From: Ruminococcus sp.
GTDB taxonomy: Bacteria; Bacillota; Clostridia; Oscillospirales; Ruminococcaceae
Assembly (NCBI GenBank): GCA_020861185.1
Contig: JAJBSV010000002.1
Span: forward strand, 248,001 to 312,000
Direction: 5' to 3'
DNA length: 64,000 nucleotides
In this document: in pieces, positions 1-64,000 of the stretch
Position numbering within the stretch: the stretch's first letter is position 1
Layout: each line of letters begins with the position of its first letter
Notes under the pieces: generated by a model
What the model saw: only the letters and a program-made list of their open reading frames with translations
Told to the model about the DNA's origin: nothing
Database searches by the model: none
Translations under genes and position numbers: made by a program

Positions 1-1
1 G

Positions 2-421
2 ATTGACAACATCGTCGCAATCAAAGAGGCATCGGGAGATATTTCTCAGGTAGCGGAATTAGCGGCTCTTGCCGGCGACAAGCTTGATATCTACTCGGGC
101 AACGACAACCAGATTGTGCCGATTCTTTCCCTCGGCGGTGCGGGAGTTATCTCTGTTCTTTCGAACGTTCTTCCGCATGAGACCAACGAAATCTGCACGA
201 AGTTCTTCGAGGGAGACGTTGCGGGCTCACGCGAAATGCAGCTCAAGTACCTTCCACTTATAGACGCCCTCTTCTGCGAAGTCAACCCGATTCCCGCAAA
301 GGCGGCGATGGCGGCTATGGGGCTTTGCGAAAACGAGCTGAGGCTTCCGCTTACACCCATGGAAAAAGAGCACCTTGACAAGATGCTGGGAATTATGAAA
401 AACGAAGGATTGATTAAATAA
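2..421 (+). CDS. dapA: 4-hydroxy-tetrahydrodipicolinate synthase, C-terminal part (5' end outside window)
   Basis: DapA condenses pyruvate with aspartate semialdehyde, the first committed step to diaminopimelate and lysine in the cytoplasm. The reading frame is open from base 2. It begins with the conserved segment IKEASGD, whose lysine forms the Schiff base with pyruvate, followed by YSGND and the glycine-rich SLGGAGVISV loop of the TIM barrel; the terminal helices end at TAA 419-421. About half of a usual ~290-residue protein is visible. lysA begins one base after the stop, so the two are co-transcribed. Nothing looks damaged. Function is secure from motifs and from the neighbouring lysA, dapF and dapL. 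Confidence 0.93.
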   Translation: MDNIVAIKEASGDISQVAELAALAGDKLDIYSGNDNQIVPILSLGGAGVISVLSNVLPHETNEICTKFFEGDVAGSREMQLKYLPLIDALFCEVNPIPAKAAMAAMGLCENELRLPLTPMEKEHLDKMLGIMKNEGLIK

Positions 422-422
422 T

Positions 423-1742
423 ATGGAGACCATCCAACAGAACTACGTTCTGACAGACAACGTGACTGTCCGCGACGGCGAGCTTTACTTCTCGGAGCAA
501 AGCGCGCCTTCGCTCGCAAAAAAATACGGCACTCCCCTTTATCTCATGGATGAAGGGAGAATCCGCCGGAACTGCCGTGAATACAAGGAAGCTCTTGACG
601 AGTTCTATGGCAACGGCTCGGAAGCTATCTATGCCGGAAAAGCGTGTTGCTTCAAGGCGATTTATAAGATTATTAACGAAGAGGGCTTGGGAGCGGATTT
701 GGTCTCGGTCGGTGAAATCCACACGGCTAAGCTTGCGGGCTTCCCTCTCGAAAAAGCCTACTTCCAGGGGAACAACAAGACCGACAGCGATATTGAATAC
801 GCGATAGACGCCGGTGTCGGCTATTTCGTCTGCGACAATGTCGAAGAAGTCAATGCTATTTCCGAAATCGCCGGTAAAAGAGGCGTTACTCAGAAGATTC
901 TTTTGAGACTTACCCCGGGCATTGACCCTCATACATATGACGAAGTGGCGACCGGAAAAGTCGATTCGAAGTTCGGCACTGCTATCGAAACAGGTCAGGC
1001 GGAGGAGATTGCGAAATACACCCTCACGAAGCCGAACATCAAGCTTTCCGGCTTCCATTGCCATGTCGGGTCGATGGTGTTCGACTCGAGCACTTTCGTA
1101 AGAAGTGCCGAGATTATGCTCGCCTTCTGCAAGCTGATGAATGAGAAATACGGCTACGTCACCGAAATACTCGACCTCGGCGGAGGATATGGCGTAAGAT
1201 ACGTCGAATCACAGCCGGTTATCAGCATTCGCGACAACATAAAAGAAGTTTCTGAGTTTATAAAAGCTGAGTGCGGAAAGCTCGGCATCCCGCTCCCCTC
1301 TCTCAGATCGGAGCCCGGAAGGAGCATCGTTGCCGATGCGGGAATGACGCTTTATACCGTCGGCACCGTCAAGAGGATTACGGGATATAAGAACTACGTC
1401 TCCATCGACGGCGGCATGACCGACAACCCGAGATATGCGCTCTATCACTCGGCTTATACGGTTCTGACCGCGAACAAAGCAAGTGAAGAGAAAACATTGA
1501 AGTGTGATTTGGTAGGCAGATGCTGTGAGTCGGGAGATATCGTCCAACCGGATGTAATGTTCCCCGAGAGCATCCAAAGGGGCGATATCGTTGCGGTGCT
1601 CACAGCAGGCGCCTACAACTACTCGATGGCTTCGAATTACAACAGAATTGCCCGACCGCCGGTTGTTATGGTTGACGGCGAGAATGATTATTTGGCTGTA
1701 AGGCGCGAGAGTCTTGAAGACCTGACGGCTTGCGATTTGTGA
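423..1742 (+). CDS. lysA: Diaminopimelate decarboxylase
   Basis: LysA is a fold-III PLP enzyme that decarboxylates meso-diaminopimelate to L-lysine. The 439-residue protein has the PLP lysine in YAGKA (K73), the HCHVGS segment, the phosphate-binding GGGYG loop, and the C-terminal GRCCESGD motif that supplies the catalytic cysteine across the dimer. Length is normal apart from a tail of about 15 residues after the conserved end (VVMVDGE). The ATG lies one base after the dapA stop, so translation is probably coupled. A copy of the dispersed GGGCGGAT palindrome lies 29 bases downstream, inside the operon. Confidence 0.95.
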   Translation: METIQQNYVLTDNVTVRDGELYFSEQSAPSLAKKYGTPLYLMDEGRIRRNCREYKEALDEFYGNGSEAIYAGKACCFKAIYKIINEEGLGADLVSVGEIHTAKLAGFPLEKAYFQGNNKTDSDIEYAIDAGVGYFVCDNVEEVNAISEIAGKRGVTQKILLRLTPGIDPHTYDEVATGKVDSKFGTAIETGQAEEIAKYTLTKPNIKLSGFHCHVGSMVFDSSTFVRSAEIMLAFCKLMNEKYGYVTEILDLGGGYGVRYVESQPVISIRDNIKEVSEFIKAECGKLGIPLPSLRSEPGRSIVADAGMTLYTVGTVKRITGYKNYVSIDGGMTDNPRYALYHSAYTVLTANKASEEKTLKCDLVGRCCESGDIVQPDVMFPESIQRGDIVAVLTAGAYNYSMASNYNRIARPPVVMVDGENDYLAVRRESLEDLTACDL

Positions 1743-1770
1743 TTTGGCAACGGGTTGCGATTGATTTTTG

Positions 1771-1796
1771 CGGGCGGATGATATCCGCCCCTACAT
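1771..1796 (+). repeat. Dispersed GC-rich palindromic repeat, copy 1 (lysA-dapF spacer)
   Basis: CGGGCGGATGATATCCGCCC forms a near-perfect palindrome and is followed by CTACATA. The same unit occurs twice more, in both orientations, at 7178-7201 and 7224-7249. Translated in line with dapF it would give a spurious RADDIRPY leader. I recall the unit from many gut clostridial genomes, but copy number elsewhere cannot be checked here. Confidence 0.8.
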
Positions 1797-1812
1797 AAAG
1801 AAAGGACCGGAT

Positions 1813-2646
1813 ATGAGATTTACGAAAATGCACGGAGCAGGAAACGATTATATCTATTTCAACTGCTTCGAGGAAAAGATTGACGACCCGGAGGCTTTGT
1901 CCATCAAGCTTTCCGACAGGCATTTCTCGGTCGGAGGAGACGGAATCGTGCTTATTATGCCCTCGGAGGTTGCCGATTTCAGGATGCGAATGTTCAACAC
2001 CGACGGAAGCGAAGGCAAGATGTGCGGCAACGCCTCAAGGTGCATAGGAAAATATGTCTATGAGAAAGGCTTGACCGACAAGACCACAGTCACTCTCGAA
2101 ACCCTTGCCGGAATCAAGACACTTAATCTTGACGTCAAGAACGGCAAAGTCGAAAGCGTATGCGTCGACATGGGCAAGGCGGAGTTCAGGGCTCCCCTGA
2201 TTCCCGTTGTATCAGATAAAGACGAAGTTATCAACGAGCCTTTGGAAGTCGGCGGCAAAGAATATCGGGTTACATGTGTCTCGATGGGAAATCCGCACTG
2301 CGTCACGTTTGTGGATGAAGTGAAGAGCCTGGAGCTCACGAAAATCGGCGTGCTGTTCGAGAACAACGAAATATTCCCGGAGCGTGTCAATACCGAGTTT
2401 ATCAGAACCATAGATTCGCACACTCTCGAGATGCGTGTCTGGGAGCGTGGAAGCGGCGAGACTCTTGCCTGCGGCACGGGAGCCTGCGCAAGCGTTGCGG
2501 CGACCGTCAGAAACGGAATCTGCAAGGTCGGTGAAGAGATTACGGTAAAGCTCTTGGGCGGCGATTTATTCATCACCTGCTCGGAGGACTACGACATAAA
2601 AATGCGCGGTGGAGCGAAGTTTGCATTCGACGGCGAAATCAAATAG
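1813..2646 (+). CDS. dapF: Diaminopimelate epimerase
   Basis: DapF interconverts LL- and meso-diaminopimelate by a two-cysteine, cofactor-free mechanism. The 277-residue protein starts MRFTKMHGAGNDY, the family's usual N-terminus. It carries both catalytic cysteine motifs, MCGNASRC in the N half and ACGTGACAS in the C half, plus the substrate-binding ERGSGET segment. The ATG at 1813 is preferred over an in-frame ATG at 1768: the longer version would translate the dispersed repeat, and an AAAGGA ribosome-binding site lies just upstream of 1813. dapL follows after 10 bases. Confidence 0.95.
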   Translation: MRFTKMHGAGNDYIYFNCFEEKIDDPEALSIKLSDRHFSVGGDGIVLIMPSEVADFRMRMFNTDGSEGKMCGNASRCIGKYVYEKGLTDKTTVTLETLAGIKTLNLDVKNGKVESVCVDMGKAEFRAPLIPVVSDKDEVINEPLEVGGKEYRVTCVSMGNPHCVTFVDEVKSLELTKIGVLFENNEIFPERVNTEFIRTIDSHTLEMRVWERGSGETLACGTGACASVAATVRNGICKVGEEITVKLLGGDLFITCSEDYDIKMRGGAKFAFDGEIK

Positions 2647-2656
2647 GAGGATTCAG

Positions 2657-3838
2657 ATGAAAGCTAACAAGAATTTTTATAAGATAGAGCAGAATTATCT
2701 CTTTGCGGAGGTTGCCGAGAGGACTGCGAAGTATTCTAAAGAGCACCCCGATGCGAAGATTATCAAGATGGGTATCGGTGACGTTACCCTTCCCCTCTGC
2801 GAGGCTGTTACCGACGCCATGCACAAGGCGGTTTCGGAGATGGGCGTCAAGGAGACCTTCAAGGGCTACGGCGAGTACAGGGGCTATGATTTCCTCTGCG
2901 AGAGCATTGTCGGATATTATAAGAGCTTCGGAGTTGACCTCGAGACCGAGGAAGTATTCGTTTCCGAGGGTGCAAAGACCGACCTCGGCAACATACTCGA
3001 CCTGTTTGATTCGGACAATACGGTTCTTGTTACTGACCCCGTATATCCCGTTTATGTTGACACAAATGTCCTTGCCGGCAGAAAGATTGTCTATGCTGAT
3101 GCGACGGAGGGCAACGACTTCCTTCCGATGCCGGATTATGCGGTCGAAGCGGACATAATCTATCTCTGCTCGCCGAACAACCCGACAGGTGCGGCTTACA
3201 CAAGGGCTCAACTCAAGGAATGGATTGACTATGCACTCTCGAAGAATGCCGTAATCCTCCTCGACTCGGCTTATGAGGCGTTCATCACCGACCCGGACGT
3301 TCCGCATACGGCTTATGAGGTTGAGGACGCAAAGAAGTGCGTTATCGAAATCTGCTCGCTCTCGAAGACTGCGGGCTTCACTGGTACCCGTTGCGGTTAT
3401 ACCATCGTCCCGAAGACTCTTGAATTCGATGAGGACATGAACAAGCTCTGGCTGAGACGCCAGTCCACCAAGTTCAACGGCGTTTCCTATATCGTACAGT
3501 GCGGTGCGAATGCGGTCTTCACCCCCGAGGGTCAGAAGGGCGTAAAGGAAAACATCGCCTACTATCAGGAGAACGCGAAGATTATGATGGCGGCTCTTGA
3601 CGAATGCGGCATCAAATACTTCGGCGGCAAGAATTCGCCCTATATCTGGCTGAGATGCCCCGATGGGCTCGGCTCGTGGGAGTTCTTTGACAAGCTCCTT
3701 GAAGAGGCGAATGTCGTCGGCACGCCCGGCGAAGGCTTCGGCAAGAACGGCAAGGGGTATCTGAGGCTTACATCCTTCTCGACTCACGAAAACACCAAAG
3801 AGGCTATGAGAAGACTGAAGAAAATGCTCGGAAAATAA
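2657..3838 (+). CDS. dapL: LL-diaminopimelate aminotransferase
   Basis: DapL converts tetrahydrodipicolinate directly to LL-diaminopimelate with glutamate as amino donor, bypassing the succinylase and acetylase branches. The 393-residue class I/II aminotransferase shows NFYKIEQNYLFAEV at the N-terminus, MGIGDVTLP, the SPNNPTGAAY motif, and the PLP lysine in SLSKTAGFTGTR. The start at 2657 follows a TAGGAGG Shine-Dalgarno sequence at 2644-2650; an upstream in-frame ATG would overlap the end of dapF. With dapA, dapF and lysA here, only dapB of the lysine pathway is missing from view. Confidence 0.95.
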   Translation: MKANKNFYKIEQNYLFAEVAERTAKYSKEHPDAKIIKMGIGDVTLPLCEAVTDAMHKAVSEMGVKETFKGYGEYRGYDFLCESIVGYYKSFGVDLETEEVFVSEGAKTDLGNILDLFDSDNTVLVTDPVYPVYVDTNVLAGRKIVYADATEGNDFLPMPDYAVEADIIYLCSPNNPTGAAYTRAQLKEWIDYALSKNAVILLDSAYEAFITDPDVPHTAYEVEDAKKCVIEICSLSKTAGFTGTRCGYTIVPKTLEFDEDMNKLWLRRQSTKFNGVSYIVQCGANAVFTPEGQKGVKENIAYYQENAKIMMAALDECGIKYFGGKNSPYIWLRCPDGLGSWEFFDKLLEEANVVGTPGEGFGKNGKGYLRLTSFSTHENTKEAMRRLKKMLGK

Positions 3839-3867
3839 GCATAAATTTATGAACAGGAAGAAAACAA

Positions 3868-4389
3868 ATGGAAGCAGTTGAAAACATTCTTAAAAGAAGA
3901 AGCATAAGAAAGTACACTGACAAGAAAATTGACGACGAGACAATGCACAAGCTCCTTGAGTGCGGCATGGCGGGTCCCACATGCGTAAACGCCCGGGACT
4001 GGGCTTTTATCGTGGTTGACGATAAGGAGCTATTGACCGAGCTTTCCCACTGTAACGGCAGAGCCGCGGGGATGCTTCCCGATGCCGCCGCGGCGATTAT
4101 CGTCTGCGGAGACCTTGACAGGGCATTCTCAAGAGCCCCCGACTACTGGATTGAGGACGCATCTATCGCCACTCAGAATATAATCCTTGCCGCAAGCGCT
4201 ATGGGGCTCGGAGCCGTCTGGCTCGGAACCTATCCGCAGGAAGATAAGGTTGAGAACGTCAAAGAGCTTATGAAGCTCCCCGACAAGATTGTTCCCCTGT
4301 CGGTAATTGCTCTCGGTTATCCTGACGAAACGAAAGACGACAACAAGATAACCTACGAAGAAAGCAGGGTGCATTTTAATAAATGGTGA
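3868..4389 (+). CDS. Nitroreductase family protein (FMN-dependent)
   Basis: A 173-residue member of the short nitroreductase superfamily, probably an FMN-bound NAD(P)H-dependent reductase in the cytoplasm; substrate unknown. Visible features are the N-terminal RRSIRKYTD phosphate-binding segment, a central NIILAASAMGLGAVWLG stretch typical of the FMN pocket, and the C-terminal ALGYPDE motif. It sits 29 bases after dapL and overlaps the next gene by seven bases, so it is likely in the same transcript. Nothing suggests a role in lysine synthesis; it may simply be carried in the operon. Confidence 0.85.
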   Translation: MEAVENILKRRSIRKYTDKKIDDETMHKLLECGMAGPTCVNARDWAFIVVDDKELLTELSHCNGRAAGMLPDAAAAIIVCGDLDRAFSRAPDYWIEDASIATQNIILAASAMGLGAVWLGTYPQEDKVENVKELMKLPDKIVPLSVIALGYPDETKDDNKITYEESRVHFNKW

Positions 4390-5558
4390 AGCGTGTTATT
4401 GCAATACTTCTCAGCGTGCTGATGCTGACTGTGGGGCTGACCGGTTGCGGAAGCAGTGCAGAAGACGAAATTGAGATTGACGAGGATGTGCTCAGTGTGA
4501 ACAGCTTTTTGCCGACAGATAAATATGTGAAGAAATTGGGACGCACCGAAGAGGTTGAAAGCGGGCTTTGGCTTGCCTATTCCGGCTCGGGTGCGGAATT
4601 CTCGTTCAACGGTACCAAGGCGACTGTAACGCTCCTTGGCGACGACACCATTAACTCTGAAGACTGGAACAGCGTTCCGAGAATTGCCATCTACGTCAAC
4701 GACGAGCTTGTCGTCGACGAGATGCTGATGGACGAGTCCACGACCTTCACTGTTTTCGAAAGCGAAGAGGCGCAGGACTGCACCGTCAGAATAGTCAAGC
4801 TCTCGGAAACCGGGAACTCGACCTGCGTTATAGGCTCCATCGAGGTCGAAGCCTACGGCGCAATCAAGCCGACTGAGGATAAGGAACACACTATCGAATT
4901 CATCGGAGACTCAATCACCTGCGGCTACGGCGTTGATGCGGAGGATCAGAACTCTTCCTTCTCGACGAGAACCGAGAATGCTTCGAAGTCCTACGCCTAT
5001 CTGACGGCTCAGCTTCTTGACGCCGACTACAGCCTTGTTTCGAAGAGCGGTCACGGAATCATCTCCGGCTACACATCCGACGGAACGATTCAGTCGTGGG
5101 GCGTTATGTCGCAGTTCTATGAGTGCTTCGGCTCCGGCTCGGGAACCGTCGGCGGCGTCACTCCCGACTCGGTTGAGTGGGACTTTAAAAACAACCCTGT
5201 CGACCTCGTCGTCATAAATCTCGGAACGAACGACTACAGCTACACTGGAAGCGACGCGGACAAGCAGGCTGAATACAAGACCGCATATGTCGAATTCATC
5301 AAGACGGTTCGCGACGACAACCCCGACGCCTATATCATCTGCGCCCTCGGAATCATGGGCAACGAGCTCTATCCGATGGTTGAGGCGGCTGTCAGTGAGT
5401 ATGTCGCCGAAACCGGTGACGAGAAAGTCACGAGCTTCGAGTTTGACGTGCAGAGCGCTTCGGACGGCTACGGCGCCGACTGGCACCCGAGCGAGGTTAC
5501 TCAAGAGAAGTCTGCGGAAGCTCTGGCGGAGTTTATCCGGGAGTGGTTGGGGTGGTAA
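4383..5558 (+). CDS. Secreted SGNH/GDSL esterase lipoprotein (CE2-like)
   Basis: A 391-residue exported lipoprotein. The N-terminus has a lysine, a hydrophobic core and the lipobox LTGC, so it is probably membrane-anchored outside the cell. Residues ~45-160 resemble the beta-rich jelly-roll of family CE2 carbohydrate esterases. The SGNH hydrolase domain follows, with block I GDSITCGYG (serine ~177), a GTND block with the oxyanion asparagine (~279-284), and C-terminal DWHPS (Asp ~366, His ~368). By family this points to deacetylation of plant or cell-wall polysaccharides. It overlaps the nitroreductase gene by seven bases and ends just before a bidirectional terminator. Confidence 0.85.
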   Translation: MVKRVIAILLSVLMLTVGLTGCGSSAEDEIEIDEDVLSVNSFLPTDKYVKKLGRTEEVESGLWLAYSGSGAEFSFNGTKATVTLLGDDTINSEDWNSVPRIAIYVNDELVVDEMLMDESTTFTVFESEEAQDCTVRIVKLSETGNSTCVIGSIEVEAYGAIKPTEDKEHTIEFIGDSITCGYGVDAEDQNSSFSTRTENASKSYAYLTAQLLDADYSLVSKSGHGIISGYTSDGTIQSWGVMSQFYECFGSGSGTVGGVTPDSVEWDFKNNPVDLVVINLGTNDYSYTGSDADKQAEYKTAYVEFIKTVRDDNPDAYIICALGIMGNELYPMVEAAVSEYVAETGDEKVTSFEFDVQSASDGYGADWHPSEVTQEKSAEALAEFIREWLGW

Positions 5559-5580
5559 AGCCCCCTAAAGCAAAAAAAAT

Positions 5581-5603
5581 AAAAGGCTCATCGCGAGCCT
5601 TTT
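5581..5603. terminator. Bidirectional rho-independent terminator
   Basis: A 9-bp stem (AAAAGGCTC / GAGCCTTTT) with loop ATCGC, flanked by an A-rich run on the left and TTTTTATTTT on the right. It therefore has the U-tract for either strand. It separates the plus-strand dap/esterase operon (ends 5558) from the minus-strand pilus operon (ends 5613). Confidence 0.85.
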
Positions 5604-5612
5604 TATTTTGCA

Positions 5613-6218
5613 CTATTTTATCAGTTGACATCTGACCGTCACCCTTGCCTGCCCGGAACGGGTGCAGGTGAAGAGGGTGAGGTCCCAGTCGCCGGTTATC
5701 ATTTCGCTGATGGCGGTAGGTTGGAGGGTTTCGACTTCGATGACTTCGTATTCGTAGACCGTTCCCGTCACATCCGTGAACGTGATTTCGGCGCCGATGT
5801 CGAGGTCCTTGATGTTGCCGAAGTGGCGCTCGTAGTTATGGGCGCAGATGACGAGGTTACCCGCCGAGGCGCTTCCCGTATATCTTGCCGGCGAGTTTTT
5901 CAGCCCGGCATAGCTCCATTCCGAAAGCACCGGGAGCTCCAAGCCGAAGGACGGAATCGAGAGCACACCGATATAGCTGTCGCCGTCGACATCGAGGCTG
6001 ACGACAGAATAGGCGTTGCCGTCTTCGTCCGTTTCGACCGAGAGGCTATACTCCGAGCCCACCGCGCTTGTCATGGCATCTGTGAGCTTTTCCTCTGCCT
6101 CAATCGAAGCCGTCGCGGCTCGTTCGGCATCGTATCTGTTATAGAGATAGAGCGAGAGGGCGCCGATCATCAGCAGAATGCCTATTACAATCAGAATTCG
6201 TCCGATTACTTTTTTCAA
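5613..6218 (-). CDS. Sortase, second enzyme of the pilus operon (class D-like or housekeeping)
   Basis: A 201-residue membrane-anchored transpeptidase. It has one N-terminal membrane segment (residues ~8-26), then the sortase beta-barrel with catalytic histidine in CAHNYERHFG, cysteine in LFTCTRSG and the arginine in the following VTVRCQ strand. It lacks the C-terminal membrane segment seen in the class C neighbour, so it probably attaches finished pili to peptidoglycan rather than polymerising them. The start is TTG at 6218 behind GGAGG. It overlaps the upstream sortase gene by four bases, implying translational coupling. The exact sortase class is uncertain. Confidence 0.85.
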   Translation of the reverse strand: MKKVIGRILIVIGILLMIGALSLYLYNRYDAERAATASIEAEEKLTDAMTSAVGSEYSLSVETDEDGNAYSVVSLDVDGDSYIGVLSIPSFGLELPVLSEWSYAGLKNSPARYTGSASAGNLVICAHNYERHFGNIKDLDIGAEITFTDVTGTVYEYEVIEVETLQPTAISEMITGDWDLTLFTCTRSGQARVTVRCQLIK

Positions 6219-7138
6219 TGGTCGTCCCTCCAGTTTTGCTTTTTCTTTTTCGGCAGTGATGCAACGATGAATAACAAGATTACCAAAGGCACTGCCACAC
6301 AGATTGAAACTATCAGCGTATCAATCTTGTAGGCTTCGGCGGTGACTCGGATTGCGTTCTTCGTCGCTTCGGTCTCTATGCGGTGACCTCTGACGAGAAG
6401 TCTCTGCGTGTTGATGCCGTAGGGCGTGCAGGTCATCAGAGTGCAATAGTCCTGCCCGTCTTCAATATAAATATTTTGCAGTTCGTTCGGGTAGACGATG
6501 CTTATCTGGTCTACTTCATACGTCAGAACTTCGTTTAAGACTGTGATGGTGAACGTGTCGCCCAATTCCATCTGGTCAAGATGCGTGAAGAGCGTTGCGC
6601 TCGGGAGTCCCCTATGCGCCGAGATTACGCAATGCGTGCTCTCCCCTCCGGCAGGCAAGCTTGAGCCCTCGAGGTGCCCCGCGCCGACCTGCAAAACGCT
6701 TGACGAAGTGCCGTGGTAAATAGGCAGTTGCACATTGATTTTTTCAATAGTTATGTAGCCCATGACGCCCGTTCCCGATACATTCAGAAGCTCCGAGTAG
6801 CCGTCAATCAAATCCGGGTTCGAAATTGCCGTCGCCGAGCCGAGGGCGGCAATCGCTTCGTTATAGGCATAAGCCGCCTCGAAATAGTCGGAATAATCCG
6901 TCTCCGTCAGCGTCGCCACCGCCTCGTCATAACTCGCGACCGCCCGGGTCTGCACCTTCGAATTCCACCAGTTCGCAAACGTCGGGTACACGACAATCGC
7001 AATCCCGAGAATCAGCACGGCAAACAAAACCGGCGTCACCAACGACCGCTTCCCTCGCCTTTCGCGCTTCTTCCTCCGCTTCACCTCGTCGACCGCCATA
7101 ACCACAGGAGCGAAGTCGCTATTATGTTCGTTTGACAT
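6215..7138 (-). CDS. Class C (pilin-polymerising) sortase
   Basis: A 307-residue class C sortase that would join pilin subunits through a lysine isopeptide bond. It has a basic N-terminus, a membrane segment (~residues 30-50), catalytic histidine in ISAHRGLP, the TLMTCTPYGINT cysteine motif with the LLVRGHR arginine, and a C-terminal membrane helix followed by KKKK. The ATG at 7138 has AAGGAG upstream. A longer in-frame version to 7222 would translate a dispersed repeat (RADDIRPY) and is rejected. It follows the backbone pilin gene and closely resembles the sortase at 61691-62551. Confidence 0.92.
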   Translation of the reverse strand: MSNEHNSDFAPVVMAVDEVKRRKKRERRGKRSLVTPVLFAVLILGIAIVVYPTFANWWNSKVQTRAVASYDEAVATLTETDYSDYFEAAYAYNEAIAALGSATAISNPDLIDGYSELLNVSGTGVMGYITIEKINVQLPIYHGTSSSVLQVGAGHLEGSSLPAGGESTHCVISAHRGLPSATLFTHLDQMELGDTFTITVLNEVLTYEVDQISIVYPNELQNIYIEDGQDYCTLMTCTPYGINTQRLLVRGHRIETEATKNAIRVTAEAYKIDTLIVSICVAVPLVILLFIVASLPKKKKQNWRDDH

Positions 7139-7177
7139 TGACTTCACTCCTTGGGTTTTTCTCTGTAGGTCTAATTT

Positions 7178-7201
7178 GTAGGGGCGGATATCATCCGCCC
7201 G
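7178..7201 (-). repeat. Dispersed GC-rich palindromic repeat, copy 2
   Basis: Inverted relative to copies 1 and 3: its reverse complement matches copy 1 across the whole palindrome (CGGGCGGATGATATCCGCCC plus CTAC). It lies between the pilin and the class C sortase and faces copy 3 at a distance of 22 bases, so the pair could fold into a large hairpin in the pilus mRNA. Confidence 0.8.
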
Positions 7202-7223
7202 AAAAACAGCAATCGAGGACACG

Positions 7224-7249
7224 CGGGCGGATAATATCCGCCCCTACAT
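7224..7249 (+). repeat. Dispersed GC-rich palindromic repeat, copy 3
   Basis: CGGGCGGATAATATCCGCCC followed by CTACAT, one base different from copy 1 (GATAAT for GATGAT). A second small inverted repeat (GCCTTCGGC, then GCCCCTGCGGGGC) follows directly at 7254-7280, just after the pilin stop. This 160-bp pilin-sortase spacer is therefore composed almost wholly of repeats, which may lower downstream sortase expression relative to pilin. Confidence 0.8.
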
Positions 7250-7294
7250 ATGTCGCCTTCGGCGAGTGCCCCTGCGGGGCGCACCTTTATGGGT

Positions 7295-9097
7295 TTATTT
7301 CTTAATCTTCTTCCGATTAATCACAATCACACCCGCCGCCGCGAGAACCAAAATTCCGCCGACAACATAGAAGATTGTCACACCAATGCCACCGGTTTCG
7401 GGCATTTCGGAGCCCGTCTTATTTTCAACTGCGATTACAGTTGGGGCATCGGTCAAATCGTTTGCGGTTACTGTCGCAAGAGTAGTTACGCCGCTATCAG
7501 TGTAAGCACTACCCTGTACAGCAGATGTATCTGAACCCGCAATATAGAACGGGGTATCAGTAGCCGCAAGATTGTAACCGGAAGGAGCAACTATCTCATG
7601 AAGGTAGTACAAAGTTTCTGCATCCAAGCCTTCAATATTAATCTCACTGTCTGCTACGCTTGTAATTATTATTACATCGGTAGCAGTAGCACTAAATGAA
7701 TCTATGTCAGCCACAGCAACCCAACCTTTGAGCTTGTAAGTATTTGTAGCTGAATCGTAAGTAAACTCTGCAACTTTGCTATAATCGGAGTTGTAAAGGT
7801 AGAACTGAGCACCCGCCAGACCAGTCTCGCCAGATAGGGTACCACTAGCATTATTTCCACCTGTGTACTTATAGAGATTGACGGAGTAAACATAAGTCTG
7901 TGTAAGGTCAACTGTTGTATAAGATGAGTCACCATAAGAAACATAGGTTGTATTGTCATTGCTACTATCCGATGCTGTCGAATCATAAATAGTAGCAGTT
8001 GAAAGAACTTTAGCTTCGTAGGTTACAACGATGTACGAATCCTTGGTCACCGTAAAAGATGAAGTTGCTTCTGCGGCTCTAGTGGCTATCTGTGTTGTAT
8101 CAAATGTGATTTCAAAAGTGCAAGATGACCATGTACCACCTTCACTACTCGCAGTGTGAGTTGGGTTTGTATTCAACTCGTAATCGTAACCAGTCGTCTT
8201 ATTATCTGATTTAGGAATTAATTCCAGAGTATTTGTACCTGAACCACCCTCATAAAGAATAACAACGATTGAGGAAGTGGCAAGTGACAATCCATCCTCC
8301 ATAAGGTCATGAAGAACGAGGCTTGAAACCCCATAGATATTGTCAATGGTAGTCTTGAAGTAAACTGTATCACCGATAGCGGCATCGGAATCGGTATCGT
8401 CAGTTGTAGCTGTCATTGTTGATTCTTCAAAGACTTCCTTTTCCACTGAAGGAACTTCGTTCTTGTCAGTTAAACTAATCGTAGCCCCAGTCTCAGTAGT
8501 ATCAACCATCACAACAGAGCCGGTAGATGTAGTGATATAGTAGTAACCGGGTTCAGTAACTGTTGCTGTGTAAGTATAATAGGTACCATTAGCGTCAGTT
8601 TCTGAGCTTGCTGATTTTGTAAAGCTTGAAATCGTAGCAGCTGTACTGGGATTTGCTTCAAGATATGCTTCGATAGCCGCAACTAATCCGGTTATTACAA
8701 CACCAGTGCCTTCTTCGTCCGCCCAGTTACTAGCAGTCGATGTAGGATACCTATCGGTATTTTGCGTAACTGAGTATGTCTTAACTGTGCCAGTGTCAGC
8801 TACCTCAGTCAAAACAAAGTAACTGGGGGTGCTAGTACTGCTTGCATCATAATTATCTGCGCTAGTCGATAAACCTACAATAACACTATAAAAAATGTCA
8901 TCGCTGTCAATGGTATATGCGTAACCGCCAGAACCATTACTTGTAACATCGAAAATCTTGTAAGCAGAATAGCTTTCAGTTCCCGTTGTATACGACTTAA
9001 TCGAAATTGTCGTATCGTCCGCCGTCACGCTGACTGCCAAACTCATCACCATGGCAACCGCGAGGACGATTGACAAAAGTTTCTTTAACTTTTTCAT
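7295..9097 (-). CDS. LPXTG-type backbone pilin with isopeptide (D2/Cna-B) domains
   Basis: A 600-residue secreted pilin. The signal peptide (KKLKKLLSIVLAVAMVMSLAV) ends near residue 26. A fimbrial isopeptide D2-type region follows (VYFKTTIDNIYG and VLHDLMEDGLS, residues ~230-270), then a Cna-B/SpaA-like domain with the probable pilin-lysine strand VNLYKYTG and the E-box LYYLHEIVAPSGY. The end is the sorting signal MPETG (from residue ~566), a membrane segment and RKKIKK. Its place between the large tip-like protein and the class C sortase fits the usual adhesin-pilin-sortase order. Which lysine is used is inferred. Confidence 0.88.
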   Translation of the reverse strand: MKKLKKLLSIVLAVAMVMSLAVSVTADDTTISIKSYTTGTESYSAYKIFDVTSNGSGGYAYTIDSDDIFYSVIVGLSTSADNYDASSTSTPSYFVLTEVADTGTVKTYSVTQNTDRYPTSTASNWADEEGTGVVITGLVAAIEAYLEANPSTAATISSFTKSASSETDANGTYYTYTATVTEPGYYYITTSTGSVVMVDTTETGATISLTDKNEVPSVEKEVFEESTMTATTDDTDSDAAIGDTVYFKTTIDNIYGVSSLVLHDLMEDGLSLATSSIVVILYEGGSGTNTLELIPKSDNKTTGYDYELNTNPTHTASSEGGTWSSCTFEITFDTTQIATRAAEATSSFTVTKDSYIVVTYEAKVLSTATIYDSTASDSSNDNTTYVSYGDSSYTTVDLTQTYVYSVNLYKYTGGNNASGTLSGETGLAGAQFYLYNSDYSKVAEFTYDSATNTYKLKGWVAVADIDSFSATATDVIIITSVADSEINIEGLDAETLYYLHEIVAPSGYNLAATDTPFYIAGSDTSAVQGSAYTDSGVTTLATVTANDLTDAPTVIAVENKTGSEMPETGGIGVTIFYVVGGILVLAAAGVIVINRKKIKK

Positions 9098-9129
9098 TTT
9101 AAGAACTCCTTTTTAATTGGATTTATTGC

Positions 9130-9341
9130 AGTTTTCGCCCGAATCGGACGGGGCTACTGCTCCCCTTTCACTTCGCGCCCTCTCAGTCACCTGCGGTGAC
9201 AGCTCCCCCAGAGGGGGAGCCAAGATTTGCTCTTGGTGAGGGCTTGCTTCTTGCCTCTCCCTCTGGGAGAGGTGGCACGAAGTGCCAGAGAGGGCGGAAG
9301 TTCGCAAGCGAACTTCCGAAGTTTGACTTTGTCAAACTTCT
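9130..9341. repeat. Cluster of dispersed GC-rich inverted repeats
   Basis: The spacer between the large adhesin and the pilin is packed with short inverted repeats: CACCTGCGGTG, CTCCCCCAGAGGGGGAG, CTCTCCCTCTGGGAGAG, GGAAGTTCGC facing GCGAACTTCC, and GAAGTTTGAC facing GTCAAACTTC. Similar blocks occur at 50829-50879 and 62553-62605. The cluster continues into the last codons of the adhesin gene and seems to have replaced its original stop. Confidence 0.7.
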
Positions 9342-12300
9342 TCAACCATCTGGTCCGGCTCGGGTGTCCCCCTTTCTTGCTGTTCTTGGGATTACGAATT
9401 TCCGGTTCCTCACGTCCGGTAGCCTCTCGTGGGTGCCACCCGGATCCACCCCTTCGCGCAGGGGTTCCTCCACGAGACTCTTCCGTATTCGTGAAATGTT
9501 TCTGTATGCTCCCGCTCCGACGAGCGAGAGGAGTATCAGCATGATGCCGAATTCGTACATGGTTGTTGTGCCGGCTCCGCCGGTGGAGGGGAGTTCGACA
9601 GAGGAAGTATAGGTCTCATCAACCGTATTTGTAATGGTGATTTCGCCCTCGTTCACACCGTCCGCCGTGCTGTAAACAGCCGCGGTATAATCCGCCCCTT
9701 TCGCATCGGTCTCGACGAAGTAATAGTAGTAATACTGGATATAAGTGCCGCTGTCGTCGGTAGTTATAACATACTGCGGCAGGTTGGAGATGGTCTCAGA
9801 CCAGTTGCCGTTATAGAGCGTATAAGTGCCGACAAGGGTGTCTTTGGTATAGTCTCTTAGTTCGGAAGCAGAGTAGCCGTCGGTAGAGCCGCCGGTGCCG
9901 GTGCCCCCAGTAGTCGTCCAAGTTGACCATGAACCACTTGTATATGTACTCGAGTAAGTTACACCATCGTATGTAACGGCTACTGTTTCGCCGTCAACAA
10001 GTGTATGATTTATCAAATAATACAAGTAGGATGCAGTGAACGATGCAGTGAAGGTAGAAGAATTTGGACTGTAATCGGTATTCAAGCTATTATCACTTGT
10101 CCATGCATTTTCTGGGTAAACATAAATTCCATACCAACTCCATGTATAATCTGACGTGTTCGACACAATAATCGTAACATCGGTACCACTCGGCACTGTT
10201 ATACTCTTTTCTCCTCCATATATACCGTTTGCACCAAAGTAGATTGTCGAACCACTTGTTACCGTGCCTGTTCCCGTACCGCCTGATGTAGTACTCTCAG
10301 TCCACAGCGACCACGAACCATCGGAATAAGTCTTGGTGAAGGTTGTACCTTCTGAATCAGTATAGGAAAGTGTGATGCTTTCGATATTCGATAAGCTACC
10401 ACCTGTTATCTGGTACAATAGCAGAGTATCAGAACCGGTATATGCGGGAATAGTGTAAGTCTTGGTGTTTGTACCACTGGTTGCACCTATAGTAATATTG
10501 CCACAATAGCCGTAACCGTTATTGTCATAATACAAATACTCATAAGCATAATCGCCGGTATAAGAAGTAGTACCATCAGCAAAAGTAACAGTTACGGTTA
10601 CTGCCTGATTTATCGGGATATCTGTACTCAAATAAGAGGCAGAAGCAACATTACTTGCCAAAGTCGAAGTCGCCATGCTGTAAATATCGGTTTGCGCATC
10701 CCCGCCGAAATAGAGAGTCACTGTTTCGCCGAGGTCGGTGGTGGTGGCTATCTGGATTTTTTCGCCGAGGTAGTAGTAAAGGTCGACCGTGGCGGTGGCT
10801 CCCGAGGGGGCATCGGTGGTGACGCCGCTGTCGTCTACCCACTTCTTATTGACCGTAACCTCCGTCGTCGGAATCGGGGTGTTGGTGACGGTGAGGTCTT
10901 TACTGCTCGAGCCGAGGTCGATGGCGGTGGAGATGGACGAGCCGTCGTTCGAATGGGACGCCGACCAACCGCTCGGGGCGACTTCCGGATTGCTGGTGGT
11001 ATCGCTCGCCGACCACCAGAAATAGATGACGTCCTCGCCGCTGTCGGCGGCATAGTAGCCCGTGGGATAAGTCGTCTCGACAAGGCAATAGGCTTGGTTA
11101 TAGGTCAAGCCGGTCAAATCCTCCGCCGATACCGTGAACTGACCCAAGGAGTTGGTGGTGAAGGTTACCGCGGCGCCGCTATCGTCCTTAACATCTACCC
11201 ATGTAGAACTGGTGCTGTCATACTCCTGCAAAGTATAAGTCGCACCGGCAAGACGGGTGGTCGAATGCTCCGAGGAGACCTTTGTAATCGTCAAAGTCGT
11301 CGAAGCTGTCGAGGCAGTATTCTTGGCATACGTCGAGCCGGAATAAGTTGAGAGGTCGACGGTGTAGGCAGTGCCAAGAATAGAAGCAAGAGTTTCGTTT
11401 AAAGCGGTATAGGCATCATTAGCATCCTGATCAGTAACTTTATCATTTGCATCCTTACCATCATCCGTCCAATAGAAGTAGTATTTAGTTGAAGTGTCTG
11501 TGCTATAGCCATCAGGGGCTTCAGACTCCACGAGATAGTAAAGAGTATTCTTTTCAAAATCGTAGGTCGAGCTTGTGACTGTAAGAGTGCCGTTTTCGTC
11601 GGTGGTTAATGTCACACCAGTTGATGTGTCGTTTGTACCGTCAACGTACTTATAAATAGTAAACTCTGCTCCTGAAAGCGTCGTTGTCATGCTTGTTGAA
11701 TCTACTTTTGTCAACGTGAAAACATTGCCGCTCGACGCCGTGCCTGTGACTTTTGACTCTACATAGGTTTCTTGTACTCTCTTTGATACCTTGGTCTCTC
11801 CGCTTATTGAAACAGTATTGGTTAAGTCGCCCGGGGTACTTATTCCGCTCTGCTGATAGAGCCATTCCCAAGAATAACTGTATTCCACATAGATTGCCGT
11901 TGAATCGGGAATCGTTGCGGAGATTGTATGATAAACAGCTACCCATTTACTATCGGTGCTTTGTTCGTATGTTTCGTCATACGTCCACGCAATATCAAGA
12001 AGGCTCTTATAGTAGACTTTTCCGCCCGATTCATATAGGTCGGAATCGGTGTAATCGGTAAGATTCACCGTTGTCGTTCCAACAGTATAATAGTATCCGC
12101 TAGAACTATCACCTGAAAGCTCTATAAGCTCATAGAAATTAACTGAGCTTGTTATCAGCTCGACAATCGCTCCCCAAGTATATCCGCCATAATCATATGC
12201 CGCTCTCAGTACATCCTCAAAATCGAGCGTATCAGAGCCTTTAGCAAGGTCATCGGCACCGAGGTTGACGACGACATAGTAGTTGAGGTAATTATTAATG

Positions 12301-15300
12301 CTGTCGTAAGTATAATCTTTGATAACCTCATCGTTTTTTTCCGCCGTATACTCATAGGTTACCTTCTGGGTCTGGGTTACTGTTTCAGGAGTACCATCGC
12401 CAATCGTAACAGTAGCACTATTAGTAAAGCTATCCCAAGCAATCGTGGTGGTTGTACTACCCGACGCTATAGCTTTTAATAATGCGTCCACCTCATCATC
12501 AAAATCAGCTATTTCACAAGTATATGTGACGATGATATAGCTACCGGGAGATGTGATATAACTGCCGTAAGTACTATACGGAATAGTTATTGTTACGTCC
12601 TGACCGCTTACAGAAGGCGTAACGTCGAGTGTCGTTGAACCACATGTAACTGTGGCAGATACAAAGTTTATCGTACTCGGGGTTGTCGGCAGAGTATCGA
12701 CAATCGTTATATCGCCGGTAGTGCCTTCTGCGACGTAAACATACACCTTCCAAGTAACCGTGCCGTCGGTGGTTTCACGGGTGCTGTCGGCGGTTGAGCC
12801 TTTTCCGCCGGTTTTGTAGACATTGATATATTCGGTATAGCTTGCGGCGGCGGAGAGGCTTCCTGTCGTGATGTTATTCCAATAGGTGCGCTCGGTTGTA
12901 ACGCTCGAAATGTCGGCAGTGGTGGAATATGTGAGGGTCATCGTGCCGGGAATTTCAACGTCAGTAATAAACGTGATTTTATAGGCTGTGAAGATATGTT
13001 TGCCGTATGTTGCATCGTCCTTTAAAGTATCATAATCAACCCACGCGCCGATTGTTGCGTCATAAGCGGAGAAGGTGTAAGCATCTGCATCAACAGTTTT
13101 GCCGCCAATAGAAATGTCTCCGGCAAACAATGCAATAATCTGAGCATAAGTGAACCACTGATGCGTTGTTCCCGCATTGACATAGTTCCACACATCGCCA
13201 CTGCCCGTGCCGAGATAGTCATAGATTACGGTGTCAGCCGCAATGCCGCCCTCCGGAACGGTGAAAATAGAAGTCCAAGTCAAAATGCGAGTGCCATTAG
13301 TAGCAGTTCCTGCTGAGACAGACTTCGTCAAATCACCAATCAAATCGTTATCTTTAACGGTAACAGTAGCGGTCTTATCGGTGACTTTTTCTTCTTCATC
13401 ATCCGTAACGGAAACAGTATTACTGTAAGTCTTGCTTGTACCGAGAGTCGAAGAGCCTACCGTTTGGGTGCAGGTTATGGTGTAGGTGTTGGTGTTGGTG
13501 GCATCACTATCGCCGTCGGTAGTTGTGCCAAGGAACTTAATGCCTGTTACCTTATCGTCACTGTCTTTGACGTATTCCCAATCCGAAGAATCACCGCTTA
13601 CTTGCAAAGTATTATTTGTGTAAGCATCTGCAAAAGCATCGTCGGTGAAAGTATAACCGGCAATATCGGCGTTGTATGGGTTGACGGTGATTGTCCATGT
13701 TATAGTTCCATTCGAGTAAGTGCCGGATTTGCTCACGACTGAGGTGTTGACATATTTGGTGTTGGTGACTTCCGCCTCGATGTCCTTGTCCTCAACCTCG
13801 GCATTGGCAATGTTCGTTAATGTCGCAGAGATTTCGGTGGACTCATTGTCGAAATAGATAGTGTAGGTTATGACATAGATCCCGCCCGCACCAAGTTCTT
13901 TCAGAGTCACGGTGAAGCTTTCGGCAGAGGTCAAAGTGGCGGTGTAATAGGTGGAATTGCCGGTTACATCTTCACCATTGAGAGTAACAGAGACTATGGA
14001 TACATCCTTGGTAGTCAAGCCGGTAGCGGCGAGAAGGTCGGTCAAAGTGATATCCCCGCCTGTGCCCTTGGTCGAGGACACAGTGACGGTGTAGGTTACA
14101 GAGTTGGTTGTAAAATCATAAGAGGCGGAAGTCTTTTTGACATTGACGTCGGCATCATAAGTTGCATTACCGTCAGACTCGATGTCTTCGGAGGTAATTT
14201 CGATAGTGAATTCTGTTTCATCGGTATATGTTATTGTTATCGGCACATCGGTTGAACTGTTAGCATAGACAGCTTCAAAAGAAACATAACCGGTGGTGAC
14301 AGAGGTTTCTTCTGTAACGTCAAAGGTAATTATAACATAGTAAATGCCATCGTCGCCCTTAACAAAAGTCATAGTAAAGTCAGGTGAACTGTCCTTAGCA
14401 TCAATAGCTGTGTTCAAGTCTACATTCGGAACAACGCCCTCAGGAAGAGCTACGGCATATGTTGTGGGATAGGAACCGCCTACCGTAAGAGAGCTAAAGT
14501 TCAGAATCAATGGAACATAGATAGCATCACTGTCCGAATCGTAGTATGATGTGCCATTCTCAGACATTGAAGTTGTCGCATAGTAAACAAGATTTGGATA
14601 TGAAGTACCATCAATAGTTACAGTAGTACTTGTCTGCGTCTCCTCCACCGTCATAATCCCATGCGGGTCATACCCGACGGTTTCGACGAAGTAATAATAG
14701 ACCTCGTCCGTCAAGGCATCTATATTGTCATACTCCTCGGCGGTGAGGGTCAGGGTGCCGGCGTCTTCTTCGGCGTAAATCTGCTCCCAGACCGACATCA
14801 GGGCGTTCCAAACAGTCGCGGCGGTGGAAGTGTCGCCTGCGGTCAGGGTCATGGCATAGTCGTAAAGCTCGGTCACTTGTGTGACGTAGTCGGTGGAGGC
14901 AGTGGCGGTCAGAAGAACGGTCTCCTCTTCGGTTTCTTCAGTTTCTTCTGCTTCCTCGGTCTCGGTTTCGTCGACGGTAACCTCTTCCGCAACCTCCTCG
15001 GCTAATTCTTCGGAGTCGGTCTCTTCGGCAATGACTTCTTCGCCCGCCTCGGCGACATCGGTCGCGTTGACATAGGTCACGTTGACATAGGTCACGTTGG
15101 CATACCCAAGTACCACGGGAGTAATCTCGGTTTCTGAGCCTGCGGAAAGAGCGATGATTTCGTTTTGGGTGACGGTTTCGGTCGCCGTGCTGTAGGTGAC
15201 AAGCGCGACGGTATCGGTCGAATCGCCTTCACTGTCGGTGACGGTGTAGTTGCCCTGGATTACTGTGATAGTTTGCGCTGTTTCGTCAACAGATACGACT

Positions 15301-16184
15301 ACAGCCGTGACATTAGCTCTGCCGTCGGCGTCGGTGTCGATGAAGGCGACGTCGCCGGTTGACGGGGCATAGCTGTCCGCAGTCTGATAGTATCCAAGTG
15401 ACGACAAATCGACCGACCAAGCATATGCGCCGGCACTATATGTGAATTCTTCGGCAATTCCCGCATAATCAAGACAGAACGCGACGAACATCGAATCCCA
15501 GTCGGAGTATTCGCTTCCGTAGTACAAACCGCCGTACCATGCACCATAGCGGGTATAGCCCATATGAGTAATGCCGTCCTCGGCGAGGGTGTAGTTGGCT
15601 GTTGACTCGGTATACCCAATCTGCGAATATGCGATATTGACGATATCGGTTCGTAAATCTCCCGTAAGCTCGGGCAAAGTCGCCTCCCAGACGGTCGCAT
15701 CTTCAACGTCGGCTTTGAGGTCGACGAGGCAGTCGGTCGTGTGGGTGTGCTCCTCTAACTCACAAACGAGAGTTTTCTCATAACATTCGTCAGTGTGAGT
15801 GTGTCCATCTGATTCTTCAAGCTCGCAAATCAAAACTTTCTGTGTTTCATAGCAAGCTTCGGTATGAGTGTGCTCCTCGGATTCTTCCAGTTCACAGATA
15901 AGAACCTGCTGTTCTTCATAACACTCGTCAGTATGAGCATGACCTTCCGACTCTTCCAGCTCACAAATCAAAGTATATTCGTAGCAATCATCGGTGTGGA
16001 CATGCTCTTCATAACCGCAATAGGTCTCGTTGGTTATAGTGATACCGTCCAGGCGCAACTGCCAGTATACAGTGAGAGACACAACAATCGCCAAAACAAG
16101 CAAGACAGACCCAAGCACTCTTCGACTATGTCGATCGTGCCTGAATCTATCTATGTAGATTAGCATCGTGTTTCTCATACTCAT
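9342..16184 (-). CDS. Giant LPXTG surface protein with Cys/His repeats, degenerate CHAP and Cna-B domains (probable pilus tip/adhesin)
   Basis: A 2,280-residue cell-wall protein. An N-terminal membrane/signal segment (residues ~25-40) is followed by five tandem Cys/His repeats (about residues 55-150). Next comes a CHAP-like domain (~175-330) in which the expected catalytic Cys is Asp230 and the expected His is Asn291. Long Thr/Ser-rich beta domains, three Cna-B/SpaA-like domains (from ~1488, ~1628 and ~1773) and the sorting motif LPSTG (~2197) with a membrane helix follow. The last ~50 residues are translated dispersed repeat. ATG 16184 has GGAAGG upstream; GTG 16196 and ATG 16178 are alternatives. 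First gene of the pilus operon. Confidence 0.88.
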   Translation of the reverse strand: MSMRNTMLIYIDRFRHDRHSRRVLGSVLLVLAIVVSLTVYWQLRLDGITITNETYCGYEEHVHTDDCYEYTLICELEESEGHAHTDECYEEQQVLICELEESEEHTHTEACYETQKVLICELEESDGHTHTDECYEKTLVCELEEHTHTTDCLVDLKADVEDATVWEATLPELTGDLRTDIVNIAYSQIGYTESTANYTLAEDGITHMGYTRYGAWYGGLYYGSEYSDWDSMFVAFCLDYAGIAEEFTYSAGAYAWSVDLSSLGYYQTADSYAPSTGDVAFIDTDADGRANVTAVVVSVDETAQTITVIQGNYTVTDSEGDSTDTVALVTYSTATETVTQNEIIALSAGSETEITPVVLGYANVTYVNVTYVNATDVAEAGEEVIAEETDSEELAEEVAEEVTVDETETEEAEETEETEEETVLLTATASTDYVTQVTELYDYAMTLTAGDTSTAATVWNALMSVWEQIYAEEDAGTLTLTAEEYDNIDALTDEVYYYFVETVGYDPHGIMTVEETQTSTTVTIDGTSYPNLVYYATTSMSENGTSYYDSDSDAIYVPLILNFSSLTVGGSYPTTYAVALPEGVVPNVDLNTAIDAKDSSPDFTMTFVKGDDGIYYVIITFDVTEETSVTTGYVSFEAVYANSSTDVPITITYTDETEFTIEITSEDIESDGNATYDADVNVKKTSASYDFTTNSVTYTVTVSSTKGTGGDITLTDLLAATGLTTKDVSIVSVTLNGEDVTGNSTYYTATLTSAESFTVTLKELGAGGIYVITYTIYFDNESTEISATLTNIANAEVEDKDIEAEVTNTKYVNTSVVSKSGTYSNGTITWTITVNPYNADIAGYTFTDDAFADAYTNNTLQVSGDSSDWEYVKDSDDKVTGIKFLGTTTDGDSDATNTNTYTITCTQTVGSSTLGTSKTYSNTVSVTDDEEEKVTDKTATVTVKDNDLIGDLTKSVSAGTATNGTRILTWTSIFTVPEGGIAADTVIYDYLGTGSGDVWNYVNAGTTHQWFTYAQIIALFAGDISIGGKTVDADAYTFSAYDATIGAWVDYDTLKDDATYGKHIFTAYKITFITDVEIPGTMTLTYSTTADISSVTTERTYWNNITTGSLSAAASYTEYINVYKTGGKGSTADSTRETTDGTVTWKVYVYVAEGTTGDITIVDTLPTTPSTINFVSATVTCGSTTLDVTPSVSGQDVTITIPYSTYGSYITSPGSYIIVTYTCEIADFDDEVDALLKAIASGSTTTTIAWDSFTNSATVTIGDGTPETVTQTQKVTYEYTAEKNDEVIKDYTYDSINNYLNYYVVVNLGADDLAKGSDTLDFEDVLRAAYDYGGYTWGAIVELITSSVNFYELIELSGDSSSGYYYTVGTTTVNLTDYTDSDLYESGGKVYYKSLLDIAWTYDETYEQSTDSKWVAVYHTISATIPDSTAIYVEYSYSWEWLYQQSGISTPGDLTNTVSISGETKVSKRVQETYVESKVTGTASSGNVFTLTKVDSTSMTTTLSGAEFTIYKYVDGTNDTSTGVTLTTDENGTLTVTSSTYDFEKNTLYYLVESEAPDGYSTDTSTKYYFYWTDDGKDANDKVTDQDANDAYTALNETLASILGTAYTVDLSTYSGSTYAKNTASTASTTLTITKVSSEHSTTRLAGATYTLQEYDSTSSTWVDVKDDSGAAVTFTTNSLGQFTVSAEDLTGLTYNQAYCLVETTYPTGYYAADSGEDVIYFWWSASDTTSNPEVAPSGWSASHSNDGSSISTAIDLGSSSKDLTVTNTPIPTTEVTVNKKWVDDSGVTTDAPSGATATVDLYYYLGEKIQIATTTDLGETVTLYFGGDAQTDIYSMATSTLASNVASASYLSTDIPINQAVTVTVTFADGTTSYTGDYAYEYLYYDNNGYGYCGNITIGATSGTNTKTYTIPAYTGSDTLLLYQITGGSLSNIESITLSYTDSEGTTFTKTYSDGSWSLWTESTTSGGTGTGTVTSGSTIYFGANGIYGGEKSITVPSGTDVTIIVSNTSDYTWSWYGIYVYPENAWTSDNSLNTDYSPNSSTFTASFTASYLYYLINHTLVDGETVAVTYDGVTYSSTYTSGSWSTWTTTGGTGTGGSTDGYSASELRDYTKDTLVGTYTLYNGNWSETISNLPQYVITTDDSGTYIQYYYYYFVETDAKGADYTAAVYSTADGVNEGEITITNTVDETYTSSVELPSTGGAGTTTMYEFGIMLILLSLVGAGAYRNISRIRKSLVEEPLREGVDPGGTHERLPDVRNRKFVIPRTARKGDTRAGPDG

Positions 16185-16317
16185 CGCGCCTTCCACACTC
16201 GATTGGTACTACCTAACGTAATAATGGTGAGTCTTACATCTTCATAATATGTCACGTCAAGAAAATTTAGCCAGTTACAGCACAATTTTTTTAACCTTGT
16301 GTTCATTTACTCTTGTT

Positions 16318-16346
16318 ATTATATCACAATATGCGGATTAATGCAA
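16318..16346 (-). promoter_or_regulatory. Sigma-A type promoter of the pilus operon
   Basis: On the minus strand the -35 is TTGCAT (16346-16341) and the -10 is TATAAT (16323-16318), with a 17-bp spacer. It lies about 135 bases before the adhesin start, leaving a 5' leader in which I see no known riboswitch. Confidence 0.8.
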
Positions 16347-16370
16347 GTGCAAAATGAAGGAAATCGGAGT

Positions 16371-17303
16371 TTAGTTCTTTCCCAACGACTTTGCCTCGGC
16401 AATGAGCTTATGGCGGTTGGTGATGCCTTTATAAATAAGGCGGTAGATAACGCCGACAGGCAGGAGAAATTTGTGGCGATAGAAGAACGGGTAATTATCT
16501 TTGAACACGCTCAGGTCGGGAAAAATTCGGTGCCACACATACTTAAGCTTTGTCCGAAAAGTGACTTCCCTGCCCGACTCCATGGTTTGCAGTTTACTTT
16601 GGACGTTGTTTTGAACCGTCCCATAGGTGCCGGAGCTTGAGAAGCCGAAGAGCATTCGCGATTCGCCGTCGCTAAGGGTAGTTTTCAAGAAGCGCTCGGG
16701 GTCTTCGAAAATCTTTTGGCTGAGGGTGAGGGTTTCCTCCTCAAAATCAGAAATACCGAGCTTCCGGAGCTCTCCACGAATATAGTCCCAATTCATGCCG
16801 TCGCCCTTCGCTTTGTTATAAACATAGCAATCGAGCAGAGAACGCAAGCCGGTGCCGCCCGCTCGGTGGTGCTTGCAGGAATGGGCGGTGAAATAAACAT
16901 AAAAATCCTCGTCGCTGAGATGATAGCCGAAGCTGTTATCTTCGTCGGAAATTGCCCGACTCCAAATATCCTCGTAGTACTTCTGCCAGGAAGGGTCTTG
17001 CTGACTGCCGAACAGCGAGATGTGCATTTCGAAGTTATAGACCGGCATTTTGTGATAGGCGTCGTGGTTGCCCTGCTTGTAGCTTTCGGCACGGTAGCCG
17101 CGACTGAGAAACCAGTCGTGAACATCACTTCTGCAAGAGACATCAAACAAAATATCGTTATCCGCCATCTGGCGCATTTCGGGATTCGGGTACAAATCCT
17201 TCAGAATAATGCCCTTGAGAGGCATGTGCCAAATTCCGGATTCCTCTAAACATATTTTGTTGATGCCGATGTCAATAGTTTTGGTGAATGTGATGAAGGG
17301 CAT
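16371..17303 (-). CDS. Uncharacterised nucleotidyltransferase-family protein (PF14907-like), N-terminally short
   Basis: A 310-residue protein whose N-half matches the NTP_transf_5 family: MPLKGIILKDLYPNPEMR followed by the acidic DNDILF motif that would bind metal and nucleotide. The usual ~60-90 residue helical segment before this motif is missing; a TGA stands immediately upstream of the ATG, and the DNA before it is a hairpin-rich repeat. It may be a 5'-truncated gene or a short family member. The substrate is unknown; relatives often lie near sugar or capsule genes, but no such neighbour touches it here. It stands alone, divergent from the exporter operon at 17667. Confidence 0.65.
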   Translation of the reverse strand: MPFITFTKTIDIGINKICLEESGIWHMPLKGIILKDLYPNPEMRQMADNDILFDVSCRSDVHDWFLSRGYRAESYKQGNHDAYHKMPVYNFEMHISLFGSQQDPSWQKYYEDIWSRAISDEDNSFGYHLSDEDFYVYFTAHSCKHHRAGGTGLRSLLDCYVYNKAKGDGMNWDYIRGELRKLGISDFEEETLTLSQKIFEDPERFLKTTLSDGESRMLFGFSSSGTYGTVQNNVQSKLQTMESGREVTFRTKLKYVWHRIFPDLSVFKDNYPFFYRHKFLLPVGVIYRLIYKGITNRHKLIAEAKSLGKN

Positions 17304-17359
17304 ATTTCAGCAACAGATTGATTCAATGGGAAAATGCTATTCCGAAGAATGGGGTCAAT

Positions 17360-17415
17360 CCAAAAGGGCTACCCCCTTTTGGCACACGACTTTCCCTCGT
17401 GGAAAGTCTAGTGTG
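17360..17415. repeat. Double-hairpin repeat upstream of the nucleotidyltransferase-like gene
   Basis: Two adjacent inverted repeats: CCAAAAGGG (17360-17368) with CCCTTTTGG (17374-17382), and CACACGACTTTCC (17383-17395) with GGAAAGTCTAGTGTG (17401-17415). They fill the 5' flank of the truncated-looking gene at 16371-17303, which suggests a repeat insertion associated with loss of its 5' end. The 363-base stretch 17304-17666 holds only this repeat, a hairpin at 17465-17492 and a promoter. Confidence 0.65.
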
Positions 17416-17464
17416 TTATACCTTTGCAAAATATCCGTCGGACAAAAACTCAATACTGTATTAC

Positions 17465-17492
17465 AAAAGGGAGCCAAGTATCGGCTCCCTTT
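17465..17492. terminator. Terminator-like hairpin
   Basis: AAAGGGAGCC pairs with GGCTCCCTTT around a 7-base loop, with short T-rich flanks on both sides. No gene ends directly before it, so it may insulate the exporter promoter at 17607 from upstream transcription. Function is inferred. Confidence 0.5.
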
Positions 17493-17606
17493 CTTGACAT
17501 ATACCCACCTGCCATGTCGCCTTCAACATAGTCTCACATTTGAACGCATTCCGATAGCAAATAAGCGAATAGCGAATAAAAATTAACGATAAACGATAAT
17601 TTTCTA

Positions 17607-17635
17607 TTGACATCGGTAAGGGCGTGTGATATAAT
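17607..17635 (+). promoter_or_regulatory. Sigma-A type promoter of the ABC exporter operon
   Basis: TTGACA (17607-17612) and TATAAT (17630-17635), both consensus, with a 17-bp spacer. The start codon of the ATP-binding subunit is 31 bases further on, behind GAAGGAAGG. Confidence 0.88.
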
Positions 17636-17666
17636 GCAGTCAGAAAAGTAGAAGGAAGGTTACTGA

Positions 17667-18353
17667 ATGCAAAAAGAAATACTGAAAGTAAGCGGCTTAA
17701 ACAAGTCTTACGGAGAAGAATTGGTATTTCGGGATGTCAATTTCGAAATCCGAGAGGGCGAAGTTGTCGGATTTCTGGGCAATAACGGCACCGGCAAAAC
17801 CACTATGATGAAAATGATTCTGGGTCTGACTCCCTATTCTTCGGGACAAGTTGAGTATCTTGGCGACCCTGATTATTTAAGAAAAGCGGAATCGCTTAAC
17901 TCAATCGGATATTTGATGGAAACGCCTTTGTACGGCTATCTGGATGCGCACGACACGCTGAAGCTGATGTCATACTATAGCGGGCAAAGCATTACTGATG
18001 CTCAGATTGACGAGCTCCTGAATAAAGTGAGGTTAAAAGCAAGCAAGAAAAAGGTCAAAGAGTATTCGTTCGGCATGTGCCAGAAGCTGAGGTTAGCAAT
18101 CGCATTCATGTACAACCGCAAGCTTCTGATTCTTGATGAACCGACGGTTGGTCTTGACCCTCAGACTGTAGATGAGTTTGTCGATATCATAAAAGATGTG
18201 GTAGCGGAAAAGGATGTCAGCGTACTGTTGTCAAGTCATCAACTGGAAGCGATTGAACCGCTATGCGACAGGTATCTGTACATATCTGACCATCAGATTA
18301 AGGAGAAAGCAGTAATTGACAGAAGCATATACAGGAGGATCAGCAATGAATAA
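17667..18353 (+). CDS. ABC exporter ATP-binding subunit
   Basis: A 228-residue ATPase of the bacitracin/lantibiotic-export type. The Walker A is GNNGTGKTT, the signature is degenerate (YSFGMCQKLRLA in place of LSGGQ), the Walker B is LLILDEP with a following glutamate, and SSHQLE supplies the H-loop. It would energise the membrane protein encoded next, whose gene overlaps it by eight bases. It is probably a peptide-resistance or drug exporter; the substrate cannot be read from sequence. A consensus promoter precedes it. Confidence 0.9.
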   Translation: MQKEILKVSGLNKSYGEELVFRDVNFEIREGEVVGFLGNNGTGKTTMMKMILGLTPYSSGQVEYLGDPDYLRKAESLNSIGYLMETPLYGYLDAHDTLKLMSYYSGQSITDAQIDELLNKVRLKASKKKVKEYSFGMCQKLRLAIAFMYNRKLLILDEPTVGLDPQTVDEFVDIIKDVVAEKDVSVLLSSHQLEAIEPLCDRYLYISDHQIKEKAVIDRSIYRRISNE

Positions 18354-19095
18354 GATTATTATCGGAGAGATGTATAAGCAGTTAAAGAAAAAGAGCATTA
18401 TCATAATTGCTCTTGTTGCTGTTATTCCCTTTGCATTTTCGTTTCTGATTTACGTCGAGCCTTCTTTCCTGGAAATGGACGGCGAATTCGGATATCTGTC
18501 CTATATGGTTGTTATGTGGCAGTCAATGTGGTCTATGTTCATTCCACACATATTGGTTGTGTACTTAATCGCTTGTATCACAGAGGATGAAACTCAGGGG
18601 CAGATTCTCTATGAGTTCAGCAGAATTCCAGACAGAAGCTCCTTGGTCTTGGGACGGCTTCTGTCCATACTGATAATGGTTGGCGAGTATATAGTTCTTT
18701 TCTTCGTGTCGGCAACCGCAGGATTCGGGATGTTTATAACAAGAACAGAACACTACAATCCGAGTGATGTTATATCACATGAGGAAATTGTTCAACTGTG
18801 GATTGGATTTCTGCTCTTGCTACTTGTTGTAAGCTTGATATATTCCATTTCGTCGAAGGTTAAGCCTATCATCACATTAGTGATAATCATTATCGGGCAC
18901 TTTTTGCTGAGCAATATATCCTATATTGAAAACTGGAAGCTCATTCCGGGGACATTAGCCTACAATATGGAGTACACTGCTGATAGCGGAAATATGCCAA
19001 CCATCGTATATCAATCGGCTATTCTGATAGCTCTTATTACGCTATGTCTGGTGCTCAAGAGAGTATATTACAAGCATATGGAAGTAACATTTTAA
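18346..19095 (+). CDS. ABC-2 type exporter membrane subunit
   Basis: A 249-residue integral membrane protein with about six hydrophobic segments, beginning at residue ~17 and ending with a helix near the C-terminus. Two start choices are visible; ATG 18346 has AGGAGG seven bases upstream, overlaps the ATPase gene end and is preferred over 18316. It has the size and layout of the permease half of small ABC-2 exporters. Partner of the ATPase at 17667-18353. Confidence 0.82.
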   Translation: MNKIIIGEMYKQLKKKSIIIIALVAVIPFAFSFLIYVEPSFLEMDGEFGYLSYMVVMWQSMWSMFIPHILVVYLIACITEDETQGQILYEFSRIPDRSSLVLGRLLSILIMVGEYIVLFFVSATAGFGMFITRTEHYNPSDVISHEEIVQLWIGFLLLLLVVSLIYSISSKVKPIITLVIIIIGHFLLSNISYIENWKLIPGTLAYNMEYTADSGNMPTIVYQSAILIALITLCLVLKRVYYKHMEVTF

Positions 19096-19115
19096 CAAAA
19101 GAAAGGTATGGTCTT

Positions 19116-19703
19116 ATGAAGAAAATCGGGAAAATTTCAAATGTAATTTTTGTAATCCTGAGAGCTTTACAGGTTGTAAGCGTGGTGATTGCGATTTTGT
19201 GTGCAGTTGTACTTACTGTCGAATTGGTCAGTCATTCACTGAGCACAAGCATATCAATAGATCTGGGATATGTGACACTCGACGTGGCAGACGAAATAGT
19301 ACCAACAATGCTCAATTCGCAGATGTTTCTGATATTCGTGCTGATTGTAAGTATCGTTGTTTTGGGCGTTGTTTTTATGATACTGCAATTGCTTTGCAAA
19401 ATCTTTGACCCGATGCGTAAAGGGCGACCTTTCGAGAAAAGCGTGTCATCCAATCTCAAGAAAATCGCACTGCTGGTTTTGTGCGGCGGCACAGTCTGCG
19501 AGATTCTGAAAAATATACTCATAACATATCTGACAGAGTCGCTCAATATCACGGAAATTCTTCTGAACCAATATATAGTTGGCGTCAATGTGGATATGAA
19601 CTTTAACGCTGTCTATATAGTATTTGCGATTTTTCTGTGGCTCATCGCACTTGTATTTGAGTATGGTGCAATGCTGCAACAAGAGTCGGACGAGACTTTG
19701 TAA
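19116..19703 (+). CDS. DUF2975 family membrane protein
   Basis: A 195-residue protein with four predicted membrane segments (about residues 12-35, 65-90, 110-130 and 165-185) and the family's FDPMRKGRPFEKSV loop. DUF2975 proteins are usually paired with a small Cro/Xre regulator, as here, where the downstream ORF begins at the stop codon. No biochemical function is established for the family; modulation of the paired regulator is plausible. The start at 19116 follows GAAAGG; an in-frame ATG at 19044 inside the permease gene is rejected. Confidence 0.82.
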   Translation: MKKIGKISNVIFVILRALQVVSVVIAILCAVVLTVELVSHSLSTSISIDLGYVTLDVADEIVPTMLNSQMFLIFVLIVSIVVLGVVFMILQLLCKIFDPMRKGRPFEKSVSSNLKKIALLVLCGGTVCEILKNILITYLTESLNITEILLNQYIVGVNVDMNFNAVYIVFAIFLWLIALVFEYGAMLQQESDETL

Positions 19704-19717
19704 TGGAGATGCCTGCC

Positions 19718-19936
19718 ATGGGAAAAATTGTTTTGAGACTTGACCGCGTGATGGCGGACCGCAAAATTTCTTTGAAAGAATTATCGGAAAAAGTAGGAAG
19801 AAGCAATGTAAACCTGTCCAAGATAAAGACCGGAAAAATCAGCGCTATCCGTTTTTCCACATTAGAGGCTATCTGCGAAGCCTTGAATTGCCAACCGGGA
19901 GATATACTCGAGTATGTTAAGGATTCGGAGGAGTGA
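19718..19936 (+). CDS. Small Xre/Cro family regulator (YozG-like)
   Basis: A 72-residue single-domain DNA-binding protein with a helix-turn-helix (LSEKVGRSNVNLSKIKTGK) and the LEAICEALNCQPGDILEY tail typical of YozG-like regulators that accompany DUF2975 genes. ATG 19718 has TGGAG at good spacing; an ATG overlapping the DUF2975 stop at 19703 would add five residues. It probably regulates this operon. A strong terminator follows 23 bases after the stop. Confidence 0.88.
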   Translation: MGKIVLRLDRVMADRKISLKELSEKVGRSNVNLSKIKTGKISAIRFSTLEAICEALNCQPGDILEYVKDSEE

Positions 19937-19959
19937 GGATTGGTTTTGATAAAACAAGA

Positions 19960-19988
19960 AGAGCGACCGTTAAAGTCGCTCTTTTTTT
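19960..19988 (+). terminator. Rho-independent terminator of the exporter operon
   Basis: AGAGCGAC (19960-19967) pairs with GTCGCTCT (19975-19982) and is followed by a run of seven T. It ends the operon that begins at 17607. Confidence 0.92.
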
Positions 19989-20134
19989 ACATTCGTCTGC
20001 TTCCCTTCTCGTAATTTAGATTTTCGAACAATCAGCTACAAATTGTGCGGATATAATGTCTGAGCGCTCCCTCCATGGATTTCTTTCCGGAGAAACTAAT
20101 TTTAATGGTCGGACTGCAGAAGATTTCTTGATAT

Positions 20135-20222
20135 AAAAATAAGCTCCAGGCGGTTTGTCTCGACTGCTTTTACAGTGAGATATAACCGTCTGGGTTTATA
20201 GATTTTTATTCTGTTTGGAGCT
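20135..20222 (-). terminator. Possible long-stem terminator after the AAA-ATPase gene
   Basis: Reading the minus strand, AGCTCCA at the stop codon pairs with TGGAGCT (20148-20142), with an inner CGGTT/AACCG pair, followed by TATTTTTAT. The long loop makes this less certain than the other terminators. The rest of the spacer 19989-20220 shows no coding signal. Confidence 0.4.
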
Positions 20223-21795
20223 ATGCCTTCTCAATCACACAAGTATGCTTCTTAGTTTCCTTGTCATAATTGATACCAACCATAAGGAGATTACCGAAGT
20301 AATCTTTCAGCTTGCCGTCATAGCGTTTCTCTTTTATCTGTCTGATTGCTGTGTCGGCATCCTGATTGTACTTTAACTCAACTACCATTGCCGGATAGTC
20401 TGAATATTTACGAGGGAGAAATGCCAAGTCGGCAAAGCCTTTACCTGTGGGAAGCTCATGGACTATCTCATAATGCTTTCTTGCCGTATAGTATGCAAGA
20501 ATAATTGCTGCGCTCAGGGAAGCTTCGTTGTTGTATTCCAAGACGGAACAAACTCCCTCATGCGCTTTTTCAAGAGCATCAGCAACCTTGTCTGCTTTTC
20601 CTGCAATCGTTGCATCGAGCAAGTCATCGGAGTCCTTGATTGCACTCGCTACATATGCCCAATCGGTTCCGCCGACTGCATCTCCAAAAGCACCGGCAAC
20701 CTCTAAATTCGGTATAGTCGCCTTTTGGGTTTTATTGTCATATGCAAGGTATCCGAGATGAATCAGCAACGTCAAAACATCGTCCTTGCTATTGAAAGAC
20801 GTCATGTCATTTTGGAAAGTGCTGACTCTCACTCTCACAGCCTCTCCGCTTAGCATACTGATGATTTCACCTTTAAGACCATCAAAGTCCATCTCGATGT
20901 ATTTTTTGAGAGACTCATACGTCTCGGAAGCTGTCCAATAGTTGCTAAATTCTTGATTCCATATAGCAAGCATGACAGAATTCGGACTATAGACGTGTTG
21001 TATCTGATTGAATGAATAGCCGTCATACCAAGTCTGCATACTCTCGAAGTCCATTTGGTACTTGTCGCAAAGTGCCTTTACCTCGTCTTCAGTAAAGCCG
21101 ACATATTCAGCCAGCCTTGATGGGTTTGTCATTGTGTACTCACGGAAATCTGTCAAAGCTGACTCTGTGCCGTACTTCTTGATTGGTAGAATGCCTGTCA
21201 TATAGGCAGCAGCGATTGTCTCATCAGTCGCCGTGCCGCCTTTGAACAGTCCTCTCAGAAGCTGAACATACTCTTTTTGAAGATTGTCGTCGTCCTTTGC
21301 TTCTCGGAAAAGGGCGTCCCATTCATCAATGATTATTACAAACTTTTGCTTTGTCTTATGAGAAATATCCGCCAGCATACGAGGTAAAGAGGTCTCTCCG
21401 CTGTTTGCTACGCAAGGAAAAGAAGCCTTTAACTCTTGAATGACACATCTCTGCAAGTCTGACACAGCATTTTCAATACTTTCGATAGTAGAAATAAACC
21501 ATGTGATGTCAAGATATATTACGTTGTACTTATTCAGGTATTTTTCAAAAGACTCCATCTTTGAAATCTTTAAACCTTCGAACAGTTTCCGAGAATCACA
21601 ACTCTTATCGTAATAGGCACACAACATCTTTGCGGCAAACGATTTACCGAATCTTCTCGGACGACTGAAACAGGTCAACTTCGCTGGTGTGCCGATAGTG
21701 CTATTGACATAATCAATCATGTCGGTTTTATCCACATAGATTCCATTACAAATTTGTTGGAAAGATTCTTTTCCCGGATTCAAATACAATCCCAT
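20221..21795 (-). CDS. AAA-ATPase-like / PD-(D/E)XK nuclease-family protein
   Basis: A 524-residue protein of the widespread clostridial and Bacteroides family with an N-terminal AAA-ATPase-like domain (PF09820) and a C-terminal PDDEXK_9 domain (PF08011). Visible are the YVDKTDMIDYVN start, a P-loop-like FSRPRRFGKSF, a Walker B-like KFVIIIDEWDAL, and C-terminal GFADLAFLPRK and MVVELKYN, matching the D-(E)XK nuclease core. The biological role of the family is unknown; it is patchily distributed and often near mobile DNA. It has its own promoter and an AAGGAGG ribosome-binding site. Confidence 0.88.
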   Translation of the reverse strand: MGLYLNPGKESFQQICNGIYVDKTDMIDYVNSTIGTPAKLTCFSRPRRFGKSFAAKMLCAYYDKSCDSRKLFEGLKISKMESFEKYLNKYNVIYLDITWFISTIESIENAVSDLQRCVIQELKASFPCVANSGETSLPRMLADISHKTKQKFVIIIDEWDALFREAKDDDNLQKEYVQLLRGLFKGGTATDETIAAAYMTGILPIKKYGTESALTDFREYTMTNPSRLAEYVGFTEDEVKALCDKYQMDFESMQTWYDGYSFNQIQHVYSPNSVMLAIWNQEFSNYWTASETYESLKKYIEMDFDGLKGEIISMLSGEAVRVRVSTFQNDMTSFNSKDDVLTLLIHLGYLAYDNKTQKATIPNLEVAGAFGDAVGGTDWAYVASAIKDSDDLLDATIAGKADKVADALEKAHEGVCSVLEYNNEASLSAAIILAYYTARKHYEIVHELPTGKGFADLAFLPRKYSDYPAMVVELKYNQDADTAIRQIKEKRYDGKLKDYFGNLLMVGINYDKETKKHTCVIEKA

Positions 21796-21847
21796 TTCAG
21801 TCTACCTCCTTGTTAGCCCGTAGATACAACACAATTTCTATATTTAT

Positions 21848-21876
21848 ATCTTACCATAATTCTGACGCATAATCAA
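21848..21876 (-). promoter_or_regulatory. Likely promoter of the AAA-ATPase/PDDEXK gene
   Basis: Minus-strand TTGATT (21876-21871) and TAAGAT (21853-21848) are separated by 17 bases, ending 52 bases before the start codon. It matches the sigma-A pattern with one or two deviations in each box. Confidence 0.55.
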
Positions 21877-21978
21877 GCCCTATCTCGGCTACACAATTTT
21901 CATAAAGAGTCGAACTTTTCAACTTGCCGATCAATATTGCACTGTAGCACTTATCGCCCTCCCAGAAAACAATGTCCC

Positions 21979-22500
21979 TTACTCCTCCGCTGTTTGAGAC
22001 CTCATCTTCTCCCATACAATCTTCCTCATCTCAATATCTCCCTTAAGGTATTCTACCATTTCTTCTCCACAAGGGAACTCTTTATTTCTCTCATCGCCGT
22101 AAAGAAGCCAGTCAGCACCGATGTCAAACTCTTTTTCGACTCTCTGAGCGAATCTGACTGTAATTTCGCATTTGCCGCTCAGTTGCTCAGTCAACGATGT
22201 CGTAAATGCACCTATTCTTTTGCAAAATTCACGTTGCGAAAGACCACTGTCCTCATATACTTTTCGCAATCTCTGAGCTGCTAAAGCTACCTGTGGTTCA
22301 GTTTTTTATCTATCCACGGTTCGCCATCAGCACTCAGCTCTAACACCATAAGCCCCAACAATTCTTTCACACATCGTTGCACTTACAGAACTTGTCCCGT
22401 CTTCTACTTTCAGAACTTGAGTACATGTGTAGCCTATGCCGAGTGCAAACTGAGTTTTGCTGAGGTTAAGAAGTCTTCGCAATTCTTATATGCGACATCC
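21979..22500 (-). pseudogene. Broken tandem helix-turn-helix (Xre-like) regulator
   Basis: Three reading-frame pieces add up to one regulator with two HTH domains. Reading on the minus strand, the first piece (from ~22485) gives LRRLLNLSKTQFALGIGY and continues to GAYGVRAEC before a TGA. The second gives LSADGEPWIDKK. The third continues TEPQVALAAQRLRKVYEDSG and SQREFCKRIG to the stop at 21979. A TAA stands near the expected start, and the second and third pieces are separated by a frame change at an A6 run (seven A would join them). Only the C-terminal 96 codons form an open frame. An inactivated regulator in a decaying region. Confidence 0.75.
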
Positions 22501-22704
22501 AAGCACCGGTTTGCCTGTAACTGGGCTTATATTTTTTCGTGTAACTGTTGACAATTCACTCAGCTCCAAAAGAAAAAGAAATAAGAAAAACTCTATAAAT
22601 ATGAATTCTGCCTTTTGAATCTTATGGTCTCAGAATGCGATTTTTTCTGTCTATCACAACAATTATGAGAACAATCCTAAATTTATAATGTCCATTACTA
22701 AAAT

Positions 22705-23589
22705 TCACTCTATTACTATATTTCCAGTAGGTTTAGCCATGCTTTTATCAAAAAGCACAACATTTCGACCTACATCGCTTACGGTGCTCCCGTAAATGAT
22801 ACCTGAATAGCCTTGAGAAATATAATACTGCGCCATTGTCTGGAATGGTGCATATTCAATTTCTCTATCCTTTGTATCCAAAGGAATAAAAATCTCATTT
22901 GAAAGCAACTTAGAATAAGTATACAAAGTCCATTTTTTAAGTGCATCTCCTATTTTATTCTCATCATATAATTCACAAGCGGAATTCCAAGAGCCCATAT
23001 TCTCTAGAGCAAAGGCAACTCCTTCTTCAGATACTTTCTCGAAATAGTCCTCTAAATTCTTGTTCAGCTCATCATACTCACAGTCGTCTGCGATTGTTAA
23101 GTCGACAAGCTTACACTTTCCCATAGCTTTATCAATTTTAAAGTTGCAATATCCAAATCTATTGCCTTGCTTAACCCCACATTCCCTTTTTGAGCAAAGA
23201 ACAGCATCATCCAAATTTCCTATTGCCAAATATAACCACTCAACACCCGCTGGACTAAATCGATTGCCTTTCTTTATAAATTCTTTTTTAGGAATAAATC
23301 TTTCGTAGTCAGGTTTCTCGTTCTCTTTGAGGATCGTGCCCCTGACAATGGTATAATCTTCTAAGTATATTAGGTGTTTTTTCAAGTAAGAAATACCATT
23401 GTGCTCTTCAAATAATTCACAGTACGCTTTTAAGAATGCCGATTGTTTTGCCTTATCGACTTCATTGTACTTGTAAATACCGTTTTTTAATTCATCCCGA
23501 AACGCGCACCAACTCTGATAAATAGTTTTCTCTAGCTTTTCCCTGCCTTCAAAATTAAGTATGGTTTTATTATCTTTTCCTCTATTCAA
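22705..23589 (-). CDS. RES-domain protein (putative NAD+-degrading toxin family)
   Basis: A 294-residue protein with the marks of a RES domain in its middle and C-terminal parts: an Arg-containing GNRFSPAGVEWLYLAIGN segment and a terminal YSGIIYGSTVSDVGRNVVLF, matching the family's G-YPS-G-NVVLF end. RES toxins of RES-Xre pairs degrade NAD+. This protein has an extra ~85-residue N-terminal helical region, and no intact Xre antitoxin lies directly upstream, so it may be an orphan RES protein. It is flanked by 204 bases (22501-22704) with no recognisable feature. Confidence 0.65.
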   Translation of the reverse strand: MNRGKDNKTILNFEGREKLEKTIYQSWCAFRDELKNGIYKYNEVDKAKQSAFLKAYCELFEEHNGISYLKKHLIYLEDYTIVRGTILKENEKPDYERFIPKKEFIKKGNRFSPAGVEWLYLAIGNLDDAVLCSKRECGVKQGNRFGYCNFKIDKAMGKCKLVDLTIADDCEYDELNKNLEDYFEKVSEEGVAFALENMGSWNSACELYDENKIGDALKKWTLYTYSKLLSNEIFIPLDTKDREIEYAPFQTMAQYYISQGYSGIIYGSTVSDVGRNVVLFDKSMAKPTGNIVIE

Positions 23590-23735
23590 TTTCAGCCGTT
23601 TCTCCTTTCGCTGACGTTCTTTTTAAATTTTGCGTGCCTGTCAACTATCAGCTCAGCAACGTCATTCTTAAAATTGCGAACATCTTGCATTCTTGCGAAC
23701 TAATAAAATAGGCTAAGCATCATAACTTCCCGTAT

Positions 23736-24602
23736 TCATCCTATACAAGCCACGACTCTACATCTGCCGTCAATCTTCTCAACAGTTTCTTTAAACACAT
23801 CATATGAAACTGTACCATCACAGATTTGTCCTTTACGGTTCACCACGCCATACACATATCCTCTCGGATTCAATATGTTCGTTCCAAAAGACATTAACCT
23901 TGCACGAACTTCTGAAACAGGATATGCCTCAACAATGTCCCGAAGGTTTCCAACAGGTAGTCTTATATCTTGAGTGTCATATGTTTTCGGAAGATAGCAC
24001 ACTCTCCATTCCCTCTGATCAGAATACCCTATTTCTTTGTCAAGGCATCCATATCTCCTTTTTATCGGTCCAAACTGCCCGATTGAGTCTAACGAAAACG
24101 TACCATCGGTTTCTTCTCCTTCACCAGACAAAAGATACATTTTGGGTCCTATTTTTTCACCTGCATTTCTATGATAATTCACATCACCCATGCAGCATAT
24201 TCCACCTGCTTTAATCACACTCGCCTTGACTCGTTTGATAAATTCGCCTCGATTCTTTATCACTAACACGGAATCTCCGAACTTATCCATCTTTTTCGGA
24301 ATGCCTTGCATGATATGAGTTGCGTCATCTCGATCAACTCTATAGAAGCACAAAAGATTGCAATATTGGTACGCCTCAATGCGAAATCTAAAGTCTGAAG
24401 CCATTACAGATAAAAAATCATCTGGAAAGGGAGCATTCTTTCCAATACCAGTAACAGCGCATACGCCTTCAAAAATGTCTTTCTGTTCCTTGAACTTGTT
24501 GCATAAGCCCCAAAATTTGCCCAAAGAACTCATATATAGATTTCCGTCAAGAAAGTCACTCACGTATTTGTGATCCGTAAACTTTATTAGAATACTACTC
24601 AA
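23736..24602 (-). CDS. DUF2971-like hypothetical protein
   Basis: A 288-residue soluble protein. The N-terminus (LIKFTDHKYVSDFLDGNLYM then SSLGKFW) and C-terminal YSDQREWRVCYLP resemble the DUF2971 pattern, found in uncharacterised proteins often carried in defence or mobile regions. No catalytic motif is established and I assign no function. The Cys-rich stretches (CNLLCFYRV, GGICCMGDVNYH) may matter structurally. It lies between the HPr homologue and the RES-domain gene, all on the minus strand with 50-150 base gaps. Confidence 0.5.
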   Translation of the reverse strand: MSSILIKFTDHKYVSDFLDGNLYMSSLGKFWGLCNKFKEQKDIFEGVCAVTGIGKNAPFPDDFLSVMASDFRFRIEAYQYCNLLCFYRVDRDDATHIMQGIPKKMDKFGDSVLVIKNRGEFIKRVKASVIKAGGICCMGDVNYHRNAGEKIGPKMYLLSGEGEETDGTFSLDSIGQFGPIKRRYGCLDKEIGYSDQREWRVCYLPKTYDTQDIRLPVGNLRDIVEAYPVSEVRARLMSFGTNILNPRGYVYGVVNRKGQICDGTVSYDVFKETVEKIDGRCRVVACIG

Positions 24603-24656
24603 TGGTAAACTCCACCCTTGTTATAAGTTACTGTTTCTTAAAATATATTTCCTTTT

Positions 24657-24923
24657 TTAGAGTCCAATGGAATCCTCTAACGCTGTTTTTATATTCTTTG
24701 CAGCAATATCCGCATCCGATCCGTCAAACGAAAATTCAAGTGTGTCTCCTGTTTCGAAGCAGCCCGTAATTAACGACATAATGCTCTTCGCATTTTTTGG
24801 CGACGAGCCAGATTTAGATACAGAGATATAACATTCATACTTTGCGGTTTCATGTGCCAAAAGAGCTAACGCTCTATCATGGTCTTCTTTTCCTGTGATT
24901 TTGTAGGTAAAACTATTTTCCAT
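24657..24923 (-). CDS. HPr-family phosphocarrier homologue in an accessory region
   Basis: An 88-residue protein that aligns along its length with HPr of the phosphotransferase system. The active-site region reads DHDRALALLAHE: the His15 and Arg17 equivalents are kept, but the usual Pro18 is Ala. The regulatory serine lies in KNAKSIMSL (Ser46 equivalent). HPr carries phosphate from enzyme I to sugar-specific EII proteins, and HPr-Ser-P acts in catabolite control. A gene alone, away from ptsI and in an accessory patch, is more likely a specialised paralogue than the housekeeping copy. Confidence 0.7.
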   Translation of the reverse strand: MENSFTYKITGKEDHDRALALLAHETAKYECYISVSKSGSSPKNAKSIMSLITGCFETGDTLEFSFDGSDADIAAKNIKTALEDSIGL

Positions 24924-25025
24924 CTTTACTATTCCTATTCACTGTTTATTTTAAGGTTTTTACTCGTCAAGCCATGCAATTTGTTCTTTATCATCGTTCG
25001 TATCTTTTATATCGCATATATCACA

Positions 25026-25160
25026 TTAAGTATCGTTCGCAGAAATGTAGCGACAACAATATAAAGTAAATGCGCTACCAAGGCATATTGCACCCAAAAG
25101 AATTCCTCTTATCACCATCAATAATTCAATGTTATCACTTTCCTTTAGAAATTTTGTCAT
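25026..25160 (-). CDS. Possible 44-residue single-pass membrane protein
   Basis: A short open frame starting MTKFLKESDNIELL, followed by one hydrophobic segment (VIRGILLGAICLGSAFTLY) and a short Cys-containing tail. It begins three bases after the stop of the frame at 25164-25507. No strong ribosome-binding site is visible and I recognise no family; it may be spurious. It is the only coding candidate in the spacer 24924-25163. Confidence 0.25.
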   Translation of the reverse strand: MTKFLKESDNIELLMVIRGILLGAICLGSAFTLYCCRYISANDT

Positions 25161-25163
25161 CTG

Positions 25164-25507
25164 TCAAACAGCATATTTGTTATTTATATCACATATAGTA
25201 TTTTTTATTCTATAATTAAGTGTAACAATGCTTGTTTTAGTGGCTGTGGCTTTTGTCACTTTTGTCGAGCGGTGACACCCGAACTTTTCATTCAGAGCCA
25301 ATGCAAACAGGTTACAGGAGCCCATCAGGAAAATATGCGCTGATGCGTATTCATACGGATTCTCACCGTCAGTGTCTCTAAGATTATCTTCTGTAAGCAA
25401 ATAATCCAATCCGAAGCGATCAAATTCATCTGCAGCGAAAAACAAGTCATCTATGCAATTATCAGGATATACAAAACATCCTGTGTAGATGTGGTCTGTT
25501 TTTTCAT
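25164..25507 (-). pseudogene. Frameshifted hypothetical protein of a mobile-element patch
   Basis: From ATG 25507 the frame MKK is followed by an A6 run that throws it out of register; seven A would give KTDHIYTGCFVYPDN and then join the long open part FFAADEFDRFGLDYLLTEDN to the stop at 25164. The C-half contains HIFLMGSCNLFALALNEKFG, a Cys-containing motif seen in small proteins of clostridial conjugative elements. If intact it would be 114 residues. Function unknown. The open part alone could start at TTG 25445. Confidence 0.5.
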
Positions 25508-25534
25508 AGGTCCCTTATTCCTTTGTTTCTTTTT

Positions 25535-26003
25535 CTATTTTAAGGGGCATGCTACTTCCGTAAATCCTATCTTGTCCACATAGTACGCTGTGGAATTGAT
25601 GCCTTTATTGATAACCACAATGTCGCTGATGCTTAAGGAATGACCAGTAAAATCAGATGGCTGGTCTGTATTGAATTTCAGGTAAAGATGGTCGAGGATA
25701 TCCGGACTGTCAACCACAGTCCCTCTATAGACCAGTTCATACCGTTCCCGTTCAACCTTGATGCCTTTCTCCTCCAAATATTCCAGCGACATGAAAGCAA
25801 TCTCATGGTTTGAGATGTCGGGCTTCAACTGGTAGATTTCGTAGGTGATTATGTTTGTGTTTGTGGTCTGCTCTCCTCTTTTCACCTGTGGAAACAATGT
25901 CCTCTGGTTTCTCACAATACCCTTCTGCCCCGGTTTCCGGGATGGTTACTTTCCAGCCGTTTTCATCTTCCTCGGCGTAGATATGATAGGCGCCTTTAGC
26001 CAC
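25535..26003 (-). pseudogene. YodL-domain protein, frameshifted (conjugative-element accessory gene)
   Basis: The N-terminal frame starts at GTG 26003 (AKGAYHIYAEEDENGWKV), just after the zinc-ribbon gene's stop, and runs to about 25890. The rest is in another frame: ITYEIYQLKPDISNHEIAF, VYRGTVVDSPDIL, FTGHSLSISDIVVINKG and YYVDKIGF, a clear YodL domain (PF14191). The frames overlap with no start codon suitably placed behind the AGGAG at the junction, so one inactivating indel is the simplest reading. YodL proteins accompany plasmid and conjugative-transposon accessory modules; no biochemical role is established. Confidence 0.65.
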
Positions 26004-26006
26004 AGC

Positions 26007-26282
26007 TCATTCTTCTATCGGAAGCGGATCATTCCCTTTCATCACTCCGGCTGCCACAGCATCCTCGATAGACTCTTTAACTCCACATTCATCACAGAGG
26101 ATAATATTGGCTCTACGAGAAAGTGCGTGGCGTGATATGCCATCCATTTCTTCTCCGCAGCATAGGCAGAAACAAGGACTGTCTGGATTTGCCTTCTGGC
26201 GTTTTGACTCCTTCGCTATACGGTAAAGTGCTGTCTCATGAGGTGTGGCTAGATGTATTTTCATCCTCACCATAAGCGACAT
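26007..26282 (-). CDS. Small zinc-ribbon protein of conjugative elements
   Basis: A 91-residue protein with two CxxC knuckles (CFCLCCGEEMDG and LCDECG) that should bind one zinc, and the conserved opening TPHETALYRIAKESKRQ. I recall near-identical proteins beside DUF4314 and YodL genes in clostridial integrative elements; the function is unknown. The ATG at 26282 has GGAGG eight bases upstream; a second ATG at 26264 matches the usual family N-terminus and may be the real start. Confidence 0.7.
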   Translation of the reverse strand: MSLMVRMKIHLATPHETALYRIAKESKRQKANPDSPCFCLCCGEEMDGISRHALSRRANIILCDECGVKESIEDAVAAGVMKGNDPLPIEE

Positions 26283-26486
26283 CGAGCGTCCCTCCGGTCA
26301 GCCAAGCAACGTGAACTGTGCCTATATTATCCACATCTATTACTTCGCCCATGCTGCCGACTTCGGTGCTTGGGGATCAATCATTTTATCGAGGATAACC
26401 ACAGTGCCGGGTTTATATTCTTTTCGCAGTGCTTCTATTACTTCTTTGCTTGCATATCCGCTCAGTCCGTTCCTCATTTCACTCAT
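26236..26486 (-). pseudogene. DUF4314 protein, frameshifted
   Basis: Begins at ATG 26486 with LSGYASKEVIEALRKEYKPG and then TVVILDKMIDPQAP. It leaves the frame near 26370, and the second half continues one base off as VGSMGEVIDVDNIGTVHVAW then GGTLDVAYGED to a TGA at 26236. The joined product is an ordinary DUF4314 protein (PF14192), a small beta-rich family found in conjugative elements. The frame change is not at a long homopolymer, so real decay is likely. It begins three bases from the end of the acyltransferase gene, marking the border between exopolysaccharide operon and element remnant. Confidence 0.65.
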
Positions 26487-26488
26487 CT

Positions 26489-27570
26489 TCAAATACTCCT
26501 TTCAAATCCGATCCATTTCAGTGCTGTCTCTATCTTCAGCTTCCTCGCCATAACATTCACGATGTCCACAGCAAGTACGCTCAATAAAGCCGTCATTATG
26601 AAACAAATTATGAAATTGAGTATCCAGATGTCTTCGAACAGCAAACTGCTGAACTTCCTCACAAACATGAGAATGAAACAGTGGATATAGAAGATGCCGT
26701 AGGAACGGTCGCCGATGTGGTGTAATACTCTCTGTAGATTATTCTCTCCTTCTTGATTCCTATGAGCTAAGTTCATGCAAAGCAGGCAAATAGAGAATGC
26801 GTAAAGAAAACTGCTTATCTTAAACAGACCAGTCGCTAGTCCACTGTTTCCACCACATTTTAGGACAATAACGCTTTCGATGCATTCCAGCACAAAGGCG
26901 ATAAATACAAAACGAAATTTTCCAAATCTATCCGCCAAGCCATTAACCGCCAAATTGTTTGCTTTCGTATTCAGACCGAGATAATAGAAAAGCATCCAAG
27001 CTGGGAAAAATAACCCTCGAATTGTACCCGACATAAAATATGAATCAGGAATTATAGCAAAACAGACATAAATGAAAAACAGATAGGCAAACGAAATTAA
27101 CCATAAAATCTTGTCTACTGCTCCCTTCTTTTCTACTGCCTTAAGCAACAATGGCGTCAATAGGGTAAACTGAAGTAAGCAAATTATATAATATAATGGT
27201 GCCGAAGCACCTCCAGTAATGAAATTGAGTGCATAAGCTAACCAATCAATTGAGGTTCCATCTCGCACAACTCCAGAAATAGAAATCAAACTATAAAACG
27301 TTGTCCAGAGAATATAAGGTACTAATAATACCCCCCTCTAGAACATATGTGCGATTTCGGACTATTTTTCACTTTATCCTGATTCACAAAGTATCCTGCC
27401 ATGAAGAAGAATAACGGAACAGGGAAAAGTATAATCTGTCTTATGAAAACCCACAAACCATGCATCAATTCGCCATCCACTGACATATCCGGTGAAGGGC
27501 AATGTATCATGATAACTGCGAGAATACATATCCCTCGCATGATTTGCCAGAATGGTTTTCTTTTACTCAT
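26489..27570 (-). CDS. Acyltransferase 3 family membrane protein, out of frame at a G6 tract
   Basis: Membrane O-acyltransferase (PF01757 type, ~10 helices, ~360 residues) that would add acetyl or another acyl group to a glycan. The N-terminal frame starts at ATG 27570 (MSKRKPFWQIMRGICILAV, with the catalytic-type histidine in MIHCPSP) and stops just after the tract at 27331-27336. The C-terminal frame resumes with VPYILWTTFYSLISISG and runs to 26489. One extra G (seven) joins them as SRGGVLLVPYILW. Last gene of the operon, next to the thiolase. Either phase-OFF, a pseudogene, or a homopolymer miscall. Confidence 0.75.
27331..27336 (-). repeat. G6 tract (coding strand), acyltransferase gene
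   Basis: Coding-strand context TAGAGGGGGGTATTA. Frame is lost here; the full gene would be open with seven G (or four). Confidence 0.85.
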
Positions 27571-27608
27571 AATAATTCTGCCCCTCACTTTCAATCGCAA
27601 CCAACAAT

Positions 27609-28832
27609 TTATTTCTTCTTCAACAATACTGCCGTTCCTTGACCTCCGCCGATGCAAAGAGATGCAATTCCATATTTAACATCATGAGATAACATATAGT
27701 GCATCAAGGTAGTAACTATTCTTGAACCTGTTGCACCTAATGGATGTCCCAATCCAAGACCAGAACCATGTAAGTTGCATTTGTCTATAATCGCTTCCAC
27801 AGTTGTGTCGTACTCCGCAGCCATCAATTTATAGCATCCCAACGTCTGTGCTGCAAATGCTTCATTAATTTCAAGCACATCTATATCCGAAAAAGCCACT
27901 CCCGTTTCATTCAGCAGCTTTTTAATCGCATAGTATGGACCTAATCCCATCTTCTGAGGATCACATCCTACGCTTGCCGTTGCCACCAGTTCAATAGAAG
28001 TTTCGATTCCATGCTCTGCACAATAAGACTCATCTGCCAGAATAAGGAACGATGCTCCATCGTTAATACCGGATGCTGTTCCAGCAGTTATTGTCCCAGT
28101 TTCATCCTTAATAAACGAGGGTTTTAGACTTGCCAGTTTTTCTAATGAAGTACCACGATTGATGAATTCATCTGTATCAAAAACATACTCTCTATTTTTC
28201 CAATCCTTTAGCTTCACCGGTACAATTTCGTCATTAAAGCTTCCATCATCAACAGCCTTTATTGCTCTTTGTTGTGAATAATAAGAGTACTTATCCTGCT
28301 CTTCCCTTGATATATCGAGATCCCTTGCGATGTTTTCAGCTGTAACTCCCATATGGACACCGCTAAAGGAATCCGTAAGTCCATCGTGAACCATTAAATC
28401 CATCATCTTGAAGTCGCCAAACTTCTTCCCTAAGCGCACATAACTATCTGTAGCGTAAGGAATGTTGGACATAAACTCTAACCCACCACACAGTTCTACA
28501 CGGTTACCACACAAAATCGATTTGTATCCATTGATAATCGCCTGCATACCACTTCCGCATACCATGTTGACGGAATAAGCAGGAACATTCATCGGGATTC
28601 CGAAGTTAACCGCAATTTTTCTCGCTATACCCTGACCTAAGCCCGCTGATACGACATTCCCGATTACTACCTCATCCACATCACCCTTAATTTCCGGATG
28701 GGATGCAAAAAGTCCATCTAACACCTGAATGCAGACATCACTGGCATCGCATTCATACAAGGATCCAAGGAACTTTCCAATTGCGGACCTCTTAGAATCA
28801 ACTATGTAAACTTTACTTTTCTCCACTGACAT
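27609..28832 (-). CDS. Acetyl-CoA acetyltransferase (thiolase)
   Basis: A 407-residue thiolase that would condense two acetyl-CoA into acetoacetyl-CoA. Conserved features: the nucleophile cysteine in NMVCGSGMQAI, NEAFAAQ, HPLGATG with the catalytic histidine, and a C-terminal CIGGGQGTA cysteine. ATG 28832 has AGGAG very close, and GTG 28826 is an alternative with better spacing; an upstream in-frame start (28880) would overlap the ketoreductase. Thiolases are unusual in exopolysaccharide operons. With the adjacent SDR it could supply 3-hydroxybutyryl-CoA for acyl decoration of the glycan (inference). Confidence 0.9.
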   Translation of the reverse strand: MSVEKSKVYIVDSKRSAIGKFLGSLYECDASDVCIQVLDGLFASHPEIKGDVDEVVIGNVVSAGLGQGIARKIAVNFGIPMNVPAYSVNMVCGSGMQAIINGYKSILCGNRVELCGGLEFMSNIPYATDSYVRLGKKFGDFKMMDLMVHDGLTDSFSGVHMGVTAENIARDLDISREEQDKYSYYSQQRAIKAVDDGSFNDEIVPVKLKDWKNREYVFDTDEFINRGTSLEKLASLKPSFIKDETGTITAGTASGINDGASFLILADESYCAEHGIETSIELVATASVGCDPQKMGLGPYYAIKKLLNETGVAFSDIDVLEINEAFAAQTLGCYKLMAAEYDTTVEAIIDKCNLHGSGLGLGHPLGATGSRIVTTLMHYMLSHDVKYGIASLCIGGGQGTAVLLKKK

Positions 28833-28857
28833 TCTCCTAACACAATTTATTTTAATA

Positions 28858-29604
28858 TTACAGGCGCATACCGCCATCAACCTGGATTGTGGTTCCGGTT
28901 ATGTAACTTGCCAAATCAGATGCCAGGAATAATACCGTATTTGCTATTTCCTCCGGTTCTGCCAACCTACCCAGCATCGTTTGCGCTGCAAACTGGTCAA
29001 GCAGATTCTGAGGAACAGTTTTCAGCATATTTGTCATCGTATATCCAGGAGCTATAGCATTGACACGGACATTGCCGCCTTTCAGTGCAAATTCTTTTGC
29101 CCATGATTTAGTCATGCCAATTACACCGGCCTTCGTGGCAGCATAGTTCGACTGGCCTATATTACCATAGACTCCGACAACACTCGAAATGTTAATTATT
29201 GAACCAGCCTTATTCAGCTGCATATGTGGACCGACTAAGCGTGTAACATTCCAAACACCCTTAAGGTTCACTGCAATCACATCATCGAACTGCTCTTCAG
29301 ACATCTTCTTGGTCATAGAATCCCTTGTAATACCAGCGCAATTTACAAGCACATCAATTCGACCATACTTATCTATAATCTCGCCAATGACCTTGTCGCA
29401 AAGCTTCGTATTAGAGACATCACAAGAATAGTAGTCCACCTTCTTATTCTTTGTTTCAGGCTTTGTTCCAATTCCAATGACCTTTGCATTGTAATCCATA
29501 AATGCATTTACGATGGCTGTCCCAATACCTCCACTGCAGCCAGTAATCAATGCTACTTTGCCTTCAAAGTTGATGGCATCCGTAGTATTATTTATCGTTC
29601 CCAT
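28858..29604 (-). CDS. SDR ketoreductase (FabG / acetoacetyl-CoA reductase-like)
   Basis: A 248-residue classical short-chain dehydrogenase: the dinucleotide motif TGCSGGIG, NCAGITRDSM, the active-site serine in INISSVVG, YAATKAG (Tyr and Lys of the catalytic set), and the C-terminal GTTIQVDGGM typical of FabG and PhaB. It reduces a 3-oxoacyl thioester; immediately upstream of a thiolase gene, acetoacetyl-CoA is the likely substrate. Start ATG 29604 follows AGGAGG and lies inside the 3' end of the preceding gene (13-base overlap), so translation is coupled. Confidence 0.88.
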   Translation of the reverse strand: MGTINNTTDAINFEGKVALITGCSGGIGTAIVNAFMDYNAKVIGIGTKPETKNKKVDYYSCDVSNTKLCDKVIGEIIDKYGRIDVLVNCAGITRDSMTKKMSEEQFDDVIAVNLKGVWNVTRLVGPHMQLNKAGSIINISSVVGVYGNIGQSNYAATKAGVIGMTKSWAKEFALKGGNVRVNAIAPGYTMTNMLKTVPQNLLDQFAAQTMLGRLAEPEEIANTVLFLASDLASYITGTTIQVDGGMRL

Positions 29605-31403
29605 ATTACGTTTCCTCCTATAGATTTACTGTCGCGTTTATTGATAAACACGCGGTTCTCCTCTACATCTCCCATCACCATTGTGTTGGCGCTTACTATC
29701 GCTCCCTGATGAATATGAGAGCCTTTCAATACCATAGACCTTGCGCCGATCCAAACATTGTCCTCTATAACCACTTCCTTATCTGCACTAATAAGATCAC
29801 CGCCCTCATTAAATATTTTATGGTAATCAGAATCGAAAACACAGACATCTCTGCCTAGCATGACATTATTTCCAAAAGTCATTTTGTGCTTACAGATAAC
29901 ATTGGTGTTGAGCCCAGTATAGAAATAGCCTGTTTCCAAAACTGCATCTTTGTCAATCGAAAGGACATCACCATATGCAAGTTCGACACGATTATGGATT
30001 ATCAATTTTGAATTCTTGCCCAACTGCAAAAGTGCTGTCTGCTTACCACGTTTATACCCGTAATAGTTAATCCTTAAATTTCCTGAAAGGTTGATTTCAG
30101 CAGATGGATCAATACTAATAATTGAACCCCAGCAAGGAATAACGAAAGCATCTTTTTCTCTTTTTATATTTTTGCAAAAATAATTGTATCTGACAAACTT
30201 AAACCAGTTGATTTTGCCCCATATTCTCAGAAGCGGAATTATCGGTTGGATCTTAGATTTAAGCACTAACTTATATGTGTGTAAGGTTTTTCGCAAACCA
30301 GAATCGGTGTTCTTCTTTACCGTTCTCTCAAGGCCAATAGTCTTTACATCTGTAAAAAAAGCATCTCTGCCATCAGGTCGCGGGACAGCCGAAGAATAGG
30401 CCATATTACCAGCCTTAATCTCTTGGATAGGTCTCCTGCCAACATAGATTTTTCCAGCAAGGGATCCGATAAATGAATGCCCTCTTTCTGTGTGGACAAT
30501 CATCGCAGAAACGCCATATCTATAATCCTTTTCCGTTACATCTTTAACTCCCCAAAAGTCTCCGATAGTAATATCTGAAGCGTTATTTCCATTTTTAAAG
30601 TTGCAGACATAACAGGATTCACGAAGATTTAAGTTCTTATGAATAAAACAGTTATTGATATCATCTTTCCAGCGACTAATGAATCTCTCTTTTCCATTTT
30701 CAAACTTGATAAGTTCTCCGAAATTGCTCCAGCCTATTTTTTTGCTCTTATCACGATAACTCACCACTTTAGACTTTGCTTTAGATTGATAAAGCTCAAT
30801 CTTTTTACGTTGTAATAAAGGCGATGGAACTCCACGACAAATAAAGTCCACCGTAATTAAATTCAGGTAGTCTTTACCAAGATACTCTTTTAGTGCGGCC
30901 ACTTGGCACGGTGTACCGGTAAAGAGTACAGTATTACTTTGGTTCAGCAATTCTTTGGTTTTTTTATAGATACCAGACGTATCACTTTGAAAATACTTGC
31001 TACCCATAATTCGCTTAAGTCCAGCATCATCGTTGGCAACAGTATGATACGCACTGCAAAAATCATCCGCATAAACCGAGCCAACGATATAGCCTCCATC
31101 ATGAATGACTTTTGAAGCAAACTCATAGTAAAGCCCACCTGATGTACTTACGCGTCTAATTTCATCATTATTAGACCATGCGGCATAGGATGCATCCGAT
31201 TCAATATCGTTATATTGCTTATCCTCTGATAAGTATACCGGACACCTCTTCACACACAGTCCACACTCAACGCATAAACTCTTGTCCACATCTGGATACC
31301 AATAGCCTTGTTCATTCGTCTTAAATCTTATTGCTCCTTTTGGGCACAGGTCACCACACATTTTGCAACCTGTGCATTTAGTCTTCTCAAGCTTATCTAT
31401 CAC
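29592..31403 (-). CDS. F420-dehydrogenase beta-like iron-sulfur protein fused to a hexapeptide acyltransferase
   Basis: A 603-residue fusion. Residues 1-60 carry two 4Fe-4S ferredoxin motifs (CTGCKMCGDLCPKG and CVECGLCVKRCP). Residues ~75-390 are the FrhB/FdhB N and C domains (SGGLYYEF, the cysteine motif FTGTPCQVAAL, GDFWGVKD). From ~420 a left-handed beta-helix O-acetyltransferase follows, ending VVIEDNVWIGARSMVLKG. F420 itself is not expected in clostridia; such proteins are common beside pyruvyl transferases in polysaccharide clusters and their reaction is not established. The fusion implies redox and acyl transfer act on the same glycan intermediate. Confidence 0.85.
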   Translation of the reverse strand: MIDKLEKTKCTGCKMCGDLCPKGAIRFKTNEQGYWYPDVDKSLCVECGLCVKRCPVYLSEDKQYNDIESDASYAAWSNNDEIRRVSTSGGLYYEFASKVIHDGGYIVGSVYADDFCSAYHTVANDDAGLKRIMGSKYFQSDTSGIYKKTKELLNQSNTVLFTGTPCQVAALKEYLGKDYLNLITVDFICRGVPSPLLQRKKIELYQSKAKSKVVSYRDKSKKIGWSNFGELIKFENGKERFISRWKDDINNCFIHKNLNLRESCYVCNFKNGNNASDITIGDFWGVKDVTEKDYRYGVSAMIVHTERGHSFIGSLAGKIYVGRRPIQEIKAGNMAYSSAVPRPDGRDAFFTDVKTIGLERTVKKNTDSGLRKTLHTYKLVLKSKIQPIIPLLRIWGKINWFKFVRYNYFCKNIKREKDAFVIPCWGSIISIDPSAEINLSGNLRINYYGYKRGKQTALLQLGKNSKLIIHNRVELAYGDVLSIDKDAVLETGYFYTGLNTNVICKHKMTFGNNVMLGRDVCVFDSDYHKIFNEGGDLISADKEVVIEDNVWIGARSMVLKGSHIHQGAIVSANTMVMGDVEENRVFINKRDSKSIGGNVIWER

Positions 31404-31418
31404 GAGAATCCCTCCATG

Positions 31419-32582
31419 TTACTTCCCAAGTATTTTTTTGATAGTACCCTTAATATCCTTTTTTAGTTGCTCTCTTTGAACAACTTTGCTTGCTTCTTTA
31501 GCCCACCTATTAAGCTCACTAGTTTCATCTGCCGACATACCAGAGATATAATTCTGAGTTATATTACATTCTTCACCGTCAGATACCAAGGTACCATACT
31601 TAAGCAGAAGGAAATCAGACAATTTATCAAATTCAGTATCAAGTAGCCTGGTCGAATATTCACTCTCTAAAAACTTAACAGTTCTGCTCAATCCATCTTT
31701 TAGAGGTACAGAGTAGTTAACATCAGGTACTGCGGAGCGTATTTTTTTATTATCCAAGGTTAATGATTCTAACTTGTTATATTTAATTTCATCGTATAAA
31801 GCCCTATTGCATGGTTTTACAGTTTCTATGGGAACGTGTACTATTAATGGTTGCTTTCCGAGAATATCTCCAACTGTGTTTATTACAAAATCCCAGGAAT
31901 ATGCATTATCATCAGAAACATGAAACATCTGCCGGTCTGCACTCTGATTCATGAAAAGGCCAACCACTGCTTCGGAAAAAGTGCTAATATGAGTCACAGC
32001 ATGGATTGATCCACCATCTTCAATAAATACAATGGGAACCCCCTTTATAATCCTATCTAATAATGTCCACTGGTTTCTTCTCCCTACCATGGCGCAAGGA
32101 ATTCTTGTATCTCCATATGTAAAAGGCGGGCGCACCGTCGAAATCATAAAATTGTACTCATCATAATGCGACTCCAAATAAATCTCAGCTCTTCTTTTAT
32201 AAACAGAATAATTCCAGACAAGCTTATCAATATCTTTTGGAGAATCCTCATTAGCCATCAAAATTGGCTGATTATATACGCCCGCTGTTGATATATAAAT
32301 AAAGTGTTGGCATTTTCCAGTTAATAATCCTAAATCTCTTTTTAGCTGATTTTCGTTGAAAACAAGACCGTCAACAACAACATCAAACTTCATCCCATCA
32401 ATTACTTTGCTTGCTTGCTCCTTATCGTACCAATCAGCCTGCAGGTATTTAACTGGTAGGCTATTATTATGTATAGGATTTTTTTGTCTGCTGATATCAT
32501 AAACATCATGATGTTTATCTACTGCAGCTTCAACAATTCCTGTCCCTATAATTCCTGTCCCACCGATGACTAAAACTTTCAT
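31419..32582 (-). CDS. NAD-dependent epimerase/dehydratase-like extended SDR
   Basis: A 387-residue extended SDR: the Rossmann motif VIGGTGIIGTGI at the N-terminus, then FIYISTAGVYNQP with the serine/threonine of the active site. The usual YxxxK is represented by YSVYKRR, which spans the expected place. The C-terminal part (~residues 250-387) is atypical for sugar-nucleotide epimerases. It may modify a nucleotide sugar for the operon's glycan; the reaction cannot be assigned. It lies 15 bases before the fusion gene and 55 bases after the flippase. Confidence 0.75.
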   Translation of the reverse strand: MKVLVIGGTGIIGTGIVEAAVDKHHDVYDISRQKNPIHNNSLPVKYLQADWYDKEQASKVIDGMKFDVVVDGLVFNENQLKRDLGLLTGKCQHFIYISTAGVYNQPILMANEDSPKDIDKLVWNYSVYKRRAEIYLESHYDEYNFMISTVRPPFTYGDTRIPCAMVGRRNQWTLLDRIIKGVPIVFIEDGGSIHAVTHISTFSEAVVGLFMNQSADRQMFHVSDDNAYSWDFVINTVGDILGKQPLIVHVPIETVKPCNRALYDEIKYNKLESLTLDNKKIRSAVPDVNYSVPLKDGLSRTVKFLESEYSTRLLDTEFDKLSDFLLLKYGTLVSDGEECNITQNYISGMSADETSELNRWAKEASKVVQREQLKKDIKGTIKKILGK

Positions 32583-32637
32583 ACTTACCTCCGTGTGGTC
32601 CGATACATTTTCCTACTTAAATGTATCTACTTTCTAC

Positions 32638-34089
32638 TTATTTCTTTTTAACAATAGCTCCTATCTCTGCCATAACATATTTCCTCTTCCAAATCATTAC
32701 CGCTGCAATCGCAATAACACAAAGATATCTTATCGCTGTATAATCATACAGATAATTCACTGTTAAAGATACGGCTATTACATAGAGCGACAATAGCATA
32801 ATCATCTTGGAATCAAATATTTTCACTTTCCCAAGATTCTTTCGAGCGACAATTTTGCTGAATATCAAATGGCTAAGACCATAGATGATATAGCAAAATA
32901 AAGTTGTATACCCTGCGGCGTAATACCCAAATTTCCTGATAAAAATCCAGTTCAATCCAACATTCAAGCACGCCGACGCAATTGAACCAATAGTTACATA
33001 TATTCTTACTTCATAATAGAACTCCACATTTGAAATGGTATTATACAATAGCACAAAAAACATGCTTCCAGCTATTGGTGGTATAACGTAAACTGCTTCT
33101 GAATATTCCGGTGATGCAATGATGTATAGGATCTCAGGTGCGAACAACATCAACAGTGATACCAGTCCGGCCATAATTACAAATAACATATTAGTAACAC
33201 GTGGAATCGAAGCAAAATCGTTCTTTCTTATTTTTTGATAAATCCAAGGTGTAAAAGAGGAAGTAATAGCTGACGTAAAAATATTCATTAACTGTCCTAA
33301 GTTATATGCCACACTGTAGAATGCAACCGCTGCGCTTCCACACAATTGGTTTATCATTACCCTATCCCCTTGATTCAATATAGTTCCCGACAGATAATGG
33401 GGGATTAAAGGGATATTAAACATTACTGCATACTTCCAGAACTCTTTATTATAAAAACGTTTTCCCTTATAAAATTGATAGATAGCAATTGTACCGCAAA
33501 CTATCACCTCTACTAGGACTGTTGACAGGATTCTCGCCAGATCTTTCTGCTCACTATTCAACACGAAAACTATACCCAAAATTGGATTTGCAAGGGATTT
33601 AGCAAGCGTTACAAAAACAATTTTCCTATATTTAAAATCAAACCTATTATGTACTGTCCAGAACTGAAGTGCCGGAGTAAATAATAGTTCTATGAATAAC
33701 AGTAAAACAAGCGGCGTTGACATTCCCAAAAGGGAATTACACTTATCCCGAAAAAGAAGGTATACTACAAACACGCCAAAAGTAATTACAGTTACTAATC
33801 CCTGCATTGACGAAATGTATTCATCTCTTCGATTTTCAAATTTAATCATTGCGTTATTAAAAACGCCATAGAACAAATTTAGTGATGTAAAAACTATCAA
33901 GATTGAGTACCAAGAAAGGTATGTGCTATACATTCCATACTGCTCTGTAGTCATCAATCGAGTAAATATTGGTACTGTAAAGAAAGAAATTCCTCGTTGC
34001 AAGACGCTACATATGATAAACCACATTGAAGCCTTTGCAGGCAGTGCCAATCCCTTATATCTAGATATTAAGCTTTTGATAAACTTCAT
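32638..34089 (-). CDS. Wzx-type polysaccharide flippase
   Basis: A 483-residue integral membrane protein with about 12-14 hydrophobic helices, beginning LPAKASMWFIICSVLQRG. The sequence is typical of oligosaccharide flippases (polysaccharide biosynthesis protein/MOP superfamily). It would flip undecaprenyl-linked repeat units across the membrane for polymerisation by the EpsG-like protein of the same operon. Intact, with no G tract. Confidence 0.85.
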   Translation of the reverse strand: MKFIKSLISRYKGLALPAKASMWFIICSVLQRGISFFTVPIFTRLMTTEQYGMYSTYLSWYSILIVFTSLNLFYGVFNNAMIKFENRRDEYISSMQGLVTVITFGVFVVYLLFRDKCNSLLGMSTPLVLLLFIELLFTPALQFWTVHNRFDFKYRKIVFVTLAKSLANPILGIVFVLNSEQKDLARILSTVLVEVIVCGTIAIYQFYKGKRFYNKEFWKYAVMFNIPLIPHYLSGTILNQGDRVMINQLCGSAAVAFYSVAYNLGQLMNIFTSAITSSFTPWIYQKIRKNDFASIPRVTNMLFVIMAGLVSLLMLFAPEILYIIASPEYSEAVYVIPPIAGSMFFVLLYNTISNVEFYYEVRIYVTIGSIASACLNVGLNWIFIRKFGYYAAGYTTLFCYIIYGLSHLIFSKIVARKNLGKVKIFDSKMIMLLSLYVIAVSLTVNYLYDYTAIRYLCVIAIAAVMIWKRKYVMAEIGAIVKKK

Positions 34090-34197
34090 TAGCTTCCTTT
34101 CTCCACTTCAAATCGTGCAAATCATCGGACTTCATATTATGTGATGTGTCTTGCACTTATGGCTCGTGCAGCATGGACAGATTACATGGAAATCTAT

Positions 34198-34723
34198 TTA
34201 CATGATGCACTGTTTCTCTGTTTCAAATTTTTTCCTGCCCCACTCATCTGTATTTGCTATCACCTTTGCCGGTACTCCGGCACATACAGAATTGCTTGGA
34301 ATATTCTTGCTTACTATTGACCCAGCACCAATAACACAATTATCGCCGATTTCTACACCTGGCAAGATAATGCTTCGCTGCCCGATGAATGTATTCTTTC
34401 CTATCTTCACACTTTTTACAGCCTTAAATTCATGTGTCCTCTCAAGTCCGGCAGCTATCATTCCATAGTCAATAGAATAGTCATGCGTTAAAATAATCGT
34501 TTGAGATGTAATTGAGCTTCCCTCACCGATTATCACGGTTCCGGAGGTGTCTAAATTAACATCAGGCGAGATAAACCGTACCCCCCTCAAACCTAACGCC
34601 CTTAGACGTATAATACTCTTGGATCAAATTCATATAATGATTTCTGTTTAAGCATCTGAAAGCAAGTGTACGAACAGGTTTTACAAAGAGCCTTGCTATA
34701 TAATTCTTTACAGATTTTGGCAT
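34198..34723 (-). CDS. Hexapeptide-repeat O-acyltransferase, out of frame at a G6 tract
   Basis: Starts at ATG 34723 behind GGAGG with PKSVKNYIARLFVKPVRTLA and reaches TSKGVRFEGG, where the frame breaks at the G6 tract (34581-34586). The remainder, in another frame, is a left-handed beta-helix acetyltransferase (RFISPDVNLDTSGTVIIGEG, histidine in ILTHDYS, NTFIGQRSIILPG) ending at 34198. Five or eight G would restore a ~175-residue protein. It would acetylate a sugar of the repeat unit. The downstream part could also be started weakly at TTG 34590 but would lack ~45 residues. Confidence 0.75.
34581..34586 (-). repeat. G6 tract (coding strand), hexapeptide acyltransferase gene
   Basis: Coding-strand context TTTGAGGGGGGTACGGTT. 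The gene is open only with five or eight G. Confidence 0.85.
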
Positions 34724-34727
34724 AATG

Positions 34728-35972
34728 TTATCCTCCGACATGTAGTACTTTCTTCGCCGTTAATTGCCATTTTCGCGGCATCATATCCCACACCATATAA
34801 ATATACTTTTTCTTTCCTAGCCGTTTATAGTACCAGGTATCAACTGCTGAATAACCTTTATCTCGGAATAGATTTAATATCGTATTTCTTTCAGGCTTCA
34901 TTTCACTTGGACGATTAAGCTGACCATTTCTTCTTGCTGCCTTTTCAAACGACGAGCCTTTTACATGGAGCTTTTCGGCATACTGTTCAATTAACGTGTT
35001 ACCTTTATCTGAGTTGACAAGAGCGCATGAAATACCATTCTTTTCGTTTAATTCACCACCGTTATCTATGAGATAATCAGGATGTTCTTTCTCGATGCCC
35101 CAAAAATCTCCTATCGTGAGATCTCCAATCCGTTCTGCTCCTGCATACTTGCAGGAATAGCAGTTTTCTCTATATGTAAGAGAATCCAAAAACAAAGAAT
35201 AATAGGATGACAACTTTGAGTGTATCCTCTTCGATTTCATATTCCCATTAGCATCTTCATATACGGCTTTTGCAATTAAACCCCATCCCTTGCTCTTATC
35301 GCGGAAATAGAACCGCTTAATTTTCCCACCAAGCTTTTTTTCTAACAGATCTATATATCCATGAAAAAACCTTGCATTCGGAACGCCGTGGCATATAATA
35401 TCTATCGTATACAGGTTGTCCCACTTATTCCTCCCGCCAAGAAATGAATACAATCCTCCCACTTGGCACGGAGTTCCCGAAAACAGGACAGAACAGCCAG
35501 ACTTCAAATCTTCTTTTACTTTTCTATAGCAGGTTCCTATATCACTCTGAACATACTTAGACCCCTGCAATTCAATGAGTTTATCAGCTCGATCAATACG
35601 AATATGCTTTGGATTCAACTCCTCGTCAGCATACTCCATTGCACATCCGTACATTACGCCGCCATTCTGAATAAATTGATCTGCAATAGCAGAAAATACA
35701 CCGCCGGATGCGGAATTCTTTAATTGAGCATTATCCTTCGAAAGGGCGACATAAGAATCTTTAGGAGTAGAAAGAGCTTCTGTATTTTGATATCCGCATA
35801 CTCTTTTACATGCCCCACAGGATACACATAAACTGTAATCAATTTGCGGATACATAAATCCATACTCATCCTCTTGCATAGTGATAGCCGACTTTGAGCA
35901 TACATTCATACATGCCCCGCAACCACAGCAATCAGACTTTTTTTCAAATAATACTATCTGATTCATCGGCAC
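34728..35972 (-). CDS. F420-dehydrogenase beta-like iron-sulfur flavoprotein
   Basis: A 414-residue member of the coenzyme F420 hydrogenase/dehydrogenase beta-subunit family. It has two N-terminal 4Fe-4S motifs (CCGCGACMNVCSKS and CVSCGACKRVCG), the SASGGVFSAIADQF segment, the FSGTPCQVGGL cysteine motif, and GDFWGIEKEHP in the C-domain. Such proteins accompany pyruvyl transferases in exopolysaccharide clusters; a redox step on a sugar or lipid intermediate is suspected but unproven. Intact, in contrast to the next gene upstream, its close paralogue broken at a G tract. Confidence 0.85.
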   Translation of the reverse strand: MPMNQIVLFEKKSDCCGCGACMNVCSKSAITMQEDEYGFMYPQIDYSLCVSCGACKRVCGYQNTEALSTPKDSYVALSKDNAQLKNSASGGVFSAIADQFIQNGGVMYGCAMEYADEELNPKHIRIDRADKLIELQGSKYVQSDIGTCYRKVKEDLKSGCSVLFSGTPCQVGGLYSFLGGRNKWDNLYTIDIICHGVPNARFFHGYIDLLEKKLGGKIKRFYFRDKSKGWGLIAKAVYEDANGNMKSKRIHSKLSSYYSLFLDSLTYRENCYSCKYAGAERIGDLTIGDFWGIEKEHPDYLIDNGGELNEKNGISCALVNSDKGNTLIEQYAEKLHVKGSSFEKAARRNGQLNRPSEMKPERNTILNLFRDKGYSAVDTWYYKRLGKKKYIYMVWDMMPRKWQLTAKKVLHVGG

Positions 35973-36013
35973 AAACCTCCCACGCGGTCAGTAACGTGTA
36001 AGACCAAGAATCA

Positions 36014-37061
36014 TCACTTCTTTACCAGATAAATCAGCCCTGTTTCGTGGGCGATTTTCTGAATCATAAATCGCAGTTTACCCTTAGTGTTATAACCGCC
36101 GTATTTTTTTATAATGTATTCAAATCCATAATTCCTGTAGTCATTACGAAACAAATCAACTTTTGAATTGCGTTCTACAGAATGTTGAAGATTCGTCTGA
36201 TATTTAACATAATCATCCGATTTACATTCTGCAATACGATATCTTTTCTTAATTGCATCGTCTATGACAGTATCAATAAGGTACCTACCCTTTTTTGTGT
36301 TCACGATTACAAGATTAACGCCATCTTTCGCAGTAATTCTCCATTCAGCAGCTGTTTTTGGCATCACATTCTCGAATCCCCAAAAATCTCCAATAGTGAG
36401 ATCGCCAGCGCAATTCATATTAGCAAACTTACATTGGTAGCAGCACTCACGATAGGCTAGACCAGTAAAATAAAGTGTAGTAAACATCCTGACATCCTGA
36501 GTGTTTTTCTTGACGATACCATTTGAGAATTCAGCCATGCAGGGATACTTCCTCCATCGCGTACCTTTATAACGGAAAGAGAAATTTTTAAGCGCGGCAC
36601 CATTCTTTTCTTCAAGCCAACTCACATAGTCTTTCCACAACTTCTGATTCGGCGTACCATGGCATATAATATCTATAGCATAAAATTTTTCAGACGGAAG
36701 ATTACGAAAACCAATATATTTCCGAATAGCGTTTACCTGACACGGTGTACCAGAAAAAAGTACATACTTCTGTTCTTTCAAAGCCTTGGTCAGTTCAGGA
36801 TACATACAAGTCATATCAGATGCCACATATTTTGAACCGCGAAACTTCTCGCAACCATCAATACTATCCGCAGATTGATGTACAACGTTAAAATGCTCAT
36901 CAAAAGAAGCACCAAAACAAGCCCATCCGTTCAGAGCAGGCGACTCACTTGTACCCCCCACAAGCCAAACCTGCAAAAGCTTCCAACAATGCGGTAAAAG
37001 CTCCGCCGGAAGATGATTGACGCTCTATTTCTGTGTTGTTTCTAAATGCATATGCTTCCAA
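36014..37061 (-). CDS. Short F420-dehydrogenase beta-like protein, out of frame at a G6 tract
   Basis: Starts probably at TTG 37061 behind AGAGGAG, five bases after the pyruvyl transferase stop, and reads ELEAYAFRNNTEIERQSS then SGGAFTALLEAFAG. At the tract 36954-36959 the frame breaks; downstream it continues GWACFGASFDEHFNVVHQ, FSGTPCQVNAI and GDFWGFENV to 36014. Five or eight G would rejoin it (~350 residues). Even then the ferredoxin motifs of its two relatives in this operon are absent, so it would depend on another electron donor. Confidence 0.75.
36954..36959 (-). repeat. G6 tract (coding strand), F420-dehydrogenase-like gene
   Basis: Coding-strand context CTTGTGGGGGGTACAAGT. The gene is open with five or eight G. 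Confidence 0.85.
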
Positions 37062-37066
37062 TTCAA

Positions 37067-38209
37067 TCAGACTCCTCTTATAGCACTTTTCAACCAATCC
37101 AGTGATTGTTCTCTATATGCAACCATCTTTTCATTCACTTCATGCCATTTAACATCATCGATCTGTGGAACAGACTCATCACAACAATCTATAGATATCA
37201 AACGCTCTGTAAGTCCAGCTACATCAAGGATATGGTAAATTCTCGAATTCTGAGAAGCTTTATCTCCATCTTTAAATCTTCTAAGAGTATAAAAATTTTT
37301 ATTGAAGATGATTGACAATGCTGTCGCATGGAAAGAATCCGTAATTACATAACTTGCATTTCTTATCAAATCAAGCCATTCAATAGGTCCGGCTGTTTTG
37401 ATAATTTCAGCATCTATGCCATATCCCCAATAGTTATTAGGCACCGATTTTAATTTCAACCCTGTCTTTTCAGAGAGCCATTTTGCAATCTGTATATAAT
37501 CCTCATTCTGCCCAAGAAAATAACAGAAAATATACTCTTCCTGCGGCTGAACTTTGGGAATCAACTGATTCCAATCATCTGCTGTCAATAAGAAAACGGG
37601 GTCGCAAACAACCTGTACCGGAATATTGACCATGGGCTGAATCAGTTCAACACTCTGCTTCTCTCTTACCGAAATACAATCAAATCGTTTCAGCAATGGT
37701 TCCATTTTTCGCTTCTCTGCATCAGACAGCTGGGTCGTTCCAACACTAGGAGCATAGGCTATCTTTCTTTTACTATCCGAAGCAAAATCTAAAAACTGAC
37801 ACTTCTTAAAATACGCCGGGTTCCATATCTGATCGCTTCCGCAAATGTAACAATCATATTCATTCGAGATGTCGCCCATTGTGTCCTGCGAGTAAATAGG
37901 ATCAGTTAAGTTCAAGTATGAGGAATAAAAAGCATCAAATCTTCTGTTCTTCTTTGCGATATTCTCTTTAGACATGAAGTCTTTCTGTATTTTTCGGGCA
38001 TCTATCTTAGATTTTAATGTAACGCTTCGCGCAGAGCTGGTAAGAAAAAACTTCAGCTTCTCATTCGAATTTGGCTGATAATTGATTATGGTGTTATACA
38101 TGCCCATTTTCTGCTGTGCTTGCTGTAACGCATATGCCTGAAAAATAGAACCGTAATTGCCTGTAAACCAAGTGATTGTGGCGGAGGTTTTTGCAACTGT
38201 ATTTTTCAT
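37067..38209 (-). CDS. Polysaccharide pyruvyl transferase family protein 1
   Basis: A 380-residue protein of PF04230. It opens TWFTGNYGSIFQAYALQQ and has the family's CGSDQIWNPAYF, a central AYAPSVGTTQL and the C-terminal ITDSFHATALSIIF. Members transfer pyruvate from phosphoenolpyruvate to form ketals on glycans, adding negative charge. Its ATG overlaps the stop of the Stealth gene (ATGA), so translation is coupled. A second copy lies at 39408-40583. Confidence 0.85.
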   Translation of the reverse strand: MKNTVAKTSATITWFTGNYGSIFQAYALQQAQQKMGMYNTIINYQPNSNEKLKFFLTSSARSVTLKSKIDARKIQKDFMSKENIAKKNRRFDAFYSSYLNLTDPIYSQDTMGDISNEYDCYICGSDQIWNPAYFKKCQFLDFASDSKRKIAYAPSVGTTQLSDAEKRKMEPLLKRFDCISVREKQSVELIQPMVNIPVQVVCDPVFLLTADDWNQLIPKVQPQEEYIFCYFLGQNEDYIQIAKWLSEKTGLKLKSVPNNYWGYGIDAEIIKTAGPIEWLDLIRNASYVITDSFHATALSIIFNKNFYTLRRFKDGDKASQNSRIYHILDVAGLTERLISIDCCDESVPQIDDVKWHEVNEKMVAYREQSLDWLKSAIRGV

Positions 38210-39309
38210 GCTGCCACCCCACTTCTTTCAAAATGGATGACAGCTTCTTTAGTTAGAATTACTCGGTTTCGAGTACCCCCCCACACAGATTTCTTCTCAA
38301 ATTGGGATTCCTGTGGGAATTTTCTCTCAAACGCTTTATTCACATGTGTGACAATTTCATCAAACTCATCATCATTGTCAACATTGTCATTTATGCAGAT
38401 AACCTTAGTCTTGCCTTTAGTGATGCAATCCACAACTGGTTTTTCATCTCCTAAGTATACGACATCATAAAACTTACTGAATCCAGGATTCCGTATTTCA
38501 AATTTACCTGTGGCAATCTGCCAAAATCTCACCGCCCATTGAGCTACATTAAACTCATGCCTAAATCTGGAATTTAATGTATCAACCATATCGTCTTCAG
38601 CTAAATTCCACATCTCTTCGAATGTCGATTTCAAAAAGGACGTTGCTGTGTGTGTCTCGTTAAAACCTGTAATGTTATGCCAGGGCATCATGCAAATTGT
38701 TTTGATTAAATCTTTACCATTTCTAGGACTATAAAACTTACCTTTGCTATTGTTTAGGATTTCCTGTTTTGTATACCTTTTTGCAATGAGTCTCGTACAC
38801 ATGACTGCAATGCCATAAACTTGTCCCTTTCCACCGTCTTGCTTGTAATCAGCTTGTGTAGGAGCAAATCCAACCGTATCAAGAGGCAAGCCATTTTTAA
38901 AGAAATCCTCCGGCTTGGCTTTTTTCAGCAGAAACATATCATCATTAAAATAGACGAAATGCTCTGAAAGCCCTGGAATCTTATACATCAAAAGCTCGAC
39001 TGCACAATTATTGAAGCTTGGAACCAATTCCTCTGGAAACAATATGTCCTGGTTGATAACAGAGATCCTCTCACAATCCAAATCTAGCCATTTAGGATAA
39101 TGTCCGGGGGTCAACAAGTATACATGATTAACCCAGTTTGCATATTTATCAATTCCACGTAATAGGAATTGCAGATTGTTCCACTCACGCACACGTCTTT
39201 TTCTTGTATCATCACCTTTGGTGGCTCTATACTGCTGACGCTTGGCAAGCCAATCTTCATCATTTCCGTCTACCCAGGAAATCACAAAGTCAATAGGATA
39301 GTTTTCCAT
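38206..39309 (-). CDS. Stealth-family capsular polysaccharide phosphotransferase
   Basis: A 367-residue Stealth protein, related to GlcNAc-1-phosphotransferases, which transfer sugar-1-phosphate to build phosphodiester-linked polymers. Conserved regions CR1-CR4 are visible: IDFVISWVDGNDEDW, the RVREWNNLQFLLRGI segment, HFVYFNDDMFLLKK, and HEFNVAQW. ATG 39309 has GGAGG eight bases upstream. A G7 tract (38276-38282) lies near the 3' end and is in frame as SVWGGTRNRVILTK. Six or eight G would change the last ~20 residues and shorten the protein, but spare all CR motifs. Confidence 0.88.
   Translation of the reverse strand: MENYPIDFVISWVDGNDEDWLAKRQQYRATKGDDTRKRRVREWNNLQFLLRGIDKYANWVNHVYLLTPGHYPKWLDLDCERISVINQDILFPEELVPSFNNCAVELLMYKIPGLSEHFVYFNDDMFLLKKAKPEDFFKNGLPLDTVGFAPTQADYKQDGGKGQVYGIAVMCTRLIAKRYTKQEILNNSKGKFYSPRNGKDLIKTICMMPWHNITGFNETHTATSFLKSTFEEMWNLAEDDMVDTLNSRFRHEFNVAQWAVRFWQIATGKFEIRNPGFSKFYDVVYLGDEKPVVDCITKGKTKVICINDNVDNDDEFDEIVTHVNKAFERKFPQESQFEKKSVWGGTRNRVILTKEAVIHFERSGVAA
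38276..38282 (-). repeat. G7 tract (coding strand), Stealth gene, in frame
   Basis: Coding-strand context GTGTGGGGGGGTACTCG. The present length reads through to a full C-terminus. It is the only one of the five genic tracts that is in frame. Confidence 0.85.
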
Positions 39310-39407
39310 ATGGCTGTCCTCCAATTGATGCATCAAAATAGATGCTATCTCTATACTCTACCATCTAGTTTCTTCATATTTGTCTTTTAGTGAAGCGGAA
39401 TATCATC

Positions 39408-40583
39408 TCAGCACTTAAGTGCATCTCGAAGCATTTTCTTTGACGTTGCAACGTTAGCATTCAGCCCGCTTTTTGCGCATTTAAAATCTATATCTTTTCC
39501 ATCTATCATCTTAGATTCGTCACCGGTTATTCTCCTATCCTCTTCACCAAGCAAGGGCAACAATGTATCTAACCTGGTGCTCATATTCGTTTTTCCAGAT
39601 AAGAACTGTCTTTCAAATACCCAGAAGTTCGTTTCAAAAATATTTGAAAGCACTACTGCATGAAATGAATCCGTGCACACTATATCGGCATACTTTATCA
39701 GGCTTAGAAATTGGCCGAGATCGATATCATATAAATCAACATCGGCGAAATCCATGTCACTTTTGCAGATAGTTCCTCTGACATGAGGCACTGTTACAAG
39801 TTTTAAACCTTTATCCTTTGCCAGCTTCTGTACCTGTTTTCTCTGCTCTTTACTTTCCCCAAGGAAATAAGCAAACAGGTATTTGTCATTAATCAGCCTA
39901 TCGGCAGTTACTTCTTCCCACTGTGATTCATCCAACAACAATGTCGGGTCTACAACTACATCAACAGACCTGTGCAGAATTTTCTCCAAAAACACTTTTG
40001 CAGAATTTTCTCTGACCGAAATCCACTCATACCTCGATAACGCACTCTTCATCAGTTCACAATACTCATCTGTGAAATTACTGACTGTTATACTCGATGC
40101 ATAAGAGATACGTTTCTTATCCGGTGGCAAGGACGTCAACACATACGGCGGCTGAATCGCTTCCGGACTCCATATCTGGTCGCTTCCGCTTATAAAGACA
40201 TCGTAATCATTAATGCATTCTGCAATCGTATCTTCTGTGTACACTTTGGAATGGGGTATATCTTCTCTTGACCTTTCAAATGCCTGTTCTCTTTTGTGGA
40301 TTTCCTGACCAATAGTCTCCCAGTACTTCTTTCTTAAAATCTTCTGCTCACAGCGACTGAAAACTCTCTGAAAAAACTTATCAGAATGCTTGTTCCAATA
40401 CTCTTTAAAACCAATCTCCTTAAGCTCCGCCATCCCTCGCACTGTTTTCGGAACGCTGCGCTTATATGATATAAGTTCTACATCATGCCCTTCCAATGAC
40501 AAATACTTATATAACGCATATGCCTGGGCAATACCGCCGTAATTGTTGTTGCCATAATACATTGTTATAATTCCGATTTTCAT
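39408..40583 (-). CDS. Polysaccharide pyruvyl transferase family protein 2
   Basis: A 391-residue paralogue of the protein at 37067-38209: the MYYGNNNYGGIAQAYALYKY opening, FISGSDQIWSPEAIQ, ISYASSITVSNF and VCTDSFHAVVLSNIF. It probably adds a second pyruvyl ketal to the repeat unit, or acts on a different sugar. It lies between the polymerase and Stealth genes, 24 bases after the polymerase stop... reading in the direction of transcription it follows EpsG after a short gap. Intact. Confidence 0.85.
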   Translation of the reverse strand: MKIGIITMYYGNNNYGGIAQAYALYKYLSLEGHDVELISYKRSVPKTVRGMAELKEIGFKEYWNKHSDKFFQRVFSRCEQKILRKKYWETIGQEIHKREQAFERSREDIPHSKVYTEDTIAECINDYDVFISGSDQIWSPEAIQPPYVLTSLPPDKKRISYASSITVSNFTDEYCELMKSALSRYEWISVRENSAKVFLEKILHRSVDVVVDPTLLLDESQWEEVTADRLINDKYLFAYFLGESKEQRKQVQKLAKDKGLKLVTVPHVRGTICKSDMDFADVDLYDIDLGQFLSLIKYADIVCTDSFHAVVLSNIFETNFWVFERQFLSGKTNMSTRLDTLLPLLGEEDRRITGDESKMIDGKDIDFKCAKSGLNANVATSKKMLRDALKC

Positions 40584-40600
40584 TTCTTCACTGTCCTATT

Positions 40601-41776
40601 TTATTCCCAGAAAAATTGATACGGTACTACGCCATATGACCCTTCACCTGCAGAGGCGCAAAAATACAAAAAACAAATTCCCATAAACAAATAAATACCT
40701 GCTTTAACAATTCTTCGGTTCCTAAAGCTATCTATTCTATTTACTGCGCATCCCAATAAAGTAAAAGCAAACAGATATTCATAGTAGCCCAATCTATTTA
40801 CTATTTCCATTGCGTGGTATAGTACCTTGCACATAACAGAAATAATAGTCATATAGGTCAGGAATGTGACAGATACCTGTTCCACGGTCTTGGTTCCATT
40901 AACTCCGATATAGATTTTCTTTCTATTAAACTGGACTTTAGTTGGAAGTAAACGTGTCTCTCTGTCTTCCATATGCCCTTTCAGGTATATATAGACTATA
41001 GCTAAGACAAGAGGTATCAGGTATGTAATTATCCAAAACAAACTATATGCAGAAAAGCCTACTGTTCTTCCTCCAGACTCACGTCCAAAATACCATGTGT
41101 AACCAGGCAAAAATGTACTAGCCAACGGATAAACAATCTGATTGAAAAGAACCATTACAACACCGGCTATTACAGTAAACCAAGCTACATTTGACCTTTT
41201 CATTTTCAAGAAGGAGATTGGAATAAATATCAAGCATACTATAGCACTGCTATGAATCGCTATTGCCAATCCCATAAAGATTAAACACCTTATATACTTT
41301 TTCTGTGCCAGAAAATCTACTGCAAGAAGTACAACTGCTATAGCTAATGCCTGTGCAACTATATTCATTGTCATAAAATATAGGAACGACGTGAAGAAAA
41401 CATACGTTTCAAGAACTGCATCATCCGACTGCCTGTAAATATACCTGCCTATAGATGAATAAATTATCAAGCTTGTAGCAAAAAGAAATATTTGTGGGTC
41501 GTCAGAGATCATTCCGAAAAGCTTACATAAGGTCACAAAGCCCCAGTCATAGCCAGTGTTTCCCGTAAAAAAAGAAAGTGAACTCCAATCTGCATTTGCG
41601 ATAGCAGTAAAATTTGACGCATAATGTAAATCAACATCTATACCAACTGATGTACCTCTAAGTGCAGCTACAAGGGTCATCAAAGCAAAAGATATAAAGA
41701 CAAATTTCCTCCTATCTCTGCCAAATAATATTCCATTTAAAATCAGCAAGGCAAATAATACCAGATATATTGTCAT
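40601..41776 (-). CDS. EpsG-family polysaccharide polymerase (Wzy-like)
   Basis: A 391-residue membrane protein with about ten hydrophobic segments and the EpsG-family pattern ALRGTSVGIDVDLHYAS near residue 45, with acidic residues placed outside the first helices. It would polymerise flipped repeat units at the outer face of the membrane, partnering the flippase at 32638-34089. There is no separate Wzy candidate in the window. Confidence 0.82.
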   Translation of the reverse strand: MTIYLVLFALLILNGILFGRDRRKFVFISFALMTLVAALRGTSVGIDVDLHYASNFTAIANADWSSLSFFTGNTGYDWGFVTLCKLFGMISDDPQIFLFATSLIIYSSIGRYIYRQSDDAVLETYVFFTSFLYFMTMNIVAQALAIAVVLLAVDFLAQKKYIRCLIFMGLAIAIHSSAIVCLIFIPISFLKMKRSNVAWFTVIAGVVMVLFNQIVYPLASTFLPGYTWYFGRESGGRTVGFSAYSLFWIITYLIPLVLAIVYIYLKGHMEDRETRLLPTKVQFNRKKIYIGVNGTKTVEQVSVTFLTYMTIISVMCKVLYHAMEIVNRLGYYEYLFAFTLLGCAVNRIDSFRNRRIVKAGIYLFMGICFLYFCASAGEGSYGVVPYQFFWE

Positions 41777-41820
41777 GTTCCCTTATTCTCCACTCTCATT
41801 AGTCTCTGTGTTATATAACT

Positions 41821-42978
41821 TCACTGCTTATACAGCTTTAAAAAGCCACTTGCTTGGTTATTGATGCTATATTGCAAAATGCCCTCTTTTAGCGAATCAA
41901 TATCGGCAATGATATGTTCTCTGTCGCAGTAATATTTCATAGTTTCAACCAAATTATCTACCGTTGGGTCAACAGCCCTTCCGACCTTCATATTTTGCAT
42001 TATCTCATTAAGACCACCTGTATTACCGGCTATCACAGTCAGTCCGTGATAAAAGGCTTCTATTGCAACCATGCCAAATGGTTCTGCCCATATAGATGGA
42101 GCAACAAGCACATCGCATTGCTCATATACTTTGGTTAACCCATCTTTATCAACAAATCCATGGTAGATTATCGACTTATCCTTTTCAGTGGCTTGTAATA
42201 CATTGTCCTTGAGATAGCCTGTCCCGCAAATATGAAGCTCTGTTTTCAAATTCTCTGCTGTACCCGTTGAAAGGTTAGAATAAGCATCCAGTAACTGCAG
42301 CAAACCCTTTTTTTCAATGAGCTGACCAACATATAAAAACCGTATGGTTGTGTCTGACCGGCTCCTCTTTTGCTCTACAATTCTCTTGTGATATTCAATA
42401 TTTACAGGTATCCCATTTGGGACAACAGCAGAGTTGGTGCAATCAAAAAGCCCGCCATGTTGGAATTCCTCAAGTGTGTAAGCTGAAGGTGCTGTTACGC
42501 AGTCAACATACTTCGAATTGTTCTGCGCCCATTTTTTAAATTTCGGTTCAAGCAGCCAATAATCATGCAATGTATGGATTACTCGTATGTTCTTTTTGTG
42601 AGCCACTTTCCATATGGTCGATGAGAATCCATAAAGGTTTTGTGTGTGGATCACATCAGGCTTGAAGTTATCTATAACATCCTCAAGCTCATGCTCTACC
42701 GGAATGTTGTGCCTGTGGTTAATATTGTTCTTAACCTTAATGAGCAGGGGATTCTGATTTCCTTTTTCTGGGTGCATGACAAATTTACCTTTGACACCAC
42801 GGTAAATAATTACACCGTTTACATTGTCTTTCTGTAGTTTGTCTTTGGGAGAATCACCTGTTAATACGGCAACATCATGCCCCACTCTTACATATTCTTC
42901 AGCAAGCAACTTAACGACCTGCTCTGTGCCTCCCTGCATATTGGGGAAGTAATATGGATTTATTATAAGTATCTTCAC
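41821..42978 (-). CDS. Glycosyltransferase family 4, enzyme 1
   Basis: A 385-residue GT-B fold retaining glycosyltransferase: N-terminal KILIINPYYFPNMQGGTEQV, central FLYVGQLIEKKGL, and the C-terminal EX7E region AEPFGMVAIEAFYHG that binds the nucleotide sugar. The GTG at 42978 follows GGGAG and gives the normal family start; a longer in-frame version to 43023 overlaps the neighbouring gene. Adds one sugar of the repeat unit; donor and acceptor are unknown. Confidence 0.87.
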   Translation of the reverse strand: MKILIINPYYFPNMQGGTEQVVKLLAEEYVRVGHDVAVLTGDSPKDKLQKDNVNGVIIYRGVKGKFVMHPEKGNQNPLLIKVKNNINHRHNIPVEHELEDVIDNFKPDVIHTQNLYGFSSTIWKVAHKKNIRVIHTLHDYWLLEPKFKKWAQNNSKYVDCVTAPSAYTLEEFQHGGLFDCTNSAVVPNGIPVNIEYHKRIVEQKRSRSDTTIRFLYVGQLIEKKGLLQLLDAYSNLSTGTAENLKTELHICGTGYLKDNVLQATEKDKSIIYHGFVDKDGLTKVYEQCDVLVAPSIWAEPFGMVAIEAFYHGLTVIAGNTGGLNEIMQNMKVGRAVDPTVDNLVETMKYYCDREHIIADIDSLKEGILQYSINNQASGFLKLYKQ

Positions 42979-43010
42979 ATTTATTCTCCCTCGTATGTAT
43001 GTGCCAGGGT

Positions 43011-44132
43011 TCAGTCCTTCCACAGTTCACATATCTCTTCAGCGCATTTCTCCCAGCTAAACTTTGCTAATTGCTCCTTTTCTCTTTGAATGACGGATTC
43101 TTTTTCCACGGGTGTCAAATTGATAACGCGCTCCATTTGCTTTAACATCTCCGGTACGGAATCAACATCATTAATATAGAACGCTGCATCTCCACCGACC
43201 TCTGGAAGCGAAGAGTTATTCGCTGTTATTACAGGCAAGCCATACTGAAAGCTTTCAAAAACAGGAATGCCATATCCCTCATACATGGAAGGAAACAAAA
43301 ATACCGATGCCTTTCGATATAAAGCATCTTTTTCTTCATCGCTTATATAGCCGGTTCGGATTATATCTTCTTTAAACTTAGACTCATCAATGAGTTTGTT
43401 GACCTCTTCCATACCCCATCCAGAGCCACCGGTAAGAACAAGCTGTACATGCTCCGGATTGGTTTTACGAAATTCTATATAAGATCTCACAATCAGTGAG
43501 ATATTCTTTCTAGGTTGCAACGTACCAACATATAAAAAATACGGTGCGTCAATTCGATACTTCTGGAGAGTTTCCTCAGCATTTGTGCCATCGGTAGGTA
43601 CACATCCGAAGTCGCTGCCGCCATATACCACATGTACTTTTGAATTCTTAAATCCACAGTATTCATCCACATCCCGTTTTGTTGCTAATGAATCAGCAAA
43701 AATCTTGTAGGCAGCCTTACAAGAATCACGCAGGATATGCGTAAAATATATTCTGATAAAGCGGTTCTGTTTGCTTATACCTGAGAACTTGTAGTTGGCT
43801 ATATCGTGAATCGTCATATAGTACTTAGTTTTATTGCTTCTTATAAATGGAAGATTATGTGTTGGTGACCAGTATACATCTAATTTATATTTTCTAATTT
43901 GTCCAACGCTAAGATACCGGCTAAGAAGCTGCTTGGATTTACATGAAATTACTACCTCATGTGCATTTTTATATGCCCCTACGTCGAAACAAAGCTCTTG
44001 ATTGCAAAATAAGAAATATTCATCATTTTCATTCTGTTTCAATATTTCTTTGACGGCATATAGAACAAAATTCCCTATACCAGTTATCCTCTCGCCCTTT
44101 CCGAGCATTGTAGCGTTTATACCAATTCTCAT
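43011..44132 (-). CDS. Glycosyltransferase family 4, enzyme 2
   Basis: A 373-residue GT4 enzyme: start MRIGINATMLGKGERITGIG, the linker YFLYVGTLQPRKNISL, and the donor-site stretch PSMYEGYGIPVFESFQYG. The layout resembles mannosyl- or rhamnosyl-type transferases of exopolysaccharide clusters, which fits the operon's GDP-D-rhamnose and GDP-mannose supply, but the donor is not proved. Intact. Confidence 0.87.
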   Translation of the reverse strand: MRIGINATMLGKGERITGIGNFVLYAVKEILKQNENDEYFLFCNQELCFDVGAYKNAHEVVISCKSKQLLSRYLSVGQIRKYKLDVYWSPTHNLPFIRSNKTKYYMTIHDIANYKFSGISKQNRFIRIYFTHILRDSCKAAYKIFADSLATKRDVDEYCGFKNSKVHVVYGGSDFGCVPTDGTNAEETLQKYRIDAPYFLYVGTLQPRKNISLIVRSYIEFRKTNPEHVQLVLTGGSGWGMEEVNKLIDESKFKEDIIRTGYISDEEKDALYRKASVFLFPSMYEGYGIPVFESFQYGLPVITANNSSLPEVGGDAAFYINDVDSVPEMLKQMERVINLTPVEKESVIQREKEQLAKFSWEKCAEEICELWKD

Positions 44133-44163
44133 AGCATCTTACCTTTTCAACATGGGTTATTCG

Positions 44164-45210
44164 TTAATAGGACCGAATAGCCCTTAATAGTATCCCCGCA
44201 GATTTCGTCCAGCTGTATTTATCCAGCGGTGCCTTGCTGTTATTTCTTCCTTTTGCAGAGCTCACATTATCCAAATCAACACCGTAATCATTTGGGCTTA
44301 TGTATACCACACTATCCCCGAAAATCTCGTGCATTACTTCTGTATCGGAGACGACCACTTGTTTGGCTCCGGCACTCATTGCTTCGAGAGGTGGGATGCC
44401 GAAACCTTCATAGAAGGTCGGGAACAGAAACGCTTTGCAATCACGCATAAGAGTCTTTGCTTCCTCGTCACTTACATATCCGAGGAGCTTCATGTTTTCC
44501 GGGCATTCAAAGCCCAAACCATCCGCAAATACCTTTTCGTTTATAGAGCCGGATACAGCAAACAACTGGTCCGGATTTCTTTTGGCAACTTCGGCAATCC
44601 ATTTAAAGTTTTTGTTTGGCTCCAAGCTACACATCGAAAAATAGTAGTTATTTTTCTCAAGTTCGTATTTCTCAAGTGCGTTATCATCATAGCCAATCCG
44701 CTCATAATGTTGCCAGGCATCCGGAACCACAACTATCCGATCAGGGTCCACGGAGTAATACTTCTCGATTTCTTTCTTTGAAAACTCAGAAACCGTAATA
44801 ATCTTCTTTGCCCGTTTTGTGGCATTTGAGAAAAGCAGGTTATACCACATCAGAAATTTCTTGCTGAAATCCTGAGGACGAGCCTTTATCTTAACGTCAT
44901 GAATTGCAACAATCCCTGGCGACACCAAGGGTGAAACATTGCACAGGTTCAGAAGCGTGCCTTTTCCTGCCGCATATATTGGAAGTGAAATCTGCTCCCA
45001 TGCTATGCCTTTCAGATGCCCCACTCTGACGACCTTGATATTCTTATAGTCCGGAACATCGCTTGCATCTTTCGGCACCGCAATAACAACGGACAATTCC
45101 GACTCGCTATTCAGTTGCTTGTCCAACTCAGCAACAATCTCCCGTGCGTAACGCTGTACTCCGGTGACCCGCTGTGTGAGAAATTTTCCGTTGATTATTA
45201 CAGATTTCAT
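44164..45210 (-). CDS. Glycosyltransferase family 4, enzyme 3
   Basis: A 348-residue GT4 enzyme: KSVIINGKFLTQRVTGVQRY at the N-terminus, SMCSLEPNKNFKW in the linker, and PTFYEGFGIPPLEAMSAG at the donor site. The N-terminal TGVQRYAREI pattern is common among WbaZ-like mannosyl/rhamnosyl transferases. ATG 45210 has AGAGGGA; a start at 45255 would extend into the gene upstream and lacks a site. Confidence 0.87.
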   Translation of the reverse strand: MKSVIINGKFLTQRVTGVQRYAREIVAELDKQLNSESELSVVIAVPKDASDVPDYKNIKVVRVGHLKGIAWEQISLPIYAAGKGTLLNLCNVSPLVSPGIVAIHDVKIKARPQDFSKKFLMWYNLLFSNATKRAKKIITVSEFSKKEIEKYYSVDPDRIVVVPDAWQHYERIGYDDNALEKYELEKNNYYFSMCSLEPNKNFKWIAEVAKRNPDQLFAVSGSINEKVFADGLGFECPENMKLLGYVSDEEAKTLMRDCKAFLFPTFYEGFGIPPLEAMSAGAKQVVVSDTEVMHEIFGDSVVYISPNDYGVDLDNVSSAKGRNNSKAPLDKYSWTKSAGILLRAIRSY

Positions 45211-45230
45211 CTTATTCCCTCTGATTATAT

Positions 45231-46415
45231 TTAAATCAAACTCTCTATCAGCCAAATAACATTCTTCCTGAATTGCTCCGAAGTAAAATTGTCCAGCACC
45301 CGCTGTCTCGCATTCTGCCCATACTGCTTTCTAAGCTCTGCATCATTAGCCAGCTTCATCAGTGCCTCCGCATAAGCCTTACTATCCCCGTTCGGGCACT
45401 CGATGCCGGTTACGCCATCCAGATTAACATAATTGACCCCGCTTCCGGGAATCGTAAACGTTACAGTAGGCTTGCCGAAGTACATGCCTTCTGCAAGAGC
45501 TATGCCAAAAGCTTCATTCTTCGTGATTGACGGAAAGCAGAAGATGTCACATGCTTTCATGTAGGCAACCAAATCTGCGTCACTGACTCTTCCGAGAAAC
45601 TGAATCTTCGGATCGTCGGCGGCTTCTTTCTTCAGTTGCTCTGTAAGCTCGCCTTTGCCACCAATGCAAATCTCAAAGCTATCCGGCAAGTATCTGCTTG
45701 CCTGCACAAGATATGTAATGCCTTTGTACGGAACATGACGACCGCAAGCAAAGCATAGTGTCTTTTCTGCATCTTGCTCTTTAATCTCTACAGCTCTTAC
45801 CTCAATTTCATCCGTGACTATAAGTCTGGAGTCGCTGATGCAATTATGAATTACAACACACTTACTCTTAAGCTTGCAAAGATATGGGCTCCCATCAATA
45901 TAGTTAGGACTAGTAGCCACAACCACATCCGCTCTTTCAAGTAGCTTATTTGTCTGACTTTCAAAGAGCTTACCAAGAATCTTTTGCTTTGTTATATCAA
46001 GGTGCCAGTAGAGAACAAACTTAATATCTCGCTTCAAATATTTCATCAAGAATGCTGATACATACGGGTTGGGATAATGAAGTATTACAACATCCGGCTT
46101 GAACTCGTCCATAACTTTTTTAAGCTGTGCCGGGACGGTTGTCGAAATGGATTGAGAGGATACTTTCGCAACATACCCACAGCGAATAACTTCTACTCCA
46201 TCCACAGTATCAACCACGGTTTCATTCTTTTTTGTTGTAATTCCCCCAGCCGATGCATCTTCATTAAAACAGAAAATCTTTTGCTCTATGTCGTCGCAGG
46301 ATTTCAAGGCATTTGCTATGTCTCTTGCGACCTGTTCTGTTCCGCCAATGAACGGATAGTAATACTTTGAAATTTGCAATACTTTTGTTGTCACTGTACG
46401 TTTTCCGCCCTTCAC
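45231..46415 (-). CDS. Glycosyltransferase family 4, enzyme 4
   Basis: A 394-residue GT4 enzyme: KVLQISKYYYPFIGGTEQVA, then FACGRHVPYKGITYL and PSITKNEAFGIALAEGMYFG at the donor site. The GTG at 46415 overlaps the rmd stop (GTGA) with GGAG nine bases upstream, so it is translationally coupled to rmd; another GTG at 46394 is possible. Coupling to rmd makes GDP-D-rhamnose a reasonable donor guess. Confidence 0.86.
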   Translation of the reverse strand: MKGGKRTVTTKVLQISKYYYPFIGGTEQVARDIANALKSCDDIEQKIFCFNEDASAGGITTKKNETVVDTVDGVEVIRCGYVAKVSSQSISTTVPAQLKKVMDEFKPDVVILHYPNPYVSAFLMKYLKRDIKFVLYWHLDITKQKILGKLFESQTNKLLERADVVVATSPNYIDGSPYLCKLKSKCVVIHNCISDSRLIVTDEIEVRAVEIKEQDAEKTLCFACGRHVPYKGITYLVQASRYLPDSFEICIGGKGELTEQLKKEAADDPKIQFLGRVSDADLVAYMKACDIFCFPSITKNEAFGIALAEGMYFGKPTVTFTIPGSGVNYVNLDGVTGIECPNGDSKAYAEALMKLANDAELRKQYGQNARQRVLDNFTSEQFRKNVIWLIESLI

Positions 46416-47329
46416 TTCAAGTAACTCCGATACAATTCCTTCAACGTCTCAAAAATACTGTATTCCGGTTTCCACCCAAGCTCTGCTTTTATGTAGCCGT
46501 TATCACAGCATATTCTCGGTGTATCCACGGGGCGGAAGCGCTCGGGGTCGACTTCTATATCAATCTTCTGCGAGCTGAGCGACACTATGTACTCAAGAAG
46601 CTCTGTCAGGCTGTGCGCTTCGCCGGAACCGACGTTGAAAATCTTAGTGCAGTCATTGCTTTCAATAATCATCCGATATGCACGGACAATATCTCTCACA
46701 TCACTGAAATCACGTTCTGCCGCAAGGTTGCCGACCTTTATCGTTCCGGGCTTGCCGGATTTTTCTATCTCCGCTACCTGCTTGCAGAAGCTCGGAAGGA
46801 CAAACGAATCCTTCTGACCGATACCGGTGTGATTGAAAGGACGGACGCAGTAAATCTTCATTCCGTATCTTTCACGATATATCTCCGCAAACCGTTCCTG
46901 CGCCATTTTCGAAATGCCATAGGGATTATTTGCATTCAGAGGTGTTCCCTCGCTGATTGGCTTGTCCGATTCTTCATACTCTTCGCTTGAGCCTATAAAC
47001 ATCACTTTCGGATTGGTGTCAAGCTTTCTTGCGGCTTCCATTATGTTCAACGCACCGATGACATTGACAGACATGGTTGTCTGCGGGATGTTCCATGATG
47101 CACCGACACTGCTGACAGCGGCAAGATTGATAATCATATCCGGTTGAATATCCGATACAAGATTCTTGACGTCATCAGCCGCAAGAAGATTTGCCTGTCT
47201 GAAAGCAACACCGTCAATATCTGTAGCTACAATGTCGCTTCCATAGACCTCGTATCCATGCTTCTGAAATTCTCTTGCCAGATAAGGACCTACGAAGCCG
47301 CCTATTCCGAAAATCAATAACTTCTTCAA
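46412..47329 (-). CDS. rmd: GDP-4-dehydro-6-deoxy-D-mannose reductase
   Basis: A 305-residue extended SDR that reduces the 4-keto sugar made by Gmd to GDP-D-rhamnose. Rossmann motif GIGGFVGPYLAREF, MFIGSSEEYE, and the catalytic YGISKMAQE; the C-terminal FRPVDTPRICCDNGYIKAELGW is typical of Rmd and distinguishes it from fucose synthase (Fcl). It lies next to gmd and manC, completing GDP-mannose to GDP-D-rhamnose. The GC content of this trio is higher than that of the downstream glycosyltransferases. Confidence 0.88.
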   Translation of the reverse strand: MKKLLIFGIGGFVGPYLAREFQKHGYEVYGSDIVATDIDGVAFRQANLLAADDVKNLVSDIQPDMIINLAAVSSVGASWNIPQTTMSVNVIGALNIMEAARKLDTNPKVMFIGSSEEYEESDKPISEGTPLNANNPYGISKMAQERFAEIYRERYGMKIYCVRPFNHTGIGQKDSFVLPSFCKQVAEIEKSGKPGTIKVGNLAAERDFSDVRDIVRAYRMIIESNDCTKIFNVGSGEAHSLTELLEYIVSLSSQKIDIEVDPERFRPVDTPRICCDNGYIKAELGWKPEYSIFETLKELYRSYLK

Positions 47330-47359
47330 AACAAGGTTCTCCCTCTGCTAAGCTTGCAC

Positions 47360-48394
47360 TTATTTCAGACCTGCTTCTTTCTTTGCCAACTGAAGGTCAT
47401 GCTCCGCCATGATTGCACACAACTGCTCATAGCTTGTCTTCTGCGGATTCCAGCCGAGCTTTGTCTTCGCCTTGGTCGGGTCACCCCAGAGGTTGACCAC
47501 ATCGGTCGGGCGGAACCACTGCGGATTTACGCATACAACCATCTTGCCGGTTGCTTTGTCATAGCCCTTTTCTTCAAGTCCCGAGCCCTTCCATTCAATC
47601 TCGATACCGTCGTTTGCAAAAGCAAGCGTTGTGAACTCACGGACAGTGTGCTGGACGCCGGTAGCGATTACATAATCGTCCGGCTCGTCCTGCTGAAGAA
47701 TCAGCCACATGCACTCTACATAATCCTTTGCATAGCCCCAGTCACGAAGAGAACCCAGATTTCCGAGCTCTAAATGATCCTGCAAACCGCAGGCAATGCG
47801 ACCGGCGGCGAGGGTGATTTTACGGGTTACGAAATTGTCGCCACGACGCTCAGACTCATGATTAAAAAGGATGCCGTTACAGCAGTACATTCCGTAAGCT
47901 TCGCGATACTCTTTCATCATCCAGAAGCCGTACTGCTTTGCAACAGCATAAGGACTATACGGATGGAACGGAGTGTTCTCGTTCTGAGGGCATTCCTCAA
48001 CTTTGCCGTAGAGTTCGGAAGTGGATGCCTGATAAATGCGGCAAGTCTTTTCCAAACCGCAGGTATGTACAGCTTCAAGAATACGAAGGACGCCAAGAGC
48101 ATCGACATCGCCGGTATATTCTGCGGCATCAAAGGAAACCTGAACATGGCTCTGCGCTGCAAGGTTATAGATTTCATCCGGCTTGACCTTCAGAATGATT
48201 CTCATTATGCTCGAAGAATCGGAAAGGTCGCCTTCGTGAACTGTAATTTTATCCAAAATATGATCAATACGGGAGGCCGTTGAAACGGAAGCACGGCGGA
48301 TAATGCCATGCACTTCATAGCCCTTCTCCAGAAGTAGCTCTGCGAGATAAGAACCGTCCTGACCCGTGATTCCGGTAATCAATGCTTTTTTCAT
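47360..48394 (-). CDS. gmd: GDP-mannose 4,6-dehydratase
   Basis: A 344-residue extended SDR converting GDP-D-mannose to GDP-4-keto-6-deoxy-D-mannose. It has [20 protein letters not shown] with the RRAS NADP-binding tail, the [12 protein letters not shown] segment, [11 protein letters not shown], the catalytic [11 protein letters not shown] and the long FNHESERRG segment specific to Gmd. Full length and intact, 20 bases after manC. Confidence 0.96.
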
Positions 48395-48414
48395 AAAGTT
48401 TGCTCCTCAGATTT

Positions 48415-49731
48415 TTATTTTTCTATTTTGAATTTCTTCTTATCATCCACGCTGATGCTCTCACCAATCTGAACCTCGATGATGTCAAGATTCGTCTCGG
48501 CTTCGACCATGTGCTTGCAACCGGCGGGGATTGTGATTACGTCGCCGGTTTGGAGAAGTTGCTCCTTGCCGTCAAGTGTAGCTTTGCCTTTGCCGGAAAT
48601 TACTGTCCAGACTTCTTCACGATAGTCGTGGCTGTGGTAGCTCATGTGCTCGCCGGCTCGGATGGAGACCTTGACAGTCATCGAACCGTGCTGGACATCC
48701 ATAACCGTGTATGTTCCCCAAGACTTCTCGGCAAACATTACGTCTGTGCTTATTTTCTCGACAAACGGCTTCATATAGCCGCTTCGCTCTTTATCCGAAA
48801 CAAGGATTCCGTCACCGCTTGCGGCGATTACCATGTCCTTGCAACCCATTGCAAGAATCGGGACGTTCAACTCGTTGATAATCTGCGTGTTCTCGCAGGA
48901 TTCGTCCATGACGGCCTTACCCTTGATGTTGTCGGACATAACCTCCGCCATCATGTTCCATGTGCCGACGTCCTTCCACGAGCCGGAATAGCGGACAACT
49001 TGGATGGACGGTTCCTTCTCAACAACGACATAGTCAAAGCTGATTTTTGTCAGAGTTTCGTACTTGCTATATAAATCACGGTAGTCGGTGAAGTCCACCA
49101 TGCTGTGGGCTTTGTCAATCAAATATCCGAGCCTGAAGGCGAACACACCGGCGTTCCATAGGGCTTTTTGCTTCAGATAAACCTCCGCAGTCGCTCTGTC
49201 CGGCTTCTCCTTGAACTCTTTTACGTTGCTGACCTCTCCGTCGGACTCCGGAATGATATATCCATACTTCTCGCTCGGATAAGTCGGCTCGATGCCCATG
49301 AGGGTGAGATTCGCAGTCCCCTGCTTCACCGTTTCTTCAAGCTTTTCGACACACTCGTAGTAGCTGTTCTCAACATATGGGTCGACCGGACAAACCGCAA
49401 TAGGCTCGTCCAGCCCGACGTCGAGCTCATCATGAAGATACGCCGCCGCCAAGAGAATCGCCGGGAATGTATCCCTTCGGCACGGCTCCACACAGATGGA
49501 AACCTTGTCCCCAAGCTGGTTATGTATTGCGCTCGCCTGCGACTTGCTTGTGGCAATAGTCACCTTTGCTTCCGGGTCAACCTCGGTAATCTGACGGTAA
49601 ACCCTTTGCACCATTGACTCGTAGTCGCCTTTATTGTCTTTGAACAGCTTTATAAACTGCTTGCTCCGAACGTCGTTCGATAGTGGCCATAGGCGCTCGC
49701 CGGAGCCGCCGGATAGGAGTATTATGGTCAT
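48415..49731 (-). CDS. manC: Mannose-1-phosphate guanylyltransferase (bifunctional with mannose-6-phosphate isomerase)
   Basis: A 438-residue type II enzyme. The N-terminal nucleotidyltransferase domain has LLSGGSGERLWPLSNDVRSK and FKEKPDR. The C-terminal cupin domain (residues ~320-438) has YHSHDYREEVWTVISGKG, the metal-binding isomerase motif. It makes GDP-mannose, feeding gmd and rmd and possibly a mannosyltransferase. The C-domain makes bifunctionality likely but not certain. Confidence 0.92.
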   Translation of the reverse strand: MTIILLSGGSGERLWPLSNDVRSKQFIKLFKDNKGDYESMVQRVYRQITEVDPEAKVTIATSKSQASAIHNQLGDKVSICVEPCRRDTFPAILLAAAYLHDELDVGLDEPIAVCPVDPYVENSYYECVEKLEETVKQGTANLTLMGIEPTYPSEKYGYIIPESDGEVSNVKEFKEKPDRATAEVYLKQKALWNAGVFAFRLGYLIDKAHSMVDFTDYRDLYSKYETLTKISFDYVVVEKEPSIQVVRYSGSWKDVGTWNMMAEVMSDNIKGKAVMDESCENTQIINELNVPILAMGCKDMVIAASGDGILVSDKERSGYMKPFVEKISTDVMFAEKSWGTYTVMDVQHGSMTVKVSIRAGEHMSYHSHDYREEVWTVISGKGKATLDGKEQLLQTGDVITIPAGCKHMVEAETNLDIIEVQIGESISVDDKKKFKIEK

Positions 49732-49751
49732 GTGGTTTCCCCTGTCTCTGT

Positions 49752-50767
49752 TTATTTCAATCTATTCTCCAATTTTTTCGCCTGCGAAAGGATGGGCTTT
49801 TCAAGATACTTTGTCAAAACATACGCAAACATATAAGCAAGCACAAACTTAATGATGCACCCAACAATCTGCATAGCGAGAGACGTATCAAAAGTGATGA
49901 ACTTTGTAAGCAGCTCATAGGGTATCCCTGCTCCCAAGAAGAATGCAAAACCGATTTCTCCAAGCTTTATGAAAAATTCGTTGTGAATACTGAATCTTTC
50001 TGCGACAAAGAACAAAAGTAATCCAACGTTATATGCAAACAAATACTCGAAAATCATGTCCGTATAGGACAGCGCCACAGCAACCGCAAGTCCGACTTCA
50101 AACTCTACAACAAGCAATATCATCCCTGTTAGCGTGATAATTCCCTTTTCATAATCCGTATAGTTGACTCCCAATATAGCAACCGCTATCAGCAAGAAGA
50201 AAGCAGTTGGAAACGGCATTCCTGTGGAATATCTCAATGCACCCACAACAACAGCCAAAATCATAATGAATATGAGGATGATGTGTCTTTGCGCGTTATT
50301 TCTTTCGCCGGTAATAAACCTGATGCCAAATATACAAACACCGACAAAGAACGCTATCTGAATCGGCAACATCCAACTTGCTCCAAGGATATTGTCAAAT
50401 CCAAGAAATTCTTGGAAAGTCGTAAAATTAGCTAAAATCCTCGCAATCGACAATTCGGACTTGTCCATCACCAAACACATAAGTATCAAAAGAATCCAAT
50501 ACATCGGGTAAATTCTCACAAGACGATTTACGAGATACTGCTTCCGATTTCTCTTTTCTCTGGCGGATACCGTGAGGTATCCCGACATCAGAAAGAAGAT
50601 AACGACACCGATTCTGCCGATTATGAAGCCAACATTATATGACCACCAATAGTGCGGCAAATGACTGATAAAAACCAGTAATGCCGCAATTCCTCTGAGA
50701 GTAGCTACCCAACTAAGGTAGTTACCCCCCCACGCTTATTTATCTGATTGGTTTGTGCTTCTTGCAT
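49752..50767 (-). CDS. Acyltransferase 3 family membrane protein, out of frame at a G7 tract
   Basis: Starts at ATG 50767 behind AGGAG with QEAQTNQINKR and meets the G7 tract (50725-50731) after 12 codons; the frame then stops at VTTLVG. One base away the family sequence resumes: NYLSWVATLRGIAALLVFIS, histidine in the SHLPHYWW segment, and IGVVIFFLMSGYL, to the stop at 49752 (~10 helices). Eight (or five) G would give an intact ~338-residue O-acyltransferase. The tract sits so early that its length acts as an on/off switch for the whole protein. Without it, a weak internal GTG/ATG start would lose the first helix. Confidence 0.8.
50725..50731 (-). repeat. G7 tract (coding strand), acyltransferase gene 5' end
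   Basis: Coding-strand context AAGCGTGGGGGGGTAACT. It lies 12 codons into the gene. Eight or five G restore the frame. Confidence 0.88.
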
Positions 50768-50828
50768 ATTTTTTAGCTCCTAAGCATTCCCATGCGTTCG
50801 TTATATTTTGTCCCCTTATCATGTTAGC

Positions 50829-50879
50829 ATGCCCTCCCAAACTTCCCGCACCTTCGCTCGAGGGCATTTGCGGAAGTTT
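50829..50879. repeat. Dispersed inverted repeat between the sugar-phosphate transferase and acyltransferase genes
   Basis: ATGCCCTC pairs with GAGGGCAT (50860-50867), and AAACTTCC (50839-50846) pairs with GGAAGTTT (50872-50879), as interlaced arms. The same kind of GC-rich repeat is seen at 9130-9341. A further small hairpin (GGCGTGAAA with TTTACGCC) follows near 50900-50925. No coding signal in 50768-50931. Confidence 0.65.
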
Positions 50880-50931
50880 GCCAACGCAAAATCGGCGTAA
50901 AGACTGAATCTTTTTCACGCCGTGTGTCTTT

Positions 50932-51711
50932 TTATTCTCCTTCTTTATGGAAAATGACCGAGAAGGTCTTGAAAATTAGCTTCCAATCTTCCTTGAAACT
51001 GTATTCACGCACATACTTAGCGTCGAGCTTCATCCAATCGTTGAAGCTGACTTTATTCCTTGAAGGCTGAATCTGCCAGTAGCAAGTGAGTCCTGGACGA
51101 ACCAGAAGCCTCTGGCGTGCATAGTCGTCATACTGCTCGACCTCTTTCGGAAGAGGAGGGCGGGGACCGACGATGCTCATGTCGCCTCTGAGGATATTCA
51201 CGAGCTGCGGAAGCTCATCAATACTTGTTTTTCTTATGAATTTACCGACCCCTGTGATTCTTGGGTCATTCTTGATTTTGAAGACGGGACCGTCCATCTC
51301 GTTCTTGTCCATAAGCTCCTCAAGCTTGCTTTCGGCATTCGGAATCATCGAGCGGAACTTCCAGAGCTTGAAGGTCTTGCCGTTCTTGCCGACTCTTTCC
51401 TGCTTGAATATGGGGCTTGCACCGGGGCTGTCGATCACGATTGCAAGCGCAACGATAAGCATAGGAATAAGTAACACAATAAGCGCGCCGAGCGACAATA
51501 CAAAATCCTCCGCACGCTTAATAAGGCGATAAGCTCTCTTGGAAGATTCAACCTCCTCCCGAGTGACAAGATTTTCCTTATCTCCGTCGGGACTGCCCTC
51601 GCCGTGTGATGTCTCTGTTATTTCTCTTTCTGTCTCTTTAATCTCTGAATATGTACCTTCCTCACTATCGGTTTTTACTGCCGAAGCTGCGGTCAATACC
51701 TCACTCTGCAT
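50932..51711 (-). CDS. Initiating undecaprenyl-phosphate sugar-1-phosphate transferase
   Basis: A 259-residue polyprenyl-phosphate sugar phosphotransferase of the short WcaJ/EpsL type that loads the first sugar onto undecaprenyl phosphate. An acidic, low-complexity N-terminus (~60 residues) is followed by one membrane segment (SLGALIVLLIPMLIVALAIV) and the catalytic domain: KQERVGKNGKTFKLWKFRSM, SIDELPQLVNILRGDMS and VGPRPPLP. First gene of the exopolysaccharide operon, behind a consensus promoter. ATG 51711 is chosen over TTG 51747, though its ribosome-binding site is weak. Confidence 0.9.
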   Translation of the reverse strand: MQSEVLTAASAVKTDSEEGTYSEIKETEREITETSHGEGSPDGDKENLVTREEVESSKRAYRLIKRAEDFVLSLGALIVLLIPMLIVALAIVIDSPGASPIFKQERVGKNGKTFKLWKFRSMIPNAESKLEELMDKNEMDGPVFKIKNDPRITGVGKFIRKTSIDELPQLVNILRGDMSIVGPRPPLPKEVEQYDDYARQRLLVRPGLTCYWQIQPSRNKVSFNDWMKLDAKYVREYSFKEDWKLIFKTFSVIFHKEGE

Positions 51712-51854
51712 TGCTTTACCAGCCTTCCACGAGCTATTCAAATACAATGTTGAAAATTATAATATTCCTCTATCCCGGAATCGGCGCTACCCGCCGTCCG
51801 CGTGAGCTCTTCTCAACATGTGCCCACTCACCTTATTCCTTATCCACAGCCTAC

Positions 51855-51883
51855 ATTATAACAAAGAATACACCTGTTGTCAA
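51855..51883 (-). promoter_or_regulatory. Consensus sigma-A promoter of the exopolysaccharide operon
   Basis: Minus-strand TTGACA (51883-51878), 17-bp spacer, TATAAT (51860-51855), both perfect. The ~140-base leader that follows carries a compact hairpin GGCGGGTAGCGCC. All genes from 51711 down to 26489 are on this strand with small gaps, and no other convincing promoter or terminator was found between them. Confidence 0.9.
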
Positions 51884-51980
51884 CAGTGCACTTTGTTATT
51901 TTATTGAGGTTTGGAAATTGTGTACAAACAAAACTTTGTAGACGAAACCCAAATTATCAATTTTACGGCGGAGCCGTGTA

Positions 51981-51987
51981 CCCCCCC
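51981..51987 (-). repeat. G7 tract upstream of the exopolysaccharide promoter
   Basis: Minus-strand context TTTGTGGGGGGGTACACG, about 100 bases upstream of the -35 box. It is not inside a recognisable gene, yet its flanks match those of the genic tracts. The stretch 51748-52090 contains the promoter, this tract, the small palindrome ACGGCGGAGCCGT and nested inverted repeats, but no convincing gene. Confidence 0.85.
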
Positions 51988-52090
51988 ACAAAATATTGAG
52001 ATATTCCACCGTAGTTCAAATTTAATCACAATTTTGTGGAATATATTTTTATACAAGTACGGGAATTTTTGCCGCAGATTTTTTCAGGCA

Positions 52091-52216
52091 TCAATCTTCG
52101 TTTTCTTTTCGGAGGCGAATGCCTCGGATTCTTAATCCGTTTGCACCCATAAAGAAGAGAAGCACCAGGACCCCGAAGGTTCCTCCGACCATCATTCCCA
52201 ACAAGAAGCACAGCAT
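52091..52216 (-). CDS. DUF3789-like 41-residue membrane protein
   Basis: Starts at ATG 52216 behind GGGAGGG. Begins MLCFLLGMMVGGTFGVLVLL, one membrane helix containing the GGTFGV signature I associate with DUF3789 proteins, and ends in a basic/acidic tail (IRLRKENED). The family occurs as tiny proteins in Bacillota and their mobile elements; function unknown. It follows the radical SAM gene on the same strand after 130 bases. Confidence 0.65.
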   Translation of the reverse strand: MLCFLLGMMVGGTFGVLVLLFFMGANGLRIRGIRLRKENED

Positions 52217-52346
52217 AACTCAGCCCTCCCGAATAATATAACACAGTTCGCCCGAAATGTCAAAGGAAATTCCGACCGATTGAAGCAAACTATGCTATTA
52301 TTATATTCGGAAAGGGCTTAAAAACTCGCAGAATACAAAAATTTCG

Positions 52347-53444
52347 CTATTTTGAATTCAGAAGCTCCTCGACCTTGTCTCTCCTCTCAAAGAGCACACA
52401 ACCGCCGGCATGGTCTTCGACGAGAACGTCTCCATCTCTGAGCTCTGTGAACAGCTTTGAGTGAAGAGCTTCCCTGACGGAAGCATCCTTGACGCTGATA
52501 TCGGAATACGGTGAGAACGGGCAGGGCTCAGCACCGCCGTGGGAATTGATGTGGAAGAAGCCTCTTCCCGCCGCAAGACAGCCGCCTGTCGCCTTTTCAT
52601 CTCCCGGGAAGGAAACGAAAATCATCTCCTGATACTTCTCGCGGAGCTCCGTCATCTTGTTCCTCAGAAACTCTCTTTCGGAATCTCCGGGAGCGAGTTC
52701 TGTACTGTCATCGGTTACCGGAACGAATTCCACATAAATAACTGCCTTACAGCCCCGCTCCTGAAGACCCATAAGGAAGTCATCCGACACAACCTCGTTT
52801 ATATTCGAAGTTGTAACGGTTACGGAAGCGCCGAAAATAAGATGATTCGACTTGATTTTATCCATTGCCTTGGTCAGCAACTTATAGATTCCGTCACCAC
52901 GGCGTTCATCAGTCTTGTTTTCATCGCCCTCGATACTCAGAATCGGCACAAGATTCCTTGCACTGTCGAAAAGCTTGATATAGTTGTCGTTCATCATAGT
53001 GCCGTTGGTGAAGACGGGAAACAGGATTTCGGGATACTCCGCCGCCTTTTGGAGCACATCCTTCCGCATCATCGGCTCGCCACCTGCAAGAAGAATAAAC
53101 CCGATACCCAGATCACGGGACTCCTCGAATATTCTTCCCCACTCGTCAGCCGTCAACTGGTCGTATGCCACTTCATCTACGCAAGCGTGATTCTCTCTTG
53201 CATAGCAACCTGTACAATGGAGATTGCAGTTACTTGTGATACTGGCGATAAGGAACGGTGGGATATGCTCACCCTGAGCCTCAAACTCGGCACGCCTCTT
53301 TGTCGACTCGCGGCTCGAAAGGGCAAACTTCGCCATAAAGATGCTCTCCTTCGGATCCTTCAGGGTAGCTCTGATTGCACCCTTGACGAGGTTCTCAACT
53401 CCTCCCGCCATATATTCCGACAGATTGAATTCTTTTTCAGACAT
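52347..53444 (-). CDS. Radical SAM protein
   Basis: A 365-residue radical SAM enzyme. The 4Fe-4S/SAM motif is CNLHCTGCYA (residues ~92-101), followed by the glycine-rich FILLAGGEPMM strand. A C-terminal region with cysteines (GGCLAAGRGFFHIN, EPCPF, GGCVLF) may bind an auxiliary cluster. The substrate is unknown. It is followed two bases upstream in the transcript by a flavodoxin-like gene, a sensible electron donor for reductive SAM cleavage, and the pair is divergent from an HxlR regulator. Confidence 0.85.
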   Translation of the reverse strand: MSEKEFNLSEYMAGGVENLVKGAIRATLKDPKESIFMAKFALSSRESTKRRAEFEAQGEHIPPFLIASITSNCNLHCTGCYARENHACVDEVAYDQLTADEWGRIFEESRDLGIGFILLAGGEPMMRKDVLQKAAEYPEILFPVFTNGTMMNDNYIKLFDSARNLVPILSIEGDENKTDERRGDGIYKLLTKAMDKIKSNHLIFGASVTVTTSNINEVVSDDFLMGLQERGCKAVIYVEFVPVTDDSTELAPGDSEREFLRNKMTELREKYQEMIFVSFPGDEKATGGCLAAGRGFFHINSHGGAEPCPFSPYSDISVKDASVREALHSKLFTELRDGDVLVEDHAGGCVLFERRDKVEELLNSK

Positions 53445-53445
53445 G

Positions 53446-53871
53446 TTACTCTCCTTTTACAACTGCACATGCAAACTTTTTTGCGGCTTTCAGGTCGTCG
53501 TCATTCGGATGACCCTTGTGAAGCGCAGTAAATTCGCCACGGCAGTAGAAATTCCTTTCCTCAACTCTGATACCCTTGTCCTGCAATCTCTGTTTGATTT
53601 GAGGATAAGCCCGCTCGGCGAGCGCGGAGGTCGAAAAGACAACCACTTTGCCGATTCTGTCTTTATCCAACTCGTCGATAAACTTCTTGACATCGGAGCT
53701 GATTCCGCCCCAGTATACGGAAGCCCCCAAAAAAAGCAAGTCAACATCGGCATCAACCGGCACGGATGTCGGCATTGCCGTGCAGTTCAGCGCTCCGGCT
53801 ATTGCTTCCGCCACCTTCTTTGTGTGTCCTGATTTTGAAAAATATCGCACTGCTACCTTCAGATTGTCCAT
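53446..53871 (-). CDS. Flavodoxin-family protein
   Basis: A 141-residue flavodoxin: FMN phosphate-binding YFSKSGHTKKVAEAIA near the N-terminus and the GASVYWGG loop at residues ~50. It would carry electrons, plausibly to the radical SAM protein whose gene begins two bases after its stop. A strong promoter (53944-53971) and CGGAGG ribosome-binding site precede it. Confidence 0.85.
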   Translation of the reverse strand: MDNLKVAVRYFSKSGHTKKVAEAIAGALNCTAMPTSVPVDADVDLLFLGASVYWGGISSDVKKFIDELDKDRIGKVVVFSTSALAERAYPQIKQRLQDKGIRVEERNFYCRGEFTALHKGHPNDDDLKAAKKFACAVVKGE

Positions 53872-53911
53872 TAAAATACCTCCGATTTTAAAATTTGCTC
53901 TTAAAAAAGTC

Positions 53912-53940
53912 TTTACTCTTGATTTGATACCTGCTATAAT
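53912..53940 (+). promoter_or_regulatory. Promoter of the hxlR-like gene
   Basis: TTTACT (53912-53917), 17-bp spacer, TATAAT (53935-53940). It transcribes rightward to the regulator at 54033. Its -10 box lies three bases from the -10 box of the leftward promoter, so the two compete for RNA polymerase. Confidence 0.65.
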
Positions 53941-53943
53941 GTA

Positions 53944-53971
53944 ATTATACCACGCGGCAATTCAATGTCAA
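53944..53971 (-). promoter_or_regulatory. Promoter of the flavodoxin/radical SAM operon
   Basis: Minus-strand TTGACA (53971-53966), 16-bp spacer, TATAAT (53949-53944). Divergent and nearly abutting the rightward promoter, a typical place for HxlR operator sites. Confidence 0.8.
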
Positions 53972-54032
53972 TTACGCAGTTTTTGCGGATTAGGTAAGAA
54001 TAAAAGTACCTATTGAGGAAGGAGGAATTTTA

Positions 54033-54380
54033 ATGGCACATGAACACGTTTGCCCATGTACGGTCGGGTGTCCCTTGCAGAAGACGATGAGCGCAATCGG
54101 AGGAAGATGGAAGATGTCTATCATCTGCTCGCTGTCTCAGAATGGAGCAACGAGATATAACGACCTCAAGCGGAAAATGAACGGGATTTCGAACACCATG
54201 CTTGCCAAATCTCTGAAGGAGCTCGAAGACGACGGGCTTGTCAAGAGAACAGAGTATATGGAAGTGCCGATAAGGGTTGAGTATGAGATAACTGACGCCG
54301 TTCGGTCTCTGACGCCGATTCTTACTGAGCTTGCGGTTTGGGGAAGCCAACTGCCCGATAATGATAAGAGCGACTCTTGA
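54033..54380 (+). CDS. HxlR-family transcriptional regulator
   Basis: A 115-residue winged-helix regulator with the family's N-terminal cysteine (CPLQKTMSAIGGRWKM), the recognition region ISNTMLAKSLKELEDDGLVKR and a wing of IRVEYEITD. HxlR proteins often sense electrophiles or redox state through the N-terminal Cys; this one has three in its first 18 residues. It is divergent from the flavodoxin/radical SAM pair and probably controls it and itself. AAGGAGG precedes the ATG. Confidence 0.9.
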   Translation: MAHEHVCPCTVGCPLQKTMSAIGGRWKMSIICSLSQNGATRYNDLKRKMNGISNTMLAKSLKELEDDGLVKRTEYMEVPIRVEYEITDAVRSLTPILTELAVWGSQLPDNDKSDS

Positions 54381-54393
54381 GCCACTCTTTTTC

Positions 54394-55068
54394 TTATTGA
54401 TTTTCTTCGGATAATTTCCTGCAAATCTTCTCGACCACTGGGAAGAACACTCCACCGACGACGTTCCCGAGGGAGACAATGAGAAGCCGGAGAATTGACT
54501 GCCCGAAGTCCTCGAAAATCACGCCCGAAACGCACCAATAGTACATGTCGGCGATGCTGTGCTCAGTTCCGCATAGGATGAACACCGACACTCCCAAAAA
54601 CAGCGAAAGATATTTTCCGAGCTCATGAGGGCACCTGGCGAAACCATTCACGGCGACGAAGATGCAGACGTTGCAGATTATTCCCAAGACAAAGAGTGAC
54701 AGGAGCGACGAATCCATCTTCGACTCGACCATCTCCCGCGCCGTGACGTTAATGCCCGAGTCCGCTCCGCAAAGCCCCGTGAGCTTCTCGAGCCCCGCCA
54801 TCAGCATACAGCCGCAAAGATTTCCGAGCCAGACGACTGCGAGAAACAGAAGATACTTCGGCTTGTTGTCGAATATGTAGCACGCCTTGCCGGTGAAAAG
54901 GTTGTAGCCCCGGGTGCAGATGATGAACAGCCCGATTGCGAAAAGAAGCGCCCCGACAACATTTCCGCCGGTGAAGGCGTCTTTGAGCCTGAGATACACC
55001 GTCCCGCCCAAGCCGATTGAGAAGCCGGCGAGGACTGCCAGTAGGAAATCGCGTAAGTATTTTTTCAT
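54394..55068 (-). CDS. Formate/nitrite transporter (FNT) family channel
   Basis: A 224-residue six-helix channel of the FNT family: FSIGLGGTVYL in helix 1, the FTGKACYIF loop, WLGNLCGC in helix 3, the central-histidine segment CGTEHSIADMYYW, and SLGNVVGGVFF in the last helix. It would pass formate, nitrite or hydrosulfide across the membrane. It converges with the hxlR-like gene (13-base gap) and lies 20 bases downstream of the MATE gene. Confidence 0.87.
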   Translation of the reverse strand: MKKYLRDFLLAVLAGFSIGLGGTVYLRLKDAFTGGNVVGALLFAIGLFIICTRGYNLFTGKACYIFDNKPKYLLFLAVVWLGNLCGCMLMAGLEKLTGLCGADSGINVTAREMVESKMDSSLLSLFVLGIICNVCIFVAVNGFARCPHELGKYLSLFLGVSVFILCGTEHSIADMYYWCVSGVIFEDFGQSILRLLIVSLGNVVGGVFFPVVEKICRKLSEENQ

Positions 55069-55088
55069 GTTCAGTTACACCGTCCTGT

Positions 55089-56372
55089 TCAGAGTTTTCT
55101 ATATAACGTGAAGTACATCGTCAAAAAGCAAGCGAGACCGCCGACGAGGTTTGAAATCGGTTCGGCAAGAAATACGCCGTCCGTTCCGAGCCCCATAAAC
55201 ATCGGCAGGAATATCGTCAGCGGGACAACTATCACAACTTTTCTTAAAATTGAGAAGAACACCGCCCTCTTGGATTTTCCGAGTCCGACAAAGGTCGATT
55301 GCCCCATGAATTGCAGGCTCATAAACACAAAGCCCATGAAATAGATCCGCAAGGCTCTTGCTCCGAGCTCTATCGTTTCGGCATCGTTTGAAAAGATTCT
55401 GATGAATACAGTGGGAAACAGCTCAACAGCGAGCCACATAAGAGCTGTGTAGACAATTCCCGTTATCGCCATGAAGCGGATGCCCTGCTTGACACGGTCA
55501 TTCTTTCCGGCGCCGTAGTTATATCCGAGCACCGGCTGTCCGCCACTGCTTATCCCGGTTATCGGAAGAGAGGCAATTTCACGGACACTGTTTATAATGG
55601 TCATGATTCCGACGTACAGGTCGCCGCCGTAGCTTTGCAAAGTTACGTTGCACACAATCTGGACAAGGCAGTTTGTTGCCTGTTGCATGAAACCGCTCAC
55701 TCCGAGGCTGAGAACATTTTTGACCGTATGGGCTTTGAGCCTCATATAGTGTATTTTCAGAGATATACCTGTTTTGTTCGAAATCAGGAAGCGCATCACC
55801 CAGATTGCGGAAACGCATTGGCTTATAACCGTTGCAAACGCCGCGCCTTGAACTCCCATCGAGAAGCCGAAGATCAGAATCGGGTCAAGAATGAGGTTCA
55901 GAACGGCACCGATGATGGTCGTCCACATGGCAGTTCTCGGAAATCCGAGTGCGCTGATGAAGCCGTTCATCCCGGTAACTGTCATCGAGAAGACGACGCC
56001 AAGAAGATAGATACTCAGATAGCTTTCCGCATAGACAATGGTATCGTCGCTTGCGCCGAAGAGATAAAGCATCGGCGTTTTGACGGCGTAGCAGAAAATT
56101 GCGACTATCACCGAAGTCCCGAGAATCATGGTGAAAACATTGCCCATGATTTCCCTTGCTCTTTCCTCATTCTTGGCGCCTCTCTGTATCGAGAAGAGCG
56201 GCGCGCCGCCGGTTCCAAACAGGCTTGCAAACGCTAAAATCAGAGTCGTAATCGGAAAAGTGACTCCGACACCCGTCAGAGCAAGATTGCCTATGTCAGG
56301 CAGGTGACCGATATAGATTCGGTCGACGATATTATACAGAAGCTGTACCAACTGAGCAATCGTCAACGGCAC
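55089..56372 (-). CDS. MATE-family multidrug exporter (true start probably upstream)
   Basis: A 427-residue MATE/NorM-like antiporter with about 12 helices (for example LVQLLYNIVDRIYIGHLPD at the start and GQSTFVGLGKSKRA in the C half). The first conventional codon, GTG 56372, lies just inside helix 1. The same frame continues upstream as KEGDTQRDFSVGKVSRNITA, a normal MATE N-terminus, to a GGAGGG site at 56451-56456. There the codons are ATA, CAT, ACG instead of ATG. Either a rare start is used or a start codon has been lost. Confidence 0.85.
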   Translation of the reverse strand: MPLTIAQLVQLLYNIVDRIYIGHLPDIGNLALTGVGVTFPITTLILAFASLFGTGGAPLFSIQRGAKNEERAREIMGNVFTMILGTSVIVAIFCYAVKTPMLYLFGASDDTIVYAESYLSIYLLGVVFSMTVTGMNGFISALGFPRTAMWTTIIGAVLNLILDPILIFGFSMGVQGAAFATVISQCVSAIWVMRFLISNKTGISLKIHYMRLKAHTVKNVLSLGVSGFMQQATNCLVQIVCNVTLQSYGGDLYVGIMTIINSVREIASLPITGISSGGQPVLGYNYGAGKNDRVKQGIRFMAITGIVYTALMWLAVELFPTVFIRIFSNDAETIELGARALRIYFMGFVFMSLQFMGQSTFVGLGKSKRAVFFSILRKVVIVVPLTIFLPMFMGLGTDGVFLAEPISNLVGGLACFLTMYFTLYRKL

Positions 56373-56475
56373 AGCCTGCGCTGTAATGTTTCTCGAGACC
56401 TTGCCAACGGAAAAATCCCTCTGAGTGTCCCCTTCCTTTGCCGTATGTATCCCTCCAAGCTACTGATGTGGTTTT

Positions 56476-56504
56476 ATTATAGCACAGGTGTCGGGGTTAT
56501 GCAA
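56476..56504 (-). promoter_or_regulatory. Promoter of the MATE/FNT operon
   Basis: Minus-strand TTGCAT (56504-56499), 17-bp spacer, TATAAT (56481-56476), about 20 bases before the GGAGGG ribosome-binding site at 56456-56451. Its position supports translation beginning near 56444-56450 rather than at 56372. Confidence 0.75.
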
Positions 56505-56555
56505 GAGATAATGAAGCCCCATCCATGCTTGATGCAGGCACAGGTGGGGACTCTG

Positions 56556-58301
56556 TTATTCGTACCATTCACGTTGGGAGGTGAACAGATTTTGGTATTC
56601 ACCAGAATTGGACATGAGGTCGGAGTGGGTGCCTTGCTCCTGAATTTTGCCATCATCTAAAACAATTATGTTGTCAACGCTGGGACAGATGCCGAGGCGA
56701 TGAGTTATGATAACGGAGGTTTTGCCCTGTGAAGCGTCAATAAAGCTCATAAGAAGCTGTTGCTCACTTATCGGGTCGAGAGCGCTTGTCGGTTCATCCA
56801 AAATAACGAGACCAGCATCTTTATACATACAGCGGGCTATTGCAAGCTTCTGCCATTGTCCCTCCGAAAGCTCTATACCTCCAAATTCCTTTCCCAAAGC
56901 TGTATTCCCGTCGCTTTCTGCAAGAAAATCGAGACCAACTTCGCTGAGAATTTTACGCATCCGCGGCAAATCGATTTTCTCAGCATTGGAGAGACTTACC
57001 GATTCCCAAAGGCTCAACTTGAATTTGTTGAGAGGCTGGGAAACTGTTGCGGTAAAGTGCCTAAGGTTTTCCTTGCCGAGCTCTTCGGTGGAAACTCCGT
57101 CCCAGTTCACCTGACCACTATCAGGCTGAAAAGCTCCGATCAGAAGCTTTGAGAGTGTTGTCTTTCCGCTACCGTTTTTACCAACGATTGCAGTTGTTTT
57201 TCCTGCGGGAATAGTGAGATTCAAGTGCTCGATTACAGCATTTTCGCTTTTCGGATACCTGAACGTCACATCGGAAAGCTCTATTCCCTGCTCCAGATGA
57301 ATATCTCTGTAAGGATAATATTCTTCTTCACTAAGCTCAAGAAATTCTCTGTAGTCGCCTATCCATGCGAGGTTCTGCGGGACTGAACCGATCAGCGAAA
57401 AGAACTGCAAGCTTGACGACTGAACGCTCTGAAAAGCATAAATGCAGGCACTAAAGGTGGCAACGGTCATCCTGCCAACAAGTGTGTCGTGTAGTGAAAA
57501 AGCAAAAGCGATAATAAGTCCAAGAACTGTAATGCACTCGCAGATTGTAGTGGCTGAAAGTTCTTTTTTGTTTTCCTTCACAATCTCATCCCGAAGCTCA
57601 TCCTGCTTGGCTTCCCACTTTTCGGAGAGATAATTTCCTGCCCCAAGCATTCTGATATCCTTGGCGGTTGACTTCTCGCTGAAAAGACCATAGATGTAGG
57701 AAAGAATCCTCTTTTTTGGAGTGTTTGCAAGCTGGAGATTGTACATGGCATTTCCACGTACTGCCTTCACGATAAAGTATGGAATTGTCGTTATCAAGGC
57801 GCATATTGCTGCCATCGGGCTGTAGGATGCAAGAAGAACGACTACCGAAGCAACAGAAATCGCATAACAGACAGACCTTGTCAGAAGCATAAATGCCATT
57901 CCGAATGTCTCGTTGTCAACACACTCCATTGCACGCTTCTGCATATTAAGAACGTGGGGATCCTCATATTGCAGAAGGCCAAGATTTGCAGACTTTTCAT
58001 CGATCTCAAAGCGACAGTAGGCATTGCTTTTCTCAAAAACGCCTGCATTAAGCGAGATTGCAAGAAGCGTCTGCGTCATGTAGCTAAGAGCATAGCCGAA
58101 GGCAACTATAAATATGTATTTCACGTATTCGGAGCCTTGAGCACCAGTGGAAAGCAGCGATATTACCTTCTGAATAGACCACGTAGTCAACACAGGAAGA
58201 GCGCTTGTGATAAGATAGCAGAAAATCGTAATGAGAGCTGAAAGACCTGAGCTTTTCAGGATGGTTCTGAAAGCGAATATTGAAGTCCTTATTTGTTTCA
58301 C
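56556..58301 (-). CDS. ABC exporter half-transporter B (membrane plus ATPase)
   Basis: A 581-residue fused exporter half: six membrane helices (to ~residue 310), then the ATPase with Walker A GKNGSGKTT, signature LSEGQWQKLAIA, Walker B GLVILDEPTSALD and an ITHRL H-loop. GTG 58301 follows AAGGAGG and overlaps the stop of the upstream half (GTGA), so the two are made together as a probable heterodimer. Exports a peptide or drug-like compound; the substrate is unknown. Confidence 0.9.
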   Translation of the reverse strand: MKQIRTSIFAFRTILKSSGLSALITIFCYLITSALPVLTTWSIQKVISLLSTGAQGSEYVKYIFIVAFGYALSYMTQTLLAISLNAGVFEKSNAYCRFEIDEKSANLGLLQYEDPHVLNMQKRAMECVDNETFGMAFMLLTRSVCYAISVASVVVLLASYSPMAAICALITTIPYFIVKAVRGNAMYNLQLANTPKKRILSYIYGLFSEKSTAKDIRMLGAGNYLSEKWEAKQDELRDEIVKENKKELSATTICECITVLGLIIAFAFSLHDTLVGRMTVATFSACIYAFQSVQSSSLQFFSLIGSVPQNLAWIGDYREFLELSEEEYYPYRDIHLEQGIELSDVTFRYPKSENAVIEHLNLTIPAGKTTAIVGKNGSGKTTLSKLLIGAFQPDSGQVNWDGVSTEELGKENLRHFTATVSQPLNKFKLSLWESVSLSNAEKIDLPRMRKILSEVGLDFLAESDGNTALGKEFGGIELSEGQWQKLAIARCMYKDAGLVILDEPTSALDPISEQQLLMSFIDASQGKTSVIITHRLGICPSVDNIIVLDDGKIQEQGTHSDLMSNSGEYQNLFTSQREWYE

Positions 58302-60070
58302 GACCTTGTGCCTCCTTCCAGATATGAATCCGCCTGTGCATGATACATTTCTGCATAGATGCCGTTTTTGAGAAGAAGTTCCTCGTGAGTGCCACTCTCG
58401 GCAAGGTGATGGTTATCGATGACCAGAATTCTGTTCGACATTATCGCACCTGGAAGGCGGTGGGAAATGAAAATGCAGCCCTTGTGTGAAAACCTGCTCT
58501 TAAGGTTCTTATAAAGGATATTTTCAGCCTCAGCATCGAGTGAGGCTGTCGGTTCATCAAAGATGAAGAAATCCCGATTCGAGAAAAAGGCTCTCGCGAT
58601 TGCAAGCTTCTGCCATTGCCCGCCAGACAGATCAGTTCCGCTTTCATAAAGCCTGCCGATCATCTGGTCGAGAACAGGAAAATCAGCCTCAGCATCAGCC
58701 ATTTTTAAGGACTTGCAGATTTCAACATCATTCTCAAGCTCGATTAAAGAGCCAAGTGCAACGTTTTCTCTGACAGACACTTGATACCTACCGTAATCCT
58801 GAAAAACGACTGCAAAAAGCTTTGTGAGTTCAGCTTTTGGAATATCACTAAGCGAAACTCCATCTATCAAAATTCTTCCCTCAGTCGGTTCCAGAAGTCC
58901 ACACAAAAGAAGGATCAGAGTGGTTTTGCCTGCTCCGTTATAGCCAACGACAGCAATGTTTTCGTCAGAGCGCATCGTAAAGCTGATATTTTCGAGAACA
59001 TTGGCACTATTCTCAGAATATCTGAAAGATACATTTTCAAAAGTGATGGTATGAATTATATCCGATTCTAGCCTACTGTCATCAGTAATTGACTCATTTT
59101 CAAGGGAAAAGAACTCTCTAAGGCATTTTGAAGCAAGAGAATTCTGTGCAAGATTCGAGATTTCATATGATACCGAATCGGTTGAGGAAAGGATTCTTCC
59201 TACCATGCTCAGGAGTGCAACCATCAGACTGGCAGAAGCTACTCCAGAGCTAATATTCATCATAAGAAATGCAAACAGAGATACAATCCAAAGGGTTGTT
59301 CCGATGCTCGAGAGGAAGCAGTATTTCTGGGCAGATATTGTAGTTTTGAGACGTTGCGAGAAAACTCTGCGGTTTTCCGCATGAATCTTTGACATGATCA
59401 TCTCCTTTGCGCCGTAAACCTGAATTTCGTAAAGGCTTGACTTGTCGGTGACGATCTTTTCAAGATAATCGAGTCTTCGTTCAGCCGAAGACATTTCATA
59501 GAACATGTTGTTCATCTTGTACATCGAGAGGAAATTCATTGTGACGACGTAGATGAGTATTACAGCATAGAGAACTCCGAAGACAGGCGAAATAGTTATG
59601 AGAAGCCCGGCAACACAAATGAGCTCGACCGTATAAGAAATCACCATGATGAAGCTGTAGAATAGCCCACTGACTTTGTCCGCAGGATTTTCGTGAATTC
59701 GGTTTAACGTGTCATAGAACTGCTCATTTTCGAAGTTGGAATACTTTATAACTTGGAGCTTTTCGATAATCTTGGCAGAAAGCTTGTGAGAAACCTCACG
59801 TTTAAGCTCGATATATGTCAAATCTGCAAGGTGCTTGAATATCGCCTGCAAAATCAAGAGAACAACCAATCCCGCAATCCACATAATGACGCTGCTTATC
59901 GCAACTGCTCCCGCAAAATATTCCGTCACACTGTCAAGACAGAGCTCTGTTATTTTTATCTGCACCGGCGTCAGTATCGCCAGGACTATGGACAGAAGGA
60001 TATCTGTGATTGCCAATACAGGCGTGAGGCGAATCACATATTTTACTGCATAAGTAATGTCTTTTATCAT
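58298..60070 (-). CDS. ABC exporter half-transporter A (membrane plus ATPase)
   Basis: A 590-residue exporter half: membrane domain to ~residue 320, then Walker A GYNGAGKTT, the canonical signature DLSGGQWQKLAIARA, Walker B FFIFDEPTASLD and ISHRL. It pairs with the next gene (four-base overlap). Half B has the Walker-B glutamate and an LSEGQ signature and this half has LSGGQ, so both sites may be active. It begins 14 bases after the sigma factor gene, placing it under that gene's promoter. Confidence 0.9.
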   Translation of the reverse strand: MIKDITYAVKYVIRLTPVLAITDILLSIVLAILTPVQIKITELCLDSVTEYFAGAVAISSVIMWIAGLVVLLILQAIFKHLADLTYIELKREVSHKLSAKIIEKLQVIKYSNFENEQFYDTLNRIHENPADKVSGLFYSFIMVISYTVELICVAGLLITISPVFGVLYAVILIYVVTMNFLSMYKMNNMFYEMSSAERRLDYLEKIVTDKSSLYEIQVYGAKEMIMSKIHAENRRVFSQRLKTTISAQKYCFLSSIGTTLWIVSLFAFLMMNISSGVASASLMVALLSMVGRILSSTDSVSYEISNLAQNSLASKCLREFFSLENESITDDSRLESDIIHTITFENVSFRYSENSANVLENISFTMRSDENIAVVGYNGAGKTTLILLLCGLLEPTEGRILIDGVSLSDIPKAELTKLFAVVFQDYGRYQVSVRENVALGSLIELENDVEICKSLKMADAEADFPVLDQMIGRLYESGTDLSGGQWQKLAIARAFFSNRDFFIFDEPTASLDAEAENILYKNLKSRFSHKGCIFISHRLPGAIMSNRILVIDNHHLAESGTHEELLLKNGIYAEMYHAQADSYLEGGTRS

Positions 60071-60084
60071 ATGGAATCACGCTT

Positions 60085-61395
60085 TCATAGGACATGACTC
60101 GTTATTACATCATACCAATGCACGAACCTATTCCCGTTGACGGTTATGGTCTCGTTTTCCGGCAGGAGCTCGCACCATGGTTTCTTATACCTGCTGATTG
60201 CCCAGTTGTCGGCGTTGAAGCGGCGCCAGAGGATGGTTTTGCCATTCTCGTCAAGATACTGCTCGCTCACGACGCCGTTCTGATAGTTCTCAATGTCCAT
60301 GACGCAGACGGTGTCGTAAACTTTCCCGCCGATGGTGACGGTGTAGCGTCCGACGACATCAAGGACGTTCTTGGAGCCAGTGCAGGTGATTTCGCTACCG
60401 TTTCTCTGGATGATGCCCTTCGGGGCGAGATTCACCTCGTTGCCGCAGTTGTCCTCACCGAAGCCCCAGTTATCGAGGAAGTCGTCGCCGTCAAGGAAGG
60501 TGTAGAGCTTGCGGACGCCGTCCTCAATATGGCTCTCTGCTAATATTCTCGAGTGCGTGTCGGTGAGCTGGGCGACGAAGGTGCGGTGAACTGGGTTGTC
60601 GCCGGTAGCGTTTTGGTCCATCGGGTCGAGCTCCGTTGCGTGAATCTCCACGCCCTCGATGCCGTGGACTGTCGCCCTGCCGGTGACCTCCATCAAGACC
60701 TCCTCGGTCTTTTTCTTTTCGGGGAAGTCGTACATCGCCCAACTGAGCTTTTCGCCGAGCCTCGGGACCAGAAACCACCCCATCATCTCCTCCCACTTGA
60801 CCGGGAACGGCTCAAGCGGGGACTTTTCGATTCTGTATTCCGGAATCGTTTCCGGCATGATGTTTAATGTGTTGTTCATAATGACCTCTTCTTTCTTGGG
60901 GCTAAGCCGTTCGGGGAACTTCCCTCGCAAGCGGCTTTTTGCGTAGTGCAGGCGGCTTTTGACGGTGCCGACGGGGATTCCGAGAATTTTCGCGATATCC
61001 GCCTGCGGAAGCTGTTTGAGATAGTAGAGCCGGAGGATTTCGCTGTCGCGGTCAGAGAGCTCGCCGAGTGCCTCCGAGACGTCGCTCCTGAGCGAAATTC
61101 CGTGGATTCCGATTGAAAGCTTCTCCTCGGGGACGCTTTCGATATCCACGAGCTCAAGCTCGTGCGCCATCTCGCGGTATCGGTCGCGGCACTTGTTGCG
61201 GGCGATGCCGATAATCCAAGCCTTGAAGCTGTCGCGGTTCTCAAGCCTCTCAAAGCCGAGATACGCCGCGAGGTAGACCTCCTGTAGGACGTCTTCGGCT
61301 TCACTGACCGGGATTTTGAACTTGACGTATCGTTCAACAACGTTCCTGTTCTCCCGCAGAAGCCTTTCAAATTCTGTCTGCAAAGCAGTTTCCAA
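60085..61395 (-). CDS. ECF sigma factor with a large C-terminal domain
   Basis: A 436-residue protein. Residues ~1-90 form sigma region 2 (ISEAEDVLQEVYLAAY-like core) and ~100-160 sigma region 4 (LSDRDSEILRLYYLKQLPQA, then VGTVKSRLHYAKSRL). The last ~260 residues are a soluble domain I do not recognise (MMGWFLVPRLGEKLSWAMYD and following). TTG 61395 is chosen because GGAGGTGA lies five bases before it and a candidate promoter lies inside a longer frame to 61467. An internal ATG (60879, behind GAGGT) at the domain border could yield the C-domain alone. Directly followed by the ABC exporter pair. Confidence 0.82.
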   Translation of the reverse strand: METALQTEFERLLRENRNVVERYVKFKIPVSEAEDVLQEVYLAAYLGFERLENRDSFKAWIIGIARNKCRDRYREMAHELELVDIESVPEEKLSIGIHGISLRSDVSEALGELSDRDSEILRLYYLKQLPQADIAKILGIPVGTVKSRLHYAKSRLRGKFPERLSPKKEEVIMNNTLNIMPETIPEYRIEKSPLEPFPVKWEEMMGWFLVPRLGEKLSWAMYDFPEKKKTEEVLMEVTGRATVHGIEGVEIHATELDPMDQNATGDNPVHRTFVAQLTDTHSRILAESHIEDGVRKLYTFLDGDDFLDNWGFGEDNCGNEVNLAPKGIIQRNGSEITCTGSKNVLDVVGRYTVTIGGKVYDTVCVMDIENYQNGVVSEQYLDENGKTILWRRFNADNWAISRYKKPWCELLPENETITVNGNRFVHWYDVITSHVL

Positions 61396-61436
61396 AGCCC
61401 TCACCTCCGAATACTTATTAAAACCGGTTTCACTTA

Positions 61437-61466
61437 TATAGTCGCGCAAATTACGAAAAAGGTTCA
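61437..61466 (-). promoter_or_regulatory. Candidate ECF-type autoregulatory promoter
   Basis: Minus-strand GAACCT (from 61465) and CGACTATA (from 61444), with 17 bases between GAAC and CGAC. This resembles the GAAC...CGTC pattern of many ECF promoters, and the sigma gene starts about 40 bases further on. Confidence 0.45.
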
Positions 61467-61487
61467 AGCACTTTTCAGGAAAAGTGC

Positions 61488-61516
61488 AAAAAAAGCGGCT
61501 TCAAACCGAAACCGCT
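61488..61516 (-). terminator. Terminator of tRNA-His
   Basis: On the minus strand AGCGG pairs with CCGCT, followed by a run of seven T (61494-61488). It lies eight bases after the CCA end of the tRNA. Confidence 0.8.
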
Positions 61517-61523
61517 TTCATTC

Positions 61524-61601
61524 TGGGGTGGATAATCGGACTCGAACCGATGGTCTTCAGAACCACAATCTGACGCGTTAACCAACTACGCTATACCCAC
61601 C
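61524..61601 (-). tRNA. tRNA-His (anticodon GTG)
   Basis: A complete cloverleaf: encoded G-1 pairing with C73, acceptor GTGGGTA/TATCCAC, D-arm with AGTTGGTTAA, anticodon loop TTGTGGT giving GTG, T-loop TTCGAGT, and encoded CCA at 61526-61524. The 5' side starts GGTGGGTATAGCG. The extra G-1 is specific to tRNA-His. Confidence 0.96.
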
Positions 61602-61680
61602 ATTTGCTGAACAACAGTGTGATTATATCACAAGTTGTGGGAAAATGCAATAGGGAATTTGAAAAAGTTTTTTGGAAAAA

Positions 61681-61705
61681 CAGAGCGACCTTAATGGTCG
61701 CTCTG
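61681..61705 (-). terminator. Terminator of the second pilus operon
   Basis: CAGAGCGACC pairs with GGTCGCTCTG around a 5-base loop, with TTTTT after it on the minus strand. It overlaps the last codons of the sortase gene, whose stop is in the loop. Confidence 0.9.
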
Positions 61706-62551
61706 ATTTTTCCATTCGTACTTTTTCTTCCTCGGGAAGGAGGCGACGACGAACAGGAGGATTATCAGCGGGATTGCAACGCAGATGGCGACGATTATCG
61801 TGTCTATCTTCGTCGCCTCGGCGGTCACCCTTATCTGCTTGACCTCCGTCGTCTCGACCCGGGTGCCGCGCACCAAAAGTCTGTGGGTATTGATTCCGTA
61901 GGGCGTGCAGGTCATCAGCGTGACGTAGTCCTTGCCCTCCTCGATATAGAGATACTCCATCTCGTCCGGCTCGACTATCGCAATCTGGTCAACTTCATAT
62001 GTAAGAACCTCGCCGAGAACCGTGATAGTGAACGTGTCCCCTATCTCGAGATCGTCAAGATGGGTGAAGAGCGTTGCGCTCGGCAGTCCTCGGTGAGCCG
62101 AGATGACCGCATGCGTGCTCTCCCCTCCTATTGGCAGGCTCGAGCCCTCCATATGTCCCGCTCCCGAAGCGAGCACGCCGCTCGAAGTCCCGTGATAGAT
62201 GGGGAGTTCCACGCCGATTGACTCAATCGTCACATAGCCCATGACTCCCGAGCCGGTGAGGTCAAGAAGGTCGTAATAGCCGTACTCCTCGAGCAAATCC
62301 GTCTGGGAATAAGCCGCCGCCGAGCCCATTTTCGCCACAAGCTCGTTAAACTCCTGCGCCGCCTCGAGATATGCCGAGTAATCCGCCGCCGACAACGAAG
62401 CCGCCGCCTCGTCATACTCCGTGACAAAGTGCGAAGCGATATTACTGTTCCACCAGTTACTGACGGTAGGGTACAAGAGGACCAGCACTCCCACAATGAG
62501 CACCATCAAGAGCCCCAAAGACCCCAACCATCCTCTTATACTCTTTCGCAT
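61691..62551 (-). CDS. Class C (pilin-polymerising) sortase, second pilus operon
   Basis: A 286-residue class C sortase, a close paralogue of the enzyme at 6215-7138: an N-terminal membrane segment, the shared YPTVSNWWNS stretch, catalytic histidine in ISAHRGLP, TLMTCTPYGINTHRLLVRG, and a C-terminal membrane helix followed by RKKK. It differs mainly in a shorter N-terminus. It lies directly downstream of a pilin gene. Its ribosome-binding site (GGAGGGG) lies inside a dispersed repeat. Confidence 0.92.
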   Translation of the reverse strand: MRKSIRGWLGSLGLLMVLIVGVLVLLYPTVSNWWNSNIASHFVTEYDEAAASLSAADYSAYLEAAQEFNELVAKMGSAAAYSQTDLLEEYGYYDLLDLTGSGVMGYVTIESIGVELPIYHGTSSGVLASGAGHMEGSSLPIGGESTHAVISAHRGLPSATLFTHLDDLEIGDTFTITVLGEVLTYEVDQIAIVEPDEMEYLYIEEGKDYVTLMTCTPYGINTHRLLVRGTRVETTEVKQIRVTAEATKIDTIIVAICVAIPLIILLFVVASFPRKKKYEWKNQSDH

Positions 62552-62552
62552 A

Positions 62553-62605
62553 GCATTGGAAACCCCTCCACCATGCTTCGCATGGTCCCCCTCCCCTTTC
62601 AGGGG
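62553..62605. repeat. Dispersed inverted repeats between pilin and sortase, second pilus operon
   Basis: ACCATGCTTCGCATGGT is a perfect palindrome, followed by CCTCCCCTTTCAGGGGAGG and a T6 run on the plus strand. On the minus strand the same block supplies the GGAGGGG before the sortase. As in the first pilus operon, the pilin-sortase spacer is built of repeats. Confidence 0.65.
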
Positions 62606-62659
62606 AGGCTTTTTTCGTTCTGCACAAAATTTTAATGGTGTTATCTAAGACTGAGGGGT

Positions 62660-64000
62660 TTATTCGTCCTTCATTCTCTTCTTAGTGATAAGAAGGATGA
62701 CAGCCCCAATAACCAACACCCCGCCTACAACGTAGAAGATGGTAGTACCAATGCCACCGGTGGTGGGCATGGCGCTTGACTTGGTGTTTTCAACCTTTGT
62801 CGCATCAACTGTTCCGCTACCGTATGCAACACTACTTGTTGCACCACTAACAGAAACTGTTTCGATTAAACCACTTTGAGAATTGGTAGTTACAGTGATT
62901 CCCGCCGTCTCCGGGTCGCTTATAAGAGCATAACCATCAGGAGCTTTAATCTCTGTAATGCTATAGGTTTCCTTGTCAAGACCAATAATGTGAATGATAC
63001 CACTATCGTTGGTTGTCAATGCAGTAGCTTCCGAACTATCTGTTGTCCATCTAGAGAAAGTGTACTCGCCGTCGTCACCCTCAGTAGCTACAGCATAATA
63101 TGTCGTGGTGCCTTCTGTATAGGACAAAGTGAATTCTGCGCCATCAAGAGGAACCTCAGTTCCTTGACTGTTTGTTGTGTACTTGTAAATATACAGCTCA
63201 AAGTAGTAAACACTTGCGTCGTCAGCCTTTGTAGTGCCACTGGAAACTATCTTCGCCGTATTTGTGTTAGCTACAGCTGAATCTGTAACAGAGTTTGTTG
63301 CAATATAGCTTGAGGTAGTATCTACGGTTACAGCGTATATAATTTCGATGAAAGCTTCATCAGCATTGGATGTCAAACTGAGAACTTTATCGTAATAAGC
63401 GTCACCGCTGTCATCCTCTGCCAACAGCAAAGCAAAATCTATTTCAAAATCGCAACCATCAGCAACAGAGCAACTACTGTTAGTGCTATAAGTGTAATCG
63501 GTACCTAGCGTCAACGTTCTTGCGTCATTATCACTCGAAGAACTATACAACTTAATCGTCAGGGCTGATGCTCCACTAATCGAATATCCGGCAGGCAAAG
63601 CATCATGAAGAACGAGGTCAGTGATTTCATCGACACCGGTAATTACTATTCTGTAGTAAATGGTATCCCCGTAATCAGCTGTGATGTATACATCCTGCCA
63701 ATCGGTATCACCAGTGTTGTTTTTTTGCAACATATTTCTCAATAGTCGGCTTGTTGTTCTTGTCAACGATATTTGCTGTGGTAGCTGTTGAATTAAGAGC
63801 AATCAAAGAACCAACGGTTGAAGTTACATAGTAATAACCAAGTTCAAGGTTTATGAACTGAAGAGCATCATAACCTGATCCAACAATATCCGACGATATG
63901 GCTGATATGTTGTTACTAGTAGCGTAGGATTTTGCAGCCGCTGCAAACGCCTGCATAGTATCCGTGTCAACAGGAACTTCATCGGTGTTCCAAGTGACAT
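62660..64000 (-). CDS. LPXTG backbone pilin, second pilus operon (5' end outside window, frameshifted at an A7 run)
   Basis: C-terminal ~445 residues of a second pilin. The frame from the window edge (YVTSTVGSLIALNSTATTAN and on) ends at KKQHW after the A7 run at 63720-63726. One base away it resumes as NNTGDTDWQDVYITADYGDT, with D2-type VLHDALPAGYS, the pilin-lysine-like ELYIYKYTT, the E-box ETYSITEIKAPDGY, the sorting motif MPTTG and a final KKRMKDE. Eight A would restore the frame. Either a variable tract, a mutation, or a sequencing miscall. Confidence 0.78.

Follow-up and report, generated by a model that had tools for sequence, protein, structure and literature searches.

The best-known examples of switching by G-run slippage come from Gram-negative pathogens. 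In the poly-G phase variation of Campylobacter jejuni, Helicobacter and Neisseria, as at the locus described here, homopolymeric G tracts lie near the start of, or inside, surface-glycan genes, the reading frame sets ON or OFF, several switches occur per genome, and tracts are also placed in promoters and at the 3' ends of genes (PMC8355987, PMC2823697). The locus differs from those systems in belonging to a Clostridia-type lineage that has MutS, in its shorter tracts (mostly G6-G9), and in a near-fixed TA after the run combined with a left flank that is specific to the species group. A second likeness is to the sortase-dependent pili of Bifidobacterium breve, a gut commensal in which replication slippage in an intragenic G-tract was demonstrated by maximum depth sequencing (PMC9187656); there the switch acts on pilus clusters, and the abstract mentions no conserved sequence context, whereas here it would act on polysaccharide acylation. 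On/off control of surface-polysaccharide O-acylation, as proposed here, is known for NeuO of E. coli K1, OafA of Haemophilus influenzae and OafB of Salmonella, of which OafA and OafB are acyltransferase-3 (AT3) proteins (PMC9558356, PMC3046976); the OafB switch is of another, epigenetic type (PMC9558356). Finally, at the RepG-controlled tlpB leader of H. pylori a variable G-repeat in the mRNA leader tunes surface glycan synthesis (PMC8295292), as may also happen here, although many of the present tracts are intragenic or lie in promoters.

Here we describe a G7 tract within a polysaccharide operon in a 64,000-nucleotide window (the whole stretch of DNA analysed). We consider it highly probable, from the genomic evidence set out below, that this tract is a slipped-strand poly-G contingency locus that would switch polysaccharide O-acylation.

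Reading frames and protein family at the G7 tract

The tract occupies positions 50725-50731 on the minus strand, is followed by TA, and lies 12 codons 3' of the start of an out-of-frame acyltransferase-3 gene (49752-50767, minus strand), which is identified by its profile match. The elements named by the sequence-only reading, a ribosome-binding site, an ATG, twelve codons and then G7, were all found as described (AGGAG ahead of the ATG at 50767; tract at 50731-50725, all on the minus strand). From this ATG, the frame of the G7 allele reaches a TAG after 20 codons, in line with the stop that had been expected after about 20 residues; its product, read from the frame, is MQEAQTNQINKRGGVTTLVG (50705-50767, minus strand, with the stop codon). 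The frame beginning just 3' of G7 is uninterrupted down to 49752 on the minus strand and carries no further stop or shift. In the 5' direction this acyltransferase frame contains a TAA four codons ahead of the tract, and its earliest ATG, GTG or TTG 3' of the tract is the TTG at 50660, which sits within the first predicted hydrophobic stretch. Because of the upstream TAA and the absence of a start codon before TTG 50660, the full protein cannot be produced from the G7 allele. The gene is OFF at G7 and ON at G8 or G5, where the anticipated protein of ~338 residues comes out at 338 and 337 amino acids, respectively. The homopolymer is positioned such that changes of one unit switch the reading frame, as is the case at contingency loci.

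The proposed family also held up, since the downstream frame matches Acyl_transf_3 (PF01757) with 63.1 bits (cut-off 31) over profile positions 3-325 in a profile search. AT3 proteins carry an R/K-X10-H motif in TM1 and an RXXR motif in the first cytoplasmic loop (PMC9558356). Reading the translation of the downstream frame locates RGIAALLVFISH, of the form R-X10-H, immediately 3' of the tract, and RLVR as the RXXR motif, with the TM1 and loop placements taken from the published definition (PMC9558356). The acyltransferase is the second gene of the operon. It follows an undecaprenyl-phosphate sugar transferase (Bac_transf; 50932-51747, minus strand, by profile match), 5' of which is a predicted promoter, TTGACA-17-TATAAT (51855-51883, minus strand), with 12/12 consensus matches. 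After it come genes for a mannose-1-phosphate guanylyltransferase, a GDP-mannose dehydratase, another epimerase-type protein and glycosyltransferases, and the operon also includes an EpsG-type polymerase, pyruvyl transferases, a Stealth-type gene, FrhB-like genes and a flippase. This context suggests that the predicted acyltransferase would transfer acyl groups to a surface sugar, and the O-acylation is most likely acetylation.

G-runs followed by TA in the window and across the genus

The window contains six runs of G6 or longer, all on the operon coding strand and all followed by TA (6/6). The sequence-only reading had overlooked the genus-wide, context-specific tract set to which these belong, including the five further members in the window, all of which are on the minus strand. 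An intergenic G7-TA (51981-51987) lies ~100 bp upstream of the promoter, is followed by a hairpin, and is G8 in the sister genome G028. The Stealth-type gene (39336-38206) carries a G7-TA at 38276-38282, close to its 3' end; this tract is in frame, and reading continues into the next gene's ATGA. G6-TA tracts are found out of frame in an FrhB-like gene (36954-36959) and in a hexapeptide acetyltransferase gene (34722-34198; tract at 34581-34586), each of which would be ON at G5 or G8, and in a second acyltransferase-3 gene (27570-26489; tract at 27331-27336), ON at G7 or G4, whose fragments match PF01757 positions 4-60 and 79-324 in two different frames. The gene is broken at four of the five intragenic tracts, each time exactly at the tract, and breaks in operon genes of the window are confined to G6+ runs. 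The tract at the end of the Stealth-type gene could be a switch of translational coupling. Some 80 nt are common to window position 38282 and locus L082:8251 (86% over 81 nt, comprising tract, hairpin and next-gene start) in two species with unrelated flanking genes, and in this shared element the frame of the tract sets whether translation gets to the next start. A mobile 75-nt cassette was rejected as an explanation, as this pair (window Stealth tail and L082:8251) was the only one found and there was no repeat family. At L076:2375, L076:1207, L082:4069 and L080:4180, several unrelated genes close with a tract and a brief tail, often ...AA, which extends over the ATG of the gene that follows.

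Across the genus, sampled as 31 species with one genome per species, GGGGGGTA occurs in 712 copies against 148 for the reversed word and is in excess over it in 28/31 genomes; a general excess of GGGGGGTA is absent from the genomes examined in other families of the same order. Within the genome that contains the window, TA comes after 14 of the 46 G6+ runs, among them all seven in a 42-kb stretch that surrounds the operon and extends past it. In the compared stretches, of which those outside the window were mostly selected for GGGGGGTA and are thus biased, TA follows 5.6-7.8% of G1-G5 runs versus 89-100% of G6+ runs. In an unbiased draw, one species group has TA after 22/30 G7+ runs, and there the base 5' of the run is mostly T (preceded by G); a second group has it after 16/31 G8+ runs, and there that base is mostly C. 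TA is present after tracts in differing codon phases, and the protein is therefore not the explanation of TA. A Chi-like or uptake word was dropped as an interpretation because of how often the word occurs, 14 times in 2 Mb. Intragenic tracts are found in acyltransferases, hexapeptide acetyltransferases, SGNH hydrolases, FrhB-like genes and glycosyltransferases (families named from translations, except for the acyltransferase, hexapeptide and FrhB genes in the window). Among 31 PF01757 matches in the genus, a profile-derived list that includes the window's two genes and in which only one half stands for some of the broken genes, a coding-strand G6+ run is present in 23 and a C6+ run in none (0/31), with ON and OFF states mixed; about 0.014 coding-strand G6+ runs per gene are expected at the own-genome rate.

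Tracts are also placed outside coding sequence. GnTA sites fall within a promoter spacer, of 14-20 nt, in 18/116 cases (control 1.1%), and such tracts are probable transcriptional switches. Runs of G6-G11 were noted in spacers before TATAAT-like boxes at L081:14422, L084:2516, L067:1511, L068:1496, L074:1497 and L091:4562. A leader type was seen at L041:1498, L052:1509, L079:2517, L057:1500 and L094:3007. Here the order is promoter, G7-G9-TA, a UUCG-type hairpin that draws part of the G-run into its stem, a second hairpin that is terminator-like or covers the ribosome site, and then the gene. The leader orthologues L041, L052 and L079 carry G9, G7 and G9, respectively, and the length of the tract may tune attenuation. 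Nine loci with leader-type tracts gave no match at the Rfam gathering threshold. A hairpin after the tract was rejected as a general feature, folding energy not being enriched (mean -4.5 vs -4.7); stems of at least 5 pairs after the tract are enriched (25% vs 4.5%), and the leader class is the largest contributor.

The tracts might instead be primarily sites for a trans-acting factor (a RepG-like RNA or a protein) that reads GGGGGGTA, with the frameshifts a by-product or second layer. Consistent with this are the presence of TA behind tracts that differ in reading phase or lie in non-coding sites, the species-group-specific left flank (G-T before the run versus C), the coding-strand orientation of the tracts and the precedent of RepG (PMC8295292). 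However, the promoter-spacer tracts are upstream of transcription, and the frame breaks and their variety favour switching, so that we regard this reading as unlikely.

RNA polymerase can slip at G-runs, and such transcript slippage, or else a programmed frameshift at the run, could yield some full-length protein at any tract length, an account that draws support from the context conserved throughout the tract set. A fixed shift would hold both the offset and the length of orthologous tracts constant, whereas the offsets needed are gene-dependent (+1, +1, -1, -1 and 0 for the five intragenic tracts of the window; 0, 1 and 2 across the genus, with no constant shift) and orthologous tract lengths vary. 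A programmed shift is accordingly very unlikely.

Relatives, selection and changes in tract length

One scan of named genomes recovered two relatives of the acyltransferase gene. The first (L095, MAG Oscillospiraceae bacterium MO.2_2, which is G028:C3) belongs to the same genus and has G7 at the same place, OFF; the second (L096, MAG Lachnospiraceae bacterium MO.3_6), at 77% identity, has G9-TA following the seventh codon and is likewise OFF. The G028 flank holding the acyltransferase is 93% identical to the window, and no DNA similar to the window core (~25-49 kb, the polysaccharide locus) is present in the 60 kb of G028:C3 compared. The exact tract is OFF in 3/3 genomes (window G7, G028 G7, L096 G9); the G8 or G5 allele for which the sequence-only reading had looked to relatives was not found at this tract among the three. 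The dN/dS of the post-tract frame is 0.19 against G028 and 0.045 against L096, and judging from these ratios the OFF frame is under purifying selection and kept functional. Being OFF in every genome seen and nevertheless under purifying selection is expected of a reversible switch and not of a dead gene.

A fixed, decaying pseudogene, in which the frameshift is a dead end, would agree with the OFF state of all three copies, the window's own and those of the two relatives with an orthologue. It is made highly improbable by a dN/dS of about 0.05-0.19 on an untranslated frame without any further stop or shift, by retention of the tract at the same place in the 77%-identity orthologue, and by other acyltransferase genes in the genus that are ON at similar tracts. 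A homopolymer assembly or sequencing error is scarcely credible: the genomes are drafts and G-runs are error-prone on some platforms, but the sister genome assembly likewise has G7, operon breaks occur only at G6+ runs, which cluster in polysaccharide loci with TA after them, and errors would not yield the TA context or the promoter-spacer tracts.

Length differences were counted between orthologous pairs, that is, sites with similar flanks, and reflect between-species divergence. They occur in 4/9 pairs of G7+ runs vs 1/18 pairs of A6+ runs (P = 0.03, a small sample), in 6/11 G7+ pairs by a looser rule, and in none of the orthologous short runs (0/44 for G4-G5 and 0/209 for A4-A5). MutS_I is present in 30/31 genomes of the genus, and loss of mismatch repair was rejected on this ground; with MutS present, mismatch repair would damp slippage. 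Judged by analogy, a length of G6-G7 is short for a hypermutable tract and counts against the contingency reading; the 3'-end tracts of H. canadensis are at least G10 (PMC2823697). The earlier claim of an on/off contingency gene is supported by purifying selection on the OFF frame, by ON alleles among the genus's other acyltransferases and by changed tract length between orthologues; the exact tract has been seen only OFF (G7, G7, G9).

A candidate switch of polysaccharide O-acylation

In the contingency reading that we favour, slippage of the replicating strand at G7 would add or remove one G. A G8 (or G5) allele would give the membrane acyltransferase, and G6, G7 or G9 the short peptide alone. 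The acyltransferase would O-acylate the polysaccharide product of the surrounding operon, an exopolysaccharide or capsule. Descendants would inherit the gain or loss of the enzyme and hence of polysaccharide O-acylation. Independent switches within the operon (acyltransferase, second acyltransferase, hexapeptide acetyltransferase, FrhB-like gene, Stealth-type gene and upstream region) could then generate many surface variants per strain. That the run slips in living populations is our inference, as are the donor and acceptor of the acyl group, the surface effect and the benefit. From the genomes compared, there appear to be up to tens of G-run switches per genome, concentrated in polysaccharide loci. 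A more speculative proposal, to which we give a small but real chance, is that the genus possesses a dedicated sequence-specific system to make or read the switches: a candidate trans-acting RNA or protein would recognise the run together with its TA, and through this single motif dozens of surface genes would be turned on and off or tuned, by means of reading frame, the spacing of promoter elements, leader structure and next-gene coupling.

Compared with known systems, the novel features are the lineage, the shortness of the tracts and the fixed TA that follows them. A literature search of partial coverage found no descriptions of such tracts in Clostridia. To our knowledge, neither NeuO nor OafA has G-runs as its repeats, and this genus of uncultured, gut-type Clostridia is known only from draft genomes. 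The near-fixed TA, with a left flank that varies by species group, hints at a dependence of slippage or recognition on context. If the contingency reading is true, surface polysaccharide diversity within a strain would in part be random and reversible, with relevance to phage resistance and immune recognition, and out-of-frame genes in the draft genomes of these bacteria should not be equated with pseudogenes.
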